Source: Neolewinella aurantiaca (GTDB taxonomy: Bacteria > Bacteroidota > Bacteroidia > Chitinophagales > Saprospiraceae). Taken from it: a stretch of DNA of 64,000 nt. The stretch spans positions 62,001 through 126,000 of the forward strand of contig NZ_VOXD01000003.1 in assembly GCF_008014675.1 (NCBI RefSeq), given 5' to 3'. The notes beneath the pieces were generated by a model, which was not told the origin of the DNA, did no database searches, and worked only from the letters and a program-made list of their open reading frames with translations. A program made the translations under genes and the position numbers. Positions 1-64,000 of the stretch are shown in pieces (within the stretch, counting starts at the first letter, position 1; every line of letters begins with the position of its first letter).

Positions 1-1635
1 TCCTTCGAGAACGGGGAATGGACCTGGTCGCAAACCTTCAGTGTACCCAACGCTACCGGACTCGCCCTGTTTGCCGACCACCTGAACCTGCCCGAAGGCG
101 GCCACCTGACCCTGGAAAATGAACACGGCAGCCAGGGGCCTTTTACCCAGGCGGATGCCAGTAGAAAAGCCCGGTTGTTTACCGATTTTCTGCCCGGCGA
201 TAAGGTTACCCTGACCTACCGCGGCCCGCTGCCAGAGACTACTCCTTTCCACCTCTGGCGAATGGACCACGTTTACCGCCCGGACCGCTGGAAGAATCCT
301 TTCGACAAAGATTTCGGTGATGCTAATTCCTGCCACGTCAACGCAAACTGTGCGGAGGGTGACGGTTGGGACGATGAAAAATCCGGCACCGGCCGCATCA
401 ACCTCGTTGTGGCTGAAGGTGTAGGTTTCTGCTCCGGCAACCTGATCAATAATACGGCGCAGGATGGCCGCCCTTACCTGCTGACGGGCTTTCACTGCAT
501 GGACGGGTTCACCCCGCTTTACGACCTCTGGTCAGTAGACTTCGGCTACACCAGCCAGGACTGCAACAACCCGACCGAAGAGCCCGTGCCTACCAAATAC
601 ATCGGGGTGGAATTCCGGGCTGGCCTGCAGGCCACCGATTTCATGCTGCTGGAGATTATGGATGAGGACTTCACCGCCGCAGATCATTACTTCGCGGGCT
701 GGGACCGCTCTGCCGGTGGTGTCTCCGGTCTGATTACCCATTTTCATCATCCCTTTGGCGACATCCAGAAAATCGGAGTTTCGGACGCGCAGGGTATGCC
801 TATTCTGAACAACCAGATCACCTGGAACAGTGGGGTAGTGACGCCTCCCCGCCACCACTTTACGATGGATTACGCCACGGGAACCTTCGAGGTAGGCTCC
901 TCCGGAAGTTGCTACTTCGATGAGGATCACCGGATACGGGGAACCCTCAACGGCGGCAACTCCAACTGCCCGGGTAACAGCGAGGCGTTCGTCGGTCGTT
1001 TCCACCTGAGCTGGGATACCGGAACGGCAGACAGTACCCGCCTTCAGTCCTGGCTGGACCCTCTGGGGACAAACCCCATGACGCTGGACGGAGAGAACCT
1101 GCTGACGAAGCGTTTTGTCAAAGGCACCGTCTCCCTTGCTGGAGCGCCGGCTGCGGGCGTAGACATAACCTACCAGTGGGCAACAGGAAGCGTAACCTAC
1201 ACTACCGACGCAGACGGGCGTTACTACGGTGAACGGCCTGCGGAAGAGGCCACTTTTGCCATAAGCGGAGTTTATGCCGAAGATGGTTCCCTCACCAACG
1301 GTGTAGACGTAGGCGACCTGATCAGCATCCGGCGGGATATCCTCGGCCTCGATACCCTAAGCCCGGCCGAACGCCTTGCCTCAGACTCAAACAATTCGGG
1401 AACCACCAGAGTATCCGACATTACCCACATTACCCGTGTGATTCTGGAGGTGGATGATTGGCGTGGCCGGCCCAACTGGCTGGTAATGCCCTTTGGGTTT
1501 CCGATTGATCCTACCCCGGTTAATCCTGAAACACCCATCGGGATTTCTTTGAACAACCGCGCCGTGCAGGAGGTAGAAGTGAATTTCTACCTGCTCAAAA
1601 CCGGAGACGCTAACGGCAGTGCAGGAAATGAATAG
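1..1635 (+). CDS. Secreted trypsin-like (lysyl endopeptidase-type) serine protease, 5' end outside window
   Basis: The frame is open from base 1, so the start and signal peptide lie upstream; 544 codons are visible. Trypsin-fold signatures are seen: the histidine in LLTGFHCMDG, the aspartate in ATDFMLLEI and the serine in GSSGSCYFD, with several paired cysteines. This is the S1 pattern of lysyl-endopeptidase-like proteins common in Bacteroidota. After the protease domain comes a carboxypeptidase-regulatory-like beta domain (from VKGTVSLAG), then a dockerin-like pair of segments (VDVGDLISIRRDILGL and VSDITHITRVIL). The protein ends at GDANGSAGNE. No type IX secretion C-terminal sorting domain is visible after the dockerin-like part. 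The substrate is unknown. Extracellular location is inferred from the disulfides and family. Confidence 0.8.
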   Translation, partial: SFENGEWTWSQTFSVPNATGLALFADHLNLPEGGHLTLENEHGSQGPFTQADASRKARLFTDFLPGDKVTLTYRGPLPETTPFHLWRMDHVYRPDRWKNPFDKDFGDANSCHVNANCAEGDGWDDEKSGTGRINLVVAEGVGFCSGNLINNTAQDGRPYLLTGFHCMDGFTPLYDLWSVDFGYTSQDCNNPTEEPVPTKYIGVEFRAGLQATDFMLLEIMDEDFTAADHYFAGWDRSAGGVSGLITHFHHPFGDIQKIGVSDAQGMPILNNQITWNSGVVTPPRHHFTMDYATGTFEVGSSGSCYFDEDHRIRGTLNGGNSNCPGNSEAFVGRFHLSWDTGTADSTRLQSWLDPLGTNPMTLDGENLLTKRFVKGTVSLAGAPAAGVDITYQWATGSVTYTTDADGRYYGERPAEEATFAISGVYAEDGSLTNGVDVGDLISIRRDILGLDTLSPAERLASDSNNSGTTRVSDITHITRVILEVDDWRGRPNWLVMPFGFPIDPTPVNPETPIGISLNNRAVQEVEVNFYLLKTGDANGSAGNE

Positions 1636-1725
1636 GGTAGAAGAGCTACACTACCGTTAATAGCAGGGTGTTCCGGTTGGCCTTATGGTTCTTCTTCACT
1701 CTACATTTACAACATTAGGGTTGCC

Positions 1726-1781
1726 CCCCTCTCCTTCGGAGAGGGGCTGGGGGTGAGGTTACGAGCGTAGCGAACAAAGCC
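1726..1781. repeat. Dispersed intergenic repeat, family 2, copy 1
   Basis: A perfect 9-bp hairpin (CCCCTCTCC, loop ttc, GGAGAGGGG; 1726-1746) is followed by CTGGGGGTGAGGTTACGAGC and GTAGCGAACAAAG. A related sequence lies at 6683-6783, where GGGGTGAGGTTAAGAACGGA is recognisable. It sits between the convergent protease and cydB genes and could also act as a terminator stem, but no U-tract follows on either strand. The rest of 1636-1823 shows nothing further. Confidence 0.6.
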
Positions 1782-1823
1782 GCCCGAATCCGTTACCGGC
1801 AGGAGCAATTAAGCGGGCTACCA

Positions 1824-2924
1824 TTAATAGCTGTGCTCATCCAGCTGGACCTTACCCCAAAAGGTCTTGTACACAAAAGCCGTGTAGCCCACCGCCAGCG
1901 GGCCACCAATTGCCACAAAGATGAGCATGATGCTGATGGACTTATCGGAAGCTACTCCGTTATACACCGTAATGCTGTTACCCGCTCCGCTGGTGTCCAG
2001 AATGATGGTAGGGTAGAGCTCTATTGCTACTGTGATCAGTAACAGCCCAACGGTGATTGAGCTGAAGACGAACGCTTTTAGGTAGTTGCGCTTACTGATT
2101 TGCCGGGGAATGTTAGCGATGGCCAGGATCGCTAAAACGGGAACTCCGAAGAGAGCTACGTTGTCCTTCACTCCGTCAGACATGTGCGGGATGTACAAAA
2201 GAGTATACAGCGTAGTGATGATGAAGAGAATGATGAAGGCAATGATTGACCTTTGGAGCAAGTGATTGACCTTAGTGAACAGTTTGTCTTCTGTTTTCAT
2301 GGACAAGTAGATCGCGCCGTGCATCATAAACAGTGCCAGCGTAGTGAAGCCGACCAGAATTGCGAAGGGGTTGAGGAAACTCAACCAGCTGCCGGTAAAC
2401 TCGTAATTATCGTCGAGCGGCATGCCCAGCAGAACGTTGCCGAGGACAACACCCAGAAGAAATGCGAGCATAGTGCTGGAGAAGCTGTAGCTGACATCCC
2501 ACATTTGCCGCCACCATTTCATGGGTTCTTTACTTCTGAACTCGATACTGATGGCCCGGAAGATGAGCATGAAGAGGAACAGCATCAGCGGGATGTACAT
2601 CGCTGAAAAGAGGCTGCCATACACGACCGGGAAACCGGCAAAGAGGGTTCCTCCCCCAATTACCAGCCACACTTCGTTGCCGTCCCAAACGGGTCCGACG
2701 GCGTTGAGGGCAATTCGGCGACTTTTCTCCTTTCTGAAAAACAGGTGCCAGGCACCTGCACCGAGATCGAACCCGTCCAGAATACCGTAGCCCGTAAACA
2801 CCGCGCCTACCACCATGAACCAGAGGGTAGGGTAGTCGATACCGGCAACGGTGGAATGGCCGGAGACAGGGTCTGTGCCGCAGGCGGTAAGCAGAAGGAA
2901 TGATAGTAAAATCAGGTACTTCAT
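1824..2924 (-). CDS. cydB: Cytochrome bd oxidase subunit II with a lipoprotein-like N-terminus
   Basis: Subunit II of the quinol-oxidising cytochrome bd terminal oxidase in the inner membrane. The hallmark TM1 sequence GYGILDGFDLGAG, the conserved GPVWDGNEVWL and about eight hydrophobic segments are visible. The ATG at 2924 is preferred because GGAGG lies 11 bases upstream, rare in this phylum; the TTG two codons earlier is less likely. From this start the protein begins MKYLILLSFLLLTACGTDP, a convincing type II signal peptide with lipobox LTAC. It precedes TM1 by about 15 residues, whereas canonical CydB starts almost directly at TM1. Downstream of cydA by 81 bp, so the two are presumably co-transcribed. 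Whether the extra N-terminus is cleaved and lipidated is unknown. Confidence 0.95.
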   Translation of the reverse strand: MKYLILLSFLLLTACGTDPVSGHSTVAGIDYPTLWFMVVGAVFTGYGILDGFDLGAGAWHLFFRKEKSRRIALNAVGPVWDGNEVWLVIGGGTLFAGFPVVYGSLFSAMYIPLMLFLFMLIFRAISIEFRSKEPMKWWRQMWDVSYSFSSTMLAFLLGVVLGNVLLGMPLDDNYEFTGSWLSFLNPFAILVGFTTLALFMMHGAIYLSMKTEDKLFTKVNHLLQRSIIAFIILFIITTLYTLLYIPHMSDGVKDNVALFGVPVLAILAIANIPRQISKRNYLKAFVFSSITVGLLLITVAIELYPTIILDTSGAGNSITVYNGVASDKSISIMLIFVAIGGPLAVGYTAFVYKTFWGKVQLDEHSY

Positions 2925-2935
2925 GTTCAATTTTT

Positions 2936-2940
2936 CCTCC
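2936..2940 (-). promoter_or_regulatory. Shine-Dalgarno sequence of cydB
   Basis: GGAGG on the minus strand, 11 bases before the ATG at 2924. It decides the start and therefore the reality of the lipoprotein-like N-terminus of CydB. Most genes in this window have no recognisable Shine-Dalgarno sequence. Confidence 0.6.
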
Positions 2941-3005
2941 CCGACGATCGCTTTCCTGAGAGAAGGACAGCATTGGGGATGTGATGAAAAACGGGTAAGC
3001 GTGTT

Positions 3006-4388
3006 CTAAATCTGGTCGCCGGCAACGCGGGCGATGTTTTCCTGAAGCGGTCGGTCGTCGATGTCGCTCTCATCGTACGGGCCGTGCTTTATTTTTTTGT
3101 TGAGCAGGTACAGGAACAGGGCCAGCAGAATAACGTAGATGATGGTGAAGCCGATCAGCGAGAACAAGACCTGGTTTGCGGTTACCACGTTGGAGAGGGC
3201 ATCGGAGGTGCGGAGCAAACCGTACACCACCCAGGGTTGGCGGCCCATCTCGGCGGCATACCAGCCGAACTGGTTGGCCATTTGCGGAAGGACAACGGCG
3301 AAGACGAAGGCCCACAGCAACCAGCGTTGCTCAAAGAGGGTGCCCCGCCACCAGTAGAAACAGGCGAGCAGGGTAAGACCGATCAGCGTCATCCCGATGG
3401 CGACCATGAGATGGTAGAACTGGAAAACAGCGTTGACCTGGCCCGGGCGGTCTTCTTCGGGGAAGGCGTTCAGGCCAGTGACGGGGGCGTCGAAGTCTTG
3501 CTCGAGCAGGAAGCCGAGCCCTCCGGGTACCTTGATGCCCGTGGTGGTTTGCGATTCTTTATCGACCCAGCCCATGATGTACATATCGGCGGGGCCTTCG
3601 GCGTCGAAGTGGCCTTCCATTGCGGCCAGTTTGGCGGGTTGGTGCTCAGCTACGTACTCGGCACTGCGGTGACCGGTAAAGAGTTGGCTGAGGGAGAAAA
3701 CAGTCGCAACGGCCAGGGCTATTTTAAAGGCTTTGCGAGACAGGTCGACGTAGCGTCCGCGCAGTAAGTAATAGGCGTGAACACTGAGCACCAGAAAGGC
3801 TCCGGCGAGGAAAGCACCGATCCAGACGTGGGTAAGCCGGTCTACACTGCTGGGGTTGAAAACCATCGCCCAGAAGTCCACGATTTCGGCTTTGGCCTGA
3901 ATGCCCTCTCCAACAATCTTATAACCGGTAGGGGTTTGTTGCCAGCTGTTGGCGACCGTGATCCAGACGGCTGAAAACATTGAGCCCAGGAAAACACCGA
4001 TCGTTGAAATGAAGTGAACCCGAGAGCTGACCCGGTTCCAGCCGAAAAGAAGGATGCCCAGAAAGCCACTCTCCAGAGCGAAAGCGAAGATGCCCTCGGC
4101 AGCCAGTGCGCTACCGAAAATATCACCGACGTAGCGTGAATAAGTGGCCCAGTTGGTACCGAACTCGAACTCCATCACAATGCCGGTAGCGACGCCGATA
4201 CCGAAAGTGAGGGCGAAAATACGCGTCCAGAACCTGGTCATATTCTCGTAGACTTTATTACCTGTGCGGAGGTAAAGGCCCTCCATAATTACCATCAGTA
4301 AGCCCAACCCGATACTCAGGGGCGGGTATATGTAATGGAAAGCTATGGTGAAGGCGAATTGGATTCTTGCTAGAATTTCGACGTCCAT
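3006..4388 (-). CDS. cydA: Cytochrome bd ubiquinol/menaquinol oxidase subunit I
   Basis: Haem-bearing subunit I of cytochrome bd, 460 residues. Likely haem ligands or haem-site acids match the E. coli pattern: H18 (IAFHYIYPP), E99 and E106 ([14 protein letters not shown]), H187 (LTHVWIG) and a methionine near HLMVAIGM. The Q-loop core [10 protein letters not shown], with its conserved lysine and glutamate, is present. The Q-loop is the short type, which accounts for a length below the roughly 520 residues of E. coli CydA. It is followed 81 bp later by cydB. Cytochrome bd oxidases are known to be relatively insensitive to sulfide, which fits the neighbouring sulfide-oxidation genes. No GTGATnnnnATCAC box was found upstream, so it is probably not under the same control as sqr. 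Confidence 0.96.
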
Positions 4389-4458
4389 TTCTTATGCTTT
4401 TTATTATTCCAAAACGCAATAAAACGACTCACGGTAAAGTGACAGGACTTGTCCGGGA

Positions 4459-4490
4459 TAAATATAAACTATTGGTTAAATCCAACCAAT
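4459..4490 (-). promoter_or_regulatory. Candidate cydA promoter with inverted repeat
   Basis: On the minus strand TATATTTA (4459-4466) differs by one base from the TAnnTTTG -7 element. Just upstream lies a perfect inverted repeat ATTGGTT-aaatcc-AACCAAT (4471-4490). The position suits an operator for cydAB, but no regulator is identified, and the spacing differs from the GntR operators further along. Confidence 0.35.
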
Positions 4491-4528
4491 CCGGATATTA
4501 AAACATAGCCGGATAACCTGGTGTGTCT

Positions 4529-4575
4529 CCTGCGCCCGCGCAGAATAATTATTATCCGGCGCGGACGCAGGTGCA
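4529..4575. repeat. GC-rich 18-bp element, hairpin pair (cydA upstream)
   Basis: A full copy on the minus strand (4558-4575, TGCACCTGCGTCCGCGCC) faces a partial copy (4529-4541, TCCTGCGCCCGCG) across an A/T-rich loop, making a hairpin with one mismatch. It belongs to the dispersed family described at 10441-10489. Confidence 0.75.
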
Positions 4576-4589
4576 GTAACTGTTGGGGG

Positions 4590-4674
4590 CGCAAACCAGA
4601 TTGTCGCTCAACCCCCTCCCAGCCTCCCCACACCGCTGCGCTGGGGAGGAGCAATCGCGACAATCTGGTTTGCG
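4590..4674. repeat. MITE-like element with 18-bp terminal inverted repeats
   Basis: Perfect 18-bp inverted repeats CGCAAACCAGATTGTCGC (4590-4607) and its complement (4657-4674) enclose an inner hairpin CCTCCCCA/TGGGGAGG (4623-4649). The 85-bp unit is intergenic between DUF983 and cydA and encodes no protein. It may be a miniature non-autonomous element, or a large hairpin ending the DUF983 transcript. Confidence 0.55.
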
Positions 4675-4707
4675 ACCATTGTTGGAGAGATCGTTGGGAC
4701 AATAAAA

Positions 4708-5100
4708 CTATTTCCCCTGAGCCATCGCTGCCTTTTCCGGCCGGAACCCCACAATGAGGTTGAGCCAGAACGCACGCGCAAAGCGAAACCACCAAACGAA
4801 AAATACACCGACGAGTAACATCAACCACCCGAAGGAAGCCGCAAGGCTGAGGTCTAATACCCAGTGCAGGATCATCACGAAGCCCATGATGATGAAGGCG
4901 GAGAAAATGTAGGACATAAACATTGCACCGTAGTAAAAACCCGGTTCCGGATAAAAATTAGCATCACACTTCGGGCAACGCTCGTTCATCTCGAAGGGCT
5001 TATTGAAACTGAATGCTCCGGTGGGAAACATATCTCCCTCGTGGCACTCGGCACATTTGTGGCTGAACATTGCTTCGGCGTCTTTGGTCCATTGTGGCAT
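4708..5100 (-). CDS. DUF983 family zinc-ribbon membrane protein
   Basis: 130 residues from the ATG at 5100. Two CxxC pairs (C16/C19 in CAECHEGD and C42/C45 in CPKCDANF) form a probable metal-binding ribbon. They are followed by the family signature PEPGFYYGAMFMSY and two or three membrane segments. The frame stays open further upstream, but that part overlaps the operator at 5183-5196 and the -7 element at 5152-5159, so the downstream ATG is chosen; this gives a leader of about 45 bases. Function is unknown; DUF983 proteins are often found near respiratory genes. It is divergent from sqr and shares the same operator type, so it probably belongs to the sulfide response. Confidence 0.8.
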   Translation of the reverse strand: MPQWTKDAEAMFSHKCAECHEGDMFPTGAFSFNKPFEMNERCPKCDANFYPEPGFYYGAMFMSYIFSAFIIMGFVMILHWVLDLSLAASFGWLMLLVGVFFVWWFRFARAFWLNLIVGFRPEKAAMAQGK

Positions 5101-5151
5101 AGGTAGGTATTTTACGGAAGCCTGGGGCTTCCTTAACGTTTTTTGATGGAG

Positions 5152-5196
5152 CAAATATCCAACGCTTTCAGGCACATCGTTTGTGATGTTGATCAC
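5152..5196 (-). promoter_or_regulatory. DUF983 promoter with Crp-type operator
   Basis: The palindrome GTGATgttgATCAC (5183-5196) and, 23 bp away on the minus strand, GATATTTG (5152-5159, one mismatch to TAnnTTTG). The operator centre lies 34 bp from the centre of the -7 box, close to -41. This is one of four promoters in the block with identical spacing. Confidence 0.75.
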
Positions 5197-5267
5197 TTTC
5201 GGCACCTTTATTTTGTTTTACACCACTAAAATAGAAGGGATCAAACAGAAAGGAGAAATCCTCTATT

Positions 5268-5312
5268 GTGATCTTGATCACCGACACCCAGGGGAGAGAA
5301 GAGATAGCTTTG
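5268..5312 (+). promoter_or_regulatory. sqr promoter with Crp-type operator
   Basis: The perfect palindrome GTGATcttgATCAC (5268-5281) is separated by 23 bp from a perfect -7 element TAGCTTTG (5305-5312). Initiation would fall near 5319, about 20 bases before the sqr ATG. This rules out the in-frame GTG at 5268 as a start codon. Confidence 0.8.
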
Positions 5313-5339
5313 AGGCATTCTCACAATAACTTACCGATC

Positions 5340-6587
5340 ATGCACAATCATTATCAGGTACTTATCATCGGCGGCGGATCTGCCGGTATAATGGTAGCCT
5401 CTCAACTAATCGAACAGAAAAAGCAAACCAATGTCGCCATCATCGAACCGGCCGACACCCACTACTACCAACCCGCCTGGACGCTCGTTGGGGCAGGAAC
5501 TTACAATTACGACAAAACTTCCCGCCCGATGGCGGAAGTGATGCCGGAAAAAGCGATCTGGATTCAGGACAGCGCTACCGGTTTCGACCCGGACAACAAT
5601 ACCGTCTTCACCGCGCAAAGCGGTGAGGTCACTTACGATTACCTCGTGGTGGCACCTGGCCTTGCCTACGATCTGGATCTGGTGCCCGGCCTTGGCGAAG
5701 CTTTAGGTCAGGGCGTTGTGTGCAGCAACTACACCGACCCCAGACATACCTGGGAAGTGATTAAAAATTTTAAAGGCGGTACTGCCCTGTTCACCCAGCC
5801 AACCACTCCGATCAAGTGTGGCGGAGCGCCGCAAAAGATCATGTACCTCGCCGAAAGCCACTGGGCTAAGAGTGCGGTCAGTGCCAAGACGGATATAGTG
5901 TTCGCTACCGCAGGCACTATAATTTTCGGAGTTAAACCCATCGCTGAAACGCTGATGGAAGTAGTGAACCGCAAAGACATTAACCTGCGCTTCGGCTACC
6001 AGCTTAAAAAGGTAGACGGACCGAACCGGATTGCCTGGTACGCTTTTGCGGACCATATGAAAGAGCATAACCACAAAGACGTGGAAATCGAAAAAGACGG
6101 TGATCTGACGGGGATTCACTTCGATATGCTCCACACGGCGCCACCATCGGTGGCCCCTGAGTTTGTTCAGACTTCCACCTTAGTGAATCAGGCAGGCTGG
6201 CTGGATGTGAATAAAAACACCCTGCAGCACAGCAATTATAAAAATATCTTTGGCCTGGGAGATGTTGCCGGGCTGCCGACGGCAAAAACGGGAGCGGCGA
6301 TTCGTAAGCAGGTACCGATAGTAGTGGATAATATCGATTTACTCATTAACCATGATCGGATGGGGGCGAAGTCCTACAACGGTTATTCCTCGTGTCCTTT
6401 GGTAACTGACTATGGTAAGATGGTGCTCGCTGAATTCGACTACGAGAATAATTTCACACCAGACCCGAAACTCAGGCAGATGCTGATCAGTGATTCATCT
6501 AAGGAGCACTGGAGATTGTGGATGCTGAAAAAATATATTCTGCCTTATCTCTACTGGAATAAGATGATGAAGGGACTGGATGTGTAA
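5340..6587 (+). CDS. sqr: Sulfide:quinone oxidoreductase (type II-like)
   Basis: A 415-residue FAD enzyme of the inner-membrane face. It oxidises H2S to sulfane sulfur and passes electrons to the quinone pool. The FAD dinucleotide-binding motif is at VLIIGGGSAGI (residues 8-18). Three cysteines at 128 (VVCSNY), 160 (PIKCGGAPQK) and 352 (YSSCPLV) match the spacing of the redox cysteines known in SQR (about 124/156/347 in Aquifex). IFGLGDVAGLPTAKTGAA is the second FAD motif, and the C-terminus carries the usual amphipathic membrane anchor. The ATG at 5340 is chosen because the operator and -7 box occupy the upstream in-frame codons. The product sulfane sulfur would be handled by the PDO-like protein at 8895-10346, and the electrons could be used by the adjacent cytochrome bd. 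Confidence 0.93.
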   Translation: MHNHYQVLIIGGGSAGIMVASQLIEQKKQTNVAIIEPADTHYYQPAWTLVGAGTYNYDKTSRPMAEVMPEKAIWIQDSATGFDPDNNTVFTAQSGEVTYDYLVVAPGLAYDLDLVPGLGEALGQGVVCSNYTDPRHTWEVIKNFKGGTALFTQPTTPIKCGGAPQKIMYLAESHWAKSAVSAKTDIVFATAGTIIFGVKPIAETLMEVVNRKDINLRFGYQLKKVDGPNRIAWYAFADHMKEHNHKDVEIEKDGDLTGIHFDMLHTAPPSVAPEFVQTSTLVNQAGWLDVNKNTLQHSNYKNIFGLGDVAGLPTAKTGAAIRKQVPIVVDNIDLLINHDRMGAKSYNGYSSCPLVTDYGKMVLAEFDYENNFTPDPKLRQMLISDSSKEHWRLWMLKKYILPYLYWNKMMKGLDV

Positions 6588-6682
6588 CTACCCCGGATTT
6601 TAGATACGCTCTAAAATGTAGGCTGTTCTTCCTGAGGAGGATAGTACACCACCGTTTTTGGCCTTCTACGATCGTTGTTTTG

Positions 6683-6783
6683 CTCCCTCTCCTACGGACC
6701 TCCGAAGGAAGCCGCGCAGCGAGCACGAAGTACTGCGCAGCAAAAGGGGCCGGGGTGAGGTTAAGAACGGAGTGAGCAGAACC
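6683..6783. repeat. Dispersed intergenic repeat, family 2, copy 2
   Basis: CCCTCTCC, an inserted palindromic part (TTTTGCT 6679-6685 against AGCAAAA 6749-6755; GCGCAG against CTGCGC) and GGGGTGAGGTTAAGAACGGA. It resembles the copy at 1726-1781. The gap 6588-7029 otherwise holds only the terminator at 6855-6887; a small open frame here is a translation of the repeat. Confidence 0.5.
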
Positions 6784-6854
6784 GTGCAGAAAGCGTTAGG
6801 CCAGCACTCTATCAGAAGGAAAACCCTGGCTCTGAATATGAATAAAAAAAATAA

Positions 6855-6887
6855 AGCGCTCTCTGATCATTAGGATCAGAGAGCGCT
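6855..6887 (-). terminator. Strong hairpin, terminator for the minus strand
   Basis: A 14-bp perfect stem AGCGCTCTCTGATC, loop attag, and its complement. On the minus strand it is followed by TTTATTTTTTTTATT, an excellent U-tract. On the plus strand it lies 270 bp after sqr and lacks a U-tract. No minus-strand gene ends immediately before it, so it may close a small antisense or non-coding transcript, or act bidirectionally for sqr. Confidence 0.7.
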
Positions 6888-7029
6888 GTTGTTCATAATG
6901 TAACTGTCGTAAAGAAGTATATAAGTCGAAAAAAGAACGAAAAACTATAAAGTGTTGTAATATCTTGGTGGCACCGCGAGTGCTACGATGCATGTTTTCA
7001 CAAATGTCTTACCATTTTAGGTTAATATG

Positions 7030-7045
7030 TGTAACCAGGGTTACA
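7030..7045. promoter_or_regulatory. Candidate autoregulatory Crp-family operator
   Basis: The perfect palindrome TGTAACcaggGTTACA ends 8 bases before the ATG at 7054. It keeps Crp/FNR geometry (4-bp spacer between 6-bp arms) but has TGTAA rather than TGTGA half-sites. Its position just ahead of the start codon suggests repression of the regulator gene itself. Confidence 0.55.
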
Positions 7046-7053
7046 TTTATAGA

Positions 7054-7704
7054 ATGAAAATTACTGTTGAGCACCTGAGGCGAAATTTTCCTACCATTCA
7101 GGAGGACCCTTTACTGGAGGATATCGCCAGGCATGGTAAATTTTTCTCCTTTGAAAAAGACGTGACAATCCTCACGAATCAGCAATACATTGACTCTGTA
7201 CCGCTTATCATCAAGGGGGGAGTCAAAGTTGTACGGCACACGGAAGACAACAAGAGCCTTTTTCTTTACTTCCTCAACAAGGGGGAAATGTGTCCCGTTT
7301 CGCTTGTTGCAAGCACTAAGCGTGAGAGGAGTAAGGTTCAGGTGAAAACCGTTGCCCCTACCGAAATCATCTCTTTACCTCCCGAACGGGTGTACTTTTA
7401 TACACGCCGGTTCTCGGGGTGGAACGAATTTACGCTCGAGGCTTTTCGGATGAGGTTTAATGCGGTGCTATCCGCCTACGAAGGCATGGCCTTCGAGCCG
7501 ATGGAAGACCGGGTCATGGCTTACCTGAAAGGGATAAGCTCAATCTGTGAAAATGACTGCCTGTCGATCACGCACGATGAGTTGGCAATCGATCTGGGCG
7601 CATCGCGCGTCGGCATTTCCCGAATCCTGAAACGGCTGGAAAGCAATAATGTCCTGAATCTCGCCCGTGGCGAGATAACGCTGCTCGATCTCCAGTACTC
7701 CTGA
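7054..7704 (+). CDS. Crp/FNR-family transcriptional regulator (first copy)
   Basis: 216 residues: an N-terminal cyclic-nucleotide-binding-like beta barrel (about 20-115), a long dimer helix (about 120-155) and a C-terminal winged helix-turn-helix (HDELAIDLGASRVGISRILKR, about 174-194). The effector loop reads GEMCPVSL, with C80 where CRP has its cAMP-contact segment, so cAMP binding is unlikely. In the recognition helix the CRP pattern RExxxR is changed to RVxxxR. In E. coli CRP, replacing that glutamate is known to change preference at the G of TGTGA, and the palindrome in front of this gene has A there. The start is placed at 7054 because that palindrome lies upstream. It is convergent with the yeeE operon. 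Target genes are unknown. Confidence 0.85.
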   Translation: MKITVEHLRRNFPTIQEDPLLEDIARHGKFFSFEKDVTILTNQQYIDSVPLIIKGGVKVVRHTEDNKSLFLYFLNKGEMCPVSLVASTKRERSKVQVKTVAPTEIISLPPERVYFYTRRFSGWNEFTLEAFRMRFNAVLSAYEGMAFEPMEDRVMAYLKGISSICENDCLSITHDELAIDLGASRVGISRILKRLESNNVLNLARGEITLLDLQYS

Positions 7705-7739
7705 TGTCGGAGTTCTCTCGCACTGCCCGGTAAACAAAA

Positions 7740-7770
7740 CCGTTCTCAATACGACTCGTATTGAGAACGG
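7740..7770. terminator. Terminator between convergent Crp and yeeE genes
   Basis: A 14-bp perfect stem CCGTTCTCAATACG with loop act. On the minus strand it is followed by TTTTGTTT, so it best fits the end of the PDO-yeeE-yeeE operon. It also ends the plus-strand regulator gene 36 bp after its stop. Confidence 0.85.
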
Positions 7771-7799
7771 AATATGAAAGCTAAGCCACAGAAGTCAGA

Positions 7800-8213
7800 T
7801 CAATGCGGCAGGCGGTCCCGAAGGGCCCCGTACACGTACGTACCGAAGGTGGCACTAAGGATCAGTAACCCGATGGACACTATTCCCTGGCCAAGCAGGG
7901 TAAACATAGGGCCGGGGCAGGCTCCGGTAAGGGCCCAGCCCAGACCGAAAATAGTTCCGCCAAAAAGATAGCGCGGAATGCTGAAGTCTTTTGGCTTCAG
8001 GTTCCACTCCTTACCCTCGCTGGTCCGCCAGTTGAAGCGTTTAGAAAGCGCAACGCCAATCACCCCTACAACTACTGCCGTACCGATGATGCCGTACATG
8101 TGAAAGCTTTCGAAGCGGAACATTTCCTGGATGCGGTACCAGGAGATCGCCTCGGATTTGGTCATCACGATACCGAAGAAAGTACCGAGAATCAGGTAGA
8201 CAAAATAACGCAT
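7800..8213 (-). CDS. YeeE/YedE family sulfur transporter, C-terminal half
   Basis: 137 residues with about four membrane segments and the family motif ALTGACPGPMFTLLGQG, whose cysteine is conserved. E. coli YeeE (TsuA) imports thiosulfate through relayed cysteines. Here, as in PmpA/PmpB-type systems, the protein is split in two, and this is the second half. It begins 3 bp after the stop of its partner, so translation is probably coupled. With PDO upstream in the same operon, it likely moves thiosulfate or sulfane sulfur across the inner membrane; direction is unknown. Confidence 0.85.
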   Translation of the reverse strand: MRYFVYLILGTFFGIVMTKSEAISWYRIQEMFRFESFHMYGIIGTAVVVGVIGVALSKRFNWRTSEGKEWNLKPKDFSIPRYLFGGTIFGLGWALTGACPGPMFTLLGQGIVSIGLLILSATFGTYVYGALRDRLPH

Positions 8214-8216
8214 GGC

Positions 8217-8798
8217 TTAGAGTTGAAGGATAAAGGGAAGAATCAGCCAGCTCATAGTGAGCCCACCGATGAAAAAGCCTACTACGGCAATAAGGGATGG
8301 AAGCTGGAGGTTGGAAAGCCCCGTGATTGCGTGGCCACTCGTACAACCACCGGCCCAGCGGGTGCCGAAGCCAATGAGGAAGCCGCCAACCAGCACCACG
8401 ATCAGGCTTTTAAGGGATAGTAAATTGTCAACTCCAAATAACTCCGCTGGAGCAAAAGAGGAAAACCCGGGCGTAGAACCGGGCCGGCTGACGCCAACTT
8501 CGTCTAAATAGCTAAGGGTTGCAGCCGAGAGCTCTACCGGGGCCGGGTTCGGAATAATGTGATATGCGATGAAACCACCCAGAACAGCACCAACGGCAAA
8601 CATCAGGTTCCAGCGTTGGGCCTTCCAGTCGAAGTCAAAGAATTTCACCCGCTTTCCTGCTCCTGCAATACTGCACATCGTGCGCAGGTTGGAGGAAAAC
8701 CCGAACGTCTTGCCGGTGTAGAGCAGGGCGAACATCGTCAGAGCGATCAATAAACCACTCACGGACCAATGCCATGGTCCGGAAATTAAATCATACAT
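8217..8798 (-). CDS. YeeE/YedE family sulfur transporter, N-terminal half
   Basis: 193 residues with about five membrane segments. The diagnostic motif GFGTRWAGGCTSGHAITGL carries the conserved cysteine of the family. Between helices 1 and 2 there is a loop with a further cysteine (RTMCSIAGAGKR). It lies 96 bp after the persulfide dioxygenase-like gene, with no terminator between, and is followed at 3 bp by the second half. The gene order PDO-YeeE-YeeE, with a Crp-type operator in front, points to uptake or export of the sulfane sulfur produced by SQR. The exact substrate is inferred from the family. Confidence 0.87.
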   Translation of the reverse strand: MYDLISGPWHWSVSGLLIALTMFALLYTGKTFGFSSNLRTMCSIAGAGKRVKFFDFDWKAQRWNLMFAVGAVLGGFIAYHIIPNPAPVELSAATLSYLDEVGVSRPGSTPGFSSFAPAELFGVDNLLSLKSLIVVLVGGFLIGFGTRWAGGCTSGHAITGLSNLQLPSLIAVVGFFIGGLTMSWLILPFILQL

Positions 8799-8894
8799 GT
8801 AATGTTGTTTATAGTATTTTGAGCCTTACGTAAGGGTATTGGTGCAGGGTCCCTTGTACCTGGTATGAAAGGACAAGGAACCCCGACCAAAAGT

Positions 8895-10346
8895 TTATAC
8901 GACTGCCTCTACGGCTGCATCAATAATCTCCTGAGACATCTTGGTCGGACAAAGGAAATCGGATTTGGGGAGATCAGTTTCTTTCACTGCTCCCCATCCT
9001 CCCTGTACATTGACAAGGTGGCTGAAACCCCGTGCCCGCAGGATCGAAGCGGCAATCAACGATCGGTAACCACTACCACACTGAAGGTAGTAGGTCTCGT
9101 CGCGGTCGAGTTTTGCGAAATTGTTGTTGATGTAGTCCAGGGGGAAGTTTTCAGCGGCAAGGAGGTGCTCGGACAGGAACTCCGAAGGAGTGCGGGTGTC
9201 GAGGATATGGTTCACCTCTTCGTTCTTAACGCGGCCGGCGAATTCTTCGGCGGTGATGTCCTCGATACGGTCTGTTTCACGGCCGGAATCAGCCCACGCT
9301 TTCAGGCCACCATCCAGAAATCCGAGGGTATTGTCGTAACCGACCCGGGCAAGACGGGTGACTACTTCCTCTTCGCGCCCTTCGGGCGCGACGATGAGAA
9401 TGGGCTGCTTGATGTCGATGATCAGTGCTCCGACCCAGGGGGCGAACTGGCCGTCGATGCCGATAAAGATGCTGTTGGGGATGTGCATCTTGGCAAACTC
9501 GTAGCGGTCGCGTGTATCCAGCACCAGCGCTTCTTCGCTTTCTGCGATGGCCTCGAAGGCTTCGGGAGTGAGCGGACGATCACCGTGGCTGAGCACTTCG
9601 CTGAAGCTTTCGTAGCCGCCTTTGTTCATCATGGCGTTCTTCGCGAAATACTGTGGCGCCGGGGTCAGGCCGGCGGTTACTTCCCTGATGAACTCCTCGC
9701 GGGTCATATCTGCGCGCAGGGCGTAGTTGAGCTTTTTTTGATCTCCCAGCAGCCCGAAGGTTTCCTTGCTAAGGTTCTTACCGCAGGCGGAGCCTGCGCC
9801 ATGAGCGGGATACACGATTACATCGTCGGCCAGCGGCATGATCTTTTCGCGCAGACTGTCAAAAAGGTGGCCGGCAAGGTCTTCTTTGGTCACTTCGCCC
9901 TGTTTGATGGCAAGATCGGGCCGGCCTACATCGCCGAGGAACAAAGTGTCTCCGGTAAAAATTGCGTAGTCTTTACCGCTGGCGTCTTTAAGCAGAAAAG
10001 TGCTGCTTTCCATAGTGTGGCCGGGGGTATGAAGTACGGTCATGGTTACATCGCCAAGCTTGAGTACTTCGCCGTCTTTTGCGGAGTAGATATCGTAGGC
10101 TGGCTCGGCCATTGGGCCGTAAACGATGGTGGCTCCGGTGGCTTTTGCCAGGTCGAGGTGGCCGGATACAAAGTCGGCGTGGAAGTGGCTTTCGAAGATA
10201 TACTTCAGCTTAGCGCCTGTTTCTTCCAGCTTATCGAGGTAAGGCTTGGTTTCCCGCAGCGGATCGATGATGATGGCTTCGCCAGCGCTTTCGATGTAGT
10301 AAGCACCCTGAGCGAGGCAACCGGTATAAATTTGTTCGACTTTCAT
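8895..10346 (-). CDS. Persulfide dioxygenase-like MBL-fold protein with two rhodanese domains
   Basis: 483 residues. The MBL domain (1-240) has ESHFHADFVSGH (H54, H56, D58, H63), TPGH (H110), TGDTLFLGD (D133) and YPAHG (H182). These match the iron site of ETHE1-type persulfide dioxygenases, except that the usual last H of HxHxDH is F59, which is not an iron ligand in ETHE1. Rhodanese domain 1 (about 262-355) has alanine (A320) where the active-site cysteine would be and is probably catalytically dead. Domain 2 (about 370-460) has the active loop CGSGYRS with C423. The known chemistry of such fusions is oxidation of glutathione- or other persulfide to sulfite and sulfur transfer to thiosulfate. 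First gene of an operon with the two yeeE halves, under the operator at 10400-10413. Cytoplasmic: no signal peptide. Confidence 0.88.
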   Translation of the reverse strand: MKVEQIYTGCLAQGAYYIESAGEAIIIDPLRETKPYLDKLEETGAKLKYIFESHFHADFVSGHLDLAKATGATIVYGPMAEPAYDIYSAKDGEVLKLGDVTMTVLHTPGHTMESSTFLLKDASGKDYAIFTGDTLFLGDVGRPDLAIKQGEVTKEDLAGHLFDSLREKIMPLADDVIVYPAHGAGSACGKNLSKETFGLLGDQKKLNYALRADMTREEFIREVTAGLTPAPQYFAKNAMMNKGGYESFSEVLSHGDRPLTPEAFEAIAESEEALVLDTRDRYEFAKMHIPNSIFIGIDGQFAPWVGALIIDIKQPILIVAPEGREEEVVTRLARVGYDNTLGFLDGGLKAWADSGRETDRIEDITAEEFAGRVKNEEVNHILDTRTPSEFLSEHLLAAENFPLDYINNNFAKLDRDETYYLQCGSGYRSLIAASILRARGFSHLVNVQGGWGAVKETDLPKSDFLCPTKMSQEIIDAAVEAVV

Positions 10347-10368
10347 AATTGTATGTTTTTGTTTGATG

Positions 10369-10413
10369 CAAAGATGGGAGAGGTACAGGGCGGCCTACGG
10401 TGATCGAGGTCAC
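10369..10413 (-). promoter_or_regulatory. PDO-yeeE operon promoter with Crp-type operator
   Basis: GTGATcgagGTCAC (10400-10413, one mismatch to a perfect palindrome) and, 23 bp away on the minus strand, CATCTTTG (10369-10376, one mismatch to TAnnTTTG). Spacing is identical to the sqr, DUF983 and sulP promoters. Confidence 0.7.
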
Positions 10414-10440
10414 TTAAGCCCTGATTTTTCAACTTTTTTT

Positions 10441-10489
10441 TGCACCTGCGTACGCGCCATATGTTCTTTTTGGCGCGCACGCAGGTGCA
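10441..10489. repeat. GC-rich 18-bp element, inverted pair
   Basis: TGCACCTGCGTACGCGCC (10441-10458) and the inverse copy GGCGCGCACGCAGGTGCA (10472-10489) form an 18-bp stem with one mismatch and a 13-base loop. It lies between the end of sulP and the PDO promoter. On the minus strand the stem is followed by a run of A, so it is not a classical intrinsic terminator of sulP. It is the clearest paired copy of the dispersed family. Confidence 0.85.
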
Positions 10490-10502
10490 CAATCGGGTTG
10501 AA

Positions 10503-12221
10503 TTAATGAGCAACGAAGGAGGCATTCGTTTGCAGCGCCTGCGGAGCCTGCTGATCAGCTGCGAGCGCCGCTGCCACGTCGAGATAGAAGTTCTGGTCTC
10601 CGATCTTCTCCCGCAGGCCGCTGCGGTGCAGTGCATCCCTGGCCGGGCCGATGAAACCGGCAAAGCGAACCTGAATTCCGTCGCGCGCTAAATCCTGAAG
10701 GAATATCCCCAGGTCGTACAATGCGGTACTGTCGATGCGGTGAATACCTTCTGCTTTCAGAATGAGTACCGAGACATCGTCCCGCCTGCTTTTAATTATC
10801 GCTTTGATCTGTTGTTGGAAGTAGGTAAGGTTACCGAAGTAGAGCGCTCCGTCGAACCGGACAATCAAAACTCCGGGGATTTCCCGGACTTCTTCGCCGA
10901 ACCGGTCGATGTTACGGAAATTGTCTGTACCGGGAATCCGGCCCAGGACAGCGAGGTGGGGGCGCATGCTGCGGTAGACATGGACGCCCAGAGATAAGGC
11001 GACGCCCAGCCCTATGCCGAGTTGAATACCCAAAAACAGCGTGCCCAAAAAGGTGATGGTGAGCAACCAAAAGTCTGCCCGGTCGAGGTGCCACAGTTTC
11101 TTCGCCTCTCCGAAATCAATAAGCTTAAAGACGGCAACCATGATCAACGACGCCAGGATGGCCTGGGGAAGATAGTAGAACAGCGGCGTCAGGAACAGAA
11201 GCGTCAGCCCAATCAAAAGGGCGCTGATGATGCCGGCGAGTGGCGTTTTAGCTCCCGCCTGATCGTTTACTGCAGTGCGCGAAAAACCTCCGGTGACGGG
11301 GTAGCCGGCGGCGGTGCCCGCCGCCAGGTTGGCCGCGCCCAGAGCCAGCAATTCGCGGTTCGCGTCCAGATCGTAATCGCGGTGCCGGTTGCGCACCGCC
11401 TTGGCCACCGCAATACTTTCCATGAAACCGACCAACGCGATGGTCAGCGCCGCAGACCACAGCTGCGATACATCCGACCACCCAAAAGAAGGGACCGACA
11501 GGGGCGGAAACCCGCCGGGAATGGTTCCTACAATCTTAACGCCCTGGTCCGTAAGGCCCAGGCCCATTACCACCAGAATGCCGGCCACCACCGCAACGAG
11601 CGGACCGGGAATAACTTTGCTTAATTTCTTTACCCCGATGATGACGGCCATCCCGCCCAGCCCGATTAACAGGGTAGGGAGGTTGATCCTGCTGAAGTTC
11701 TGCGCTACCGACCAGACGATGTCGTGTACATAACTACTTCTGGCCGTCTCGATGCCCAGCAGGTGCTTCAACTGACTCGCTCCGATGATGATGGCTGCCG
11801 CTGAGGTGAAACCACTGATGATGGGGCGGGAGAGGAGATCCACCAAAAAGCCCAGTCGCATGACTCCTGCTGCAAGCTGGACAACACCCACCATGAGCGC
11901 AAGCAGGGCCGCCAGGGCAATGTAATTGTCGGCACCGACCACCGTAATGGCCCCGAGGCTGGCTGCGGTAAGCAGCGAATCCATCGCTACCGGCCCAACC
12001 GCCAGCTGCCGTGAGGTGCCCAGGATCGCGTAGGCGATGAGCGGCAACGTTGCGGCGTAAAGCCCGTGAATTGGAGGCAGGCCGGCCAGCATGGCGTAGG
12101 CCATGCCCTGAGGGATGAGCATGATGCCAACGGTGATGCCTGCGGCGATGTCGCCGCGTAACCACTCCGGGCGGTAGTTTCTGAGCCAGACAGGAAGAAG
12201 ATTGGAAAGAAAAGCTTGCAT
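10503..12221 (-). CDS. SulP-family inorganic anion transporter with STAS domain
   Basis: 572 residues: the SulP/SLC26 membrane domain with the signature QGMAYAMLAGLPPIHGLYAATLP near the N-terminus and about 12-14 hydrophobic segments, then a cytoplasmic STAS domain (about 440-550) with RIDSTALYDLG around residue 495. SulP proteins carry sulfate, bicarbonate or related anions. Its own promoter carries the same operator as sqr and PDO, so in this setting it may export sulfate or sulfite made from sulfide, or exchange it; that is inferred. It lies downstream of the Crp-family gene and has an independent promoter overlapping that gene's stop codon. Confidence 0.9.
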   Translation of the reverse strand: MQAFLSNLLPVWLRNYRPEWLRGDIAAGITVGIMLIPQGMAYAMLAGLPPIHGLYAATLPLIAYAILGTSRQLAVGPVAMDSLLTAASLGAITVVGADNYIALAALLALMVGVVQLAAGVMRLGFLVDLLSRPIISGFTSAAAIIIGASQLKHLLGIETARSSYVHDIVWSVAQNFSRINLPTLLIGLGGMAVIIGVKKLSKVIPGPLVAVVAGILVVMGLGLTDQGVKIVGTIPGGFPPLSVPSFGWSDVSQLWSAALTIALVGFMESIAVAKAVRNRHRDYDLDANRELLALGAANLAAGTAAGYPVTGGFSRTAVNDQAGAKTPLAGIISALLIGLTLLFLTPLFYYLPQAILASLIMVAVFKLIDFGEAKKLWHLDRADFWLLTITFLGTLFLGIQLGIGLGVALSLGVHVYRSMRPHLAVLGRIPGTDNFRNIDRFGEEVREIPGVLIVRFDGALYFGNLTYFQQQIKAIIKSRRDDVSVLILKAEGIHRIDSTALYDLGIFLQDLARDGIQVRFAGFIGPARDALHRSGLREKIGDQNFYLDVAAALAADQQAPQALQTNASFVAH

Positions 12222-12241
12222 TGTATCGGGTTACTGTGACG

Positions 12242-12286
12242 CAAAGGTCAATGCAGCCAGGCCCGGTACTTGGTGATCATGATCAC
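12242..12286 (-). promoter_or_regulatory. sulP promoter with Crp-type operator
   Basis: The perfect palindrome GTGATcatgATCAC (12273-12286) overlaps the stop codon of the upstream regulator gene. 23 bp away on the minus strand lies GACCTTTG (12242-12249, one mismatch to TAnnTTTG). Initiation would be near 12235, leaving a leader of about 14 bases. Confidence 0.75.
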
Positions 12287-12936
12287 ACTAAGGTTTTAAT
12301 GATGTTAATGCGGTTGCGCCCCAGTTTTACGAACCCTTGTTTCTCCATAGACTTAAGGAGACGGGAAATGGCTTCGCGGCTGACGTTGAGATCGTCGGCA
12401 ATGTGCTGGTGAGTCGCGTACACCACCGCTTCGTCGTTGATCACCGAACTGTTGTGGAGGTACTGCATCAGGCGCTGATCGAGGCGGCTGAAAGAAATCT
12501 GATCGATGGTGTTCATCATCTCAATCAGTCGCTGGTCGTAGGCTCGGAGTACGAAATTTTTCCAGCTTTTATACTTCATCATCCATTCGTCCAGTTTCTC
12601 GCGGGGCAGGCCGAGCACGATGGTGGGCGCCTCGGCTACGGCACGGATTTCACTGGTTTTTTCGGACATGCAGCAGGTGAAGGTCATCGTGCAACTCTCT
12701 CCTCGGGAGAGGTAGTAGAGGAAGAGTTCCGAGCCATCGGGACCACGACGGGTGATCTTGAGGCTGCCGGAAATGATGAGCGGAAGCATGCGGACGTAAC
12801 CACCATAGTCCATGATGATCTCTCCCTCCAAAAAGCTGTGTAGTCTGCCTGCCTTAGCAATTTCTTCCTGTAGCTGGGGCTCTACAAAATCGGGGAAATA
12901 TTGATGTACCTGAGAAATGGTAAGTTGATCGGCCAT
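12283..12936 (-). CDS. Crp/FNR-family regulator, probable activator of the sulfide-oxidation genes
   Basis: 217 residues: sensory beta barrel (about 15-115), dimer helix (about 115-150) and winged helix-turn-helix (THQHIADDLNVSREAISRLLK, 175-195). The recognition helix keeps the R-E-x-x-x-R residues that in E. coli CRP read GTGA, and four operators with GTGAT half-sites occur in this block. The region that in CRP holds the cAMP phosphate (GELxxx...RSA) is replaced by GESCTMTFTCCMSEKTSEI, with C82, C88 and C89. This suggests sensing through thiols, persulfides or a metal rather than cAMP. It lies upstream of sulP. That it controls sqr, DUF983, PDO and sulP as a class II activator is an inference from helix and site matching. 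Confidence 0.88.
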   Translation of the reverse strand: MADQLTISQVHQYFPDFVEPQLQEEIAKAGRLHSFLEGEIIMDYGGYVRMLPLIISGSLKITRRGPDGSELFLYYLSRGESCTMTFTCCMSEKTSEIRAVAEAPTIVLGLPREKLDEWMMKYKSWKNFVLRAYDQRLIEMMNTIDQISFSRLDQRLMQYLHNSSVINDEAVVYATHQHIADDLNVSREAISRLLKSMEKQGFVKLGRNRINIIKTLV

Positions 12937-13070
12937 AAGTAAAATGGGTAACGTAGGACTAACCGTTGCGGTTGCGGATCAAAGGTGAAAATGAGGCTAA
13001 ACGTTGACCCCAAAGGGGGGACCCGCTAATGCGGTAAATCTCATCGAAGCAGCTGCTGGGGAGAGACTGT

Positions 13071-13754
13071 TCAGGCAGTAGCCTTACTACGCCTGCGTTT
13101 CGCATGGCTGTACCACTCCACCAGTCCTATCAGGAGGAGTAAGCCCAGGATGAAGCCGGCGGAGACGTCGGTAAACCAGTGGGCTCCGAGGTACATTCTT
13201 GAAACAGGCACCAGCAAAATCAACGCTATGCAGAACCACCCAACCAGTCGTCTTACCCAGAGTTTGTAGTGAGTACTCCGGTACATCAGGAAGGCGATGA
13301 AACCAAAGAGAACGGTGTAAAAAACGACATGTCCACTCGGGAAGCTCTGGTTGTGGAACTCTTTAATTACCCGGACCAGGTCTTCTGTTGGGCGGGCACG
13401 GCCAAAAAGACGTTTTACGATGGCCACGATGGGAACCGCCAACAGGGATAAGGCCACAAAGCAGGCTTCCAGCCAGCGTCGCTGCCACATGAATACGATG
13501 GAGACCGTACCAATGGTAATGAGCCCTCCAGGAATGGTGGCAAACCAGCTTACGCCATTCATGAACGCATCGAGCCAGGGCGCCTGATAGCGCTGCACAC
13601 CCTGGGTGAACCAGATGTCGACCGTCTCAGTAGGCAGCAGAAAAACAAAGGCGGAGATCGCTGCATAGCCGACGATAAGCGCAATAACTACGTTCAGCAG
13701 TAGGCGCTCGTCGCGGCGCAGGTAAGTAAGAAAGCGGGAGAATAGTTTTACCAT
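13071..13754 (-). CDS. PAP2-family membrane phosphatase
   Basis: 227 residues, about five or six membrane segments. The three phosphatase motifs are intact: KRLFGRARP (K-x6-RP), SFPSGH and SRMYLGAHWFTD (SR-x5-H-x3-D). Such enzymes dephosphorylate lipid phosphates, for example undecaprenyl diphosphate or phosphatidylglycerol phosphate, at the outer face of the inner membrane. It lies 134 bp upstream of the Crp-family gene on the same strand; functional connection to sulfur metabolism is not evident. The C-terminus is basic (HAKRRRSKATA). Confidence 0.9.
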   Translation of the reverse strand: MVKLFSRFLTYLRRDERLLLNVVIALIVGYAAISAFVFLLPTETVDIWFTQGVQRYQAPWLDAFMNGVSWFATIPGGLITIGTVSIVFMWQRRWLEACFVALSLLAVPIVAIVKRLFGRARPTEDLVRVIKEFHNQSFPSGHVVFYTVLFGFIAFLMYRSTHYKLWVRRLVGWFCIALILLVPVSRMYLGAHWFTDVSAGFILGLLLLIGLVEWYSHAKRRRSKATA

Positions 13755-13933
13755 CAGAATATATTACGGACCGACGGCGGGTATGTTCAGCCTAGAGCAA
13801 CAGATGATTGTGCTTTCTTTGGGGGCAAAGTCACCTTCTGGAAATAAAAAATAAGTCAGCTGATGCAACCAACCCCTCCCGTCGGCGGTTTACTACAATG
13901 AAGGTCCGCATTTACCCACCGCGGAGCCCTAAC

Positions 13934-14308
13934 GGGGGCGTACCGGAATCGACAGGGAAGTAAGTTTTGTAGTAAGCACGCCGGAGCATGATTGGTTACT
14001 CCGTAAAAAATAACGATTACAATTCTAGTTGGCACTCCCAGCTACGCTATGGCAGCCTAATCTCTGATTAGAACCATAGTACTATAGGCCGCATGGTTGA
14101 GGTTCCATACACATCATGCCGCCTTCACCCCCTTTGGGACTAGTCTCCGACCCTGATCCGAGTCGATAGGCGAAATTCAGGAAATAAGGTCCGGACATGA
14201 GAGGGCGACCAATCTCTCCCCGGACTCGAAAATTTTGACTGGCCGATAAGCGTGTAGAAAGCTGCTTTACGCTTTCGCTGGACGCGAGTTCGACTCTCGC
14301 CGCCTCCA
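13934..14308 (+). ncRNA. ssrA: tmRNA (trans-translation, ribosome rescue)
   Basis: The 5' end GGGGGCGTACCGGAATCGACAGG and the 3' end with a T-arm (GAGTTCGACTCTC) and CGCCTCC-A form the 7-bp acceptor stem, with one G-U pair. The CCA is not encoded and must be added. The tag frame starts at GGC 14031 just after the conserved CTAGTT and ends at TAA 14058-14060, giving GTPSYAMAA. The SYAMAA ending is typical of the Cytophaga/Saprospira side of the Bacteroidota. Pseudoknot-forming repeats are visible in the centre. Reading frames across this region are not protein genes. Confidence 0.95.
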
Positions 14309-14372
14309 CATATTTTACGCTTTGGCGTAAAGAATCAACCTGCGGTGACCCCGCCTTAATCCGCAGGTTACT

Positions 14373-14405
14373 AGCCCTGCTCTCTTCGGAGAGTGGGGCT
14401 TTTTT
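14373..14405 (+). terminator. tmRNA terminator
   Basis: AGCCC-tg-CTCTC-ttcg-GAGAG-tg-GGGCT followed by TTTTTG. Two further hairpins lie between the tmRNA 3' end and this terminator (TTTACGC/GCGTAAA at about 14314-14331 and AACCTGCGG/CCGCAGGTT at about 14337-14369), perhaps involved in 3' processing. Confidence 0.9.
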
Positions 14406-14430
14406 GTTCCTCAGCATTCATGCTGGGCCC

Positions 14431-14865
14431 TTAGGCCCAAACCAGCCGGGGCACCGCACCCCGGGCACCAAGTACCACCGCGTTCTGCTGCCAGGCAGCG
14501 GCCAGTTCAAGGACCGATTCCGGAGGAGCGTTGAAGATGAACACGCCTTCTTCTACGCCCCACTCGCCGGATGGGTCACGAGTAACGGCGGGCATGAAGG
14601 TCAGGTTTCGTTCTTCGAGTTGCAGGAGGAGTTGTTGCCCCCGGGCAATATTTTCTGCCGCCGGTAATGCGTCTGATCTGGGGTTCCAGGCGGTCAGAAA
14701 AGCGTAAGCATGATGCCCCCCCGAAAGCATGAAGGCATCGAAATCCGGATGCGACTCACCGATTTTTAAGACGAAATCTTTGCACAAATATTCGGTTGCG
14801 AGGTAGGCTGTCTGCAGCTCTTCGTCGAAATATGGCTTTTCCCTGTCGGATGAATCGTGTGGCAT
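14431..14865 (-). CDS. DUF3293 domain protein
   Basis: 144 residues, soluble. The pattern fits DUF3293: LQTAYLATEY near the N-terminus, YAFLTAWNPRSD in the middle (AfiTAwNP of the family), a GEWGVEEGVFIFN segment and a C-terminal WQQNAVVLGARGAVPRLVW. The function of this family is not known. It is convergent with the tmRNA and divergent from yidC. Confidence 0.75.
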   Translation of the reverse strand: MPHDSSDREKPYFDEELQTAYLATEYLCKDFVLKIGESHPDFDAFMLSGGHHAYAFLTAWNPRSDALPAAENIARGQQLLLQLEERNLTFMPAVTRDPSGEWGVEEGVFIFNAPPESVLELAAAWQQNAVVLGARGAVPRLVWA

Positions 14866-14879
14866 AGTGTTTGCTTATG

Positions 14880-14887
14880 TACCTTTG
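14880..14887 (+). promoter_or_regulatory. yidC -7 promoter element
   Basis: A perfect TAnnTTTG (TACCTTTG) 77 bp before the yidC ATG, giving a leader of about 70 bases. A clear -33 TTTG at the usual spacing is not seen. Confidence 0.5.
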
Positions 14888-14964
14888 CGCCCCGAACGGA
14901 GCGTGATCGGGCGATACTTAACGTCGAACGGCGCGTTGCAAGATAAAGCAGAAAGAACTATCCT

Positions 14965-16854
14965 ATGGAGATGGACAGAAACACCATCATTGGCCTCGTG
15001 CTGATCATGGTAATTTTCACGGTTTGGCAGGTGATGATCGCCCCCAGCCCCGAAGAGATTGCTCGGCAGGAGCAAATTACTGACTCGCTGAACCGGGTCG
15101 AGCAGTTGAGAATAGACGAAATTGCCGATGCGCCCACCGCTGCACCGGTTGATCTGTCAGGCTTAACGGATTCCGCACGGCAGGCGCGTTTCAGCAGCAG
15201 CTTTGGCGAGTTCGCAACTGCCGCCGCCGGAGAACGTAAAGATGTACTGCTCGAAAACGACCTCATGAAGGTAACCTTCGATACCAAAGGCGGCTTCATC
15301 AAGCAGGTAGAACTGAAGACCTACTTCAAGATCACCGAAAACGAAGACGGAAGTGAAAATAAGCTGCCCCTTTACCTGCTCGAAGACGAAAAGAACCGCT
15401 TTGAGTACACCCTGCCCGTCAACGGTGTCAGTGGCTCAGGGATCAGAACTTCCGACCTCTACTTTACACCGACGGTAGAAGGGAAAACCCTCGTGATGCG
15501 CGCACCTACGGGCAACGGAGGTTTCTTCGAACAGCGGTACACCCTCACCGACGGAACCTACCTGATGGACTACGACCTTCGTTTCGAAGGGCTCAACTCT
15601 GTCCTGGCGAACAACGGAAGCCCGATCTCACTGCAGTGGGACAACTACCTCGATAAAATCGAGAAGAACTCCAGCTACGAAGCCAACCTCTCAACGATGT
15701 ACTTCCACGAAATGGACGAGGGCACCGACTACTGCTCGTGCACCAGCTCCGACACCGAAGAAATTGACGAAGACGTTCGCCTGAAATGGGTAGCGGGCTC
15801 GCAGCAGTTCTTCACTTCTGCCCTGTTGGCAGATAATGGCTTCGCCCCCGGAGCAACCCTGACGACCGAAGCGTACGATGTAGACAGTAGCGAAGACCTC
15901 AAGAAGGTCTCTGCATCTCTTAGCATCCCCGTCGGAGGATCGAACTCCGAAATAGTAGGAATGCAACTTTACGTTGGCCCCAACGAATTTGACCGACTCC
16001 GGGATATCGGGTACGAGATGTCTGATGTGATCAGCTTCGGTTGGTCTTTCTTCGGTACCATCAACCGCTGGATCATCCGCCCGTTGTTCGATTTCCTTTC
16101 GAGCTTCATCGGTAATATGGGTATCGCTATTCTTGTGCTCACGCTGATCGTGAAACTGATGGTTTACCCCCTCACGTACAAGATGCTCGTGTCCAACGTC
16201 AAGATGCAGCTCCTCAAGCCGGAACTCGAGAAGATGAAGGCGAAGTACAAAGATGACCAGCAGGCACAACAGGTGCAGCAAATGAAGATGTACCAGGAAT
16301 ACGGGGCCAGTCCGCTGGGCGGGTGTTTACCAATGGTGCTGCAAATGCCAATCTGGTTTGCGCTTTACCGCTTCTTCCCGGCTTCTATTGCTTTCCGGCA
16401 GGAGAATTTCCTTTGGGCCAATGACCTGAGTACTTACGATGTGCTCACGAAAATCCCCGAATGGATTCCTTTCCTCGACGGTCACCTCAGCCTTTTCGCT
16501 ATCCTCTGGGCCCTCACTACCGTTATCTATGCTTACTACAACAGTATGCACATGGACTACAGCTCGCAGCCGATGATGAAGTACTTCCAGTACGTTATGC
16601 CGATCCTTTTCCTCGGCTTCTTCAACAGCTTCGCATCGGGCCTCACAGCTTACCTGCTCTTCTCCAATACCTTCAATATCGCGCAGACGATCATCACGAA
16701 GAACTTCCTGATCGATCACGATAAGCTGAAGGCGAAGATGGACGAGAACAAGAAGAAACCAAAGAAGAAGGGTGGCTTCAGCCAGCGCCTCCAGGAAGCC
16801 CTGAAGGAACAACAGGCACAACAGGCCAAGCAACAGGCTAACAAGAAGAAATAG
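14965..16854 (+). CDS. yidC: Membrane protein insertase YidC (Oxa1 family)
   Basis: 629 residues. An N-terminal membrane anchor (IIGLVLIMVIFTVWQVMIAP), a large periplasmic domain (about 60-350) and the Oxa1-type core with five membrane helices (about 355-590), including SPLGGCLPMVLQMPIWFALYRF. The C-terminal tail is strongly basic (KKKPKKKGG and repeated QAQQ), as expected for a ribosome-contacting tail. It inserts inner-membrane proteins alone or with SecYEG/SecDF; secDF lies at 26574-29636. Start at ATG 14965, with a second ATG two codons on. Confidence 0.96.
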   Translation: MEMDRNTIIGLVLIMVIFTVWQVMIAPSPEEIARQEQITDSLNRVEQLRIDEIADAPTAAPVDLSGLTDSARQARFSSSFGEFATAAAGERKDVLLENDLMKVTFDTKGGFIKQVELKTYFKITENEDGSENKLPLYLLEDEKNRFEYTLPVNGVSGSGIRTSDLYFTPTVEGKTLVMRAPTGNGGFFEQRYTLTDGTYLMDYDLRFEGLNSVLANNGSPISLQWDNYLDKIEKNSSYEANLSTMYFHEMDEGTDYCSCTSSDTEEIDEDVRLKWVAGSQQFFTSALLADNGFAPGATLTTEAYDVDSSEDLKKVSASLSIPVGGSNSEIVGMQLYVGPNEFDRLRDIGYEMSDVISFGWSFFGTINRWIIRPLFDFLSSFIGNMGIAILVLTLIVKLMVYPLTYKMLVSNVKMQLLKPELEKMKAKYKDDQQAQQVQQMKMYQEYGASPLGGCLPMVLQMPIWFALYRFFPASIAFRQENFLWANDLSTYDVLTKIPEWIPFLDGHLSLFAILWALTTVIYAYYNSMHMDYSSQPMMKYFQYVMPILFLGFFNSFASGLTAYLLFSNTFNIAQTIITKNFLIDHDKLKAKMDENKKKPKKKGGFSQRLQEALKEQQAQQAKQQANKKK

Positions 16855-16859
16855 TCTGA

Positions 16860-16896
16860 TAGTATGGTAGTCTTGTTTCACAAGGCTACCATACTA
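16860..16896 (+). terminator. yidC terminator hairpin
   Basis: TAGTATGGTAG and CTACCATACTA (11 bp) extended inward by a U-G pair and CTTG/CAAG, starting 5 bases after the yidC stop. There is no strong U-tract. Confidence 0.6.
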
Positions 16897-16906
16897 AATT
16901 ATAGGG

Positions 16907-16925
16907 GGCGCGGCCGCAGGATGCA
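16907..16925 (-). repeat. GC-rich 18-bp element (variant with one extra base)
   Basis: GGCGCGGCCGCAGGATGCA, an inverse copy with an inserted A. The same inserted-base form occurs in lpxB at 37821-37839, so it is a sub-family. The gap 16897-17048 otherwise shows nothing. Confidence 0.7.
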
Positions 16926-17048
16926 AAGTGAGTCTTTTCCAAAAGACAGGGTAGGAAAATTAATGTCCTGACCTGGATTATTTGTGTCAACTCCTGTGTA
17001 AATTTCGCTGTTCAGTCATCAAGAAGCTATAACCAAAGAAATCAACCA

Positions 17049-17819
17049 ATGCGAATTCTATCTACATTGCTCAGCCTTAGTTTTTTGCTCGTTTTCAGCT
17101 TTGGCTGCAACAAAGATGCAGCAAGTACCGGTAATGATCCTTTCCTTGCACCTGCGACCGCGCCTGATTTGCCGAAGCGTAACTCAGTTGATAGCAAGAA
17201 CCTCTCCCGTGAAGGCCTGAAAGAACAGGAAGCCGCTGATGACGGAAGTGAAGATATAGTTAAGCTAACCCCCGAAGATGCTGCCCGTGCCAAGCGAATG
17301 GGCCCGGGGCGAATCAGCCCTTCGCCGGCAACAAAGTCTGACCAGCCCGTTACGGCAGGAAGCACTGGTACAACCCCGGCTTCCATGCCCGCTCCCGGCA
17401 GCAAACCCGCGCTCGATTACGACCGTGCGATTTTTGCCATCAGCAAAACAGCGTGCTACGGCGGCGATAAATGCCGCCAGTTCGGCCTCGAACTTACCAA
17501 CGACCGCCGTCTCATCCTCGACGCAAAGAGAAACATGGACCTCAAGGGGAAGTACAGCCGGATGCTCTCCGCTACCGAATACAATAAGCTCCTGAGCGCA
17601 ATGGAAGCCTCCGAGCCCGAACGACTGGAAATGGTGTACCCAACGGATAAAACCATGATCCCCGCCGACGCTCAGGCAACCATACTCCGCTACGCCGACG
17701 TGCACGGCACCGAACGCAAAATTGAAGTCTACGCCGATGCGCCCAAGCAACTCGCTAAGCTGCTTGCTGACCTGGAAAGCTGGGTCGATAAGGACGGTTG
17801 GATCAAAATGGCGGAGTAA
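17049..17819 (+). CDS. Lipoprotein with DUF6438-like domain
   Basis: 256 residues. A lipoprotein signal ends at the lipobox FSFGC (C20). A disordered, Pro/Ser/Thr/Ala-rich linker (about 25-125) precedes a small C-terminal domain (about 126-256) beginning DYDRAIFAISKTACYGGDKC and ending LESWVDKDGWIKM. The domain resembles DUF6438 (ACFGxCPxY-type start, later xTxxADA-like segment); I hold this loosely. The linker contains a full in-frame copy of the 18-bp dispersed element (17147-17164), read as APATAP. The function is unknown; the protein is probably in the outer membrane or periplasm. Confidence 0.65.
   Translation: MRILSTLLSLSFLLVFSFGCNKDAASTGNDPFLAPATAPDLPKRNSVDSKNLSREGLKEQEAADDGSEDIVKLTPEDAARAKRMGPGRISPSPATKSDQPVTAGSTGTTPASMPAPGSKPALDYDRAIFAISKTACYGGDKCRQFGLELTNDRRLILDAKRNMDLKGKYSRMLSATEYNKLLSAMEASEPERLEMVYPTDKTMIPADAQATILRYADVHGTERKIEVYADAPKQLAKLLADLESWVDKDGWIKMAE
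17147..17164 (+). repeat. GC-rich 18-bp element inside a coding region
   Basis: TGCACCTGCGACCGCGCC, in frame within the lipoprotein linker. Confidence 0.75.
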
Positions 17820-17933
17820 AAAGAGTGAGTAAACTATTAGTAACAGGCGTTGAATAAGAACGGTGGGTTAAACACCTCAGGTACGATCATGCAATCGCGC
17901 CGGAGCCGTTCAACCCATAACCCGATCATTCCG

Positions 17934-17941
17934 TACTTTCG
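17934..17941 (+). promoter_or_regulatory. Possible ettA -7 element
   Basis: TACTTTCG, one mismatch to TAnnTTTG, 75 bp before the ettA ATG. No clear -33 element was identified. The rest of 17820-18016 shows nothing. Confidence 0.25.
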
Positions 17942-18016
17942 CGCAATAGAACAAACACCCAATACGCCTCTTTAGGGCAGAACTACCCACTAATTTCTAC
18001 CAACTATCAATTAATA

Positions 18017-19699
18017 ATGGCCGATCATAAGATTATCTTCTCCATGGAGCGCGTCTCCAAAACCTTCCCCGGAGCCTCCAAAAAAGTACTGAACAACATC
18101 TGGCTGAGTTTCTACTACGGCGCCAAAATTGGTGTGTTAGGACTTAACGGGTCCGGTAAGTCCACCTTGCTGAAGATCATTGCCGGCATCGATAAAAACT
18201 TCCAGGGTAATGTGGTTTTCAACGCCGATTACAAAATCGGCTACCTGGCTCAGGAGCCGGAACTGGATGAAAACAAAACGGTGAAGGAAGTCGTGCAGGA
18301 AGCCGTACAGGAAACGGTAGACCTGATGAAGGAGTACGACGAGGTGAACATGAAGTTTGCCGAGCCGATGAGCGACGATGAGATGACGAAACTCATCGAG
18401 CGTCAGGCCGAGTTGATGGAAGCGATCGAAAATGCCAACGGCTACGAGCTCGACAACAAGCTCAATACCGCAATGGATGCACTCCGTTGCCCGCCCGATG
18501 ATGCCAAAGTGAGCGTTCTCTCCGGGGGTGAACGCCGCCGGGTCGCCCTGGCCCGCCTCTTGCTTTCCAACCCCGATATCCTGCTGCTGGATGAGCCTAC
18601 CAACCACCTCGACGCAGAATCTGTGCACTGGCTGGAGCAGTACCTGCAAAGCTTCAAGGGAACGGTCATCGCCGTAACGCACGATCGTTACTTCCTCGAC
18701 AACGTCGCTGGCTGGATTCTCGAACTTGACCGGGGCGAAGGCATTCCGTGGGAAGGCAACTACTCCAGCTGGCTCGAGCAGAAAGCCAACCGCCTGGAGC
18801 AGGAAGAAAAAACTGAATCCAAGCGTCGTAAGACCCTCAAGCGCGAGCTGGAGTGGATACGCATGGCACCTAAGGCCCGCCAAAGCAAGGGTAAAGCCCG
18901 TCTCGCAGCCTACGACAAAATGTCTCGCGAGGAAGGCAAAGAGCGGGAAGCTAACATGGAAATTTTCATTCCGCAGGGGCCTCGTCTCGGTGATGTGGTG
19001 ATTGAGGTTGAGAACCTTACCAAAGGCTTTGGTGACCGCGTCCTGTTCGACAAAGCAACGTTCAACATCCCGAAGAACGCCATTGTGGGTATCCTCGGCC
19101 CGAACGGTGTTGGAAAATCTACTTTCTTCCGCCTGTTGACCGATGAGCACCAGCCCGATGGCGGTAACATCAAGATCGGAGAAACGGTCAAGATCAGCTA
19201 CGTAGACCAGAGCCATGAACAACTCTCCAATAAAGAACAAACGATTTACGATGTCGTTAGCCAGGGCCACGACATGATCGACGTAGGGGGGAGCAGTGTC
19301 AACGCCCGTGCTTACCTGAGCCGCTTCAACTTCGCCGGTGGTGATCAGCAGAAAAAGATTGGGATGCTCTCCGGAGGAGAGCGCAACCGCCTTCAGCTAG
19401 CCATGACGCTCCGCGAGGGAGGTAACGTCCTCCTCCTCGATGAGCCAACCAACGATATCGACATCAACACCCTCCGCGCGCTGGAAGACGCGCTGGAGAG
19501 TTTCGCCGGCTGTGTGCTGGTGATTTCTCACGATCGCTGGTTCATTGACCGCCTGGCAACGCACATTCTTAGCTTTGAGGACGAAGGTGAAATCCAGTTT
19601 TTCGAGGGTAACTACTCTCAGTACGAGGCGGCTAAGAAGGAGCGGTTGGGTACTGTTACGCCTAAGCGGCCGCGCTTCAAGAATGTGATTAACCGGTAG
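18017..19699 (+). CDS. ettA: Energy-dependent translational throttle protein EttA (ABC-F)
   Basis: 560 residues, two ABC ATPase domains with no membrane domain. Domain 1 has Walker [10 protein letters not shown], signature LSGGERRR and Walker [12 protein letters not shown]. Domain 2 has [17 protein letters not shown] and [11 protein letters not shown]. The linker (about 240-320) is charged and includes the tRNA-interaction motif region. Length, linker and the conserved RRRKV-free C-terminus fit EttA rather than Uup or a resistance ABC-F. EttA binds the ribosomal E site and gates the first elongation step according to ATP/ADP. Confidence 0.92.
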
Positions 19700-20159
19700 T
19701 AACGACCGCTTTCAGAGAAGGAATAAGTACGGTTTTGGATTTTTTTGCAAGATTGTAACGGATTGCAGGGACTTCCTGTGTCCCGAAAAGACTGATTTAC
19801 TCTCGGATAAAGTGGATTGAGCACGAATTTCAGACTCAGGCTCGAGGCCAGGTAACCGCTGTGCGGTTCACGTCAGGACATTTTGACCGTCAGCTCTTAG
19901 CTGTGGGCAGGTGATATTCAGTACCTTCGTCTTTTGCATCTTGGATGAAGAGAGATTTATCTCTGTAAATCCTCTCATTAGCCAGGTGCTGTCTCAAATC
20001 AGAGTTGGCGTTTGGTACATAGATTCAGGTTCAAATGTTTTCGGGGAGCAAATGAATTTGAACGGGCTGCTGGTCTGTCTGTTGTTTGCAGTTTCTGACC
20101 TCAGACGTTTTTTTGTTTTTCAGGCTTGATTTGACAACGCTTCACAACACAACAACACT
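19700..20159. other. 460-bp gap before the large secreted protein
   Basis: No gene is supported. A small inverted repeat AACCG-ctgtg-CGGTT lies at about 19853-19867. Open frames here lack any recognisable product. A long 5' leader of the following gene is possible; no perfect TAnnTTTG was found. Confidence 0.4.
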
Positions 20160-23100
20160 ATGAAATCGTTTTTCAAAAGTACCATGGCCATCACCATGGT
20201 TCTGGTAGGTCTGGTTTTACCTGGCACGACTTTCTCACAATTTGTGATAACTAATCCGGGAGGTACTCCTGGTACGGTACCGAGGGCTGATGATGTGGTC
20301 TCCTGTACAGATAACGATCTCCGGGTATCCTTCCGCCTCACCGGTTCGCCTGGAGGTACAAACCCATCCTTTTCTGTTTCTTTACCCGCAGGAGTGAATT
20401 ACGTTGATGGCTCCGTAACTGTTGTAAGCAGTAGCCTTGCGACAGCGCCGGTGATCGGACTGAACACCGGGAGCGCAAGCCAGCCTCAATTTGAGGTGTC
20501 CGGGACCTTTGGCGCTGGAGATTATGTTGTAATCAGCCTCGCCCGTATTGCAAATTGCGAAGCAATACCCGGTGGAGGCCAACAGGACGCAGTGACCGTA
20601 ACACCAGGAATTGGTGGGACTGTGAGTTCTAATAACTACGATGTACTGGCTGCGAACCTTTCGGTTGTTTCTTCTGCCCCGGTAACTACTTCAGTGGGAA
20701 GTACGGAGACCGTAACGGGAACCATTACCAATGGTGGAAACGGCTGTGTTACTGAGTTTGAGTTCACCGTTATGGATGCGCCCGGTGTAATGACTACATC
20801 AATTGATATAGGGGGAACTTCCATTATGCCAACTTCAACAGTAGGGAACCTGAGTGTGTACACGATTACCTCTGCAGTAATCGGAGGTGATGGGTGTTTT
20901 GATGGTGGCGAAACGCTGTCTTTTACAAGGCAGGTCACGATAATTTCCTGTGATCTTTCGGGTGATGGCTACACCGTCAGGTACGGTTGTTTTGGCGAGG
21001 TCTGCCAGTCATCGTCTTTTGCTAATCAGCAGTTCAATATTGCCTTTACGATACCTAATGTCAGGTACACATCCGGAGTAGTGTCTCAACCGACTGATCT
21101 TTGCCGTGATGTAATCGTCGAGCACACCTTTACGAACCGCGGGACGGGCGCAGCCTTTGACATTGTGTATCTGGCGGGTTTTGGCGCTTCCGGTCTTTCG
21201 CTGGCCGGGTCCACAACGGGGACCAGAGGGATGCCCGTTACCGATGTATCGGTTAACGGTGTTTCAGTACCCTTTATCGTGAACGGTGCAAACGGGGGGC
21301 TGGAAGCAGACCTGAGCGCTCTGACTTCCGACCCGGACGCAGGAGGGTTAGATGATATTGATCTTGACAACCAGTTTGATGATCTGCCCGCCGGAGCGTC
21401 GTTTACCATAACCGTTACGCATACGGTTATCCCCAATACCGACTGCCCCGCTAACCGATCAACGGGGTCTTATAAAGTCGCTCTTGACTATACCGATCAG
21501 TGCGATGAAGATATCGCTCGGTTTGTGCAGAACGCCGAAGGCTCACTGACGGACTTTACCGAAGACAGTGCAGGATCTCTGGTCGGCCCTGCGGATATAA
21601 ATGACATGGAGACCATCGAAATCGAGGTTTGCGGAACGCAGCGGTTCGGTGGTAGTTTTGTCGATTGCCCAACGAGTGAACTGAGTCTGGTTGGCAACCT
21701 TCCTCCTGGCTTCTTTTTGAATTTCGCTACGGTCAACGACGTTGTTTCTCCGGACGTTGTGTTTAGGAACGACAGTGTTTTTGTGACCTCCGACTTTGTC
21801 TCCGCTCAGGAATTTTGCTACAAGCTCAATCTGACTTTTGATTGTAGTGTGCACCTGGCAGCCCCGGATCGGGACCTCGACTTCGATTTCTTCTTCGAAT
21901 TCGAATGCGATGCCAGCGCTCCGTGTGATGGTACCCGCGAACGTTTCAGTTGCCCTGTTTACGTTCCCAACATCCACTGTGGTGTTTGTAGCATCGGCGG
22001 CCTGACAACACAGAACACACTGGCGGTACGTAGTACTACCGGCTTTGCGAATCCACTTACTTGTGAAGAATACGCCGATCCGGCAAGCCTGACGGCACTT
22101 CAGCTCAAGCGTGCAATGCCCTGCGATACCGTTTGCATCCAGGCAAATGCTATCCAACTCAACGGGACTTCCGGCCCTACCTGGGACAACGCCTACTTTC
22201 ATTTAGAGTATGACCCGTTGGCCTCCAACGGCTCGAATACGCTCTCCTATGCCGGGGGCACAGTTGAAATATTTGAACTGGCCAGCGGTACTGTGTTTGA
22301 ATGCCCTATACCCGTTCCTCAGGAAGTCAATATCAACAATGCAGGATCGGGAAATGACCAGCACATTCTCGACTTCAACCTGACCGATTGTCTCTCAGTA
22401 CTTCCCGGCAGTCTTCTCCGTCCGGGAGATAGTGTCAACGTTAACCTCAAGGTCGTTGTAGAGAAAACAGGAGTGCTCGATAACGATGTACCCACACAAC
22501 TCGAAGACATCAGGATTTTTCACTACAACCTGGTAGATACTACCTCTCCACCCGATATGGTACTGGATACCGTTACCTGTGATGAATACGCACTGGAATT
22601 GTACCTGCACGAAGCCGTCAACGGTGGTGGTGGAGGACTGACCAACCGGCAGGTAGAAGGTTGCAACTTTTACACAGGCTTCAAAACCTTTCCTTTCTCT
22701 GGCTCCCAGGACTGGTATCCGGGCGAAATCAGACCCAACCGAAAACTGGACTCAATCGTAATCGCATTCACCTCGCGCGATGTCCTGGACTTCAATTCTG
22801 TAATCCTGCGGGCCGAAGGAAACGAGGACGACGGGTACGGAGCCGCGACGTTCATCTCTTACCCGTTGGGAATCCCTGACCGCATTGCTGAAGGAACGGC
22901 CGAACGCCGGTATATCTGGATAAACGATGGCTCCTGGCCCCTCGGAGACATGAACGGCCGCTTTAACAGCCAGGGCGGATACAGCCTTTTAGCGAATTAC
23001 TTTCCCAGTTGTGAAAGTATCGACGGAACCCTTTCAATGGGCTTCTACGCTCAGCAGTATGGTTATTCTCACGACCCGGATTGTTACGAACCAATAAACA

Positions 23101-25124
23101 ACATTGGCACAGTACTCGTAGACCACAACCTGCCCTCAACGACTCTTCAGAACCTGACGGGAACGGTTGAAGCAAGTAATGATACGGTACGTTGGAATGT
23201 TCAGATTCAGAATATCGTAGACGTCAACGGTGGCTTCGTCTTTTTAGGTTTCGAAGATGAAGCTACACCTAACATCGATATTATTGGATTAAGGGACATT
23301 GCCGCTGATACCATAATCCCTCTGGTTCCTTATGCAGATGGAGACTGGGCCGTAGTGAATCCGGCTTTTCCCGCAGAGATGGCCCTCGATTACGAGGTAA
23401 TAGCCATTCTTACCGGATGTGAACCCGATGGAGTCCGAGCCATTACGGGCTTCGCCTGTGACGGCCCGCCCGATAGTCCGAACGATTACCCTTGCGATTT
23501 CGACGAAGTATTTCTCGATGTCGTTCCCCTTTTGTCCCGGGTTCAGATCAGACTCAATCAGGCGCAGGGACCCTATGATCTTTGTACGGTCATTCGGGAC
23601 ACGGTTATAATCACCAGCGCTGAAAGGGCATTCATCGACAATGCTATTCTGTCTATCCCGTTGCCGAGAGGACTTACTGAAAGCGACGCGCTGGTAGAAG
23701 TCTTTTACCCAAGACTGACCGGCCCGGCGGAAGTACTCCCAATTGTGGTCAGCAACGACACCCTTTACGTAGATCTTACGGAGCACACTGGGATTGGAGA
23801 GATGGGCGTGCCGGGTACCGACGATGCAATTACCCAGGACGAGCGCGAAATCAGTGTGCAACTTTCATGGATTACCGACTGCGACTTCCGTGGCGGAAGC
23901 ACCTATACTCCGGTTATCTTCGCTGACCGGCCCTGCGGAGACCCCGCAATCGGCAACGGCTCCAGAACTACCTCAGACGGCATCAACATCAACGGCGCAC
24001 TTCCGTCTTCGGTAACGGCCTTTACCACCGAGATCACACCAGCAACCATTCAGGGGTGCAAAGACGTGATGATATCTCTTGAAACTTCCATTACGTTGGG
24101 ACAGACTTCTGACCGCGATTCGCTTCAAATCGAATTCCCTCAGGGATTGATTTATGAACCCAACTCCTACAACTGTACTTCTTCCAGCCCTGCTGACCAA
24201 GCTACATGCCCCACGTTTGTTAGGGTTGACGTCGCAGCAGATGGTGCGCAGACCATAATTTTCAGCATAGCACCGAATACCGATGCCCCGGTTACGTACA
24301 TGATCGATGTTGATGCTATGGTAGTAGCCGGAGGTATTTGCAACGACGAAGGTATTGTAAACCTGACGGCTACAAGCTCAAACGACGGAATTGCCTGCCC
24401 AACTGATCCAAATATGGTTTGTGACAACTTCACGATCATTACCGGGCAGGCTACTGATACCATTCGGTTCCAAAAGCCGGTGGTCAGCCTTACGGAATTC
24501 ATGGCCTGTACCGAAAACGGTGCGTACCGCGTAGACGGGATGATTACCGTAGATACGTTGCCCATCAACACCGGAGAGTCTGTCACCTTCGAGTTCTTCT
24601 GCCCGGATGATCCAGCGTCCCCGGTTGGTAGCTTTGTCGTTGAAGGCCCGATCGCTCAGGCTACGCCCACCGCGATTTCTACTACAATACCCGCCAGTTG
24701 TGCCGGCCAGGAGTTGATCGCAAGAATTACTGCGATTGGCGACAACTGTATCTGTGAAACGGTCGAGACTACTTTCGACATCCTTCCGGAAGTAATTGTG
24801 GAAGCAGGAACCGATGGCACCGTTTGCGGCACCAGGGTGTTTGACCTCGCCGTTCGGGGAGGTTCCATCACCGGTGGAGTGACCGACGGCAACTGGACAA
24901 CCAGCGGCGACGGACAATTTCTGGACAGTATGGGTATGCCTGCTACTGCGTTCTCTGATGTAGCGGGGTACGACCCCGGCCCCAATGATGGCCGAAACGG
25001 AGAGGTTACCCTGACCCTCACCTCCGATCAGCCGGGGATGTGTATGCCAGTTACCGACGACCTCATCCTCACGGTGCTCAACGTCGATTGTGGATCATTC
25101 TTCTGGGATGGTTCGGATGATTAG
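20160..25124 (+). CDS. Very large secreted Cys-rich beta-domain protein
   Basis: 1654 residues with a clear signal peptide (MKSFFKSTMAITMVLVGLVLPGTTFSQ). The rest is acidic, rich in T, D, G, V and C, and made of many beta-sandwich-like stretches similar to the DUF11/conserved-repeat class (FEVSGTFGAGDYVVISL, SFTITVTHTVIPNTDCP). Cysteines are numerous, suggesting disulfides outside the cell. The final part (from about 1550) resembles SprB-like or gliding-motility repeats (VTLTLTSDQPGMCMPVTDDLILTVLN). It ends in DCGSFFWDGSDD, without a recognisable T9SS sorting domain. This organisation is typical of Saprospiria surface proteins; the function is unknown. Confidence 0.7.
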   Translation: MKSFFKSTMAITMVLVGLVLPGTTFSQFVITNPGGTPGTVPRADDVVSCTDNDLRVSFRLTGSPGGTNPSFSVSLPAGVNYVDGSVTVVSSSLATAPVIGLNTGSASQPQFEVSGTFGAGDYVVISLARIANCEAIPGGGQQDAVTVTPGIGGTVSSNNYDVLAANLSVVSSAPVTTSVGSTETVTGTITNGGNGCVTEFEFTVMDAPGVMTTSIDIGGTSIMPTSTVGNLSVYTITSAVIGGDGCFDGGETLSFTRQVTIISCDLSGDGYTVRYGCFGEVCQSSSFANQQFNIAFTIPNVRYTSGVVSQPTDLCRDVIVEHTFTNRGTGAAFDIVYLAGFGASGLSLAGSTTGTRGMPVTDVSVNGVSVPFIVNGANGGLEADLSALTSDPDAGGLDDIDLDNQFDDLPAGASFTITVTHTVIPNTDCPANRSTGSYKVALDYTDQCDEDIARFVQNAEGSLTDFTEDSAGSLVGPADINDMETIEIEVCGTQRFGGSFVDCPTSELSLVGNLPPGFFLNFATVNDVVSPDVVFRNDSVFVTSDFVSAQEFCYKLNLTFDCSVHLAAPDRDLDFDFFFEFECDASAPCDGTRERFSCPVYVPNIHCGVCSIGGLTTQNTLAVRSTTGFANPLTCEEYADPASLTALQLKRAMPCDTVCIQANAIQLNGTSGPTWDNAYFHLEYDPLASNGSNTLSYAGGTVEIFELASGTVFECPIPVPQEVNINNAGSGNDQHILDFNLTDCLSVLPGSLLRPGDSVNVNLKVVVEKTGVLDNDVPTQLEDIRIFHYNLVDTTSPPDMVLDTVTCDEYALELYLHEAVNGGGGGLTNRQVEGCNFYTGFKTFPFSGSQDWYPGEIRPNRKLDSIVIAFTSRDVLDFNSVILRAEGNEDDGYGAATFISYPLGIPDRIAEGTAERRYIWINDGSWPLGDMNGRFNSQGGYSLLANYFPSCESIDGTLSMGFYAQQYGYSHDPDCYEPINNIGTVLVDHNLPSTTLQNLTGTVEASNDTVRWNVQIQNIVDVNGGFVFLGFEDEATPNIDIIGLRDIAADTIIPLVPYADGDWAVVNPAFPAEMALDYEVIAILTGCEPDGVRAITGFACDGPPDSPNDYPCDFDEVFLDVVPLLSRVQIRLNQAQGPYDLCTVIRDTVIITSAERAFIDNAILSIPLPRGLTESDALVEVFYPRLTGPAEVLPIVVSNDTLYVDLTEHTGIGEMGVPGTDDAITQDEREISVQLSWITDCDFRGGSTYTPVIFADRPCGDPAIGNGSRTTSDGININGALPSSVTAFTTEITPATIQGCKDVMISLETSITLGQTSDRDSLQIEFPQGLIYEPNSYNCTSSSPADQATCPTFVRVDVAADGAQTIIFSIAPNTDAPVTYMIDVDAMVVAGGICNDEGIVNLTATSSNDGIACPTDPNMVCDNFTIITGQATDTIRFQKPVVSLTEFMACTENGAYRVDGMITVDTLPINTGESVTFEFFCPDDPASPVGSFVVEGPIAQATPTAISTTIPASCAGQELIARITAIGDNCICETVETTFDILPEVIVEAGTDGTVCGTRVFDLAVRGGSITGGVTDGNWTTSGDGQFLDSMGMPATAFSDVAGYDPGPNDGRNGEVTLTLTSDQPGMCMPVTDDLILTVLNVDCGSFFWDGSDD

Positions 25125-25199
25125 AAGCAGTGGGGGGGTGATGGAGTGCTAGCCTAACGCTTTCATTAGACGATGATTTTCCACCCCGGATTTTACTGG

Positions 25200-25217
25200 G
25201 GCGGGGCCGCAGGTGCA
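25200..25217 (-). repeat. GC-rich 18-bp element
   Basis: GGCGGGGCCGCAGGTGCA, one mismatch to the consensus, between convergent genes. Confidence 0.65.
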
Positions 25218-25257
25218 ATGCATGGATAAGGGAGCAAGGGACCAACGGCCCGCTGGG

Positions 25258-25650
25258 CTATACGTAGCCTCCTTCTCCGTCATCCCATTTGTTCTGCAGG
25301 CGTTCCAATTCTTTGAGCTCTAAAATTTCGGTTTCAGAGAGGTCTTCCATTGGAGGGAGTTGGACTTTCCGTCGTCGTCGGAGTTTGTCTATTTCCTTTG
25401 CTACTTCATCTTCTCTCCAGTTATCAGTGAACTTCCCGTTAACGGGTAGGCCGAAGGCCGAAAGGAAAACGACGCCCAGAACTACTAGCAAGATAGGAAT
25501 CGGAAGCCTAAGCCAGATGGCCGCACCGGGCAGATAGAAGCTCAACATCAGGAGTACTACAATTACACCTGAGAAAATAAGCGCAGTTTGGTAAAAGGCC
25601 ACTTTGGCTTTGACTCTTTTCTCTGCCTCTTCACGTAATTCTGGTTCCAT
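25258..25650 (-). CDS. 2TM-domain-like small membrane protein
   Basis: 130 residues. A short charged N-terminus (MEPELREEAEKRVKAKVAFYQ) resembles the start of 2TM domains. Two adjacent membrane segments follow (LIFSGVIVVLLMLSFYLPG and LPIPILLVVLGVVFLSAFGL). The cytoplasmic tail is charged and helical (about 75-130). No enzymatic motif is visible. It lies just downstream of a response regulator gene on the same strand (38-bp gap), so the two may be co-transcribed. Confidence 0.6.
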   Translation of the reverse strand: MEPELREEAEKRVKAKVAFYQTALIFSGVIVVLLMLSFYLPGAAIWLRLPIPILLVVLGVVFLSAFGLPVNGKFTDNWREDEVAKEIDKLRRRRKVQLPPMEDLSETEILELKELERLQNKWDDGEGGYV

Positions 25651-25688
25651 AGGGTCAAAATACGAAAATGGTTAGTGGGCTTATCGTA

Positions 25689-26099
25689 CTACCTCCGGTT
25701 GATCGTCAGCCAAAAGTTAACAATATGCTCCATAGCGCCCCGGTAGGCCTTGGGTGCGGTGGGCTTATTTACAAAGGCCGATGCTCCCAGCTGGTACGCC
25801 CGGTCGATCTCCTCCTGGTCTTCGGAAGAGGAGAACATTACGATAGGAAAGGGAGGGCGGACACCGCTGTCCTGAAGTGCTTTGAGGACACCAAAGGCAT
25901 CGATGCGGGGCATGTGGAGGTCCATAATCGCAAGGCTGATACCTTTAACGGGATGGTTTTTTTTGTAGAATTCAAGGAAGTGGGCTCCATCACGGAGCCT
26001 GACCACATCGATCTTCTTGTCGATCTGGAGTAGCGTACGCTTCGCAAGCGTCGCTTCGAGAGGATCATCCTCGATTAGTAAAACACGGTGGGATGTCAT
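25689..26099 (-). CDS. Single-domain response regulator
   Basis: 136 residues, a receiver domain only. The acidic pair (LIEDDP), phospho-acceptor aspartate in IMDLHMPRID, the S/T position (VMFSSSED) and the lysine in FVNKPTAP are all present. There is no output domain, so it probably acts by protein interaction, like Rcp1- or CheY-type proteins. No histidine kinase is in the window. Confidence 0.88.
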   Translation of the reverse strand: MTSHRVLLIEDDPLEATLAKRTLLQIDKKIDVVRLRDGAHFLEFYKKNHPVKGISLAIMDLHMPRIDAFGVLKALQDSGVRPPFPIVMFSSSEDQEEIDRAYQLGASAFVNKPTAPKAYRGAMEHIVNFWLTINRR

Positions 26100-26446
26100 T
26101 GTAGCTTTCTGTAAAAAATAGGTAGGCAGATGCAGGAGACCGGATCGCTGGCTTGCGGGAGCGGTCTTCGGCTTATTTTACTCGTGTAGGGATTATTACA
26201 TTGGCAAGGTAAGGAAATAGTCGGTTAGTCTGTTAGTCTTTTGTTTTTTTAGAAAAGTGATGCTCATCGTTTGTTACCGGAATGCCGCCCGATCGCTTCC
26301 TTCCGGCCGCATCCGCCTCCGGCGGATAGCCTTGAGAAGCGACCTCAGGTCGCGTTTTTCCGCGTAGGTGATGCGGGGCCAGCGGTCGATCATCCCCGCT
26401 ATTCACCGGAGATGAAGGTGGCCGGGTGGAGCCGGTTAACTCTCTT

Positions 26447-26464
26447 TGCACCTGCGGCCGCGCC
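26447..26464 (+). repeat. GC-rich 18-bp element
   Basis: TGCACCTGCGGCCGCGCC, a full copy in the gap downstream of secDF. Confidence 0.75.
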
Positions 26465-26500
26465 TGATCCGGAAAGGGTAGGGAAGACCGGTAAAACAAA

Positions 26501-26534
26501 GAAGCCCCTCCGGCCGGTTGGCAGGAGGGGCTTC
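26501..26534 (-). terminator. secDF terminator
   Basis: An 11-bp stem GAAGCCCCTCC/GGAGGGGCTTC, followed on the minus strand by TTTGTTTTACC, 40 bp after the secDF stop. Confidence 0.9.
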
Positions 26535-26573
26535 TGTTTGTGTTCAGAACCTAAAACGTCTGGGAGGAACGGG

Positions 26574-29500
26574 TTAGGCCTTAACAGGACTTGCTTTCTC
26601 AACGTCAGTAGTAGACTTCGCTTCCAGGTCATCCGTGAGGTCATGGACAATCGGAGTGGCGATGAAGATCGAAGAGTACGTACCTACGAGGATACCAACC
26701 AACAGAGCGAACGCGAAGCCTTTGATGCTGCTACCACCGAAGAGGAAGAGAACAAGGACCACGATCATGGTGGTAAGGGATGTAATGATGGTACGGGAAA
26801 CCGTGCTGCTTACAGCAGCATTGATAACTTCAGTCTTGCCACGGCTAACGTAAGTGTTCAGGTACTCACGGATGCGGTCGTAAACTACTACCGTATCGTT
26901 GATCGAGTAACCGATTACGGTAAGTACAGCCGCGATGAACGCCTGGTCCATTTCCATGTTGAAGCCAAAGAGGCCCCACCCGAAAGAGAACATACCGAGT
27001 ACGATGATACTATCGTGGAAGAGGGCCGCAACGGCACCGAGCGAGTACTGCCATTTGTTAAAGCGGAGCAGGAGGTAAAGGAAGATCAGAAGGAGACCAA
27101 TGCCACCGGCCCAGAAGGCGGAGCGCTTGATATCGTCGGCAATCGTCGGGCCTACTTTGCTCACGCTGGTTACGTGGGTACCGGAATCTGCGCCAAGGTC
27201 GCCGAAGGCGTCCAGCGTCAGGTTACCGCCAACAACAGAGTTCACACCGGTGTAGAGTGCCTCGAGAACAACGTCCTGAGCTTCTTTACCGTCGATCTGG
27301 CCGGTCTGGTCTACGAGGTAGTCCGTCACGATGTTGAAGGTGTTGTCGCTGTCGACAGCCTTGATGGTTGGCTCACTGCCAAATGGTGTGGCGAGTGCAT
27401 CGCGCAGGTCCTGAGAATTAACATCCTGGTCGAACTCAACAACGTAGCTGTAACCACCCTTGAAGTCTACACCGAGGTCGAAACCTTTGGTGAAGATAGA
27501 AGCGAGGGAAGCGATGATGAGAACACCGGAGATGGCGTAGGTAAGCTTGCGTTTGCCCATCCAGTCGATGTTGACATTGCTGAAGAGGTTCTGAGAAGGA
27601 GCGGTCCAGAAGCTGATGCTCTTGCCTTTGTCCAACCACCATTCGATGATCAGGCGACCAACGAGAACGGCCGTGAAAACAGACGAAACAACACCTACCA
27701 TAAGAACTACGGCAAAACCCTTGATGGGGCCAAGACCGAAGTAAGCGAGAACCGCAGCGATGAGCAGCGTGGTAACGTTAGCATCGATGATCGCAGAGTA
27801 AGAGTTGCTGAAACCGTCGGTTACGGCGTTGCGCTCGGTCTTGCCGGCGCGCAGTTCCTCACGGATACGCTCGTAAATGATTACGTTGGCATCAACGGCC
27901 ATACCGATGGTAAGCAGGATACCGGCAATACCAGGAAGGGTCAGTACGGTACCGAAGCTGGACAGTGCACCAAAGATGAAGATCAGGTTGAGCAACAGGG
28001 CGAGGATCGAAACGATACCAGCACCACCGTAGTAGAACAACATGAATACCAGTACGAGGCCAAAACCGATCAGCAGTGCCATGATGGAACTGTTGATGTT
28101 GGCAGCACCGAGGCTGGGGCCAACGATGCTCTCCTGGATGATCTGTGTACGTGCGGGCAGACGACCAACCTTCAGGATGTTGGCGAGGTCGGTAGCGTCC
28201 TGTACGTTGAAGTTACCAGTGATGGCAGTATTACCACCGGGGATCGGGCCGTTTACGCGTGGGGCAGAAACAACGCGGCCGTCGAGCAGGATCGCTACCT
28301 GACGGTTGTTGTCGTTGGCAGCCTCCGTGGTCATACGGGCCCAGGTACGGGCACCTTCAGAGTTCATACTGAGGTTTACCGCTATCTGACCGTCGGGCTG
28401 AGGGCCGGAAGAGGTGTTGGTAATGGCTTCGCCGGTAAGCAGTGCCTCACCGGAGCGGGGCATCTGGAGCTGGTAAAGCGCGTAGAGGTCAGTAGCGGCT
28501 TCGCCTTCAGCACCTGGCAGTGGCGATTCTTCCCAACGGAAAACAACATCGCGGAACTGGCGGGCTACTTCAGGAGACTCAAGCAGCTCAGATACAGCCT
28601 CCAGGTCTTTCTCGGCAGCGATACCAAGAACGGACTCACCGAGGTTGCCGGTGTTGGGGCTGAAGATGCTGAAGAGCGGTCCGGCGGTTTGCTGAACTTC
28701 CTCGGTCGTGTCGATGCTGGCGATCTCGTTGGTAAGGTTACCAAGGTCATCCAGAGCGTAAATCGTATCGTAGCGAACGGTCTTCTCTTCAACGTAGTTG
28801 CTGTCGCGGCCCGCTTCGATCTTCGCCTTGCGGTCGAGTTGCTGATCGAGGGTTACGAGAGCATTGATGGCAGCATTGTCGACACGCTTAACGTGGAAAA
28901 ATTCCAGGTTGGCGGCAGCCTGCAGGAAGGTACGTGCACGGGCGGGGTTTTCGATGCCCGGCAGCTCAACGAGGATCAGGTCACGGTCAGCGTCGAGGCT
29001 TACGTTAGGCTGAACAACACCGAGTTGGTCAATACGCTTCTTAAGCAGATCGTAAGTCAGCTGTACCGTTTCGTTGGCTTTTTCGCGGAGTACGCGTACA
29101 ACCTCAGCGTCGGAAGAGTTGATGTTGATGTCTTCGCGAAGTGCGTCGTTGCTGCTGAAAAGACTGGCCAGTTTCTTGTCGCCGCGAACTTTCTGCCATT
29201 CGGTGGCGAAAAGTGCGATGAAATCGTCCTGGGCGTTTGCTTGAGCTTGGGAGGCTTGGTCAATTGCTTTATTAAGAGTGATGTCGTCCTTGTTTTTCCG
29301 GGAGAGCGCAAAGAGGAACTCTTTGAGGTCTACCTGGAGGACGACAGACATGCCGCCCTTGAGGTCAAGTCCCAGGTTAAGCTGTTTGGCTTTCAGGTCC
29401 TGGTACGTGAATGATTTGAATCCGGGTACTTTTAGGATCTCCTGATCGGAGATGCTGTCGAGAAAGTACGCACGCTGGGCGCGGTACATCTCACCTTCGG

Positions 29501-29636
29501 TCTCGCCTGACTGCTCCTGCGCAAAGTCCTCTGCTTCAGCTTCCTTACTAGAGGTAGGAATGATGTAGAGGTACTGTACTGCAGTAACAATAAGCATGAC
29601 CACAAGGAAGAATTTGATAATTCCCTTGCCTTGCAT
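26574..29636 (-). CDS. secDF: Fused protein translocase subunit SecDF
   Basis: 1020 residues from the ATG at 29636 (MQGKGIIKFFLVVMLIV); the longer frame would start at TTG inside the leader. SecD half: LNLGLDLKGGMSVVLQVD, a large periplasmic P1 region, then TIGMAVDANVIIYERIREEL. SecF half: FDLGVDFKGGYSYVVEF and VIGYSINDTVVVYDRIRE. About 12 membrane helices in total. SecDF uses the proton gradient to pull exported proteins through SecYEG. The fused form is usual in this phylum. It has its own promoter and terminator. Confidence 0.95.
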   Translation of the reverse strand: MQGKGIIKFFLVVMLIVTAVQYLYIIPTSSKEAEAEDFAQEQSGETEGEMYRAQRAYFLDSISDQEILKVPGFKSFTYQDLKAKQLNLGLDLKGGMSVVLQVDLKEFLFALSRKNKDDITLNKAIDQASQAQANAQDDFIALFATEWQKVRGDKKLASLFSSNDALREDININSSDAEVVRVLREKANETVQLTYDLLKKRIDQLGVVQPNVSLDADRDLILVELPGIENPARARTFLQAAANLEFFHVKRVDNAAINALVTLDQQLDRKAKIEAGRDSNYVEEKTVRYDTIYALDDLGNLTNEIASIDTTEEVQQTAGPLFSIFSPNTGNLGESVLGIAAEKDLEAVSELLESPEVARQFRDVVFRWEESPLPGAEGEAATDLYALYQLQMPRSGEALLTGEAITNTSSGPQPDGQIAVNLSMNSEGARTWARMTTEAANDNNRQVAILLDGRVVSAPRVNGPIPGGNTAITGNFNVQDATDLANILKVGRLPARTQIIQESIVGPSLGAANINSSIMALLIGFGLVLVFMLFYYGGAGIVSILALLLNLIFIFGALSSFGTVLTLPGIAGILLTIGMAVDANVIIYERIREELRAGKTERNAVTDGFSNSYSAIIDANVTTLLIAAVLAYFGLGPIKGFAVVLMVGVVSSVFTAVLVGRLIIEWWLDKGKSISFWTAPSQNLFSNVNIDWMGKRKLTYAISGVLIIASLASIFTKGFDLGVDFKGGYSYVVEFDQDVNSQDLRDALATPFGSEPTIKAVDSDNTFNIVTDYLVDQTGQIDGKEAQDVVLEALYTGVNSVVGGNLTLDAFGDLGADSGTHVTSVSKVGPTIADDIKRSAFWAGGIGLLLIFLYLLLRFNKWQYSLGAVAALFHDSIIVLGMFSFGWGLFGFNMEMDQAFIAAVLTVIGYSINDTVVVYDRIREYLNTYVSRGKTEVINAAVSSTVSRTIITSLTTMIVVLVLFLFGGSSIKGFAFALLVGILVGTYSSIFIATPIVHDLTDDLEAKSTTDVEKASPVKA

Positions 29637-29730
29637 AATGAAAAAATTTAGGTTTAGCGGGGCCCAACCTACTATGAAGTGAGTTAAGGACCACCACAAT
29701 TAAAAAAGGGTGATTGAAAGTGCCGGCTTA

Positions 29731-29757
29731 CAAAACAAAAGCCCCTTGTGAGGGCCA
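29731..29757 (-). terminator. Terminator-like hairpin inside the secDF leader
   Basis: On the minus strand TGGCCCTCACAAGGGGCTTT continues into TGTTTTG: a short GC stem (GCCCT/GGGGC, one G-U pair) and a U-rich tract. It lies between the -7 element and the secDF ATG, about 100 bases before the start, so it could act as an attenuator. Confidence 0.45.
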
Positions 29758-29823
29758 GTAGTGATGTAAAACCAGCGTTCACGAAGCCGGAGCCTCCCAG
29801 ACCCGGATTTCGCGAAACGGCTG

Positions 29824-29831
29824 CAAATATA
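29824..29831 (-). promoter_or_regulatory. secDF -7 promoter element
   Basis: TATATTTG on the minus strand, a perfect TAnnTTTG, predicting a leader of about 180 bases. No clear -33 TTTG is visible. Confidence 0.5.
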
Positions 29832-29946
29832 CGAATAGTTCGTTTATACCCGTAGTAGCCCAGGAATTGTAAAACTTATGGTAAGAAGGCCAGCACGCAG
29901 TAGCGGGAAAAGCGCATGCGAAGGCTTTTGCCATTTTAATGATATG

Positions 29947-29964
29947 GGCGCGGACGCAGGTGCA
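29947..29964 (-). repeat. GC-rich 18-bp element
   Basis: GGCGCGGACGCAGGTGCA, a full copy in the 434-bp gap between secDF and the exonuclease gene. Apart from the secDF leader and this copy I see nothing in 29700-30133. Confidence 0.75.
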
Positions 29965-30133
29965 ATGGATGTTTTACGGTCGGCTCTTATCTTTTATGTT
30001 CCGCTGCCCGGCACTACTGCCGACTTACCCGACGTATCTTATAAGGCTCTATTGTTGGTTATTCGTGATTGCTTGACAAGGCACTAGACCTGAGGTCACG
30101 AACAAGGCAAACCTCACGTTGGTTATATAGATT

Positions 30134-31183
30134 ATGCAAGATGGCTTCAAGAAAGATGACCTTTTACAATTTACTGAACGCGGAATATGGTGCCCGCCCG
30201 CCGATATCTACATCGACCCCTGGCGGCCGGTAAAGCGGGCCATGATTACCCACGGACATTCCGATCACTCCCGCTACGGACACGATTCCTATTTGTGTAC
30301 CACTCAGGCGGCCCCGGCCATTAAGTATCGTTTGGGCGATATAAACCTGCAAACGGTAGACTTTGGCAAACGCACCGTTATCAATGGTGTAGAGTTTTCT
30401 TTCCATCCGGCAGGGCACATTCTTGGCTCGGCTCAAATCAGAGTAGCCTACAAAGGAGAAGTGTGGGTTGCTTCCGGCGATTATAAATTAGAGAACGACG
30501 GCCTGGCCGAACCGTTCGAGTCTGTTCCCTGCCATACTTTTATTACCGAATCAACCTTTGGTTTACCTATTTACGACTGGAAGCCCCAGGAAGAAGTCTT
30601 CGCCGCCATCAACGACTGGTGGCGGGCCAACGCCGCCGAAGGCAAGGTGAGCCTTATCACTGCTTACTCCCTGGGGAAAGCCCAGCGCATAATTCAGAGC
30701 CTCGACACCAGCATCGGAAAAATATACACTCACGGAGCCGTAGAAAACATGAACGAAGTGATGAGGGCGCAGGGCGTTCCGTTGGCTCCTACAACCCGGG
30801 TAACGCAAGAGATTGCACCCAAAGACTACCCGGGCCACCTGGTGATCGCTCCGCCCTCCGCTCTGAACAGTAGCTGGATTAAAAAATTCAAACCTTTATC
30901 CCGGGCAGTAGCTTCGGGCTGGATGAGTTTGCGGGGCGCGCGCCGCCGCCGGTCCGTAGAACGGGGTTTTGTTCTCTCTGATCACGTAGACTGGAAAGAC
31001 CTCAATGCCGCGGTGGATGCCACCGGAGCCGAACGTGTAATTGTAACCCACGGTTACACCAACATATACACCAAGTACCTGAACGAAAAAGGCATCCTGG
31101 CGCAGGCAGCCCAAACGGAATTCTCCAACGAGGGGGATGACGTTAAAGAGGAAAGTGCTGAATCCGGAAAAACGGAATCATGA
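30134..31183 (+). CDS. Ligase-associated DNA exonuclease (MBL fold)
   Basis: 349 residues. The MBL/beta-CASP-like metal motif is THGHSDHSRYG (40-50), followed by PAGHILGSAQI and a late SDHVDW plus THGYTNIY. This is the 'ligase-associated exonuclease' family, always found next to an ATP-dependent ligase, a DEXH helicase and a phosphoesterase. It is the first gene of the four and overlaps the ligase gene by 4 bp (ATGA). Probable role: processing of broken DNA ends before ligation. The C-terminal tail is acidic (DDVKEESAESGKTES). Confidence 0.92.
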   Translation: MQDGFKKDDLLQFTERGIWCPPADIYIDPWRPVKRAMITHGHSDHSRYGHDSYLCTTQAAPAIKYRLGDINLQTVDFGKRTVINGVEFSFHPAGHILGSAQIRVAYKGEVWVASGDYKLENDGLAEPFESVPCHTFITESTFGLPIYDWKPQEEVFAAINDWWRANAAEGKVSLITAYSLGKAQRIIQSLDTSIGKIYTHGAVENMNEVMRAQGVPLAPTTRVTQEIAPKDYPGHLVIAPPSALNSSWIKKFKPLSRAVASGWMSLRGARRRRSVERGFVLSDHVDWKDLNAAVDATGAERVIVTHGYTNIYTKYLNEKGILAQAAQTEFSNEGDDVKEESAESGKTES

Positions 31184-32772
31184 GAGAATTTGTGCAGCTA
31201 TTTACCCGCCTTGACCAAACTACGAAAACGACCCGTAAGGTAGAACTACTGGTCGACTACTTCGGGCAGGCCAACGATCAGGATCGCCTTTGGGCGATCG
31301 CCATCCTTTCTGGCCGCCGCCCGAAACGCTCGGTGAAATCTAGTTTGTTACGCCAGTGGGCGGCCAGCCTTGCCGGCATTCCTGATTGGCTCATGGATGA
31401 CAGTTACCACGTTGTGGGTGACCTGGCGGAAACCATCGCTCTCGTTCTGCGTCCTCCCGTACGCACCCAGAACCGCTCACTCACGGAATGGATCAACACG
31501 GTGAAAGGCCTTGCTCTCCTGACGGACGAGGAAAAGCAGGAAGTAATCCTGAGCGCCTGGGAATCAATGACGACCGCCGAACGATTTGTGTTCAACAAGC
31601 TGATCACGGGAAGCTTCCGTGTCGGCGTATCGCAAAAACTCATCATCAAAGCCATCGCCCGGTTCGAAGAACAGGAAGAAAATGCTATCGCCCACCGCCT
31701 GATGGGCAACTGGACGCCGGATACTACAGATTACGAGAATCTGATCAGATCGTCTAACCCCGCCGATGATGACTCGCGCCCGTACCCCTTCTACCTGGCT
31801 TATGCACTGGAAGCAGAACCTGCTACACTGGGTAGCCCCGATCTATGGCAGATTGAACGTAAATGGGACGGTATTCGCGGGCAGGTCATTGTACGCGAAG
31901 GCGAAGTATACGTCTGGTCACGGGGCGAGGAGTTGGTAACGGCTAAATTCCCTGAGTTTCATCCACTGGCTTCCCTGCTGCCCGATGGTACTGTAATCGA
32001 CGGTGAAATTTTGCCGTTCAAAGACGAAAAACCGCTGTCCTTCAACGTCCTTCAAACCCGCATCGGCCGTAAAAATGTAACCAAGAAGATCAGGGAGTCT
32101 GCTCCGGTTATTCTGATGTGTTATGACCTGCTGGAGTACAACGGGGAAGACATCAGGGCTCGCCCGCTGGGCGAGCGCAGGGCTTTACTGGAGCAACTGG
32201 TGGCGGGTGTTACGGAGCCGGGCATACTCTATTTATCCGAAGTGCTTGAAATCAATGATTGGAGCGAGGCCGTAGACGCACGGGCACAATCCCGCGAAAA
32301 CCTGAGCGAAGGTTTGATGGTCAAAAGAATGGACTCTGCCTACCGTTCGGGACGTAAAAAAGGAGACTGGTGGAAATGGAAAATCGACCCGCTAACGGTC
32401 GATGCCGTCATGATCTACGCTCAGCAAGGGCACGGGCGCCGGGCTAACCTTTTTACCGATTACACCTTTGCGGTCTGGAAAGGAGAGGAACTCGTGCCCT
32501 TCACCAAAGCCTACTCCGGCTTAACGGACAAGGAGTTCAAAGAGATTACCTCGTGGGTGAAACGCAATACGCGCGAACGCTTCGGCCCGGTGCGCAGCGT
32601 AAAACCGGAACAGGTATTCGAAATCGCCTTTGAAGGAATAAATGCCTCGAGCCGGCATAAGTCAGGCATTGCCCTGCGTTTCCCACGAATGTTACGTTGG
32701 CGAAAAGACAAACCAGCAGGGGAAGCCAATACGCTGGCCGACCTTCAACAAATGCTGATTCAATATGGGTAA
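31180..32772 (+). CDS. ATP-dependent DNA ligase (repair-operon type)
   Basis: 530 residues. An N-terminal helical DNA-binding domain (about 1-200) and the nucleotidyltransferase core with motif I ERKWDGIRG, where K228 is the adenylated lysine. Motif III is around VIDGEILPF, motif IV around SEGLMVKRM and motif V WWKWKID. The OB-fold follows to the end. It is separate from the NAD-dependent replicative ligase, which is not in the window. It overlaps both neighbours (4 and 8 bp), so the operon is translationally coupled. Confidence 0.94.
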   Translation: MREFVQLFTRLDQTTKTTRKVELLVDYFGQANDQDRLWAIAILSGRRPKRSVKSSLLRQWAASLAGIPDWLMDDSYHVVGDLAETIALVLRPPVRTQNRSLTEWINTVKGLALLTDEEKQEVILSAWESMTTAERFVFNKLITGSFRVGVSQKLIIKAIARFEEQEENAIAHRLMGNWTPDTTDYENLIRSSNPADDDSRPYPFYLAYALEAEPATLGSPDLWQIERKWDGIRGQVIVREGEVYVWSRGEELVTAKFPEFHPLASLLPDGTVIDGEILPFKDEKPLSFNVLQTRIGRKNVTKKIRESAPVILMCYDLLEYNGEDIRARPLGERRALLEQLVAGVTEPGILYLSEVLEINDWSEAVDARAQSRENLSEGLMVKRMDSAYRSGRKKGDWWKWKIDPLTVDAVMIYAQQGHGRRANLFTDYTFAVWKGEELVPFTKAYSGLTDKEFKEITSWVKRNTRERFGPVRSVKPEQVFEIAFEGINASSRHKSGIALRFPRMLRWRKDKPAGEANTLADLQQMLIQYG

Positions 32773-35236
32773 GCAGATGGGCCGGAAAGAACAACTGGCA
32801 TTAGGAACAGCCTGGTTTGAAAAACAAGGATGGAAGCCTTTCCCGTTTCAGGTGAAAACCTGGAAGGCTTACCTGCAGGGCAAAAATGGTATGGTAAACG
32901 CCGCTACCGGAAGCGGAAAGACCTACGCTTTACTTATGCCCATTATGCTGGAGTTTGTGGCCCGTCACCGCCACAAAGACGAATACCCTGCAGACAACGG
33001 TTTGCAGGCGATCTGGATATCACCGATCAAAGCTCTCACGGTCGAAATACAGGCAGCTGCTCAGCGCCTCGTGAAGGACCTTAACCTGGGCTGGCGGGTG
33101 GCTGTCCGTACCGGAGATACTCCCGCGGGTGAACGCACGAAACAGAAAAAAAGCCCACCCGAAATCCTCATCACCACCCCCGAAAGTCTGCACTTGCTGC
33201 TGGGGAGTCCTAACTATAAGGAAGTCTTCAGCGGATTGAAGGTACTCGTGGCGGATGAATGGCACGAACTGATCGGTTCTAAGCGGGGCGTACAGGTGGA
33301 GCTGGCATTGTCCCACTTACGCCACCTGATTCCGGGCTTACGTACCTGGGGGATCTCGGCGACCATCGGCAATATGGAGGAGGCCGCCGCAGTACTCTTC
33401 GGCGCGGAGTACGATGCCGGAAACTGGGAACTCATCCGTGCTGATATCCGAAAGAAAATTGACGTTCAGACGATCATCCCCAAGGATATAAAAAAGTTCC
33501 CCTGGGCAGGGAACCTTGGTACAGTACTGGTAGAGCAGGTCCTGGAGATTATCAACGCCAGCCGTACCACTTTACTGTTTACGAATACCCGGCGCCAGTG
33601 CGAGCGCTGGTATCAAACGATCATCGATCATGATCCGGAGCTGATTGGCCTGACGGCCATGCACCACAGCGCCATCGATCAAAAACAGCGGTTGTGGGTA
33701 GAGCAGGCCATCCATGACGAAAAGCTCAAGGTGGTGGTCTGTACCTCAGGTCTGGATCTGGGCGTCGACTTCCGTCCGGTGGATACCGTAATTCAGATCG
33801 GAAGCCCGAAGGGGGTTGCTCGTTTTCTGCAACGTGCCGGCCGGAGTGGTCACCAACCCAACGCCACGAGCCGGATACACCTGGTGCCCACCCACGCCTT
33901 CGAACTGATCGAAGCTGCTGCCTTACGTCAGGCTATCATCGATGAGAAACTGGAAAGTCGTATTCCCTACCGGCGTTCCTTCGATGTGCTCGTCCAGTAC
34001 CTCGTCACCCTCTCGGTGTCAGGGGGCTTCGATGCGGATGTGATTTACGAGGAGGTCAGACAGACTTTCGCTTTTGCGGATATTACCCCCGCTGAGTGGG
34101 AGTGGTGCCTTGACTTTATTTGTACCGGGGGCAGTTCGTTGCGGGCCTACGATGAATACCAGCGGGTGGGTTTGTATAAGGGCAAATACTACATCGTTAA
34201 CCAGGCAGTAGCTGCCCGCCACCGAATGGGGATAGGTACGATTGTGAGTGACAGTATGATGCAGCTTAAGTACCGCAACGGTGCCAAAATCGGTAATATC
34301 GAAGAACGTTTTATCTCAAGCTTGAAGAAAGGGGATGTCTTTGTCTTTGGTGGTAAAAAGTTAGAGGTTGTCATGATCCGCAATATGGAAGTGCGGGTGA
34401 AGAAAAGTAAGAAGAAGAACTTCATCACTCCCTCCTGGTCTGGCGGAAGGATGCCCCTCTCCAACCAGTTGTCTTCCGGGATTCGTGCTCAGTTGACGTT
34501 GGTGCAGGAAGGAAAGTTTCTTACCAGGGAACTCGAAGCCGTCAAAACGTTGACTGATATTCAGGCTGACCGCTCTCATGTTCCTACGGAGCAGGAACTT
34601 CTGGTTGAATACTTTCAGGACAGAGAGGGGTACCATCTGGTTTTCTACCCCTTCGATGGTCGTTTCATTCATGAAGGTCTGAGTAGCTTAATCGCCTGGC
34701 GCATTAGCCAGCAACAGCCCATAAGTTTTTCCATCGCGGTCAATGATTATGGTTTTGAACTGTTGACCGATCAGCCTCTGGATCCCTCAGCATTGCTTGA
34801 TCCGGCGATCTTCTCTACGGAGAGTCTTTGGGAGGACATCCGCCATAGTGCCAACGCGACAGAAATGGCTAAGCGTAAGTTCCGGGACATCGCCTCAATT
34901 TCCGGACTGGTATTCCAGGGATTCCCCGGCTCACGAAAAAGCGACCGGCATTTACAGGCCAGCGCCCAAATGATTTATCAGGTTTTCAAAGACCATGACC
35001 CTGACAATCTCTTGCTGCAGCAGGCTAACGAAGAAGTGCTTCGGTTTCAGTTGGAGGAAACACGTTTACAAGCTGCTCTCCGCCGGATACAGGGACAGGA
35101 ACTGATAATCCGTGAGCCAAAGCGTCCTACTCCTTTTGCTTTTCCTTTAATCGTCAGCAGGCTGAGGGCCAGGGTGTCCAGCGAAACCCTGAAGGACCGT
35201 ATACAAAAGATGAAATTAAAACTGATCAGACCATGA
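32765..35236 (+). CDS. Ligase-associated DEXH-box helicase (Lhr-like)
   Basis: 823 residues. Helicase motif I ATGSGKT (47-53), motif II DEWH (164-167), motif III WGISATIG and motif VI QRAGRSGH place it in the Lhr group of superfamily 2. After the RecA domains come a winged helix and a long C-terminal region, as in Lhr-type enzymes. It is the third gene of the ligase-exonuclease-helicase-phosphoesterase operon and overlaps the next gene by 4 bp. The role in DNA end processing or annealing is inferred from the conserved cluster. Confidence 0.93.
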   Translation: MGKQMGRKEQLALGTAWFEKQGWKPFPFQVKTWKAYLQGKNGMVNAATGSGKTYALLMPIMLEFVARHRHKDEYPADNGLQAIWISPIKALTVEIQAAAQRLVKDLNLGWRVAVRTGDTPAGERTKQKKSPPEILITTPESLHLLLGSPNYKEVFSGLKVLVADEWHELIGSKRGVQVELALSHLRHLIPGLRTWGISATIGNMEEAAAVLFGAEYDAGNWELIRADIRKKIDVQTIIPKDIKKFPWAGNLGTVLVEQVLEIINASRTTLLFTNTRRQCERWYQTIIDHDPELIGLTAMHHSAIDQKQRLWVEQAIHDEKLKVVVCTSGLDLGVDFRPVDTVIQIGSPKGVARFLQRAGRSGHQPNATSRIHLVPTHAFELIEAAALRQAIIDEKLESRIPYRRSFDVLVQYLVTLSVSGGFDADVIYEEVRQTFAFADITPAEWEWCLDFICTGGSSLRAYDEYQRVGLYKGKYYIVNQAVAARHRMGIGTIVSDSMMQLKYRNGAKIGNIEERFISSLKKGDVFVFGGKKLEVVMIRNMEVRVKKSKKKNFITPSWSGGRMPLSNQLSSGIRAQLTLVQEGKFLTRELEAVKTLTDIQADRSHVPTEQELLVEYFQDREGYHLVFYPFDGRFIHEGLSSLIAWRISQQQPISFSIAVNDYGFELLTDQPLDPSALLDPAIFSTESLWEDIRHSANATEMAKRKFRDIASISGLVFQGFPGSRKSDRHLQASAQMIYQVFKDHDPDNLLLQQANEEVLRFQLEETRLQAALRRIQGQELIIREPKRPTPFAFPLIVSRLRARVSSETLKDRIQKMKLKLIRP

Positions 35237-35871
35237 TGCTCAATCTGAAAGGCCAGAATTTGCACCTGAGCCCGGATAAAGCCATTTTTTGGGAAGAGCA
35301 ACATAGCCTCATTATGGCCGATCTGCATTTGGGAAAAGCTGCCCACTTCCGTAAAAAGGGCCTCGCTGTTCCCCCCCAGATACTGGAGGATAACCTCACG
35401 CGGTTGCGGGAGTTGATAGAACTGTACAGCCCCGAGCGGGTACTTTTCCTGGGCGACTTGTTTCACAGCAGGCTCAATAAGGTATGGGAGGTTTTTACGT
35501 CATTTCTGGAAGATCATGCCGAAGTCGATTTCGTTCTGGTTAAGGGGAACCACGATATACTGCCGGCTGAGGCCTACGAAAATTCTGCTCTGCAGATATA
35601 TCCGGATACGTTGCTCGAGCCGCCGTTTGTCTTTTCACATTATCCGTTGGAGGAAGAAGTGCCTGGTTATTACAACTTTTACGGCCACATCCACCCGGGA
35701 GTAACCCTGGGAGGGCGGGGGCGGCAATCCGTGAAGTTACCCTGTTATTTTTTTGAACCAACACGTGCTGTACTGCCTGCTTTCGGAGCTTTTACGGGCT
35801 TGTCGATGATTTCACCCGGCGCCGGAGATCAGGTGTTCGTGATTGTAGAAGGCGAGGTGATGGAAGTATGA
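35233..35871 (+). CDS. pdeM: Ligase-associated DNA damage response endonuclease PdeM
   Basis: 212 residues, calcineurin-like metallophosphoesterase. Metal motifs are ADLHLGKAAHFRKKG, LFLGDLFHS, VKGNHD and YGHIHPG. The early DLHLGK-x5-RKxG segment is characteristic of this ligase-associated group. It is the last of the four genes. A diagnostic four-gene DNA repair operon of this kind is known in many Gram-negative bacteria. Confidence 0.92.
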   Translation: MMLNLKGQNLHLSPDKAIFWEEQHSLIMADLHLGKAAHFRKKGLAVPPQILEDNLTRLRELIELYSPERVLFLGDLFHSRLNKVWEVFTSFLEDHAEVDFVLVKGNHDILPAEAYENSALQIYPDTLLEPPFVFSHYPLEEEVPGYYNFYGHIHPGVTLGGRGRQSVKLPCYFFEPTRAVLPAFGAFTGLSMISPGAGDQVFVIVEGEVMEV

Positions 35872-36013
35872 TTCTTATGAGAGCCGGAGACAGCACTACC
35901 AACAGTAGTGGAGAATATCTCCAAACCAATTTGACTTAGCTGTAAATCGTAACTCAGCATTTATACTAATTCAACCATTACGGGTATGAACTGTCCTAAC
36001 CAGGCACTACATC

Positions 36014-36021
36014 TACCTTTG
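36014..36021 (+). promoter_or_regulatory. -7 element of the DMT transporter gene
   Basis: TACCTTTG, a perfect TAnnTTTG, 26 bp from the ATG at 36040. This implies a very short leader. Confidence 0.5.
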
Positions 36022-36039
36022 TCAGGACAATAAAAATAT

Positions 36040-36966
36040 ATGAGCTCCATCTCCGAAACCAGAGCAGCAATAGTTGCTGACGGCAATCGCTTCACCGGCC
36101 TCCTGCTCACCCTGGGAGGAGCTGTGCTGTTTAGCTGTAAGGCGATCGTAATCAAACTGTCTTACCTCGATTACGAAGTAAGCAGTATCGTGTTATTGGG
36201 GCTCAGGATGGCTTTTGCGCTCCCTTTTTTCCTGCTGATAGGTTACCTGAAAGGCAAAAGAACCGGCGATCAGCAAAGCATCACGCCCGGAATTTTAGGA
36301 GTCGTTGTCGTATTGGGTGTTTTTGGTTACTATCTGGCCAGTTATACCGATTTTATCGGGTTGCAGTACTTAAGTGCGGGGATGGAAAGACTTATTCTTT
36401 TCAGCTATCCGACGATGGTTTTACTGCTGCAGCGGGTAGCCTTCAAAACGCCGATCAAGCCTGTTCAGTGGCTGGCTACTCTTCTGTGTTACGCAGGCAT
36501 AGGTCTTGCGTTCAGTGGTTCTGATTTTTCGTTTGGCGATAACTTTTCGCTCGGCGCAGGATTGGTCTTCCTCAGTGCGCTGCTTTACAGTTTTTACGTG
36601 ATTGGCAGCGGTAAAATCACCCCCCGCATCGGAAGTATCCGTTTCACGAGTATGGCAATGCTGGCTGCCTGCGCCGTGGTGTTACTGCACGTTCTGGCCA
36701 GCGGAAATACGCTGTTGGGCCTGCCTTCGGGCTTATACGGCTATGCGATTATCCTCGCGATTTTTTGTACCGTAATTCCCGGATATATGGTCACCGAAGG
36801 TATCCGCAGAATCGGAGCCAATGACGCAGCCATCCTCGGAGCGGTAGGGCCGGTGGCCACCATCGTACTCGAGTTCTTCATCCTCGGGGAACACCTCAAC
36901 CTGGTGCAGGCGCTGGGGGCAGGATTGGTTATTCTCGGGGTGGTTATCATCGGGCGGAGTAAATAG
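36040..36966 (+). CDS. EamA/DMT-family transporter
   Basis: 308 residues, ten hydrophobic segments in two EamA repeats. The first half begins at LLLTLGGAVLFSCKAIVIKLSY and the second at LVFLSALLYSFYVIGSGKI. The substrate is not predictable; relatives export amino acids, metabolites or nucleotides. It stands alone on its transcript, with lpxB 84 bp downstream on the same strand. Confidence 0.85.
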   Translation: MSSISETRAAIVADGNRFTGLLLTLGGAVLFSCKAIVIKLSYLDYEVSSIVLLGLRMAFALPFFLLIGYLKGKRTGDQQSITPGILGVVVVLGVFGYYLASYTDFIGLQYLSAGMERLILFSYPTMVLLLQRVAFKTPIKPVQWLATLLCYAGIGLAFSGSDFSFGDNFSLGAGLVFLSALLYSFYVIGSGKITPRIGSIRFTSMAMLAACAVVLLHVLASGNTLLGLPSGLYGYAIILAIFCTVIPGYMVTEGIRRIGANDAAILGAVGPVATIVLEFFILGEHLNLVQALGAGLVILGVVIIGRSK

Positions 36967-37050
36967 TTCGTTGGTCTGTTGGATCGTTAGTATTTTGGCC
37001 TCCACGAACCAACGCACCAGCATACCACCACTCCAACGAACCAAAATATC

Positions 37051-38241
37051 ATGCGCTACTACCTCATCTCCGGCGAGCCCAGCGGCGACCTCCACGGCGC
37101 GCACCTCATCCGTGCCATCCGTGCGGAGGATCCGGAGGCGGAGTTTCGGGCCTGGGGCGGCGATTTGATGGAAAACGCCGGAGCAACGATTGTGAAGCAC
37201 TACCGCGACCTCGCCTTCATGGGGGTCGTCCAGATCGTTAAGAACCTCCCGACGATCCTTCGGAACGAGCGCTTTTGTAAAGACGATATTGCGAATTACA
37301 ATCCCGACAGATTGGTCCTCATCGACTATTCCGGTTTTAACCTCCGCATCGCGAAGTGGGCGCGCCCGGAGGGCTACGATATCAGCTATTACATCAGCCC
37401 TCAGGTATGGGCTTCGCGGTCGGGCAGGGTGAAGCAAATCAAGGCTAATGTAGACCGCATGCTCGTCATTTTGCCGTTTGAAGAAGCGTGGTACGCCGAA
37501 CGGGGCGTCAGTGCAACCTTCGTTGGTCATCCGTTACTGGATGTTGTTAAAGAAGCAGAAGAGAAGGCGCGGCCGCAGGGTGCAAAGAAGGTTAATGAGT
37601 CGGGAGTCTGGAGTCGGGAGTCTGGAGACGCCCGACTCCAGACTCCAGACTCCCGACTCAAACCTTCCCGACTCCAAATCGCTCTTCTTCCCGGTTCGCG
37701 CAAACAGGAGATATCCGTTGGCCTTCCGCTGATGCTCGCAGCTGCAGCCCTGCATCCGGAGCACGACTACGTAATTGCCGGAGCACCGGCCCAAAACCTT
37801 GCTTTTTACGAACAGCTCATTGCATCCTGCGGCCGCGCCCCCGTAAACCTGCAGGTGGTGATGAACGATACTTACGGTATTCTCCAAACCGCCCACGCCG
37901 CGGTGGTGACCAGCGGAACTGCGACGCTGGAAACGGCTCTTTTTGGTGTCCCGCAGGTGGTTGTCTATAAAGGAAACTGGCTTGCGTACCGAATTGCCCG
38001 CTGGATGGTAGGGAGCCGGATTAAGTACATCAGTCTTGTCAACCTTGTCATGGATGCACCCGTAGTACCGGAACTTATTCAGGCAGATTTCAACCCGAAA
38101 AACCTGGCCGCCCACCTGGAAAAAACAATTGCCGGCCCCGTGCGGGACCAGCAATTGAATGACCTCCAGCGCTTGCGCGAAAAACTGGGGTCAGGAGGAG
38201 CTGCGAAACGTGCAGCCCGGGCGATTGTTACTTCTTCTTAG
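37051..38241 (+). CDS. lpxB: Lipid-A-disaccharide synthase with an in-frame repeat insertion
   Basis: 396 residues, a GT19 glycosyltransferase forming the lipid A disaccharide from UDP-diacylglucosamine and lipid X at the inner membrane. N-terminal SGEPSGDLHGAHLI, YISPQVWASRSGR, VGHPLLDVV, LLPGSRKQEI and TSGTATLETALFGVPQVVVYK are typical. Between HPLLDVV and IALLPGSRKQEI, where LpxB normally has a short loop, there is a low-complexity insertion of about 35 residues. It is encoded by a copy of the 18-bp element (37566-37584) and a hairpin repeat (37597-37659). A second copy of the element lies at 37821-37839, read as SCGRAP. The frame is intact and all other motifs are present, so the enzyme is probably functional. 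It overlaps tail-to-tail with the next gene by 14 bp. Confidence 0.92.
   Translation: MRYYLISGEPSGDLHGAHLIRAIRAEDPEAEFRAWGGDLMENAGATIVKHYRDLAFMGVVQIVKNLPTILRNERFCKDDIANYNPDRLVLIDYSGFNLRIAKWARPEGYDISYYISPQVWASRSGRVKQIKANVDRMLVILPFEEAWYAERGVSATFVGHPLLDVVKEAEEKARPQGAKKVNESGVWSRESGDARLQTPDSRLKPSRLQIALLPGSRKQEISVGLPLMLAAAALHPEHDYVIAGAPAQNLAFYEQLIASCGRAPVNLQVVMNDTYGILQTAHAAVVTSGTATLETALFGVPQVVVYKGNWLAYRIARWMVGSRIKYISLVNLVMDAPVVPELIQADFNPKNLAAHLEKTIAGPVRDQQLNDLQRLREKLGSGGAAKRAARAIVTSS
37566..37584 (-). repeat. GC-rich 18-bp element inside lpxB (first)
   Basis: GGCGCGGCCGCAGGGTGCA, one extra G relative to the consensus, in frame (read KARPQGAK). Confidence 0.75.
37597..37659. repeat. Hairpin-forming repeat inserted in lpxB
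   Basis: Arms GAGTCGGGAGTCTGGAGTC (37597-37615) and the exact complement (37641-37659). The left arm continues the 14-bp tandem unit GAGTCGGGAGTCTG. A partial unit, TTCCCGACTCC, follows at about 37665-37675. The unit is translated in frame as ESGVWSRESGDARLQTPDSR. Confidence 0.9.
37821..37839 (+). repeat. GC-rich 18-bp element inside lpxB (second)
   Basis: TGCATCCTGCGGCCGCGCC, the inserted-base variant also seen at 16907-16925, here in the opposite orientation and in frame. Confidence 0.7.
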
Positions 38242-38677
38242 CGTTGCCGAAAATCACGAGCAGTGCGTAGATCAACCCCGGAAGGTAAAAGAGAAGCGTC
38301 AGAATGAGGGCAATCCAAAACTTGGTATTCAGTTCTCCCTGGTGAACCAGAACGGCCACGGGAGGAAGCAGGATGGCGAGAATCACGAGCAGAAGCGTAT
38401 TGGTGTCGGCGTCACGAACGCCATTCTTTACGTCCTGTTTGTACTGCTTCAGGGCTTGTTTCAAGTCTCTTTTTTGCTCCTTTTTGAACGCGCGGCGCTC
38501 TTTGGCAGTCATTGCTGCCAGTTTAGCCTTGTACTCAGCGGTTGCTGCAGCAACTTCTGCTTTTGTGGGGGTGTCGGCTTCGGTTGTAGCGGGGGGAGGA
38601 ACAACGATCGCAGCCTGCAGGGGGGCAGCGAAGGAAAGCACCAAAGCGAGGATGAGAGAAAGGGTAGAAAAACGCAT
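38228..38677 (-). CDS. YqaE/Pmp3-family membrane protein with signal peptide
   Basis: 149 residues from the ATG at 38677 (MRFSTLSLILALVLSFAAPLQAA); the longer frame reads non-conserved sequence. After the signal comes a Pro/Ala/Thr segment, a strongly charged helix (KERRAFKKEQKRDLKQALKQY) and a C-terminal pair of membrane segments (LVILAILLPPVAVLVHQG and WIALILTLLFYLPGLIYALLVI) that match the YqaE/Pmp3 (UPF0057) pattern. YqaE proteins are small stress-related membrane proteins; the N-terminal part is an addition. It overlaps the end of lpxB tail-to-tail. Confidence 0.75.
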   Translation of the reverse strand: MRFSTLSLILALVLSFAAPLQAAIVVPPPATTEADTPTKAEVAAATAEYKAKLAAMTAKERRAFKKEQKRDLKQALKQYKQDVKNGVRDADTNTLLLVILAILLPPVAVLVHQGELNTKFWIALILTLLFYLPGLIYALLVIFGNAKKK

Positions 38678-38858
38678 ACGGATGTTGGTTTTTGTGTGAG
38701 AGCAATACTGCTGAGAATTGAACTCCAAACAGGGGTGCTCTTGTTCACTCTCACCAATAAATAAGATTGGCGGGTGATGTTTTCATCAGGAGACTCATGA
38801 TCATCTTTGCCGGATAGCGGTTTTTTGCCTGCCGGCTGCTCTACGGAGAAAGTAAAAG

Positions 38859-38888
38859 AGCGGCACCTGGGTCTGTTCAGGTGCCGCT
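38859..38888 (-). terminator. Terminator after the DUF2752 gene
   Basis: An 11-bp perfect stem AGCGGCACCTG/CAGGTGCCGCT, followed on the minus strand by CTTTTACTTTC. Confidence 0.8.
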
Positions 38889-38923
38889 CAGTTTCGCCGA
38901 AGCTGTTTGATGTTTTCACCGTT

Positions 38924-39229
38924 TTAACCGGCAGTACCGGTTTGCTTCAGTTGCTGCATACCACGCCAAAACCAGCGGGCCCACAGAAACGCAAGCAGAG
39001 GAAAAACGACCACGCTCAACGGGTGATAGTAGATGGCCTCGGCGAGATCGAAGTGAATCAAATGCATGAGGCCTCTCGTCATACCGCAGCCGTAGCACTC
39101 CTGGCCCAGCAGCAATACCGAAACGCATTTGGGCTGGCCCGAGTCGAAATAGGTTGCAGGCAGCACCAGCAGGAGTACTGGGATAACCACGAGTGCGGCG
39201 AGCTTAAGGTAGATGAACAGGGTTTTCAT
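38924..39229 (-). CDS. DUF2752 small membrane protein
   Basis: 101 residues from the ATG at 39229 (MKTLFIYLKLAAL). The DUF2752 signature is clear: KCVSVLLLGQECYGCGMTRGLMHLIHFDLAEAIYYHPLS, with the CxGCGMTR cysteines. Two or three membrane segments. Function unknown. It begins 4 bp after the stop of the TM2-domain gene, so the two form an operon. Confidence 0.88.
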   Translation of the reverse strand: MKTLFIYLKLAALVVIPVLLLVLPATYFDSGQPKCVSVLLLGQECYGCGMTRGLMHLIHFDLAEAIYYHPLSVVVFPLLAFLWARWFWRGMQQLKQTGTAG

Positions 39230-39233
39230 CGGG

Positions 39234-39734
39234 CTAGAGGGTAGGGTCGTACGCACTGCCATCGGCAGGGCCCAGGTCACCGGTCGCTATCCGGATCAGG
39301 TCAATGAGCGCCCAGATGCCGCATCCGCCGAGGGTAAGTAGTTGCAGGATACCAATGGTCGTGTACCCGAGGTAAAAGCGGTGGATGCCGAGGCTCCCGA
39401 CCACAAGGACCAGAATGAGAGCAACCACCTGGCTCTTGCTACCGTCGGCCGGGGCTTTGCCTTTGGCAGCACGCTTCATCTCTTTCTTTACTTTTCTCTG
39501 CGCAACCTTAAGGCCGATGGATTCTTTGAGGGTCAACTTTTTGCCGGTAGCCTCCCGGATTTTACGGGGAGTAAGGGACAGGAAGTCTTCGGTGGTGATT
39601 TCCTGGTCCGCTCCGAGGAAAGCCTGAGAAACAGCGGGGTCAACCGTTGGAGCGGGGGCAACAACGGCGGCGGAAAGAGAGGTGACGGTGAGGCACAGGA
39701 ACAACAGGGCCAGGGGTAATTTCTTAAGTGTCAT
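39234..39734 (-). CDS. TM2-domain protein with signal peptide
   Basis: 166 residues. Signal peptide (MTLKKLPLALLFLCLTVTSLSAA), a charged middle and a C-terminal TM2 domain (VALILVLVVGSLGIHRFYLG, then GILQLLTLGGCGIWALIDLIRI with the acidic residue between helices). The layout resembles that of the YqaE-like protein at 38228-38677: signal, basic helix, two C-terminal helices. Function unknown. Confidence 0.85.
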   Translation of the reverse strand: MTLKKLPLALLFLCLTVTSLSAAVVAPAPTVDPAVSQAFLGADQEITTEDFLSLTPRKIREATGKKLTLKESIGLKVAQRKVKKEMKRAAKGKAPADGSKSQVVALILVLVVGSLGIHRFYLGYTTIGILQLLTLGGCGIWALIDLIRIATGDLGPADGSAYDPTL

Positions 39735-39944
39735 GATAAATCTGGGTTAATAATCAGGTGCTTACTCTATAAGGTTTTCAGCGTGGCCTCCCTACTCTGT
39801 TGATAAGGATTTTCGGGGAACTCCCTTAGGGGTATGGTGGGAAAATCTCCCAACCGTGGCCGAAAGGTATTTCCACTTATCCTAAAACAGAACATTCACG
39901 TTATTCTTAACGGAAATTTATCAGCCCGGTAAACTTTGTTAACG

Positions 39945-40709
39945 CTATTTATAGAAATCATCCTTGTCAACCTCGGCAAGGTCAATAAAGAGCTGTCCGA
40001 ATTTGGCGGTTACGTCCTTGAAAAAGCGGGCGCCTTTTTCGGCCGTCGACTTAGCTGGGTTTCCGGTTCCGGTACTTGCCGTTACCTGAGACCACGGCCG
40101 CTCCCGCCATACCCACGGCTCGGTAAACGCCTTGATCCTCGGTTCTTTTTCTGCTCCGTCGTCAGCTTCGGATAAGGGGAGGACCAACTCAGGCCGAAGG
40201 TGAAGCACGAGGCTGGTTTCCAACTCACAGGCATGGTCTCCGCCTTCTTCCACGTAGTCGTACCGATCAAAGGTCTTGAACCAGTTGGTCTCAACGAGGA
40301 GCATGTCGGGAAACTCGACGCCTAGTTCGCGCAGCATCGTCCGGAAACTATTGCCGCCATGACTATTGAAGACCACCAGTTTTTTTATGCCCTGCCGGTC
40401 CAGCACCGTGATCAGGTCGCGCAGAATGGCCAGTTGGGTACTCGGCATCAGGTTCATGTCGAGCGTGATGTCTGTTTGGCCCGTATTGACGCCGAACGGA
40501 ATGCAGGGCAGGATGATGACTTTTGCTCCGGCTTCCCATGCAATTCGTCCGGCTTCAGCGGCAATGGCTTCGCCTTCGATGATGTCGGTACCGTAAGGCA
40601 GGTGATAATTGTGGGCTTCGGTAGCCGCCCAGGGGAGAACAGCTACTTCGTAGTTGGTGGCTTTTACTGCTTTCCAGTTGGTTTCGGCGAGGAGGTAGGG
40701 GCGGGGCAT
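39945..40709 (-). CDS. Creatininase-family amidohydrolase
   Basis: 254 residues, soluble. Metal and active-site motifs of the creatininase fold are visible: LPWAATEAHNYHLPYGTD (E and H ligands), VVFNSHGGNSF and EEGGDHACELETS. Relatives hydrolyse cyclic or formamide-type amides (creatinine, formamidopyrimidine); the substrate here is unknown. On the same strand and 78 bp downstream of an aldo/keto reductase. Confidence 0.88.
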   Translation of the reverse strand: MPRPYLLAETNWKAVKATNYEVAVLPWAATEAHNYHLPYGTDIIEGEAIAAEAGRIAWEAGAKVIILPCIPFGVNTGQTDITLDMNLMPSTQLAILRDLITVLDRQGIKKLVVFNSHGGNSFRTMLRELGVEFPDMLLVETNWFKTFDRYDYVEEGGDHACELETSLVLHLRPELVLPLSEADDGAEKEPRIKAFTEPWVWRERPWSQVTASTGTGNPAKSTAEKGARFFKDVTAKFGQLFIDLAEVDKDDFYK

Positions 40710-40787
40710 GATATTCGATATTTGATTAGCGATGGGCGGTGTGCGATTGAGAGTATACGCAGAATCTCCATCAAATATCCTACATTC

Positions 40788-41774
40788 TTACCACAACTGG
40801 TGCACTCCGGCCTTAATCATCTCCTCGTAGATTTCGTTCATGCCGTCTACCTGGGCCTGGGTGAGGGGCGGCAGTTCGGGAACAGATAAATTGGAGTTGA
40901 GGTGCTGGATTTTGGATGCCCCGGGGATCACACAACTCACTTCAGGGAAACGAAGGATCCACTGCAGCGCCCGTGGCGCGAGATTTGTCTCTCCGGGGAA
41001 AACCCTCTTCATCCGTGCCATCGCCTTTAGCCCCAGGTCGTAGTCAACGCCGCTGAAAGTCTCTCCTTTGTCGAAGCCCGCGCCGTCGCGGTTGAAGTGG
41101 CGGTGGTCATCCTTGCTGAAGGTAGAGTCGGTGGTGAACTTGCCGGTAAGCAGGCCGGAGGCCAGCGGGACACGCACAATAATACCGACATTGCGCTGCT
41201 TCGCCTCCTGGAACAACAGCTCCGATGGTCGCTGGCGGAAGACATTGAAAATGACCTGTACGGTCGTCACGTTGTCGTACTGCATCCCCTTCAGGGCTTC
41301 TTCGACCTTTTCGACGCTGATACCGAGGTGCTGGATTTTGCCTTCCTCCCGCAGCCGCTCGAACAGGCCGAATATTTCAGGCCGGTAGTAAACTTCAGTA
41401 GGGGGGCAGTGCAACTGGATGAGGTCGAGTCTTTCAAGGCCAGTACGACGGAGACTGTCTTCCACGTAACCGCGCAGGGCTTTTTCTGTATAGCCTTCGC
41501 TCAGGTGCGGAGTGATTTGGCGACCACATTTGGTAGCCACGTAAATTCGCTCAGGCCTGCTTTTAACGACACGACCTACGGCTTCCTCACTCAGGCCGGC
41601 CGAATACACATCGGCCGTATCGATGAAGTTGACGCCCGCATCGATGGCAGCGTGTAGAATACCTTCGGCAATCTTATTACTGAATGGATCTCCCCATTTT
41701 CCACCCACCTGCCAGGTGCCAAGGGAGATTTCGGATACCTCAAAATTCGTTTTACCTAACGTACGCTTTTGCAT
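40788..41774 (-). CDS. Aldo/keto reductase
   Basis: 328 residues, an NADPH-dependent TIM-barrel oxidoreductase. The catalytic tetrad is recognisable: D (FIDTADVYSAGLSEE), Y (DVYS), K (VATKCGR) and H (LIQLHCPP). The C-terminal cofactor motif is VIPGASKIQHLNSNL. It belongs to the YghZ/Tas-like type; the substrate is unknown. Divergent from the beta-hydroxylase gene. Confidence 0.9.
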   Translation of the reverse strand: MQKRTLGKTNFEVSEISLGTWQVGGKWGDPFSNKIAEGILHAAIDAGVNFIDTADVYSAGLSEEAVGRVVKSRPERIYVATKCGRQITPHLSEGYTEKALRGYVEDSLRRTGLERLDLIQLHCPPTEVYYRPEIFGLFERLREEGKIQHLGISVEKVEEALKGMQYDNVTTVQVIFNVFRQRPSELLFQEAKQRNVGIIVRVPLASGLLTGKFTTDSTFSKDDHRHFNRDGAGFDKGETFSGVDYDLGLKAMARMKRVFPGETNLAPRALQWILRFPEVSCVIPGASKIQHLNSNLSVPELPPLTQAQVDGMNEIYEEMIKAGVHQLW

Positions 41775-41784
41775 GAATTGAATA

Positions 41785-41817
41785 TTTGGTAGGAGTAGTG
41801 CCAGTACATTACATTTG
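41785..41817 (+). promoter_or_regulatory. Promoter of the Asp/Asn hydroxylase-like gene
   Basis: -33 TTTG (41785-41788) and -7 TACATTTG (41810-41817) with 21 bp between, an almost perfect Bacteroidota promoter. Transcription would start near 41824, 31 bp before the ATG. Confidence 0.65.
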
Positions 41818-41854
41818 ATGGAGAACCCCGGTTGAAAAACCCAAGCATAATTTT

Positions 41855-42415
41855 ATGGACCGCTACAAATTCGATTTCCAATTCGACGCCAAACAAATGC
41901 AACGGGAAGTAGCAGAACTGGAGGCGACCTCGGCAGACTGGATAAATCATTTTGTAACCTCCAATTATGAGGGCAAGTGGTCGGTCATTCCGCTGCGGGC
42001 AAACCGGGGTGCTGAGCACCCCGTGAAGATGATTTACTCTGACCCGACGTCGGATGATTACGTAGATACTCCGTTTCTTGCGCAGAGCCCTTACCTGGAG
42101 CAGGTACACGCTCATTTTAAAACCCGTTTGTTCTCCTCACGGCTTATGCGGCTTGGCCGTGGCTCGGAAATCAAGGAACACCGGGATTACGGCCTGGATG
42201 CCGACTCCGGCACGGCGCGCATCCACATACCGGTAACAACAAACCCCGGTGTCCGCTTTCTCCTGAACGGAAGCAGGGTGGTAATGGAAGAGGGGAGTTG
42301 CTGGTACCTGCGGCTTTCCGATCCCCATGCTGTCACTAATGACGGCCCGGACCGGGTTCATCTGGTTATAGACATGGAAGTGAACGATTGGGTGGCGCGG
42401 CACATGAAGAGTTGA
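41855..42415 (+). CDS. Aspartyl/asparaginyl beta-hydroxylase family dioxygenase
   Basis: 186 residues, the double-stranded beta-helix of Fe(II)/2-oxoglutarate dioxygenases. Metal residues are visible at KEHRDYG (H-x-D) and HLVIDMEV, with FLLNGSRVVMEEG and the CWYLRLSDPHAVTNDG motif typical of the family. The substrate is unknown; bacterial relatives modify peptides or amino acids. The gene stands alone with its own promoter and terminator. Confidence 0.87.
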   Translation: MDRYKFDFQFDAKQMQREVAELEATSADWINHFVTSNYEGKWSVIPLRANRGAEHPVKMIYSDPTSDDYVDTPFLAQSPYLEQVHAHFKTRLFSSRLMRLGRGSEIKEHRDYGLDADSGTARIHIPVTTNPGVRFLLNGSRVVMEEGSCWYLRLSDPHAVTNDGPDRVHLVIDMEVNDWVARHMKS

Positions 42416-42444
42416 AGCCTTTTCTTCGGTATACTGCAAACGAA

Positions 42445-42478
42445 AAGCGGATGGAACATTGCTGCTCCATCCGCTTTA
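42445..42478 (+). terminator. Terminator of the hydroxylase gene
   Basis: AAAGCGGATGGA/TCCATCCGCTTT, 12 bp perfect, followed by ATT. Also suitable for the convergent MFS gene. Confidence 0.8.
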
Positions 42479-42480
42479 TT

Positions 42481-42498
42481 GCACCTGCGTCAGCGCCT
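42481..42498 (+). repeat. GC-rich 18-bp element
   Basis: TGCACCTGCGTCAGCGCC, directly after a terminator stem, between convergent genes. Confidence 0.75.
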
Positions 42499-42578
42499 GA
42501 AAGAAACATCGGTAAATTGATGGGAGTACAACAGATGTCATGGGCCCACCACTTACGATGTTGGTTTTTCAGGAAAAC

Positions 42579-43895
42579 CTATAGTGTGTTATAGGAATCA
42601 TTAGGCTTCAGGGGCTCAACATTCGGAATCAATAACCAGATGCTGGCGATGGCAGTAAAGGCCATTGCTGCACCCAGAATGAAAACCGGGCTGTAGTTAC
42701 CCCCGGCGGTTAGCCATGGAACGAGTGCAGTCAGCCCGGCACCTGTCAGCTTAGCTGCTGTTCCGGAGAAGCCGGAAAGGGTGCCGACCGTTTTGCCTCC
42801 GAACAAGTCGCTTGGCAGTGTTTGTACGTTACCGATAGCCGTCTGAAATCCGAAGAGGACAACAAACATGATCAGGGACGCAGCGAGTGGTCCGCCGGGA
42901 TTGGAAAGTGCCAGCAGGCTGGGAAGCATAATCACACACCCAAGGGTGATGACCAGCTTGCGCGTGTAGTTGACACTCTTTCCGGCCTTGATCCGGTTTT
43001 GAGCCAATAACCCACCAAACCAGGCTCCGAACATCGCACCTACGTAGGGAATCCAGCCGTAAGCCTTGATTGCCTCGGTGTCGATTCCGTAGGCTTCGAA
43101 AAGGTAAATGGGAATCCAGATGACGAACAGCCACCAGATCGGATCGATTACGGCCGAAGCAATAATGACGCCCCAGCTTTCTTTGTGGGAAAGCAGTTTG
43201 CCAGTACTTGGGTTATACCCTTCGTCAAAATCACCATCCTCGTCGAGGTCCTGGTTTTTTTGTCCGGTAAGGATGTATTCCCGCTCTTCGTCCGTTATCC
43301 AGGGGTGGGATTTTGGTGGTGATTTTACCAAGATCAACCACGGAACGAGCCAGAGTAAGCCGGCCATACCCACGAGGATGAAGATCATCTGCCAGCTGTA
43401 AACGGCGGCTAAGTAGGAAATAATCGGAATAGATACAATTCCACCAATGGCTGCGCCAGAGTTAAAAATCCCCTGGGCCAGCGCGCGTTCCTTGGTCGGG
43501 AACCACTCTGCATTGCCCTTCGTTGCACCGGGCCAGTTTCCTGCTTCAGCTATACCGAGAATAGACCGGAAGATAGCAAAGGTGGCCAGACCGGTAGCAA
43601 TGGCGTGCGCCGCAGTGGCGAGAGACCAAAAGCCGATAGAAAGGACAAAACCCAACCGGGTGCCGATCCAGTCGAAAATCTTACCGAAGATCGCCTGGCC
43701 AAAAGCGTAGGAGAATATGAACACCACCGAAATGAAGGCATATACTTCCTTGCGTTCATCAGGGGTGTAATCAGGGTACATCTCTAACGAGATGGTTGGC
43801 CAAAGCACGCTAAGTGATTGCCGGTCGATGTAGTTAATGACGGTAGCCAGCGCGATCAGCGCAACTACCCACCATCTTAGTCCTGATACTTTCAT
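42579..43895 (-). CDS. MFS transporter for uronates (alginate locus)
   Basis: 438 residues, twelve hydrophobic segments. The first helices NYIDRQSLSVLWPTI and the loop FGKIFDWIGTRLGF fit the anion:cation symporter (ExuT/hexuronate) family of the MFS. Last gene of the alginate locus, overlapping kdgF by 4 bp. It is likely to carry unsaturated monouronate or DEH from the periplasm into the cytoplasm; this is inferred from position. Confidence 0.88.
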   Translation of the reverse strand: MKVSGLRWWVVALIALATVINYIDRQSLSVLWPTISLEMYPDYTPDERKEVYAFISVVFIFSYAFGQAIFGKIFDWIGTRLGFVLSIGFWSLATAAHAIATGLATFAIFRSILGIAEAGNWPGATKGNAEWFPTKERALAQGIFNSGAAIGGIVSIPIISYLAAVYSWQMIFILVGMAGLLWLVPWLILVKSPPKSHPWITDEEREYILTGQKNQDLDEDGDFDEGYNPSTGKLLSHKESWGVIIASAVIDPIWWLFVIWIPIYLFEAYGIDTEAIKAYGWIPYVGAMFGAWFGGLLAQNRIKAGKSVNYTRKLVITLGCVIMLPSLLALSNPGGPLAASLIMFVVLFGFQTAIGNVQTLPSDLFGGKTVGTLSGFSGTAAKLTGAGLTALVPWLTAGGNYSPVFILGAAMAFTAIASIWLLIPNVEPLKPNDSYNTL

Positions 43896-44245
43896 GAGTG
43901 CTTAACTGATGGCATGAAGTCCTCGCGGTGAGGGCTGAAAACATCGATGAGTACACCTGCTTTGGTACATACGCATCCGTGCATTACGTGCGGTGGGATG
44001 TAGTAAGAGTCGCCACCTTTGATGGTTTTCACCTGGTCACCGATGGTCATCTCAAACTCTCCACTCTCGACGTAGGTAACCTGGCTGTGGTGGTGTTCGT
44101 GCAGTTGGCCTACGGCTCCTGGTTCGAAGTGAACCTTAACGAGCATGATTTTGTCGTCGAAGCCGTGGATCTGGCGCTTGAGGCCGGGACCGACTTCTTC
44201 CCACTCGATATCGTTTCCGTAGAGAAATTCTTTACTTGCTTTCAT
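43892..44245 (-). CDS. kdgF: KdgF-like cupin (unsaturated uronate ring opening)
   Basis: 117 residues from the ATG at 44245 (MKASKEFLYG); the longer frame reads into the upstream gene. Cupin motif QLHEHHHSQVTYVESGEFEMTIGD gives probable metal ligands H49, H51 and Q55, with H89 in VMHG. KdgF converts unsaturated galacturonate or mannuronate/guluronate monomers to the linear keto form (DKI or DEH). No signal peptide, so cytoplasmic. It overlaps the PL17 gene by 14 bp and the MFS gene by 4 bp. Confidence 0.85.
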   Translation of the reverse strand: MKASKEFLYGNDIEWEEVGPGLKRQIHGFDDKIMLVKVHFEPGAVGQLHEHHHSQVTYVESGEFEMTIGDQVKTIKGGDSYYIPPHVMHGCVCTKAGVLIDVFSPHREDFMPSVKHS

Positions 44246-46454
44246 TGTTATTGGTTTTAATGAGATGATGAACGCCTTGCCAATTATAAGCGCGTCCGTT
44301 GATATTGAGGTTATGACTGACCGAGGGGTCAGCATTTTGATTTGAAATAAGGATCATCCACTGTGTGCCATCCTGATGGTTAAAACTCAGGCCTGTGTAT
44401 TCCGGAGAATCCACTACCAGGTTTAGGTCCGTTATGTGGCCATAAGGATCGTGTGGTATTTCGTTGCGGGGAGTATAGCTGCCGTGTGTTTCCAACACAG
44501 AAATAAAGGTAGCATTTGCCCGGCCATTTCTACGGTGGATGAGCCCGGGTGCGCGACGAAGGTTCATTTCCGGGTCATTTGCCCCCAGGCGAACCAGAAG
44601 TACCTCGTCTTCCGCGTCGGTTACCGATGTTTGGGTAAAGAAACGGCCATTATGAAACCAGTTAAACTGTAACTGCCCTTCTTTCGGTTTGCAGTTGGCT
44701 TCGGCCCATAGGTGCTGGTAGCCGTGGTTGGTGCCGAGCGGTTTCATTACGTTGTTGATCTCACAGTCGCAATTGTTTTCCAACATCTGGCCTTTGTACC
44801 ATAGCGGCAAATCGAAGGATGCGGAGGCGCTGCCGCTGGTGCGAAGTACGCTGATGAGCAAGGGCTCCTGAAACGCATCGTCTTTGAGCAACCACATGCT
44901 GCGGTGCATCTCCCGGCCGGGGTAAGCGTTGTTTTCTGTTGCGCTTACGAGTTGAAAATCGGGGTTGCTGATGTCGGCTGCGTAAAGGTTGGGGTGGAAG
45001 TTTTCCGCCTTACTGATTTCTCCATCGAAGTGCGAGGTCTGGTTAACCACAAGCGCGTTGTGGGCGACGGTCTGCTTTGCCCAGGTATTGTTTTCTTTGA
45101 GGTACCGTCCTCCGCCTTTCTGATCGATGTTGACCCAGCGGGCTGATCCGTAATCCTGAATTACTTCGCCCCGTTCGTTGTAGAATGAATAGCCGAGGCG
45201 ATCAAAGTGACCGTGGCCCATGCCCTGGGCTGCGTACTTGAACAGGAATACTGAGGCATGGTCTTCTTCCGCACCGTAAGCCCTGATGACCGCAACGCCT
45301 CCTTCCTTACCATCGGCTCCATCGGTGAAGAGGACAGAGGTAGGGCGAAAAGGCTCGGCTTTTCCTGCTGCAACGGCGTCGCTCACGGCTTTGCCGGCAG
45401 CGTTCAGGGATACTGTTCCCTGTTTTTCTGCCAGGGTAAGCAGACTGGGATCGTTGCCGTAGAGGTAGTAACCGTAGTCTACAGATTTAACCACTTCGTC
45501 GGAGTACAGAGACATTCCTTTGTGCGAATCGTTGATCGGGAAAAAATCACCGGTTGGGTCGGCCTGCAGAACCAGGGCATTGATGGCTTTTCCGAGAATA
45601 CCGTCGCGGTATTCGAGGATGTTGAGGCCTGGTCTTTTTTCGTCGAGCGCCTCTCCGAAGAAGAGGAAGGGGGAAAGGGCATAACGAAGGTAGTAGGGGC
45701 CTTCGGCGAAGTACCCGTCAGGCGAAAAGCTCAGGTCGAGTTGTGGCAAGAAACCCGCACGGCCGTACTTGTCTTTGATCAGACCGCTGTCGTTGTCCCG
45801 AAGGTCATCCGGCAGGCTTTCAGGGGGGAGGCCGTTCAGTGCGCGATCTACCAATTCATCGTCATCCATTACCAGCCCGATCATACCAACCGCGGCACAA
45901 GCCCAGGTAGAGTGATTGTGGATGCGGTTGAAAAACTGAGGGGTTTCGACGGAGAGGAAGTCTGCCATCGGGCGGAACAGTTGCTCGTTCAGTTGTTTGC
46001 GTTCTTCTTCGGGGAGCCAGTCGTAGATGTCGTCATAGGCATGGCTGACGTAGACCAGCCAGTTGGCATCGTTCAGGCATTGCCAGAAGAGCTTACCGGT
46101 AGCATAAGAGCGGTTGGTAGGATGACGGGGCAGGGTAGGGTAGAGCTCGGCGTATTCGAAGAGAACATCGCGAATGAACGTGGCGTAGCGCTTGTCTCCC
46201 GTATGGGTGAAGAGTGCGCCGGCATCGCAAAGCGTGCTCCAATTGCGTTTGTGTTCTTCGTGGGTGTAACCTCCGGCCATGTCTTTAGGGACGGGCACGT
46301 TTACGCCTTGCTCCATGATAGCGTCCACCCGCACCTGCGTGCGCGCCAGCTCCTGCTCGAACAGCGTGTCTGTATTCTTTTCCTCCGCGGGGGAAGTACA
46401 GGCCGCAAAAAGCAACGCTATAATACAGATGAAAATATGGTTCCTGATAATCAT
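44232..46454 (-). CDS. PL17-type oligoalginate lyase lipoprotein
   Basis: 740 residues. Lipoprotein signal MIIRNHIFICIIALLFAAC (lipobox LFAAC). N-terminal (alpha/alpha) toroid alginate-lyase domain (about 60-360), with NRIHNHSTWACAAVGMIG and the segment SFSPDGYFAEGPYYLRYAL. C-terminal heparinase II/III beta-sheet domain (about 375-700), with GHGHFDRLGYSFYNERGEVI and the NTWAKQTVAHNALVVNQ motif. PL17 enzymes cleave oligoalginate exolytically to unsaturated monouronate. The 18-bp element lies in the early coding part (46331-46347), read ARTQVR. Overlaps PL6 by 4 bp. Confidence 0.9.
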   Translation of the reverse strand: MIIRNHIFICIIALLFAACTSPAEEKNTDTLFEQELARTQVRVDAIMEQGVNVPVPKDMAGGYTHEEHKRNWSTLCDAGALFTHTGDKRYATFIRDVLFEYAELYPTLPRHPTNRSYATGKLFWQCLNDANWLVYVSHAYDDIYDWLPEEERKQLNEQLFRPMADFLSVETPQFFNRIHNHSTWACAAVGMIGLVMDDDELVDRALNGLPPESLPDDLRDNDSGLIKDKYGRAGFLPQLDLSFSPDGYFAEGPYYLRYALSPFLFFGEALDEKRPGLNILEYRDGILGKAINALVLQADPTGDFFPINDSHKGMSLYSDEVVKSVDYGYYLYGNDPSLLTLAEKQGTVSLNAAGKAVSDAVAAGKAEPFRPTSVLFTDGADGKEGGVAVIRAYGAEEDHASVFLFKYAAQGMGHGHFDRLGYSFYNERGEVIQDYGSARWVNIDQKGGGRYLKENNTWAKQTVAHNALVVNQTSHFDGEISKAENFHPNLYAADISNPDFQLVSATENNAYPGREMHRSMWLLKDDAFQEPLLISVLRTSGSASASFDLPLWYKGQMLENNCDCEINNVMKPLGTNHGYQHLWAEANCKPKEGQLQFNWFHNGRFFTQTSVTDAEDEVLLVRLGANDPEMNLRRAPGLIHRRNGRANATFISVLETHGSYTPRNEIPHDPYGHITDLNLVVDSPEYTGLSFNHQDGTQWMILISNQNADPSVSHNLNINGRAYNWQGVHHLIKTNNNESK
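46331..46347 (+). repeat. GC-rich element inside the PL17 gene
   Basis: GCACCTGCGTGCGCGCC, the consensus without its first T, near the 5' end of the PL17 gene and in frame. Confidence 0.6.
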
Positions 46455-48754
46455 TCGCTGAGGTTTGTGCCCACTGTACGACCACCGGCCGTTGTGATGG
46501 GTTCGGTAAGGTTGAGTTGGAGTCCGGAAGTGTTGTAAGGCTCTCCGTTGTCTTCAATAGTAGTGCCGCCGGAGAACACTGAATTCATGATGTTGACCAC
46601 AGGTTCGCCGACCACCAGATGGAGCTGGAGAGGCTTGGAGTCGTCGAAAATACAGTCGTTGATAGTGACGACCTGGGTGCCGTGCAGGCGTACGGAACTG
46701 CCGGTACCGTTGCGCTTATCACCGCCGATTTCGTCGAAAGTGGAATTTGTAATGGATACCATGGGGCCCAGGGTACTTTCGTCCCGGCCACCGCGATGAA
46801 CGAGGATAGCTTCCTGGCCAATATCATCGAACAGGCAATTATCGACCACTACATTCTGTGCGTTATAGATGCCGATGTCATCGGTCTCCCGGTCGAGGGC
46901 AAGGACGCTGCCTGAAATGTTTTCGAAACGGGAGTTGCGCAGTACGATGGAGTCGGCCATGGTGTTTTTGGCCACACGGAGAACGTTGAAACTGTGGTTG
47001 ATGTCGAGGTCAGCGAAGTCGCAGTCTTCGATCAGTAGTTTGTAGTTGTTGATCATGGAGTACCGGCTGGTTTGAATTACCGCGTTCAGGGGCTTGTCCC
47101 GACATTCTTTGCCGTCGACGCGAACACCTTTCAGGGTCAGTCCGCCTCCGTTCTCGATGTTGAACAGGCTGGTTTTCTGGAAGGTCAGTACCGGTTTCTC
47201 GGTAAGGCCCTGTGCTGCCTCGAAGGTCAGGGGGTGGGTCAGTACTACACTTTTGGTCTGGAGGTATTCTCCTGCTTCGGTCAGACGGATAATGTCTCCG
47301 GGGGCAGAATTTCTTGCGGCCTCCCAGAGGGTGTTTTCGCCGGCTTTAACCTCGATGACCTTGCCTCCACCGAAGAACTGCTCGTCCTGTACACGTGGAT
47401 ACCAGGTTACACCGGTATTTTCGGGGGTTGCCATCAATTCGATGCCAGCCCGGATGCTGTCGCCGGCGGGAGTGTTTAGGGGTATTTTGACGCCGCTGTC
47501 GAGTGCCTCAAATTCTATTTCTTTGCTGACAAAGCCATCCTGCTGGAAGGGCTCCAGGCCAGGGTTGACGATGTTACCCGCGAAGGTGATGCCGCTCATG
47601 TCGTCAAAGGCAGAGAAGAGTTTGCCTCCGCTTTTGCGGTAGAATACGTTGTTGGAAATTGAGGAACGCTCGGGCTTGGCGCTTCTTTCTTCGTCGTTGC
47701 CAACGCCAAGTTGTACGTGGTCGCAGTCGATCAATACGTTGTTTTCGGCTTTGGAGTCGGTAACCTGTACGTAGCGGTTCAGCGGGGAGTTGGGGACACC
47801 GTTCATCACAGTGAGCGCACTGCGAAAACGGTACCCGCGTAGTTGTTCGAGGTAGTTGTTTACTACTGTTTGCTTCGCATTGATGATTCGAATGCCTCCG
47901 GTATTGGCCACGCCGTTGCCAAAAAAGAAATTATTCTCGATGGTTACTTCGTTACCGTGGCGGATGGTCAGTGTACCGGTACTTTCAAAGAAGGTATTGC
48001 CCTTGAAAACATTCTGTCCGCTCTTATTGGAAATGATTTCAACCTCTCCGTTACATTTGTAGAAGTAGTTCGACTCTACCACCGTGTTGGAGTTGCTCTC
48101 GCAGTAATGGCTGGTTCCGATACGAAGGGTTTCGCCACCATTGGAGCCAAGGACAGCGCGGTGTCCGAAGAAATTATGGTCGATTCGGTGAAAGTTCTCC
48201 CTGCTGCCTTCGGTGGCGAGGCGTACGGCAAGTACAACACCCTGGTTGCGTTTGCCGGTGAGGTAATTGTGGTCGAACCGGTTGTGCTTACCGTACAACG
48301 CTACCCAGTAGTCGCTTTCGAAGCGTTCCGATGGGTTATAGTTGTCGATTACACACTCAGTTATGCGGCAGTTGTTGCAAAGGTCTTCTTTGCTGGTCCG
48401 GAAAGAGATTACTTCACTCGTTGGGGTAAATCCGTTTCTGAACACGAGGCCCTCAACGTGAATGTACTCTCCGGAGATTCTGAGGTTTGACTGTCCTTCG
48501 AGGAATACTTTACCTTTTTCCTGCGCTACGAGTTTTATGGGCTGTTCAGAGGTTCCTGTTCCGGTAAGTTTTATTTCGAAGTCGCTATATGTACCATTAG
48601 CCAGTGTGATCACATCACCTGGTTTTGCGTTTTCTATGGCGGCGTTCAGTTCTTCTGCCGAAGAAACGAGTCCTTCAGGAGCGCCACAGCTGTAAACGAG
48701 ACTCAAGAGAGCCAGACAGCTGAGCAGTGGGATTTTGGAAATTAATTTATACAT
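46451..48754 (-). CDS. PL6-family alginate lyase lipoprotein
   Basis: 767 residues. Lipobox LVYSC (signal MYKLISKIPLLSCLALLSLVYSC). The right-handed parallel beta-helix typical of PL6/chondroitinase B: AELNAAIENAKPGDVITLANGTY at the start, then repeated strands with FYKCNGEVEIISNKSGQNVFKGNTF, which holds the catalytic lysine region, and RHGNEVTIENNFFFGNG, the arginine region. The C-terminal half forms a second beta-helix, as in two-domain PL6 enzymes. It degrades alginate (poly-MG or poly-G). Position next to PL17 and PL7 supports the assignment. Confidence 0.9.
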   Translation of the reverse strand: MYKLISKIPLLSCLALLSLVYSCGAPEGLVSSAEELNAAIENAKPGDVITLANGTYSDFEIKLTGTGTSEQPIKLVAQEKGKVFLEGQSNLRISGEYIHVEGLVFRNGFTPTSEVISFRTSKEDLCNNCRITECVIDNYNPSERFESDYWVALYGKHNRFDHNYLTGKRNQGVVLAVRLATEGSRENFHRIDHNFFGHRAVLGSNGGETLRIGTSHYCESNSNTVVESNYFYKCNGEVEIISNKSGQNVFKGNTFFESTGTLTIRHGNEVTIENNFFFGNGVANTGGIRIINAKQTVVNNYLEQLRGYRFRSALTVMNGVPNSPLNRYVQVTDSKAENNVLIDCDHVQLGVGNDEERSAKPERSSISNNVFYRKSGGKLFSAFDDMSGITFAGNIVNPGLEPFQQDGFVSKEIEFEALDSGVKIPLNTPAGDSIRAGIELMATPENTGVTWYPRVQDEQFFGGGKVIEVKAGENTLWEAARNSAPGDIIRLTEAGEYLQTKSVVLTHPLTFEAAQGLTEKPVLTFQKTSLFNIENGGGLTLKGVRVDGKECRDKPLNAVIQTSRYSMINNYKLLIEDCDFADLDINHSFNVLRVAKNTMADSIVLRNSRFENISGSVLALDRETDDIGIYNAQNVVVDNCLFDDIGQEAILVHRGGRDESTLGPMVSITNSTFDEIGGDKRNGTGSSVRLHGTQVVTINDCIFDDSKPLQLHLVVGEPVVNIMNSVFSGGTTIEDNGEPYNTSGLQLNLTEPITTAGGRTVGTNLSE

Positions 48755-48770
48755 GGTACGGTAGCTAAAT

Positions 48771-48812
48771 GACCCGGACGTTGGTGGTAAAAGTACCTTC
48801 CACGTCCGGGTC
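48771..48812 (-). promoter_or_regulatory. Intra-operon hairpin between PL7 and PL6 genes
   Basis: GACCCGGACGT/ACGTCCGGGTC, an 11-bp perfect stem, with a small inner GGTaaaagTACC. It may be an attenuator, a processing site or an mRNA-stabilising structure. On the minus strand it is followed by ATTTAGC, a weak U-tract. Confidence 0.55.
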
Positions 48813-48877
48813 CTGAAAAGTGGTTTTGAAATGAACTTTATCTGTACTGTTGAGATTTGAAGTTGCTCGTATGGGGG

Positions 48878-49828
48878 TTAATGAGAAACTTCTAACTCGT
48901 AGAATTTTACTGTGGCAAAAGACCCTTTATCTCTTGACTGAAAGTAATTGCCTGCTTTGAAGTAGTTTTCAAAAATTCCCCATTTCTCCATGTGGATGTC
49001 TTTGAAGACTTTGTACTCCTGGTTATTCAGAACAATTACCATTTCACCTTCTGAGACTTTTACTTCAAGGGTGAATTTTCTGAAACCCACCTCTTGTTCA
49101 AAATTGAAGCCTGCGTCATCATCCCATGCTTCTTCGTGCAAAAGGTGTTCATCGGCAAGGCCTTCGGTTCTTAGTTTTTTGGACTTCACCCGGATCTTCC
49201 CGTCTTGCCAGTATATTTTCAAAATAGGGGGCGCATTGTTGTCCGATGCACCGATCAGGTCACGTTGCTCATTGGTTAAGCGGCCGTGAATTTGAAGGAT
49301 AATCGTTTTGTGGTATTTCCCCGAAGCACTTCGTGAAATAGCGTCCACGGCTATCTTGGCTTTCATTCTGCCACCTTGCTTGAAGGTCCAGTTGGTGTTG
49401 TTGTCTCCCGGAACCATTTGTTCTCTGAGCTCAGACCTGGAATACTTCGTATTGGTCGTCGTCGAATTAGTAGGGTAGGCATGGAACACGATCGAACCAT
49501 CGGTGGAATCGATGTACATATAAGGTTTTGCGACCTCATTCGTCGCAAAGTCGAAAATTTCAGGTGGCTCAATCTCGTACGGCTTTCCTTTTTCGTTCGC
49601 CACGGGCAGCGTAACCTTCCAGTGACTCAGGTCAATATCGGGCAACTTGAGCTTCTTTTTTTTCTTTCTCTTTTTCTTCTTCTCAGTTTGATCGGGGGGC
49701 GAATCGGTCTGAGCATTAGCAGCCACGGGCCCAAGCATGAGCGTGGCAATCAAAAAGAGCGCAGAAAAACCACCCAGGACATTTGTAATGCCTGGGTGGT
49801 TTCCAAATCTAATCATGCAATTAATCAT
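48878..49828 (-). CDS. PL7-family alginate lyase with Lys-rich linker
   Basis: 316 residues (or 312 from the second ATG at 49816). Signal peptide ends at PVAANAQ, followed by a run of lysines (about 50-61) before the beta-jelly-roll domain. Catalytic PL7 motifs are present: RSELRE (131-136), QIH (179-181) and YFKAGNYFQS near residue 295. The QIH form is usual for poly-M/poly-G activity. Secreted or periplasmic endolyase. It starts 2 bp after the stop of the PKD lipoprotein gene, so it is the fourth gene of the locus in transcription order after SusC, SusD and PKD. Confidence 0.93.
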   Translation of the reverse strand: MINCMIRFGNHPGITNVLGGFSALFLIATLMLGPVAANAQTDSPPDQTEKKKKRKKKKKLKLPDIDLSHWKVTLPVANEKGKPYEIEPPEIFDFATNEVAKPYMYIDSTDGSIVFHAYPTNSTTTNTKYSRSELREQMVPGDNNTNWTFKQGGRMKAKIAVDAISRSASGKYHKTIILQIHGRLTNEQRDLIGASDNNAPPILKIYWQDGKIRVKSKKLRTEGLADEHLLHEEAWDDDAGFNFEQEVGFRKFTLEVKVSEGEMVIVLNNQEYKVFKDIHMEKWGIFENYFKAGNYFQSRDKGSFATVKFYELEVSH

Positions 49829-49830
49829 TT

Positions 49831-51750
49831 CTAAAGCTTAATGATTGAAAAGTCATCCATGTACGATTCCGATTCATCATCTCCCCCGGTGACATTGAGG
49901 GTATAGTCGTTGTAAATGAACAGAACTACTTCGGTGCTCGAGCCAGAGTTAAATTGAATCTTGGCTTCTACCCAATCATTTGTATCGTGACCAGAGGCGG
50001 CATCCAGGATTTGAGTAGCCAGGATTCTGGATGGGTCATCGATAACCGCTGGGTCGTCGAAGGGAGCATCATAAATCTGAGTGGTTACGGTTGTTCCTGC
50101 ACCTGAATCCTTGTCCCGTTTGTAGAAGGAAATTTCATAGTCCGTATTGGCTTCGACTGTAATCGCCTGGTAGTACCATCTTCTGTTCGATTCGTTGGTG
50201 TTGCCCTGGCTTTCGAAAGTAGGAAGTTTCGCTGAGCGTGATCCGCTTCTGAACGTACTGGAGGTCTGGACAACCCATGTACCATCAAATCCAAAAAATG
50301 TATCAGCATTTTCTTCCAGGGTCCTGTTTCGGTGTGCGTCGGTACCGTTTTCTATTCCCGGATCATTGATCGCGGCGATGAAGCCTTGCGAAACGGTCAA
50401 TTCTGCCGTTGCTACATCCATGAGACCGGTAACGCTGTAAGCAGTCAGGGTAACGAGGTAGATACCATCTTCTTCGTAAGTATGAGAAGGGTTCATACCG
50501 GTGAACTGGTAACCGTCACCAAATTCCCAGAGGAGCATTTCAGCATCAACGGAAGCATCCGTGAAGGAGTACGTTTGGTAATCCTGAGGATCAACTTCAA
50601 AAGTGAAATCTGCGGTAACCGGAGCCTGGATGTCGATATCTCTGCTCACGGTCGCTGTTTCACCGTCGGGGCTTGTTGCTTCCAGGGTGACGGTGTACAC
50701 GTCGGGGGTTGCATAAACGTGCGTCGGAGATTCTTCGACGGAAGTATTACCGTCGCCAAAATCCCAGATGTAGCTTTCAGCATTGGTCGAGGAGTTGTCG
50801 AAAGTGTACTCCAGGAAGTTCTCCGTACTCTGGGCCGGTGTAAATGCCGGTGAAGGAGGAACTGCGCCGGGAAGTCCGATGTCGATGGTGAAATCATCAA
50901 ACCTGGCTTCAACGTTAGCATCGTTGTAGAAGTAAATCGCAACGGTTGTGTTGTTGCCGGAGTTGAAGGAAAGTTTCTGCTGAACGTAAGTAGAAGGATC
51001 TTCAGTGTCGTTGACCAAAATAGAAGCAATGGTAGCATCAAATGCTTCCTGCTGACTTGTAATAGGTCCGTTTTCAGTAACGCCAATAATAGACACAATA
51101 GCCCATGGATCAGCAGCATCGTTTTTCATGGTGTACCAAAAGCGGAGGTCGTAGTTAGAGTTTGGCTCCACCGTGATTTCCTGGTAACCAGCCCGGGCAC
51201 TACTGACTTCAAGCTTTGCGGCCTGGCTACCGTAGGTTACAGGGCTGCCGGAAATACCGAAAATAGTTGTCCAGCTGGGGCTGCTGGTCCGCCATGAGTC
51301 TCTTCCGTCTCCTGTTCCGTCCGGCAAGGTGTTATCCTCAAAACCTGGCTCCAGTATAATTGGCTGGAAAGGGCCTTCTACAACTATAACGTCAAGCGTT
51401 ACAACGTTTGAGGCTCCTCTGGCGTCGGTGGCGGTCAATGATACCTGATAAGTTCCCTCACCGTTCTCAAAAGTATAGGTCGGGTCTTTTTCAGTAGAGG
51501 TGTCTCCACCGCCAAAATCCCATTGGAAGTTGGTCGCTTCGGTAGAAAGGTTCGTGAATTTAACGGTTTTGAAATCCTCCTGAGTGGAAGCATAGGAAAA
51601 GCTGGCCGCAGGGGGGATAAGGTCTGCTATAGAATTTGCCTCTGGCAGCTCAAACTCGAAGGCCTCCTCACAACTATTAGCAAATAGCGCGATGGCCAGG
51701 CATAGTATAAGCTTGCTGGTTTGGCGTAGAAAAATCGTTGTATTTTTCAT
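49831..51750 (-). CDS. Surface lipoprotein with three PKD domains and two carbohydrate-binding-like domains
   Basis: 639 residues, lipoprotein signal ending at FANSC. PKD domain 1 (about 45-125, FQWDFGGGDTSTEKDP), a jelly-roll/CBM-like module (about 135-295), PKD 2 (about 300-380, YIWDFGDGNTSVEESP), PKD 3 (about 385-465, LLWEFGDGYQFTGMNP) and a final CBM-like module (about 470-639, with RWYYQAITVEANTDYEISFYKRD). It occupies the position of SusE/SusF glycan-binding lipoproteins, directly after SusD. It probably holds alginate at the cell surface; specificity is inferred. The two binding-like modules resemble each other. Confidence 0.82.
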   Translation of the reverse strand: MKNTTIFLRQTSKLILCLAIALFANSCEEAFEFELPEANSIADLIPPAASFSYASTQEDFKTVKFTNLSTEATNFQWDFGGGDTSTEKDPTYTFENGEGTYQVSLTATDARGASNVVTLDVIVVEGPFQPIILEPGFEDNTLPDGTGDGRDSWRTSSPSWTTIFGISGSPVTYGSQAAKLEVSSARAGYQEITVEPNSNYDLRFWYTMKNDAADPWAIVSIIGVTENGPITSQQEAFDATIASILVNDTEDPSTYVQQKLSFNSGNNTTVAIYFYNDANVEARFDDFTIDIGLPGAVPPSPAFTPAQSTENFLEYTFDNSSTNAESYIWDFGDGNTSVEESPTHVYATPDVYTVTLEATSPDGETATVSRDIDIQAPVTADFTFEVDPQDYQTYSFTDASVDAEMLLWEFGDGYQFTGMNPSHTYEEDGIYLVTLTAYSVTGLMDVATAELTVSQGFIAAINDPGIENGTDAHRNRTLEENADTFFGFDGTWVVQTSSTFRSGSRSAKLPTFESQGNTNESNRRWYYQAITVEANTDYEISFYKRDKDSGAGTTVTTQIYDAPFDDPAVIDDPSRILATQILDAASGHDTNDWVEAKIQFNSGSSTEVVLFIYNDYTLNVTGGDDESESYMDDFSIIKL

Positions 51751-51780
51751 TATATTATTTTTACAATTGTGAACTTCGAT

Positions 51781-53232
51781 TTAGTACCCAGGATTCTGGG
51801 TGAGGAGACCTTCACTTAGGTTGATCTCTCTCGCAGGAATTGGAAGTAGTAGCTTTCTTGCGTCATAAGCACCGTAACCCATTTCCGATGCATGGGCACT
51901 TAGTACCTCGTCGGCAACGCCGAACCGGACAAGATCGAAGAAGCGCTGATTCTCGAAAGCGAGTTCTACTCGTCTTTCGGTAAGCAGGTCGTTTTTAGAA
52001 ATTGAAGCCGGCCGGTCAGCAACAGGGTCAAACCCTGCCCGGGCTCTCACGGCCATGTAGGAGTCAATTGCTGCTCCATCCGAAGTGGAGTTGCCAGATC
52101 CGATAATTGCCTCAGCGTGCATAAGCAGCACGTCGGCATAACGAAGAATGATCCAGTCGTTTCCTGCGTTTCGGGCGTTAATGCCGTAGGATGGAGGGTT
52201 GGTAGAAAGGTCTGTTCCTTCGGGAAGGAACTTTGCAACTTCGTTTGAAGTCCCGATGGTGACATAAGATTTGTCTCCTCTGTCTCCGCCAAATGCAGTA
52301 AAGTCGGCAATCAGGTTTTCATTCAGGATATTAAGTCCGTCTTCTCTGCCCTGACGAACAGCGGAAGTGAATTCCGAAGAGAAACTCTGGCTTTCCAGAG
52401 TGTTGGCTACCTGATACTGAATGGCGAAGATGATTTCATCGTTCAGCTCGTTGTAAAAAACATCCGTAAAGTCTTCCTCAAGGGAGTAGTCACCACTATT
52501 GATAATGTCCTGGCAGAGTTGAGCCGCCGTAGCGTAGTCACGGTCGTCTTTCGTCAGGTACACCTTGGCTAAGAGGCCCTGGGCCGCTGCCCGTGAAGCT
52601 CTTGCCTTATAGGTGTTGTCTAAAACGCTGATTGCCTCTTGCAGGTCTGCGACAATCTGGTCGTAAATCTGTACGGTAGGAACCCGGGTGAAAAGGGCTT
52701 CGTTATCTGAAGGTCCAACCACCGTTGTTACCAGTGGAACATCTCCGTAGAGTCTTACCAGATTGAAGTATGCATAGGCTCTCAGGAACTTCAGCTCAGC
52801 GATGTACCGGCTTTGGTTGTCCTCATCAGCAGCTTCCGGTACGAAGTCCATGATGTTGTTAGACCGGAAAATGACCTCGTACATTGACTGGTAGTAATCT
52901 TCCGATTCTACGTTGTTAGCGTTCACAAGGTAGCGATGGAAATCGGCCTTTGATCCCTCAGTTGTAGCACCTCTGGTGTTATCCGTACGGTGCTCAGTAA
53001 GGAGATACTCGAACTGTACGCCCCTGTTGGACCGTGATTCGTTCGTTTCTGTGTTTTCATTGACGCCCTGTATTGCATCATAGACACCTATGACACCGGC
53101 AAGAACATCGGCGTCTGACTCATAAAAGGTGTCCGTTACTACCGCAGATTCAGGTAGTGGATTCAGAAAATCCTCACAAGAGCAGATCGCAAAACCAAGG
53201 CTCGCAAGGAGTATGAATTTTATATTTTTCAT
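51781..53232 (-). CDS. SusD/RagB-family alginate-binding lipoprotein
   Basis: 483 residues. Lipobox FAICSC at the start, then the SusD fold: N-terminal helical part with TPR-like repeats (EDFLNPLPESAVVTDTFYESDADVLAG, KFLRAYAYFNLVRLYGDVPLV) and a C-terminal ILRYADVLLMHAEAI and ELAFENQRFFDLVRFG. Caps the TonB-dependent SusC pore and binds oligosaccharides. Directly downstream of SusC (19 bp). Confidence 0.94.
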   Translation of the reverse strand: MKNIKFILLASLGFAICSCEDFLNPLPESAVVTDTFYESDADVLAGVIGVYDAIQGVNENTETNESRSNRGVQFEYLLTEHRTDNTRGATTEGSKADFHRYLVNANNVESEDYYQSMYEVIFRSNNIMDFVPEAADEDNQSRYIAELKFLRAYAYFNLVRLYGDVPLVTTVVGPSDNEALFTRVPTVQIYDQIVADLQEAISVLDNTYKARASRAAAQGLLAKVYLTKDDRDYATAAQLCQDIINSGDYSLEEDFTDVFYNELNDEIIFAIQYQVANTLESQSFSSEFTSAVRQGREDGLNILNENLIADFTAFGGDRGDKSYVTIGTSNEVAKFLPEGTDLSTNPPSYGINARNAGNDWIILRYADVLLMHAEAIIGSGNSTSDGAAIDSYMAVRARAGFDPVADRPASISKNDLLTERRVELAFENQRFFDLVRFGVADEVLSAHASEMGYGAYDARKLLLPIPAREINLSEGLLTQNPGY

Positions 53233-53251
53233 AATTTGGTTTGTTTATTAT

Positions 53252-56200
53252 TTAGAAATTGATGTTTAGTCCGGCGGACATTGTTCTGAACAATGGGGAA
53301 CCGCCGCGCTGCGAACCGTAGGCTCTTGGGTTATCATCTTCGATAAACTCAGGATTAAAGCCATTGTAACGATCGGATGTCTTGTAGATCAGGTTCTGAC
53401 CCGATACGTACAGTCTCAATCCACCAATTTTGAAGCGACTTAACTGATTACTAGTGAAATTATATCCCAGGTTTACATTTCTCAGAGAGAAATACCCTGC
53501 GGGCTGAATGACCTCGTTGGTCAATACTTTTTCCTGGATAAAGGATATATCAGAGATTAGTCCGTCTTCGACAAGTTGTTGGGGGTCCTGAGTAGCCTGT
53601 CCGAACCAGTTGAAGAAGTACTGGTCACCAATATTTCTTACTTCTGCTCCCTGACTTCCCTGGATCATGATGGAAAGGTCGAAGTTGCCCAGTTTGAATT
53701 CGTTCGTAATACTCCAAACCAACTCGGGGTAGGGGTCACCCAATACTGTTTTATCCGCATCCGTGATGATGCCGTCACCATTCAAATCTTTGACGATGAC
53801 ATCTTCGGGAGAACTGTTGATGGGGTGGAATGGTGTGTTGATGTACTCGAGTGGAACTTCTCTGTCTACAACGTAGCCGTAGAAAGCAGAAATCGGTTGC
53901 CCCACGAGGTTTATCCACTGTGAGTTACGGCCAAAGTTGTCCTCAACAAGTGCACCGTTCGATTCGCCGAAGTTTAACAGCTCGTTTTTGTTGGTCGATG
54001 CAATGAAGGTTGAGCTCCATTTGAAGTTCTGTTTTGCAATGTTTACTGTCCGCAGTTCTCCTTCGAAGCCGCGGTTCTGAACTTCACCCAGATTCACAAT
54101 ACCACCACTAAAGCCGGTAACGTAAGAAACAGGGTTCTCAAGTAGCAGGTTGTCACTGGTACGTTTGTAGTAATCAATAGAGCCACTAACGCGGTTTTCC
54201 AGTAATCCGAAATCAACACCAACGCTGAATTCTTCGTTTCCTTCCCACTGCAGCAACTCGTTTGCTACGTTGAGGGCACTTACGCCGTTTTCGATGCCTC
54301 CGTCTACGATTGCGTTAGAGGAGTTCAGCAGCGCCAGGTACGGGTAGGTATTTACGATGTCGTCTCCTACGTTGAAGTTCTCATTACCAGTAAGACCATA
54401 GCTCACTCTCAGTTTCAGGAGGCTTACGAGGTTGCTTCCGCTGAGAAAACTCTCATTGTGCGCGTTCCAGCCGGCGGATACAGCGGGGAAGTTACCCCAC
54501 TTGGAATCAAGGCCGAAGACAGAACTTCCGTCTCTTCTGAAGGTGGCATTGAGTAAGTACCGGTTATCATAAGCGTAGTTGGCCCGGAAGAAGTAACCTA
54601 CTTTACGCCGTGTGATGTCAACTTCCAGAAACTCGGAGATACTGGTCGCTCCCTGCAGATTCCTGAGCAGGTCGTTTGTGTAACCAATACCGGTGATGTC
54701 ACTGTTCTCACGCTGTCTTTCCTGAATGGTAAGACCCGCGAGTGCGCCAAATTCGTGAGCGCCGACAGATTTGTTGTAATCAAGGGTGTTGTCCGAAATG
54801 AGTCGGGTACTGAACCTGTTCTGCAGGTTGTAAAGCGCACGGCTTGTACCCGCTGCGTGGTACAGTACGCCGTCGTAACGGGTTCTTTTCCGCTGCTCGA
54901 TGGTTACCCCGAATGAAGTCTTGGCAACAAGGCCATCGGCGATTTTGTACTGTAAGTAAGCCGAGCTTAGCAGGTTAGTTTTGTATTCGTAGTGCTGTCT
55001 TTCGGTATGCTGAGCGAATGCGTTGGCGTCTCCTGTAGTACGAGGTCTTGCGGTACTACCGTCGCCGTCGAAATCTAAACGTACCAGGTGGTTCTCGTAA
55101 AAGTAATCTCCCGGTTGGAGGTTCGGATAGATGTCCTGATCCACAAACTGATCGATGGTCTCCTGCGTATGGTAGATCGGGAGCCATGGTGACTGCCGGA
55201 GTACGTTGTGGATAGAGGTCGGTAACCGTCTGAGTTTCGAGTGAGACGGCGTCAGGCTAAGCCCAAGCTTTAACCGATTGGTTAACTCTGTGCTCATTTT
55301 GAGGTTAAGCGAGTAGAGCGTGTAGTTGTCGTCAAGTACAACGCCCTGGTCGTCCAGGTACCTCAGGTTGGTGCTGAATTTGGTTTTAGCCGTTCCGCCG
55401 CGTGCAGACAAGGAGTGACTGGTAATGTTACCTCCGTCGAAGAATACATCCTGCCAATCCCTGCTTACGCCGGTTACGTCTACAATTGCCTGAGCGTAAA
55501 GGGTTTCGTCGGAAAGTTCTCCCGTTGCTGCAAGCTCTTGAGCAGCCCACGAGTCGAGGTCTTTTCTGTAAGCATCGCTGCCAAATGCCTCCTTCCGGCC
55601 GAAGAAAGTCTCGTAGTTGAACTTGGTTTTACCTTCTTTACCGCTCTTGGTGGTAATCAGAATAACACCGTTTGAACCCTCACTACCGTAAATAGCAGCG
55701 GATGCAGCATCCTTCAGAATTTCGAAGGATTCCACACTGTTCATGTCGAGGTTGCCGAGAAAAGATGCGTCAACAACTATGCCATCAACAACTACTGCGG
55801 GACCGGAACTTGCGTTTATAGACCCCACACCTCTGATGGTAATAGTTGGGGCCTGGCCGGCTTCCGCCGAGGTGGATTGTATGTTTACGCCGGAGACTTG
55901 CCCGATCAGCGCATCATCAACCCTGGAAACGGCTATCTGATCCAGGTTTTCGTTTTTTACCTTAGAAACAGCACCGGTTAAGTGTGATTTCTTCTGGCTG
56001 CCGTAACCGATTACTACAATTTCATCGAGTAATTCGGCGTCGGGCATCAACTGAACATCGATGACGGTTTGTGAGCCGACAGGAATGGTCTGAGAGCTCA
56101 TACCTGTATAAGAAAAGATGAGGGTGGCCCCATCCGGAACGTCGAGGCTGTACTTGCCGTCGAGGTCTGTAACAGTACCTGAGTTGGAACCCTGAACGAT

Positions 56201-56368
56201 GACGGAAACACCAATAAGGGTCTCGCCGTCTTCAGCGGAGGTCACGGTACCGGTAATAACCCTGAAGTCCGTCGAGCCAGCAAACAAAGGTTGCAGGCTG
56301 AAGGAAAGCAGCAGGGTGAAGAGAAGGAAAGTGCGACCACGTGGGCCACGAAGGGGGAAGTTTTTCAT
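53252..56368 (-). CDS. SusC/RagA-family TonB-dependent transporter
   Basis: 1038 residues from the ATG at 56368 (MKNFPLRGPRGRTFLLFT). Signal peptide, then carboxypeptidase-regulatory-like domain (GTVTSAEDGETLIGVSVIVQG), TonB box region (DEIVVIGYGSQKK), plug (VKNENLDQIAVSRVDDALIGQVSGV) and a 22-strand barrel that ends in AGLNINF with terminal F. Imports alginate oligosaccharides across the outer membrane using TonB energy. Downstream of the GntR regulator by 308 bp; first structural gene of the locus. Confidence 0.94.
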   Translation of the reverse strand: MKNFPLRGPRGRTFLLFTLLLSFSLQPLFAGSTDFRVITGTVTSAEDGETLIGVSVIVQGSNSGTVTDLDGKYSLDVPDGATLIFSYTGMSSQTIPVGSQTVIDVQLMPDAELLDEIVVIGYGSQKKSHLTGAVSKVKNENLDQIAVSRVDDALIGQVSGVNIQSTSAEAGQAPTITIRGVGSINASSGPAVVVDGIVVDASFLGNLDMNSVESFEILKDAASAAIYGSEGSNGVILITTKSGKEGKTKFNYETFFGRKEAFGSDAYRKDLDSWAAQELAATGELSDETLYAQAIVDVTGVSRDWQDVFFDGGNITSHSLSARGGTAKTKFSTNLRYLDDQGVVLDDNYTLYSLNLKMSTELTNRLKLGLSLTPSHSKLRRLPTSIHNVLRQSPWLPIYHTQETIDQFVDQDIYPNLQPGDYFYENHLVRLDFDGDGSTARPRTTGDANAFAQHTERQHYEYKTNLLSSAYLQYKIADGLVAKTSFGVTIEQRKRTRYDGVLYHAAGTSRALYNLQNRFSTRLISDNTLDYNKSVGAHEFGALAGLTIQERQRENSDITGIGYTNDLLRNLQGATSISEFLEVDITRRKVGYFFRANYAYDNRYLLNATFRRDGSSVFGLDSKWGNFPAVSAGWNAHNESFLSGSNLVSLLKLRVSYGLTGNENFNVGDDIVNTYPYLALLNSSNAIVDGGIENGVSALNVANELLQWEGNEEFSVGVDFGLLENRVSGSIDYYKRTSDNLLLENPVSYVTGFSGGIVNLGEVQNRGFEGELRTVNIAKQNFKWSSTFIASTNKNELLNFGESNGALVEDNFGRNSQWINLVGQPISAFYGYVVDREVPLEYINTPFHPINSSPEDVIVKDLNGDGIITDADKTVLGDPYPELVWSITNEFKLGNFDLSIMIQGSQGAEVRNIGDQYFFNWFGQATQDPQQLVEDGLISDISFIQEKVLTNEVIQPAGYFSLRNVNLGYNFTSNQLSRFKIGGLRLYVSGQNLIYKTSDRYNGFNPEFIEDDNPRAYGSQRGGSPLFRTMSAGLNINF

Positions 56369-56676
56369 TTGTTCAACATTTGCCAGAGGCGTTGATAAAT
56401 AAAGCACGGACATAGATCGGCCTGCTTGCTATGTCGCAGGGCGTAGCAAGGGGGGAAATTCTGACCTGGCGAAAAAGCAATTACGTTCGCTAGGCAGTAG
56501 CCGGAAAAATTAGTGCGTGAGTGAAGTTAAATACCGGAAAGAATCCCGGGTGGTGTTGGCTGCTAGCTCGTGAAAAGCTAACCCGATGATAAATGAATAA
56601 CTGTAGTGATTGACATGATCGATAATTAAGCTAAATAAGTAAATGATGCGCCCGAAGTAGTTTACGGGAACATACA
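56369..56676. other. 308-bp gap before susC
   Basis: No gene, no perfect TAnnTTTG and no TTGGTnnACCAA operator found. An imperfect hairpin GTTGGCT/AGCTAAC lies at about 56559-56583. The susC transcript may therefore come from the promoter upstream of the GntR gene, or from an unrecognised promoter here. Confidence 0.4.
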
Positions 56677-57381
56677 CTATGATATGAGTGTGCGACTGAA
56701 ATCAGTTACATCCCGCAAATGCCTTTGCATCGCTTCTCCTACACCTACGGTGTCCTGAGTACGGATGTAGTGAAGTATCTCTTCGTGTTCGTGAAGGGTC
56801 TTAAGCTCAACTTCGCCTTCGCATACGTTGTATTTGCGGTAGCTGTTGATAATGTCGGGAGTGATGACGAGCATCAACGACTTAAGTACCCCGTTTTTGC
56901 CGGCCTCCGCTACTTTCAGGTGGAAGAGGAGATCCTCCTCAACCGCAGGGCTGCCACTTCGGAGTTTGACTTCGTAAGACTGTAAGGCTTGCTGAATGGC
57001 AATAATGTCTTCTGGCGTGCGCCGCTGAGCGGCGAGCTGAGCAGCCTTGACCTCCAACGTAACGCGGGTCTCAACCAGAGAGGAAAAATCGTGCTCCTCG
57101 ATCTGAAGTACATCCGTGATCAAACCTTCCAGTGCCGTAATGCCCATTCCGGCAACAACCGTTCCGCTTTGCGGAAGGGTGCGCAGAATGCCATAAAATT
57201 CCAGTTTCTGGAGGGCCTCACGGACGTGGTTACGACTAACGCCGAATCGCTCGGCCATTTTCCGTTCCGCAGGCAGGCGGTCTCCGGAAGATAGCTGGCC
57301 CGATGAGATAAGATTCCGAATCTGACGGATGATCATATCTACAGGGCTTTCCACCTTAATTTCGCTGAAGTTGTCTAGCAT
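56677..57381 (-). CDS. GntR/FadR-family regulator of the alginate locus
   Basis: 234 residues from the ATG at 57381 (MLDNFSEIKVESP), which gives a leader of about 24 bases. N-terminal winged helix (GDRLPAERKMAERFGVSRNHVREALQKLEFYGIL) and a C-terminal FCD-type all-helical ligand domain (about 90-225) with acidic and histidine positions (HEHEEILHY). FadR-type relatives in alginate loci respond to KDG-like metabolites; that is inference here. Two TTGGTnnACCAA operators sit on its promoter, so autoregulation is likely. Confidence 0.88.
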   Translation of the reverse strand: MLDNFSEIKVESPVDMIIRQIRNLISSGQLSSGDRLPAERKMAERFGVSRNHVREALQKLEFYGILRTLPQSGTVVAGMGITALEGLITDVLQIEEHDFSSLVETRVTLEVKAAQLAAQRRTPEDIIAIQQALQSYEVKLRSGSPAVEEDLLFHLKVAEAGKNGVLKSLMLVITPDIINSYRKYNVCEGEVELKTLHEHEEILHYIRTQDTVGVGEAMQRHLRDVTDFSRTLIS

Positions 57382-57411
57382 GATCTGAAAAGCAATAGTT
57401 CGACGTTGAGC

Positions 57412-57457
57412 CAAAGATATATGAATAAAATTGGTTGACCAAATTTTGGTTGACCAA
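57412..57457 (-). promoter_or_regulatory. GntR promoter with two operators
   Basis: -7 TATCTTTG (57412-57419) and -33 TTTG (57440-57443) with 20 bp between, read on the minus strand. Palindromes TTGGTTGACCAA at 57431-57442 (overlapping the -33 box) and 57446-57457 (just upstream), 15 bp apart centre to centre. The position fits a repressor. Confidence 0.8.
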
Positions 57458-57575
57458 TTGGGGGTTTGACGCGTTTAAATCCGGAATGAAGACGGTTAGT
57501 CACTCTATTATTGACTTTCAGAGACTTCTGACGCAGGTTGACAGGGGCATATTCGCCCTTGAGGCAAACGCCAAT

Positions 57576-57589
57576 ATTGGTCGACCAAT
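57576..57589. promoter_or_regulatory. Third TTGGTnnACCAA operator
   Basis: ATTGGTCGACCAAT, a perfect palindrome about 140 bp upstream of the pair at 57431-57457. It could work with the pair by looping or control another start. Confidence 0.65.
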
Positions 57590-57696
57590 CCTGTGAGAGA
57601 TTGAACCAACCCCGGTTCTAGCCGGAACAACGGATGTTTTGCCTGAAGATGTCTGCTGTCAGCCGATCTGTCCTCAAGGCATTTTTTAGCGAAAGT

Positions 57697-59037
57697 TTAG
57701 AATTTTCCCACGTAGGTTTCGGGGCGAATCAGTTTGAGCTCGGCCTTTATGGAGTCTGAAACGTCGAGGCCGTCGATAAACTCGTGCAGGATGGCTTCGC
57801 TGAACTGTGTCCGTCCCCGGGTAAGCTCCTTGAGGGCTTCGTACGGCTTAGGGTAGCCTTCTCTGCGCAGGATATTTTGGATGGCTTCGGCGCAAACGAT
57901 CCAGTTGGCTTCGAGGTCGGCAGAAAGCTTCTCCTCATTTAGTAACAACTTACTGAACCCTTTTTCGATGGCTTTGATCGACAGCAGAACGTGTGCCATA
58001 GGTAACCCGACATTGCGCAGAACGGTAGAGTCAGTAAGGTCCCGTTGCAGGCGGCTGATGGGAAGTTTGTCGGCAAGGTGCGTAAACAGGGCGCGGGCGA
58101 TACCGAGGTTGCCTTCAGCGTTTTCGAAGTCGATAGGGTTGACTTTGTGGGGCATAGCCGAAGAGCCAATCTCTCCCTTGATGGTTTTCTGGCGGAAGTA
58201 TTCCATGCTGATGTACTGCCAGAGATCCCGGCAAAGATCGATCAGGATGGTACTGATGCGGGTCAGTGCGTGGAACACTGCGCCGAGGTTGTCGTAGTGC
58301 TCGATCTGGGTGGTGGGGTAAGAACGTTTCAGCCCCAGGTTTTTGCCGACGAACTGGTCGGCAAAGGCGTGCCAGTCGTAATCGGGGAACGTAACGTAGT
58401 GGGCGTTCATATTGCCGGTGGCACCACCGAATTTGGCGGGCATGGGCACCTCCTGGAGTTGGCGCATCTGTTCGCGCAGGCGATGGGTCCACACGCTGAA
58501 TTCTTTGCCCAGCAGGGTAGGAGAGGCTGGCTGCCCGTGGGTTTTAGCGAGCATCGGTACTTCGGCCCATTCCATAGCGTGGCGGTCAATTAGGCTAATG
58601 AGGCTTTCCAGAGCCGGGCAGATCACTTCGTTGAGGCTGTCTTTGATGCTCAACGGAATGGCGGTGTTGTTGATGTCCTGACTGGTGAGACCAAAGTGAA
58701 CGAATTCCAGAATGTCTTCCATGCCGGCTTCTTCCATCCGTGCTTTTACGAAATACTCCACCGCCTTCACGTCGTGGTTGGTGGTGCGCTCGGTTGTTTT
58801 GATCTCTTCGGCGTCGGCGACGTTGAAGTCGGTGACCATCTGCTCAAGGTCCTTCATCTGTACGGCCGAGAAGCGTTGCAACTGCGGCAGGCCGAGTTGG
58901 TGCAGTGCCTGCAGGTAACGTACTTCCACCAGCACGCGGTAGCGGATCAGGGCGTATTCACTATAGTATTCGCTCAGTTCTTTGGTTTTGCCGTGGTAGC
59001 GGCCATCAATCGGGCCAATTGCGCGTAATGGAGACAT
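57697..59037 (-). CDS. purB: Adenylosuccinate lyase
   Basis: 446 residues of the fumarase/aspartase superfamily. Signature GSSAMPHKVNPIDFENAEGN, catalytic TSQDINNTA and KTHGQPASPT motifs. Splits succinyl-AICAR and adenylosuccinate in purine synthesis. Length fits the E. coli-like PurB group. It precedes the alginate regulator region but is not functionally related. Confidence 0.96.
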   Translation of the reverse strand: MSPLRAIGPIDGRYHGKTKELSEYYSEYALIRYRVLVEVRYLQALHQLGLPQLQRFSAVQMKDLEQMVTDFNVADAEEIKTTERTTNHDVKAVEYFVKARMEEAGMEDILEFVHFGLTSQDINNTAIPLSIKDSLNEVICPALESLISLIDRHAMEWAEVPMLAKTHGQPASPTLLGKEFSVWTHRLREQMRQLQEVPMPAKFGGATGNMNAHYVTFPDYDWHAFADQFVGKNLGLKRSYPTTQIEHYDNLGAVFHALTRISTILIDLCRDLWQYISMEYFRQKTIKGEIGSSAMPHKVNPIDFENAEGNLGIARALFTHLADKLPISRLQRDLTDSTVLRNVGLPMAHVLLSIKAIEKGFSKLLLNEEKLSADLEANWIVCAEAIQNILRREGYPKPYEALKELTRGRTQFSEAILHEFIDGLDVSDSIKAELKLIRPETYVGKF

Positions 59038-59363
59038 CGTTGATCTTTTAGTTCGTTTAACCTGTGGTTTCGTTAACGGGCGCGAAGGTAAGCATACGGG
59101 CGCGGTCGCAGGTGCAAAGTTGGTTGAGGCGTGTTCCTGACCGGTCGGCTGCGGTTTTTGAACTAACAGCTCACATTGGTACAGCAGCCCCGGCTTTAGC
59201 CGGTGGCTTCAGGAAACAATAAATCACGTCTCCTCCGGGATGAGGCCCGGAGAACGGTAGCCTGAAGGCTGCCGAACAGTGATGGGAAATGTCTTTTTGT
59301 GCATTCGTCAGGTAAGTAAGGGTACTATACCTATCTTCCCAACTCAAAAATAAAATCCTTCCG
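59038..59363. other. 326-bp gap with repeat elements
   Basis: Contains one copy of the 18-bp element (59099-59116) and short inverted repeats around 59183-59270 (CCGGCTTTAGCCGG; CGGTAGCC/GGCTGCCG). No gene is supported. Confidence 0.4.
59099..59116 (-). repeat. GC-rich 18-bp element
   Basis: GGCGCGGTCGCAGGTGCA, a full copy upstream of the acetylesterase gene. Confidence 0.75.
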
Positions 59364-61319
59364 ATGAGACCGTATTTCCTGACCTTTCTCCTTTCATCCT
59401 TCCTATGCACCTGCGTCAGCGCCCAGAAGCTCGAACTATTCGAAAGCTTCACGAACCATGCGGTTTTGCAACGCAATACCGACCATCCGATGTGGGGTTG
59501 GGCAAAGCCGGGAACGGTAGTGAAGGTCCTCATCGGAGAGCAAAAGCTGAGCGTTAAAACGGATAAATCCGGACGCTGGGAAGTCAGCCTGCCCCCAATG
59601 CCGGCCGGAGGGCCACATAAGATTTCCGTGCAGGCTAAAAACGAAGGCATTTTACTGGAAGACGTCTACTTCGGTGATGTCTACCTCCTTTCCGGCCAGT
59701 CTAATATGGAGTGGCGCCTGAGCCAGTCAGACGCCGATGGCAGCCGGGCCAAAGCCATCGCTGATCCCCTCATCCGGGAACTGAAAGTAAAAAGAGCCTA
59801 CGATGGCTCCCCACGGACCCGCCTGGACATCGACGAGAAGTTCAGCGAAGAATGGATTGTAGGCACCGCTGCGGGAATTAAGGATTTCAGCGCCGTAGGC
59901 AGCTACTTCGCCCATTACCTGCGCGAAGAAGTAGACGTTCCTGTCGGGTTGCTGCACAGCAGTTGGGGTGGCAGCCGGATCGAACCGTGGATGCGGCCAA
60001 CGGCAGACGGTATGAACCCGGACCTCGACGAAACCGAAGATATGATGGCTCAGGCAGGCATTCCCGGCCGCAAACGCTTCGCTCAGGACTTTCCCGGTCG
60101 CAATGTCCCCACCGAAGACAACGGCCAGGCCAAAGGCTGGCTTACCGATGATTTCGACGCCGCCAGCTGGCCGACGATGACACTGCCCACGTTTTGGGAA
60201 AGGGCAGGCTACCCCAACGTAGATGGCGTATTTTATTTCCGCCGGTCTTTCTCCCTGACCGAAGCCCAGGCGGCTGGCGCGGCAACGCTCTATCTGGGAG
60301 CAATCGATGATGGAGACATTACCCACATAAACGGTGAGTTTGTTGGCACTCACCCCGATGCTCACGCCGCAAAGCGGAGGTATGAAGTACCCGCCGGTAC
60401 CCTGCGGGCCGGCCGGAATACCATCGCCATCCGCGTAAACGACGGCGGTGGCGGCGGAGGCTTCTCCGCCGAAGCCGAAGGGATGAAACTGGAAACTGCG
60501 AAGGGGAGCATCCCACTGGCCGGAGGCTGGAAGTTCAACATCGGGGAGTTCTCCGTGGGCGGCAACTTCAATAAAATGCCCGTCATCCTGTACAACGCAA
60601 TGATTGCTCCGCTGGCAAAATATCCCCTTACCGGCATACTGTGGTACCAAGGGGAATCGAACGCCGGCCCTGGCGATAATGTGAACTACGCGCAGCTCAT
60701 GAAAGGACTGATCAAAGACTGGAGAGATTTCTTCGCTAATCCGGACCTGCCGTTTTACTGGGTACAACTTGCTAATTATACCGCTCCGCCAGCATCTGCC
60801 AACGAGCCCGGTTGGGCGGTACTTCGTCGGAGCCAAACGGAAGCTCTCGAGCTGCCCTTCACCGGCCAGGCCGTGATTACGGACATCGGCGAAGCGGGAG
60901 AAATTCATCCTCAAAACAAATGGGAAGTAGGGCGCCGGTTGTCGTTGCACGCGCTGAAGGATATCTACGACAAAGATGTTGTGGCCAGCAGCCCTGCGGT
61001 AAGTTCGGCCAAAGTGATCAATGACCGCGTAGTTGTCCGCTTTTCTGGTATTGGCGGAGGGTTGGTCGTACGGCCCAACGCCGCCAACGATCAGCGTTAC
61101 CCTTACCTGGCCGAAGGCTTTACCGTGGAGGATGCCAACGGCAAATGGCACTTCGCCTCAGGGCTCGTGGGAGAAGACGACAATGGTGTAGTACTGATTA
61201 CACCGCCGGGGATTACGGTCCGGAGAGTGCGTTACGCCTGGGCGAGCAACCCGGAACGTGCCAACCTGTTCAGCCGGGAAGGACTTCCCGTAACGCCCTT
61301 CGAGATCAGTGTCGACTGA
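59364..61319 (+). CDS. Sialate O-acetylesterase family protein
   Basis: 651 residues. Signal peptide (MRPYFLTFLLSSFLCTCVSAQ; the cysteines make a lipoprotein possible). SGNH/SASA domain split by a jelly-roll insertion. Catalytic serine in LSGQSNMEW, WYQGESNAG as the block III region, and the D/H of EAGEIHPQNKWEVG. Such enzymes remove O-acetyl groups from sialic acid or plant and algal glycans; substrate unknown. The 18-bp element lies in the signal-peptide region (59406-59423) without breaking the frame. Confidence 0.88.
   Translation: MRPYFLTFLLSSFLCTCVSAQKLELFESFTNHAVLQRNTDHPMWGWAKPGTVVKVLIGEQKLSVKTDKSGRWEVSLPPMPAGGPHKISVQAKNEGILLEDVYFGDVYLLSGQSNMEWRLSQSDADGSRAKAIADPLIRELKVKRAYDGSPRTRLDIDEKFSEEWIVGTAAGIKDFSAVGSYFAHYLREEVDVPVGLLHSSWGGSRIEPWMRPTADGMNPDLDETEDMMAQAGIPGRKRFAQDFPGRNVPTEDNGQAKGWLTDDFDAASWPTMTLPTFWERAGYPNVDGVFYFRRSFSLTEAQAAGAATLYLGAIDDGDITHINGEFVGTHPDAHAAKRRYEVPAGTLRAGRNTIAIRVNDGGGGGGFSAEAEGMKLETAKGSIPLAGGWKFNIGEFSVGGNFNKMPVILYNAMIAPLAKYPLTGILWYQGESNAGPGDNVNYAQLMKGLIKDWRDFFANPDLPFYWVQLANYTAPPASANEPGWAVLRRSQTEALELPFTGQAVITDIGEAGEIHPQNKWEVGRRLSLHALKDIYDKDVVASSPAVSSAKVINDRVVVRFSGIGGGLVVRPNAANDQRYPYLAEGFTVEDANGKWHFASGLVGEDDNGVVLITPPGITVRRVRYAWASNPERANLFSREGLPVTPFEISVD
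59406..59423 (+). repeat. GC-rich 18-bp element inside the acetylesterase gene
   Basis: TGCACCTGCGTCAGCGCC, in frame at the end of the signal peptide (CTCVSAQ). Confidence 0.7.
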
Positions 61320-61350
61320 TACATAAGGAAGACCCGATGGGCCGGATGTT

Positions 61351-62793
61351 TCAGTCTCTAAGACCCTCTTTTATCTTTTTCAGAAGCCATTCCCTTTCGG
61401 TTATCACGCCTTTCGTGTCCTCTATTTTCTTCTGTAACTCCCGTAGCTGCTGGAAGTACGCGTTCTTGCCCAATCCCTCTCTTTGCTTCCGCACGGAAAC
61501 CAGAGATTTAGTGAGGCGAAGAAACAGGTTCGCTGATTTCTTGAACTTCGCCATTTCCCGTGCCCGAATCAGGTAGAGCCGCAGGTTTTCGATCGAGGAG
61601 TCTACAACCATGAATTCGCCGAGCTCGTACCAGGCAATTATTTGATATAGCCGGCTGCGCATCTGATAAAAAGAGTTGGTGAACTTTACGTTGCCGAGCA
61701 TAGTGATGGCTTCGCTGTAATTGCCTTTGAACAGGATGACTTTGGCCAGGTTGAACCGGTAGGCATTTTGCCGGGCTTCCTTCAGCAGGTGTTTACGGTA
61801 CGATTCGATAAAGTCGATGGCCCAGTCGAAATTACCGAGGGAACAGGCCAGAGAGACAACATTGCTGTAGGTTATCTGGTAGATGATCCCGTCCTGAAGG
61901 ATCATCCCATTTGCTATGGTTTGCTTGTAGAGGTCAAGCATTTCCTGCCGGTAAGCCAGTTCGTTCTGGTTGATTTTGTTGGCGCAGAAGTTCAGCAGGT
62001 GGCGGAGTATTTCTACCTGGTCTTCGTCGGGTAAGGAATGCCGGTGGGCATTCATCAATTCCTTCAGCGCGTAGTAGTGTTTTGGTTCCTCAGGCTGGAT
62101 GATGGTCAGGAGGCACTGCCGGTAGATACTGATGAGAGGCGGCTCCTGAGGGCTGTGCCGTTGGATCTGGTTGAGCAAATAAGCCGAAGTTTCGCTCTTC
62201 CTTCCTCTTTGCCCTTTCATCGCCAGTAGCTCACAGTTTTTCTCGAGTTGAACTGCCTGGTACCAGTTGTCCAGCGAGTTGAGAACCCGTTGCATACTGC
62301 TGTCAGCAAGATGTCGCTCCTCCTGGCGCAGGGTGTCGTGGTGCAAAAGATCGATCTGGTACGCCCTCATGAGGTGGTCACTTCCCTGTTTTTTTGCTTC
62401 AGCTTCTGCTTTGCGTACTTTTTTGAGTCCCAGGCTTACCAGCCTGGTCATTTGTCGTTGGTGAGCGGCCTGAAGCATCAGAATGTCGGTCTGGTCGGAC
62501 GCTTCCAGCCCCAGTTGGGCCAGGAAGCCTTCCAGCAGCTTCATCAGGTAACTCATCACGTTGCTTACTGCAGTCTCGTTGACGGGTTGACCGGGGAACA
62601 GGGCCTTGCTCAGTTGTTGCTTATCGAGTTTGTCCCAATCCCGGCCGCCGGTAAGCAGGAAACGGGCGAGGACGCAGGTGCCAGGGTGGCTGTTGAAGAA
62701 AGGCGATTCGACATAAGCCAGAAACCGGTTTTGTTCCCGCCCCGAAAGCTTTCTCAGGTTTCGCAGCAATTTACTGGAGTTAAGGTTCGACAT
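61351..62793 (-). CDS. Unrecognised helical-repeat protein
   Basis: 480 residues, no signal or membrane segment. Strongly helical, with a basic N-terminus (SSKLLRNLRKLSGREQNRFLAYVESPFFNSHP) and TPR-like stretches (YSEAITMLGNVKFTNSFYQM, YQIIAWYELGEFM). The C-terminus is a charged coiled coil (LQKKIEDTKGVITEREWLL). I do not recognise a family; similar-looking proteins occur in Saprospiria. A degenerate copy of the 18-bp element may be present at 62665-62682. Function unknown. Confidence 0.75.
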   Translation of the reverse strand: MSNLNSSKLLRNLRKLSGREQNRFLAYVESPFFNSHPGTCVLARFLLTGGRDWDKLDKQQLSKALFPGQPVNETAVSNVMSYLMKLLEGFLAQLGLEASDQTDILMLQAAHQRQMTRLVSLGLKKVRKAEAEAKKQGSDHLMRAYQIDLLHHDTLRQEERHLADSSMQRVLNSLDNWYQAVQLEKNCELLAMKGQRGRKSETSAYLLNQIQRHSPQEPPLISIYRQCLLTIIQPEEPKHYYALKELMNAHRHSLPDEDQVEILRHLLNFCANKINQNELAYRQEMLDLYKQTIANGMILQDGIIYQITYSNVVSLACSLGNFDWAIDFIESYRKHLLKEARQNAYRFNLAKVILFKGNYSEAITMLGNVKFTNSFYQMRSRLYQIIAWYELGEFMVVDSSIENLRLYLIRAREMAKFKKSANLFLRLTKSLVSVRKQREGLGKNAYFQQLRELQKKIEDTKGVITEREWLLKKIKEGLRD

Positions 62794-62962
62794 GCTCTAA
62801 AATTGTACCGGTGAGTTTTTTTTAATCTACTGGTTTTTAGGTTTTTGCATGACCTTAAGGGTGTAATGTACTCTAAAAATGACGTAAAATGTACTTGTAG
62901 CTGCTTTGTTTTCCAATTAAATTTGTTGCTGTTAATTCGCTTTGCTACAATCAACTCAGTTT

Positions 62963-64000
62963 ATGATGTTTAAAATGTTTACCCCGCTCATACTAGTAAT
63001 ATTTTGTTGCACCGGCGGATTATTCGCTCAGGACGGCCAACTCGATTCTACGTTTGCCGGTGATGGCATCCTCCTCGCCGATTTTGCCGAGGGGACAGAA
63101 ACCATCAACGACATCGTTCAGCAGCCCGACGAGAAGTTGGTTGCGGTGATGTCTTCGCGTTACCCTAATCCGGAGACATTCGATATTCAAGTGGTGCGGT
63201 TCAACCCTGACGGAACCAATGATTCGACCTTCGCCGACAACGGCGTCTTCCGTTACCGCAACGACAGCGGCAGCGACCTGGGCTATGATCTCGAGTTGCT
63301 GGACGACGGTAGCTTCCTGGTCGCAGGTTCGTGGGCAACTCCGGATCCGGCGGATACTGATTTTCATCTGTTCAAACTCACCCCTCAGGGAGAGCTTGAT
63401 TCCGCTTTCGGTACCAACGGAAGCACGGTCATGAAAATCGACAGCAGTGAAGACTACGCCCGCGCAATCGCTGTTACCAACAGCGGAGAAATCTACCTCG
63501 GTGGAGACAGCAAGGTGCCTGGCTTCAGTCGCAGCCGCAACGTGATCATGAAACTGAACGCTGCCGGATTGGTTGATTCTACCTTCGGCACCAACGGTGT
63601 GTTCATGTGGAACGATCACCTCGAAGGTGCTGCCACCAGCAGCCTCCGTCAGTTACTTATAACCCCTGAAGGCGATCTGCTCACCTCAGGACGTACAAAA
63701 CCAAGCGGGACAGACCGTATATCGCTCTATAAAGTTAAGCCCGATGGCTCCGGCCTCGACTCTTCTTTCGCGGTAAACGGAGAGCTGCTCTCTCCGCTGC
63801 AGGGGTACGGCTACGGCCTCACGATGCACCCCAACGGTACCATCCTGGTTACCGGGCAAAACCTAACCACGGATGGCAACGACCTCGTCGTTGCTGCCTT
63901 CGATGGCAACGGAGTCAGCGTTCCCGACTTCGGTGTTTTTGGCGTCGTGACGGTAAACCCTGGCATTAATGAAGCAGGGTTGGACATTGCCATTCAGCCC
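62963..64000 (+). CDS. Delta-60 repeat (beta-propeller-like) secreted protein, 3' end outside window
   Basis: 346 codons to the window end. Signal peptide MMFKMFTPLILVIFCCTGGLFAQ. The mature part begins DGQLDSTFAGDGI and repeats the delta-60 unit (LDxTFGxxG, then a stretch of beta strands with LLxxGS/AGSW): NDSTFADNGVF, LDSAFGTNGS, VDSTFGTNGVF and LDSSFAVNGEL. Such proteins (DUF5122-like) are usually secreted and often carry a T9SS sorting domain at the far end, which lies outside this window. Confidence 0.82.
   Translation, partial: MMFKMFTPLILVIFCCTGGLFAQDGQLDSTFAGDGILLADFAEGTETINDIVQQPDEKLVAVMSSRYPNPETFDIQVVRFNPDGTNDSTFADNGVFRYRNDSGSDLGYDLELLDDGSFLVAGSWATPDPADTDFHLFKLTPQGELDSAFGTNGSTVMKIDSSEDYARAIAVTNSGEIYLGGDSKVPGFSRSRNVIMKLNAAGLVDSTFGTNGVFMWNDHLEGAATSSLRQLLITPEGDLLTSGRTKPSGTDRISLYKVKPDGSGLDSSFAVNGELLSPLQGYGYGLTMHPNGTILVTGQNLTTDGNDLVVAAFDGNGVSVPDFGVFGVVTVNPGINEAGLDIAIQP

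Follow-up and report, generated by a model that had tools for sequence, protein, structure and literature searches.

In class II promoters of E. coli CRP the operator is centred near -41.5. Among regulators of sulfide-oxidising genes, FisR is a sigma-54-type activator, SqrR and BigR belong to the ArsR family and CstR to the CsoR family. These proteins answer sulfide or sulfane sulfur (PMC8148161 and PMC9774590, in the text available), as we propose for CrpB, the Crp-family protein considered here, but they belong to other protein families. HcpR and HcpR2 share with CrpB the CRP/FNR family, the GTAACnnnnGTTAC motif and the correlation of residue 181 with an operator base; in HcpR2 residue 181 is Pro and the target gene is hcp (PMC1274295, available part), whereas the Crp proteins compared here have Glu or Val at that position and go with sulfur genes. 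A regulon has also been computed for BT4338 of Bacteroides, another Crp-family protein from Bacteroidota, but its motif is wwwTATGTTnTAnAACATAwww and its targets are sugar utilisation genes (PMC3878776, available part). The predicted CrpB promoters resemble the class II promoters of E. coli CRP in CRP fold, R-E-xxx-R helix, TGTGA-type half-site and a centre near the same position; they differ in a regulator without two cAMP contacts, a different -7 element and a sulfur regulon. Among the open-access matches listed, no Crp-controlled sulfide regulon is described for Bacteroidota, as the sequence-only reading of this DNA had supposed, and the sulfide regulators found belong to other protein families and other phyla only. 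The available text of PMC8148161, PMC12531629, PMC9723704, PMC11253593, PMC12345210, PMC9774590, PMC3878776, PMC1274295, PMC13370916 and PMC6955866 contains no such regulon.

Four operator-box promoters and their genes

The window is a 64-kb stretch of Neolewinella aurantiaca (GCF_008014675.1, contig NZ_VOXD01000003.1, 62,001-126,000, forward strand). The sequence-only reading had placed four operators in its sulfur block, each 23 bp from a box on the correct strand, and the re-extracted sequence agrees:

5183-5196, minus strand: predicted CrpB operator GTGATCAACATCAC, DUF983(-cydAB) promoter
5152-5159, minus strand: -7 box GATATTTG, DUF983 promoter, 23 bp from operator
5268-5281, plus strand: predicted CrpB operator GTGATCTTGATCAC, sqr promoter
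5305-5312, plus strand: -7 box TAGCTTTG, sqr promoter, 23 bp from operator
10400-10413, minus strand: predicted CrpB operator GTGACCTCGATCAC, PDO-yeeE operon, one mismatch (GTGAC half)
10369-10376, minus strand: -7 box CATCTTTG, PDO promoter, 23 bp from operator
12273-12286, minus strand: predicted CrpB operator GTGATCATGATCAC, sulP promoter
12242-12249, minus strand: -7 box GACCTTTG, sulP promoter, 23 bp from operator

The boxes had been described as TAnnTTTG-like; this holds in full for the sqr box, while the other three retain just the A and TTTG. GTGAC halves, as in the PDO operator, are also present among relatives. At sulP, part of the operator coincides with the stop codon of crpB, the gene upstream. 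The composite GTGAY-N4-RTCAC plus 22 or 23 bp plus NANNTTTG occurs four times in the window versus a mean of 0.003 (maximum 1) in 300 dinucleotide shuffles, which bears out the claim that four equal spacings are very unlikely by chance. The operator alone is less telling: with at most one mismatch it has 5 matches in the window versus 1.39 expected, and 1 out of 100 shuffles reaches 5. REP-like repeats are common in the window. With the -7 box of Bacteroidota at -12 to -5 (PMC9723704, available part), the computed operator centre lies at -41.5 for a 22-bp spacing and at -42.5 for 23 bp, relative to predicted starts.

The genes of the block are as follows:

1824-2930, minus strand: cydB (PF02322)
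3006-4388, minus strand: cydA (PF01654), follows DUF983 in the same orientation and probably belongs to the regulon
4708-5100, minus strand: DUF983 protein (PF06170)
5340-6587, plus strand: sqr, sulfide:quinone oxidoreductase-like flavoprotein (PF07992)
7800-8213, minus strand: yeeE-like half transporter, Sulf_transp/DUF6691 (PF04143, PF20398)
8217-8798, minus strand: yeeE-like half transporter, Sulf_transp (PF04143)
8895-10346, minus strand: PDO, persulfide dioxygenase type, metallo-beta-lactamase fold plus two rhodanese stretches (PF00753; PF00581 in two stretches)
10503-12221, minus strand: sulP, SulP-family anion transporter with STAS domain (PF00916, TIGR00815)
12283-12936, minus strand: crpB, Crp/Fnr-family regulator and proposed activator, helix SREAISR, Cys82/88/89 (PF00027, PF13545)

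The best NCBIfam match of sqr is the type III SQR model at 211 bits (cut-off 525). Cytochrome bd is probably expressed from the DUF983 promoter as well: the order site-DUF983-cydAB recurs in congeners G002, G006, G011 and G018, and in G005 cydA has its own site. Co-transcription of DUF983 and cydA is not certain, since the gap of about 320 bp between them in the window contains inverted repeats.

Across the 6-Mb genome there are 8 exact copies of the operator. Three lie in the sulfur block; no box was found at 21-24 bp from the other 5. The exact operator followed after 23 bp by NNNNTTTG has three matches genome-wide, all within the block, and allowing one mismatch adds five: PDO, a rhodanese site (C38) and three others (C18, C29, C35). 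The degenerate pattern gives five matches genome-wide versus 0 for reversed-pattern controls, and these precede DUF983-cydAB, sqr, PDO, sulP and a rhodanese gene; a second PDO homologue of the genome (C18:2585) is not among them.

Spacing and target genes in relatives

A scan of related genomes, which the sequence-only reading had asked for, recovered the operator, the spacing and the targets (SQR, PDO, YeeE and SulP genes). When 79 NANNTTTG boxes lying 5-59 bp downstream of GTGAY operators were analyzed, 68 were at 22 or 23 bp (55 at 22, 13 at 23), and 53 of 79 boxes after GTAAC operators were at 22 bp. Thus 23 bp, which holds at all four promoters of the window, is a minority value among relatives, where 22 bp is usual, and we dropped it as a fixed rule.

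The 21 congeneric genomes contain 65 sites, 64 of them in the 16 genomes with CrpB (E <= 1e-50), compared with a single reversed-pattern control. Every CrpB genome has sites, and the five without CrpB have 0, 0, 0, 0 and 1, although 4 of these 5 encode a PDO homologue. Forty-two of the 65 sites precede SQR, PDO, SulP, YeeE, rhodanese or DUF983/cydA genes. Sites are also found before Usp, CBS, peroxiredoxin, ferritin-like and DUF202 genes, and 15 out of 65 stand before genes with no evident link to sulfur; the signal may therefore be a broader one. In 42 GTGAY loci, which were chosen for carrying sqr or crpB (the genus scan was not so chosen), we counted 54 sites versus 0 with reversed halves and 2 of the other operator type. 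A site precedes SulP in 11/16 cases, PDO in 11/19, SQR in 5/10, DUF983 in 5/17, YeeE in 3/12, crpB itself in 2/35 and other ORFs in 11/427; none lies directly before cydA (0/8). Since sqr has no site in 5 of 10 loci (for example G002, G011 and G015), it is a variable member in these sequences.

These comparisons support one Crp-family regulon for sulfide handling, as had been proposed. Its predicted membership retains SQR, PDO and the transporters named earlier, but it is wider, taking in a rhodanese promoter and probably cytochrome bd, and sqr is not invariant.

CrpB, CrpA and the recognition helix

The Crp protein had been left unnamed, and the block contains two Crp genes. CrpB, encoded directly upstream of sulP, belongs to the CRP/FNR superfamily by PF00027 (34.5 bits) and PF13545 (39.1 bits), each of which exceeds its cut-off, and its predicted model (pLDDT 92.5) matches the CRP fold. 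The cAMP contacts of CRP are E72, R82 and S83; aligned to them CrpB has Met, Thr and a retained Ser, so that two contacts are absent, and it falls short of the cAMP-CRP equivalog NF008732 (38 bits, cut-off 266) and of the FNR model NF008365 (19 bits versus 228). Its only cysteines are Cys82, 88 and 89, none of them N-terminal, and an FNR-type [4Fe-4S] cluster motif is therefore absent. The helix SREAISR aligns with SRETVGR of E. coli CRP and keeps R180, E181 and R185, the residues that contact TGTGA (PMC11253593, available part); among the 14 cNMP-domain proteins of the genome CrpB alone has R-E-xxx-R. Autoregulation of crpB was rejected: in the 400 bp upstream nothing matches the GTGAT type even when 3 mismatches are allowed, and the one GTAAC-type match, with 2 mismatches, is not a clean palindrome.

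The paralogue CrpA is a predicted reader of GTAAC and not of the four operators:

7054-7704, plus strand: crpA, helix SRVGISR, between sqr and yeeE
7031-7044, minus strand: predicted CrpA-type operator GTAACCCTGGTTAC, GTAAC type, just upstream of crpA
7001-7008, minus strand: predicted box GACATTTG, 22 bp from the CrpA-type operator
6842-7000, minus strand: putative small transcript, starting at the CrpA-type promoter and ending at a strong terminator (hairpin at about 6855-6887, plus T run)

The longest ORF starting within 200 nt after the CrpA-type box has 65 codons. L136 and L088 have a small membrane-protein gene at the equivalent place, and an Rfam search of putative small-RNA arrays in relatives returned nothing at gathering score.

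In CRP/FNR regulators residue 181 correlates with the motif (PMC1274295, available part). When palindromes were sought de novo around 203 Crp genes, Glu helices went with GTGAT 15 times and with GTGAC 4 times, and Val helices with GTAAC 49 times; the remaining half-sites occurred once each (six commonest per helix class). A relaxed scan of 199 genes, omitting L138 (the crpA gene of the window), L158, L243 and L302 (helix outside the E/V pattern), gave 30 Glu genes with GTGAY, 51 Val genes with GTAAC, one Glu locus with both and 117 genes without a site within 700 bp (59 of the 90 Glu genes, 58 of the 109 Val genes). The raw counts include a few duplicates because some genomes appear in two records (L140/L226, identical CrpB proteins; L246/L313, the same gene). 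Fisher tests on the rows take each as independent, an assumption that related sequences violate. In a tree built from the 81 rows that have a single type of operator (78 distinct sequences, helix columns excluded), the helix changes 5 times and the operator 5 times, and the independent pairs on well-supported branches agree in 3 of 3 cases, a number that gives a sign test p of 0.25. In these alignments helix and operator change together across the tree.

Recognition helix, operator covariation and co-occurrence thus make CrpB, rather than CrpA, the most likely regulator, and we are highly confident in the predicted binding of CrpB to the four sites.

Proposed mechanism and alternatives

We consider the following account, drawn from comparative sequence, to be likely as a whole. 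The Arg-Glu-x-x-x-Arg helix of CrpB would read GTGAY half-sites, and the dimer, acting as a class II activator, would sit 22-23 bp ahead of the -7 box of Bacteroidota. It would turn on SQR, PDO-rhodanese, rhodaneses, the YeeE pair and SulP, so that sulfide-derived sulfur is oxidised and moved, and would raise cytochrome bd through DUF983-cydAB. Sulfide or persulfide may induce by way of Cys82/88/89, which lie where CRP has its cAMP-binding region. A sulfur signal of some kind is rather likely. The two absent cAMP contacts, together with cysteines in that region, suggest persulfide sensing; Cys82 is present in 202 of 202 aligned rows and the triad in 125 (82/108 members where a sulfur gene lies no more than 6 kb away versus 43/94 members where none does). 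The rows, however, include the best 80 of at least 568 confirmed loci, found with two peptide patterns of which one contains Cys82 and Cys88; outside these 80 loci Cys82 is in 121/121 rows and the full triad in 45/121. Because the way the loci were selected accounts for part of the cysteine conservation, we slightly lowered our weight on direct sensing by the CrpB cysteines, which we regard as a tentative proposal and somewhat doubtful.

Chance or a repeated element as the source of the four sites was rejected: the repeats of the window are its one point in favour, and the shuffles and reversed-pattern controls given above leave it a negligible probability. Binding by CrpA instead of CrpB is very improbable and was rejected on helix and site type; CrpA lies within the block and is of the same family, but its R-V-xxx-R helix goes with GTAAC in all 51 Val-type genes having a site, a GTAAC site stands just upstream of its own gene, and the congener sites track CrpB. 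Activation is to us the likely mode of action, since spacings cluster sharply at 22-23 bp, where a class II activator sits, and a repressor released by its signal would need no single spacing. Repression is improbable on this ground, even though CstR, SqrR and BigR repress (PMC8148161, available part).

As to the signal, CrpB may sense general redox state, oxygen or NO in an FNR- or HcpR-like manner, and the sulfur genes would then be part of a wider response to stress or microaerobic conditions. Cytochrome bd, a microaerobic oxidase, is among the probable targets, which fits such a role, as do the genus sites at Usp, CBS, peroxiredoxin, ferritin-like and DUF202 genes and the GTAACnnnnGTTAC motif predicted for HcpR2 upstream of hcp (PMC1274295, available part). 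Against it, 42/65 sites lie at sulfur or DUF983/cyd genes, the three cysteines of CrpB form no FNR-type motif, and no prismane (hcp) match was found in the Neolewinella aurantiaca genome, on which ground we rejected an HcpR identity for CrpB. We judge the redox reading unlikely beside a sulfur signal for CrpB.

A further possibility, speculative and on balance unlikely, is that a widespread cysteine-bearing Crp subfamily is the Bacteroidota's own persulfide-sensing activator of sulfide detoxification, in which the cAMP pocket became a Cys82/Cys88/Cys89 sensor. A Glu/Val operator code would insulate sub-lineages, so that paralogues of one genome would read GTGAY and GTAAC separately, and some regulons would include tandem Crp-activated small-RNA arrays. 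With a candidate regulator and a readable operator, the regulon can be predicted across many genomes of Bacteroidota and tested in cultured Lewinella-type strains, and the paralogues CrpA and CrpB in one genome are a natural case of co-evolution between recognition helix and operator.

Operators and their spacing to the promoter box

The sequence-only reading had described four operators in the sulfur block, each 23 bp from a promoter box on the correct strand, and direct re-extraction recovered all of them at the same positions. Across the window, GTGAY-N4-RTCAC palindromes number exactly four, each with a NANNTTTG box at +23. Such agreement was thought unlikely by chance, and 300 dinucleotide shuffles indeed gave a mean of 0.003 composites (operator plus box at fixed spacing) vs 4 in the window. 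A genome-wide search (6 Mb) for the exact GTGAT pattern at 23 bp gave three matches, all within this block; allowing one mismatch adds five. The degenerate pattern occurs in five places and the reversed control in none; the fifth site (G000:C38:13450) lies upstream of a rhodanese gene, with 21 bp from box to start codon. In the genome scan the box is absent at five other exact operators outside the block. By Pfam and NCBIfam, the block encodes an SQR-like flavoprotein, PDO with rhodanese stretches, SulP with STAS, two YeeE-type half transporters, DUF983, cytochrome bd subunits and two Crp/Fnr proteins:

7054-7704, plus strand: CrpA, Crp/Fnr protein inside the block
12283-12936, minus strand: CrpB, Crp/Fnr protein inside the block and proposed regulator; the sulP operator shares bases with its stop codon

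When boxes 3' of operators were tallied without an imposed distance, 55 of 79 lay at 22 bp and 13 of 79 at 23 bp for GTGAY half-sites, and 53 of 79 at 22 bp for GTAAC half-sites, while every distance outside these peaks held at most 4 boxes. The Bacteroidota -7 box spans -12 to -5, according to PMC9723704. This puts the operator centre at -41.5 for 22 bp and at -42.5 for the window's 23 bp, the class II position; the proposed centre was near -41.

Target genes and co-occurrence with CrpB

The expectation that relatives would carry such sites before sulfur genes was confirmed: 42 of 65 genus-wide sites lie upstream of sulfur or DUF983/cydA genes (PDO 10, SulP 9, YeeE 7, rhodanese 7, DUF983/cydA 7, SQR 2). 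Eight fall within tandem arrays and 15 lie ahead of genes of other kinds (DoxX 3, Usp 2, DUF202 2, FA_hydroxylase 2, and one each of CBS, peroxiredoxin, ferritin-like, DUF4440, L-PSP and no family); names come from Pfam for 20 ORFs and from likeness to those or to window genes for the rest. Some of the targets, a minority, resemble genes of general stress responses. The order site, DUF983, cydAB on one strand is found in the window, G002, G006, G011 and G018, and genome G005 has a site before DUF983 and a separate one before a cydAB pair on a different contig. Cytochrome bd tolerates sulfide. The second PDO copy of this genome was not among the targets in the genome site scan.

In loci chosen for carrying sqr or crpB, the GTGAY set has sites directly upstream of SulP (11/16), PDO (11/19), DUF983 (5/17), YeeE (3/12), cydA (0/8), crpB (2/35) and other ORFs (11/427), 54 sites in all vs 0 and 2 in two controls. 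Membership of sqr holds in the window, and 5/10 sqr genes in the GTGAY loci have a site. The GTAAC set gave PDO 18/38, YeeE 6/10, SulP 3/10, SQR 2/8, cydA 1/10, crpB 1/49 and other ORFs 42/646 (86 sites vs 1 and 1 in two controls), the last including TauE/SafE-like exporters, rhodaneses and thioredoxins as named from sequence reading.

CrpB (E <= 1e-50) is present in 16 of 21 congeneric genomes; sites occur in these 16 and one more, and the CrpB genomes hold 64 of the 65. Since a PDO homologue is kept in 4 of the 5 CrpB-less genomes (the fifth is 55% complete) with nearly no sites, the site tracks the regulator and not the enzyme.

Small-RNA-like units and repeats

Tandem units extend past the contig end in locus L371 (4117-5287, G001:C44), and units of the same build occur in L369 (about 3950-4370, G020:C50). 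Each begins with a GTGAT operator followed, 22 bp on, by a TAnnTTTG box; after roughly another 100-120 nt comes a hairpin with a T run that resembles a terminator, and most of these units lack a sizeable ORF. From this build they appear to be arrays of Crp-activated small RNAs. A second CrpB copy stands directly upstream of such a site in G020 and at a different contig end of G001 (C7), followed by a SET-domain gene, and C44 and C7 may be joined.

6842-7044, minus strand: putative small transcript unit with GTAAC operator, 22 bp and GACATTTG box
4558, 10442, 10472, 17148, 25200, 26448, 29947, 42481, 46331, 59099, 59407, 62665: REP-like dispersed repeat GCACCTGCGTNCGCGCC

The unit at 6842-7044 has a strong terminator ~149 nt past the box, and the longest ORF that begins within 200 nt of the box is 65 codons. 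At the equivalent place in loci L136 and L088 there is a gene for a small membrane protein, so the unit would be a small RNA or a remnant of that gene. The repeat has 12 matches in the window (<=2 mismatches) vs 0.04 expected, with one inverted pair (10442-10488).

Recognition helix, cysteines and the predicted regulator

The genome was found to encode 14 proteins with a cNMP domain, of which CrpB alone has an R-E-xxx-R recognition helix (Glu-type); Val-type helices (R-V-xxx-R) occur in CrpA and one further relative, and another of the 14, L127, lacks such a motif. CrpB relatives were taken from the best 80 of 568 confirmed loci in named genomes and from a phylum sample of 296 genomes, 100 with a match. 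A de novo scan required only a palindrome of the form 5+4+5 lying 21-23 bp from a -7 box, with no operator sequence preset. The half-sites it recovered were GTGAT/GTGAC in the vicinity of Glu-type genes and GTAAC in that of Val-type genes. With relaxed halves, 199 Crp genes comprised 30 Glu/GTGAY, 51 Val/GTAAC and one with both, a Glu locus that also carries a Val-type paralogue; no operator site was found near 117. A tree was computed with the helix columns left out; on it the helix changed five times and the operator five times, and independent pairs on starred branches agreed in 3/3 cases, too few for significance alone.

The Glu/GTGAY pairing agrees with E. coli CRP, whose Glu181 contacts the cytosine paired with the second G of TGTGA (PMC11253593). 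A helix-operator correlation, with the HcpR2 motif GTAACnnnnGTTAC among the motifs, is already reported for CRP/FNR regulators (PMC1274295). The code is therefore known in kind, and the novelty appears to sit in the regulon. Locus L313 (G146) is a natural two-code pair: the Val-type gene there has a GTAAC site and the Glu-type gene a GTGAC site, with GTAAC sites again farther along. A contig labelled Candidatus Rokubacteria (L208) carries a flavobacterial-type CrpB-GTAAC locus, which clusters with a Flavobacteriaceae record in the tree; the contig is probably misbinned.

The predicted CrpB model (pLDDT 92.5) has a CRP-like fold by PDB matches. CRP contacts cAMP through Glu72, Arg82 and Ser83, which align with Met, Thr and Ser in CrpB. 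Cys82 is present in 202/202 aligned rows and the Cys82/88/89 triad in 125/202, part of this conservation being a selection effect because one of the two peptide patterns that found the best 80 of 568 loci contained Cys82 and Cys88; outside those 80 loci the counts are 121/121 and 45/121. The triad is commoner with sulfur genes near (82/108) than without (43/94), and the same selection bears on these counts. The model places Cys88 and Cys89 in a short helix (83-91) at the position of the CRP cAMP-phosphate site, with Cys82 immediately ahead of that helix, and persulfide chemistry at these cysteines would be plausible.

The proposal of one conserved regulon under a Crp-family protein draws support from the sites, spacing, targets, co-occurrence and helix-operator match. 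On these sequence grounds we consider the regulon real and conserved, CrpB its well-supported predicted regulator, and a sulfide-related function likely.
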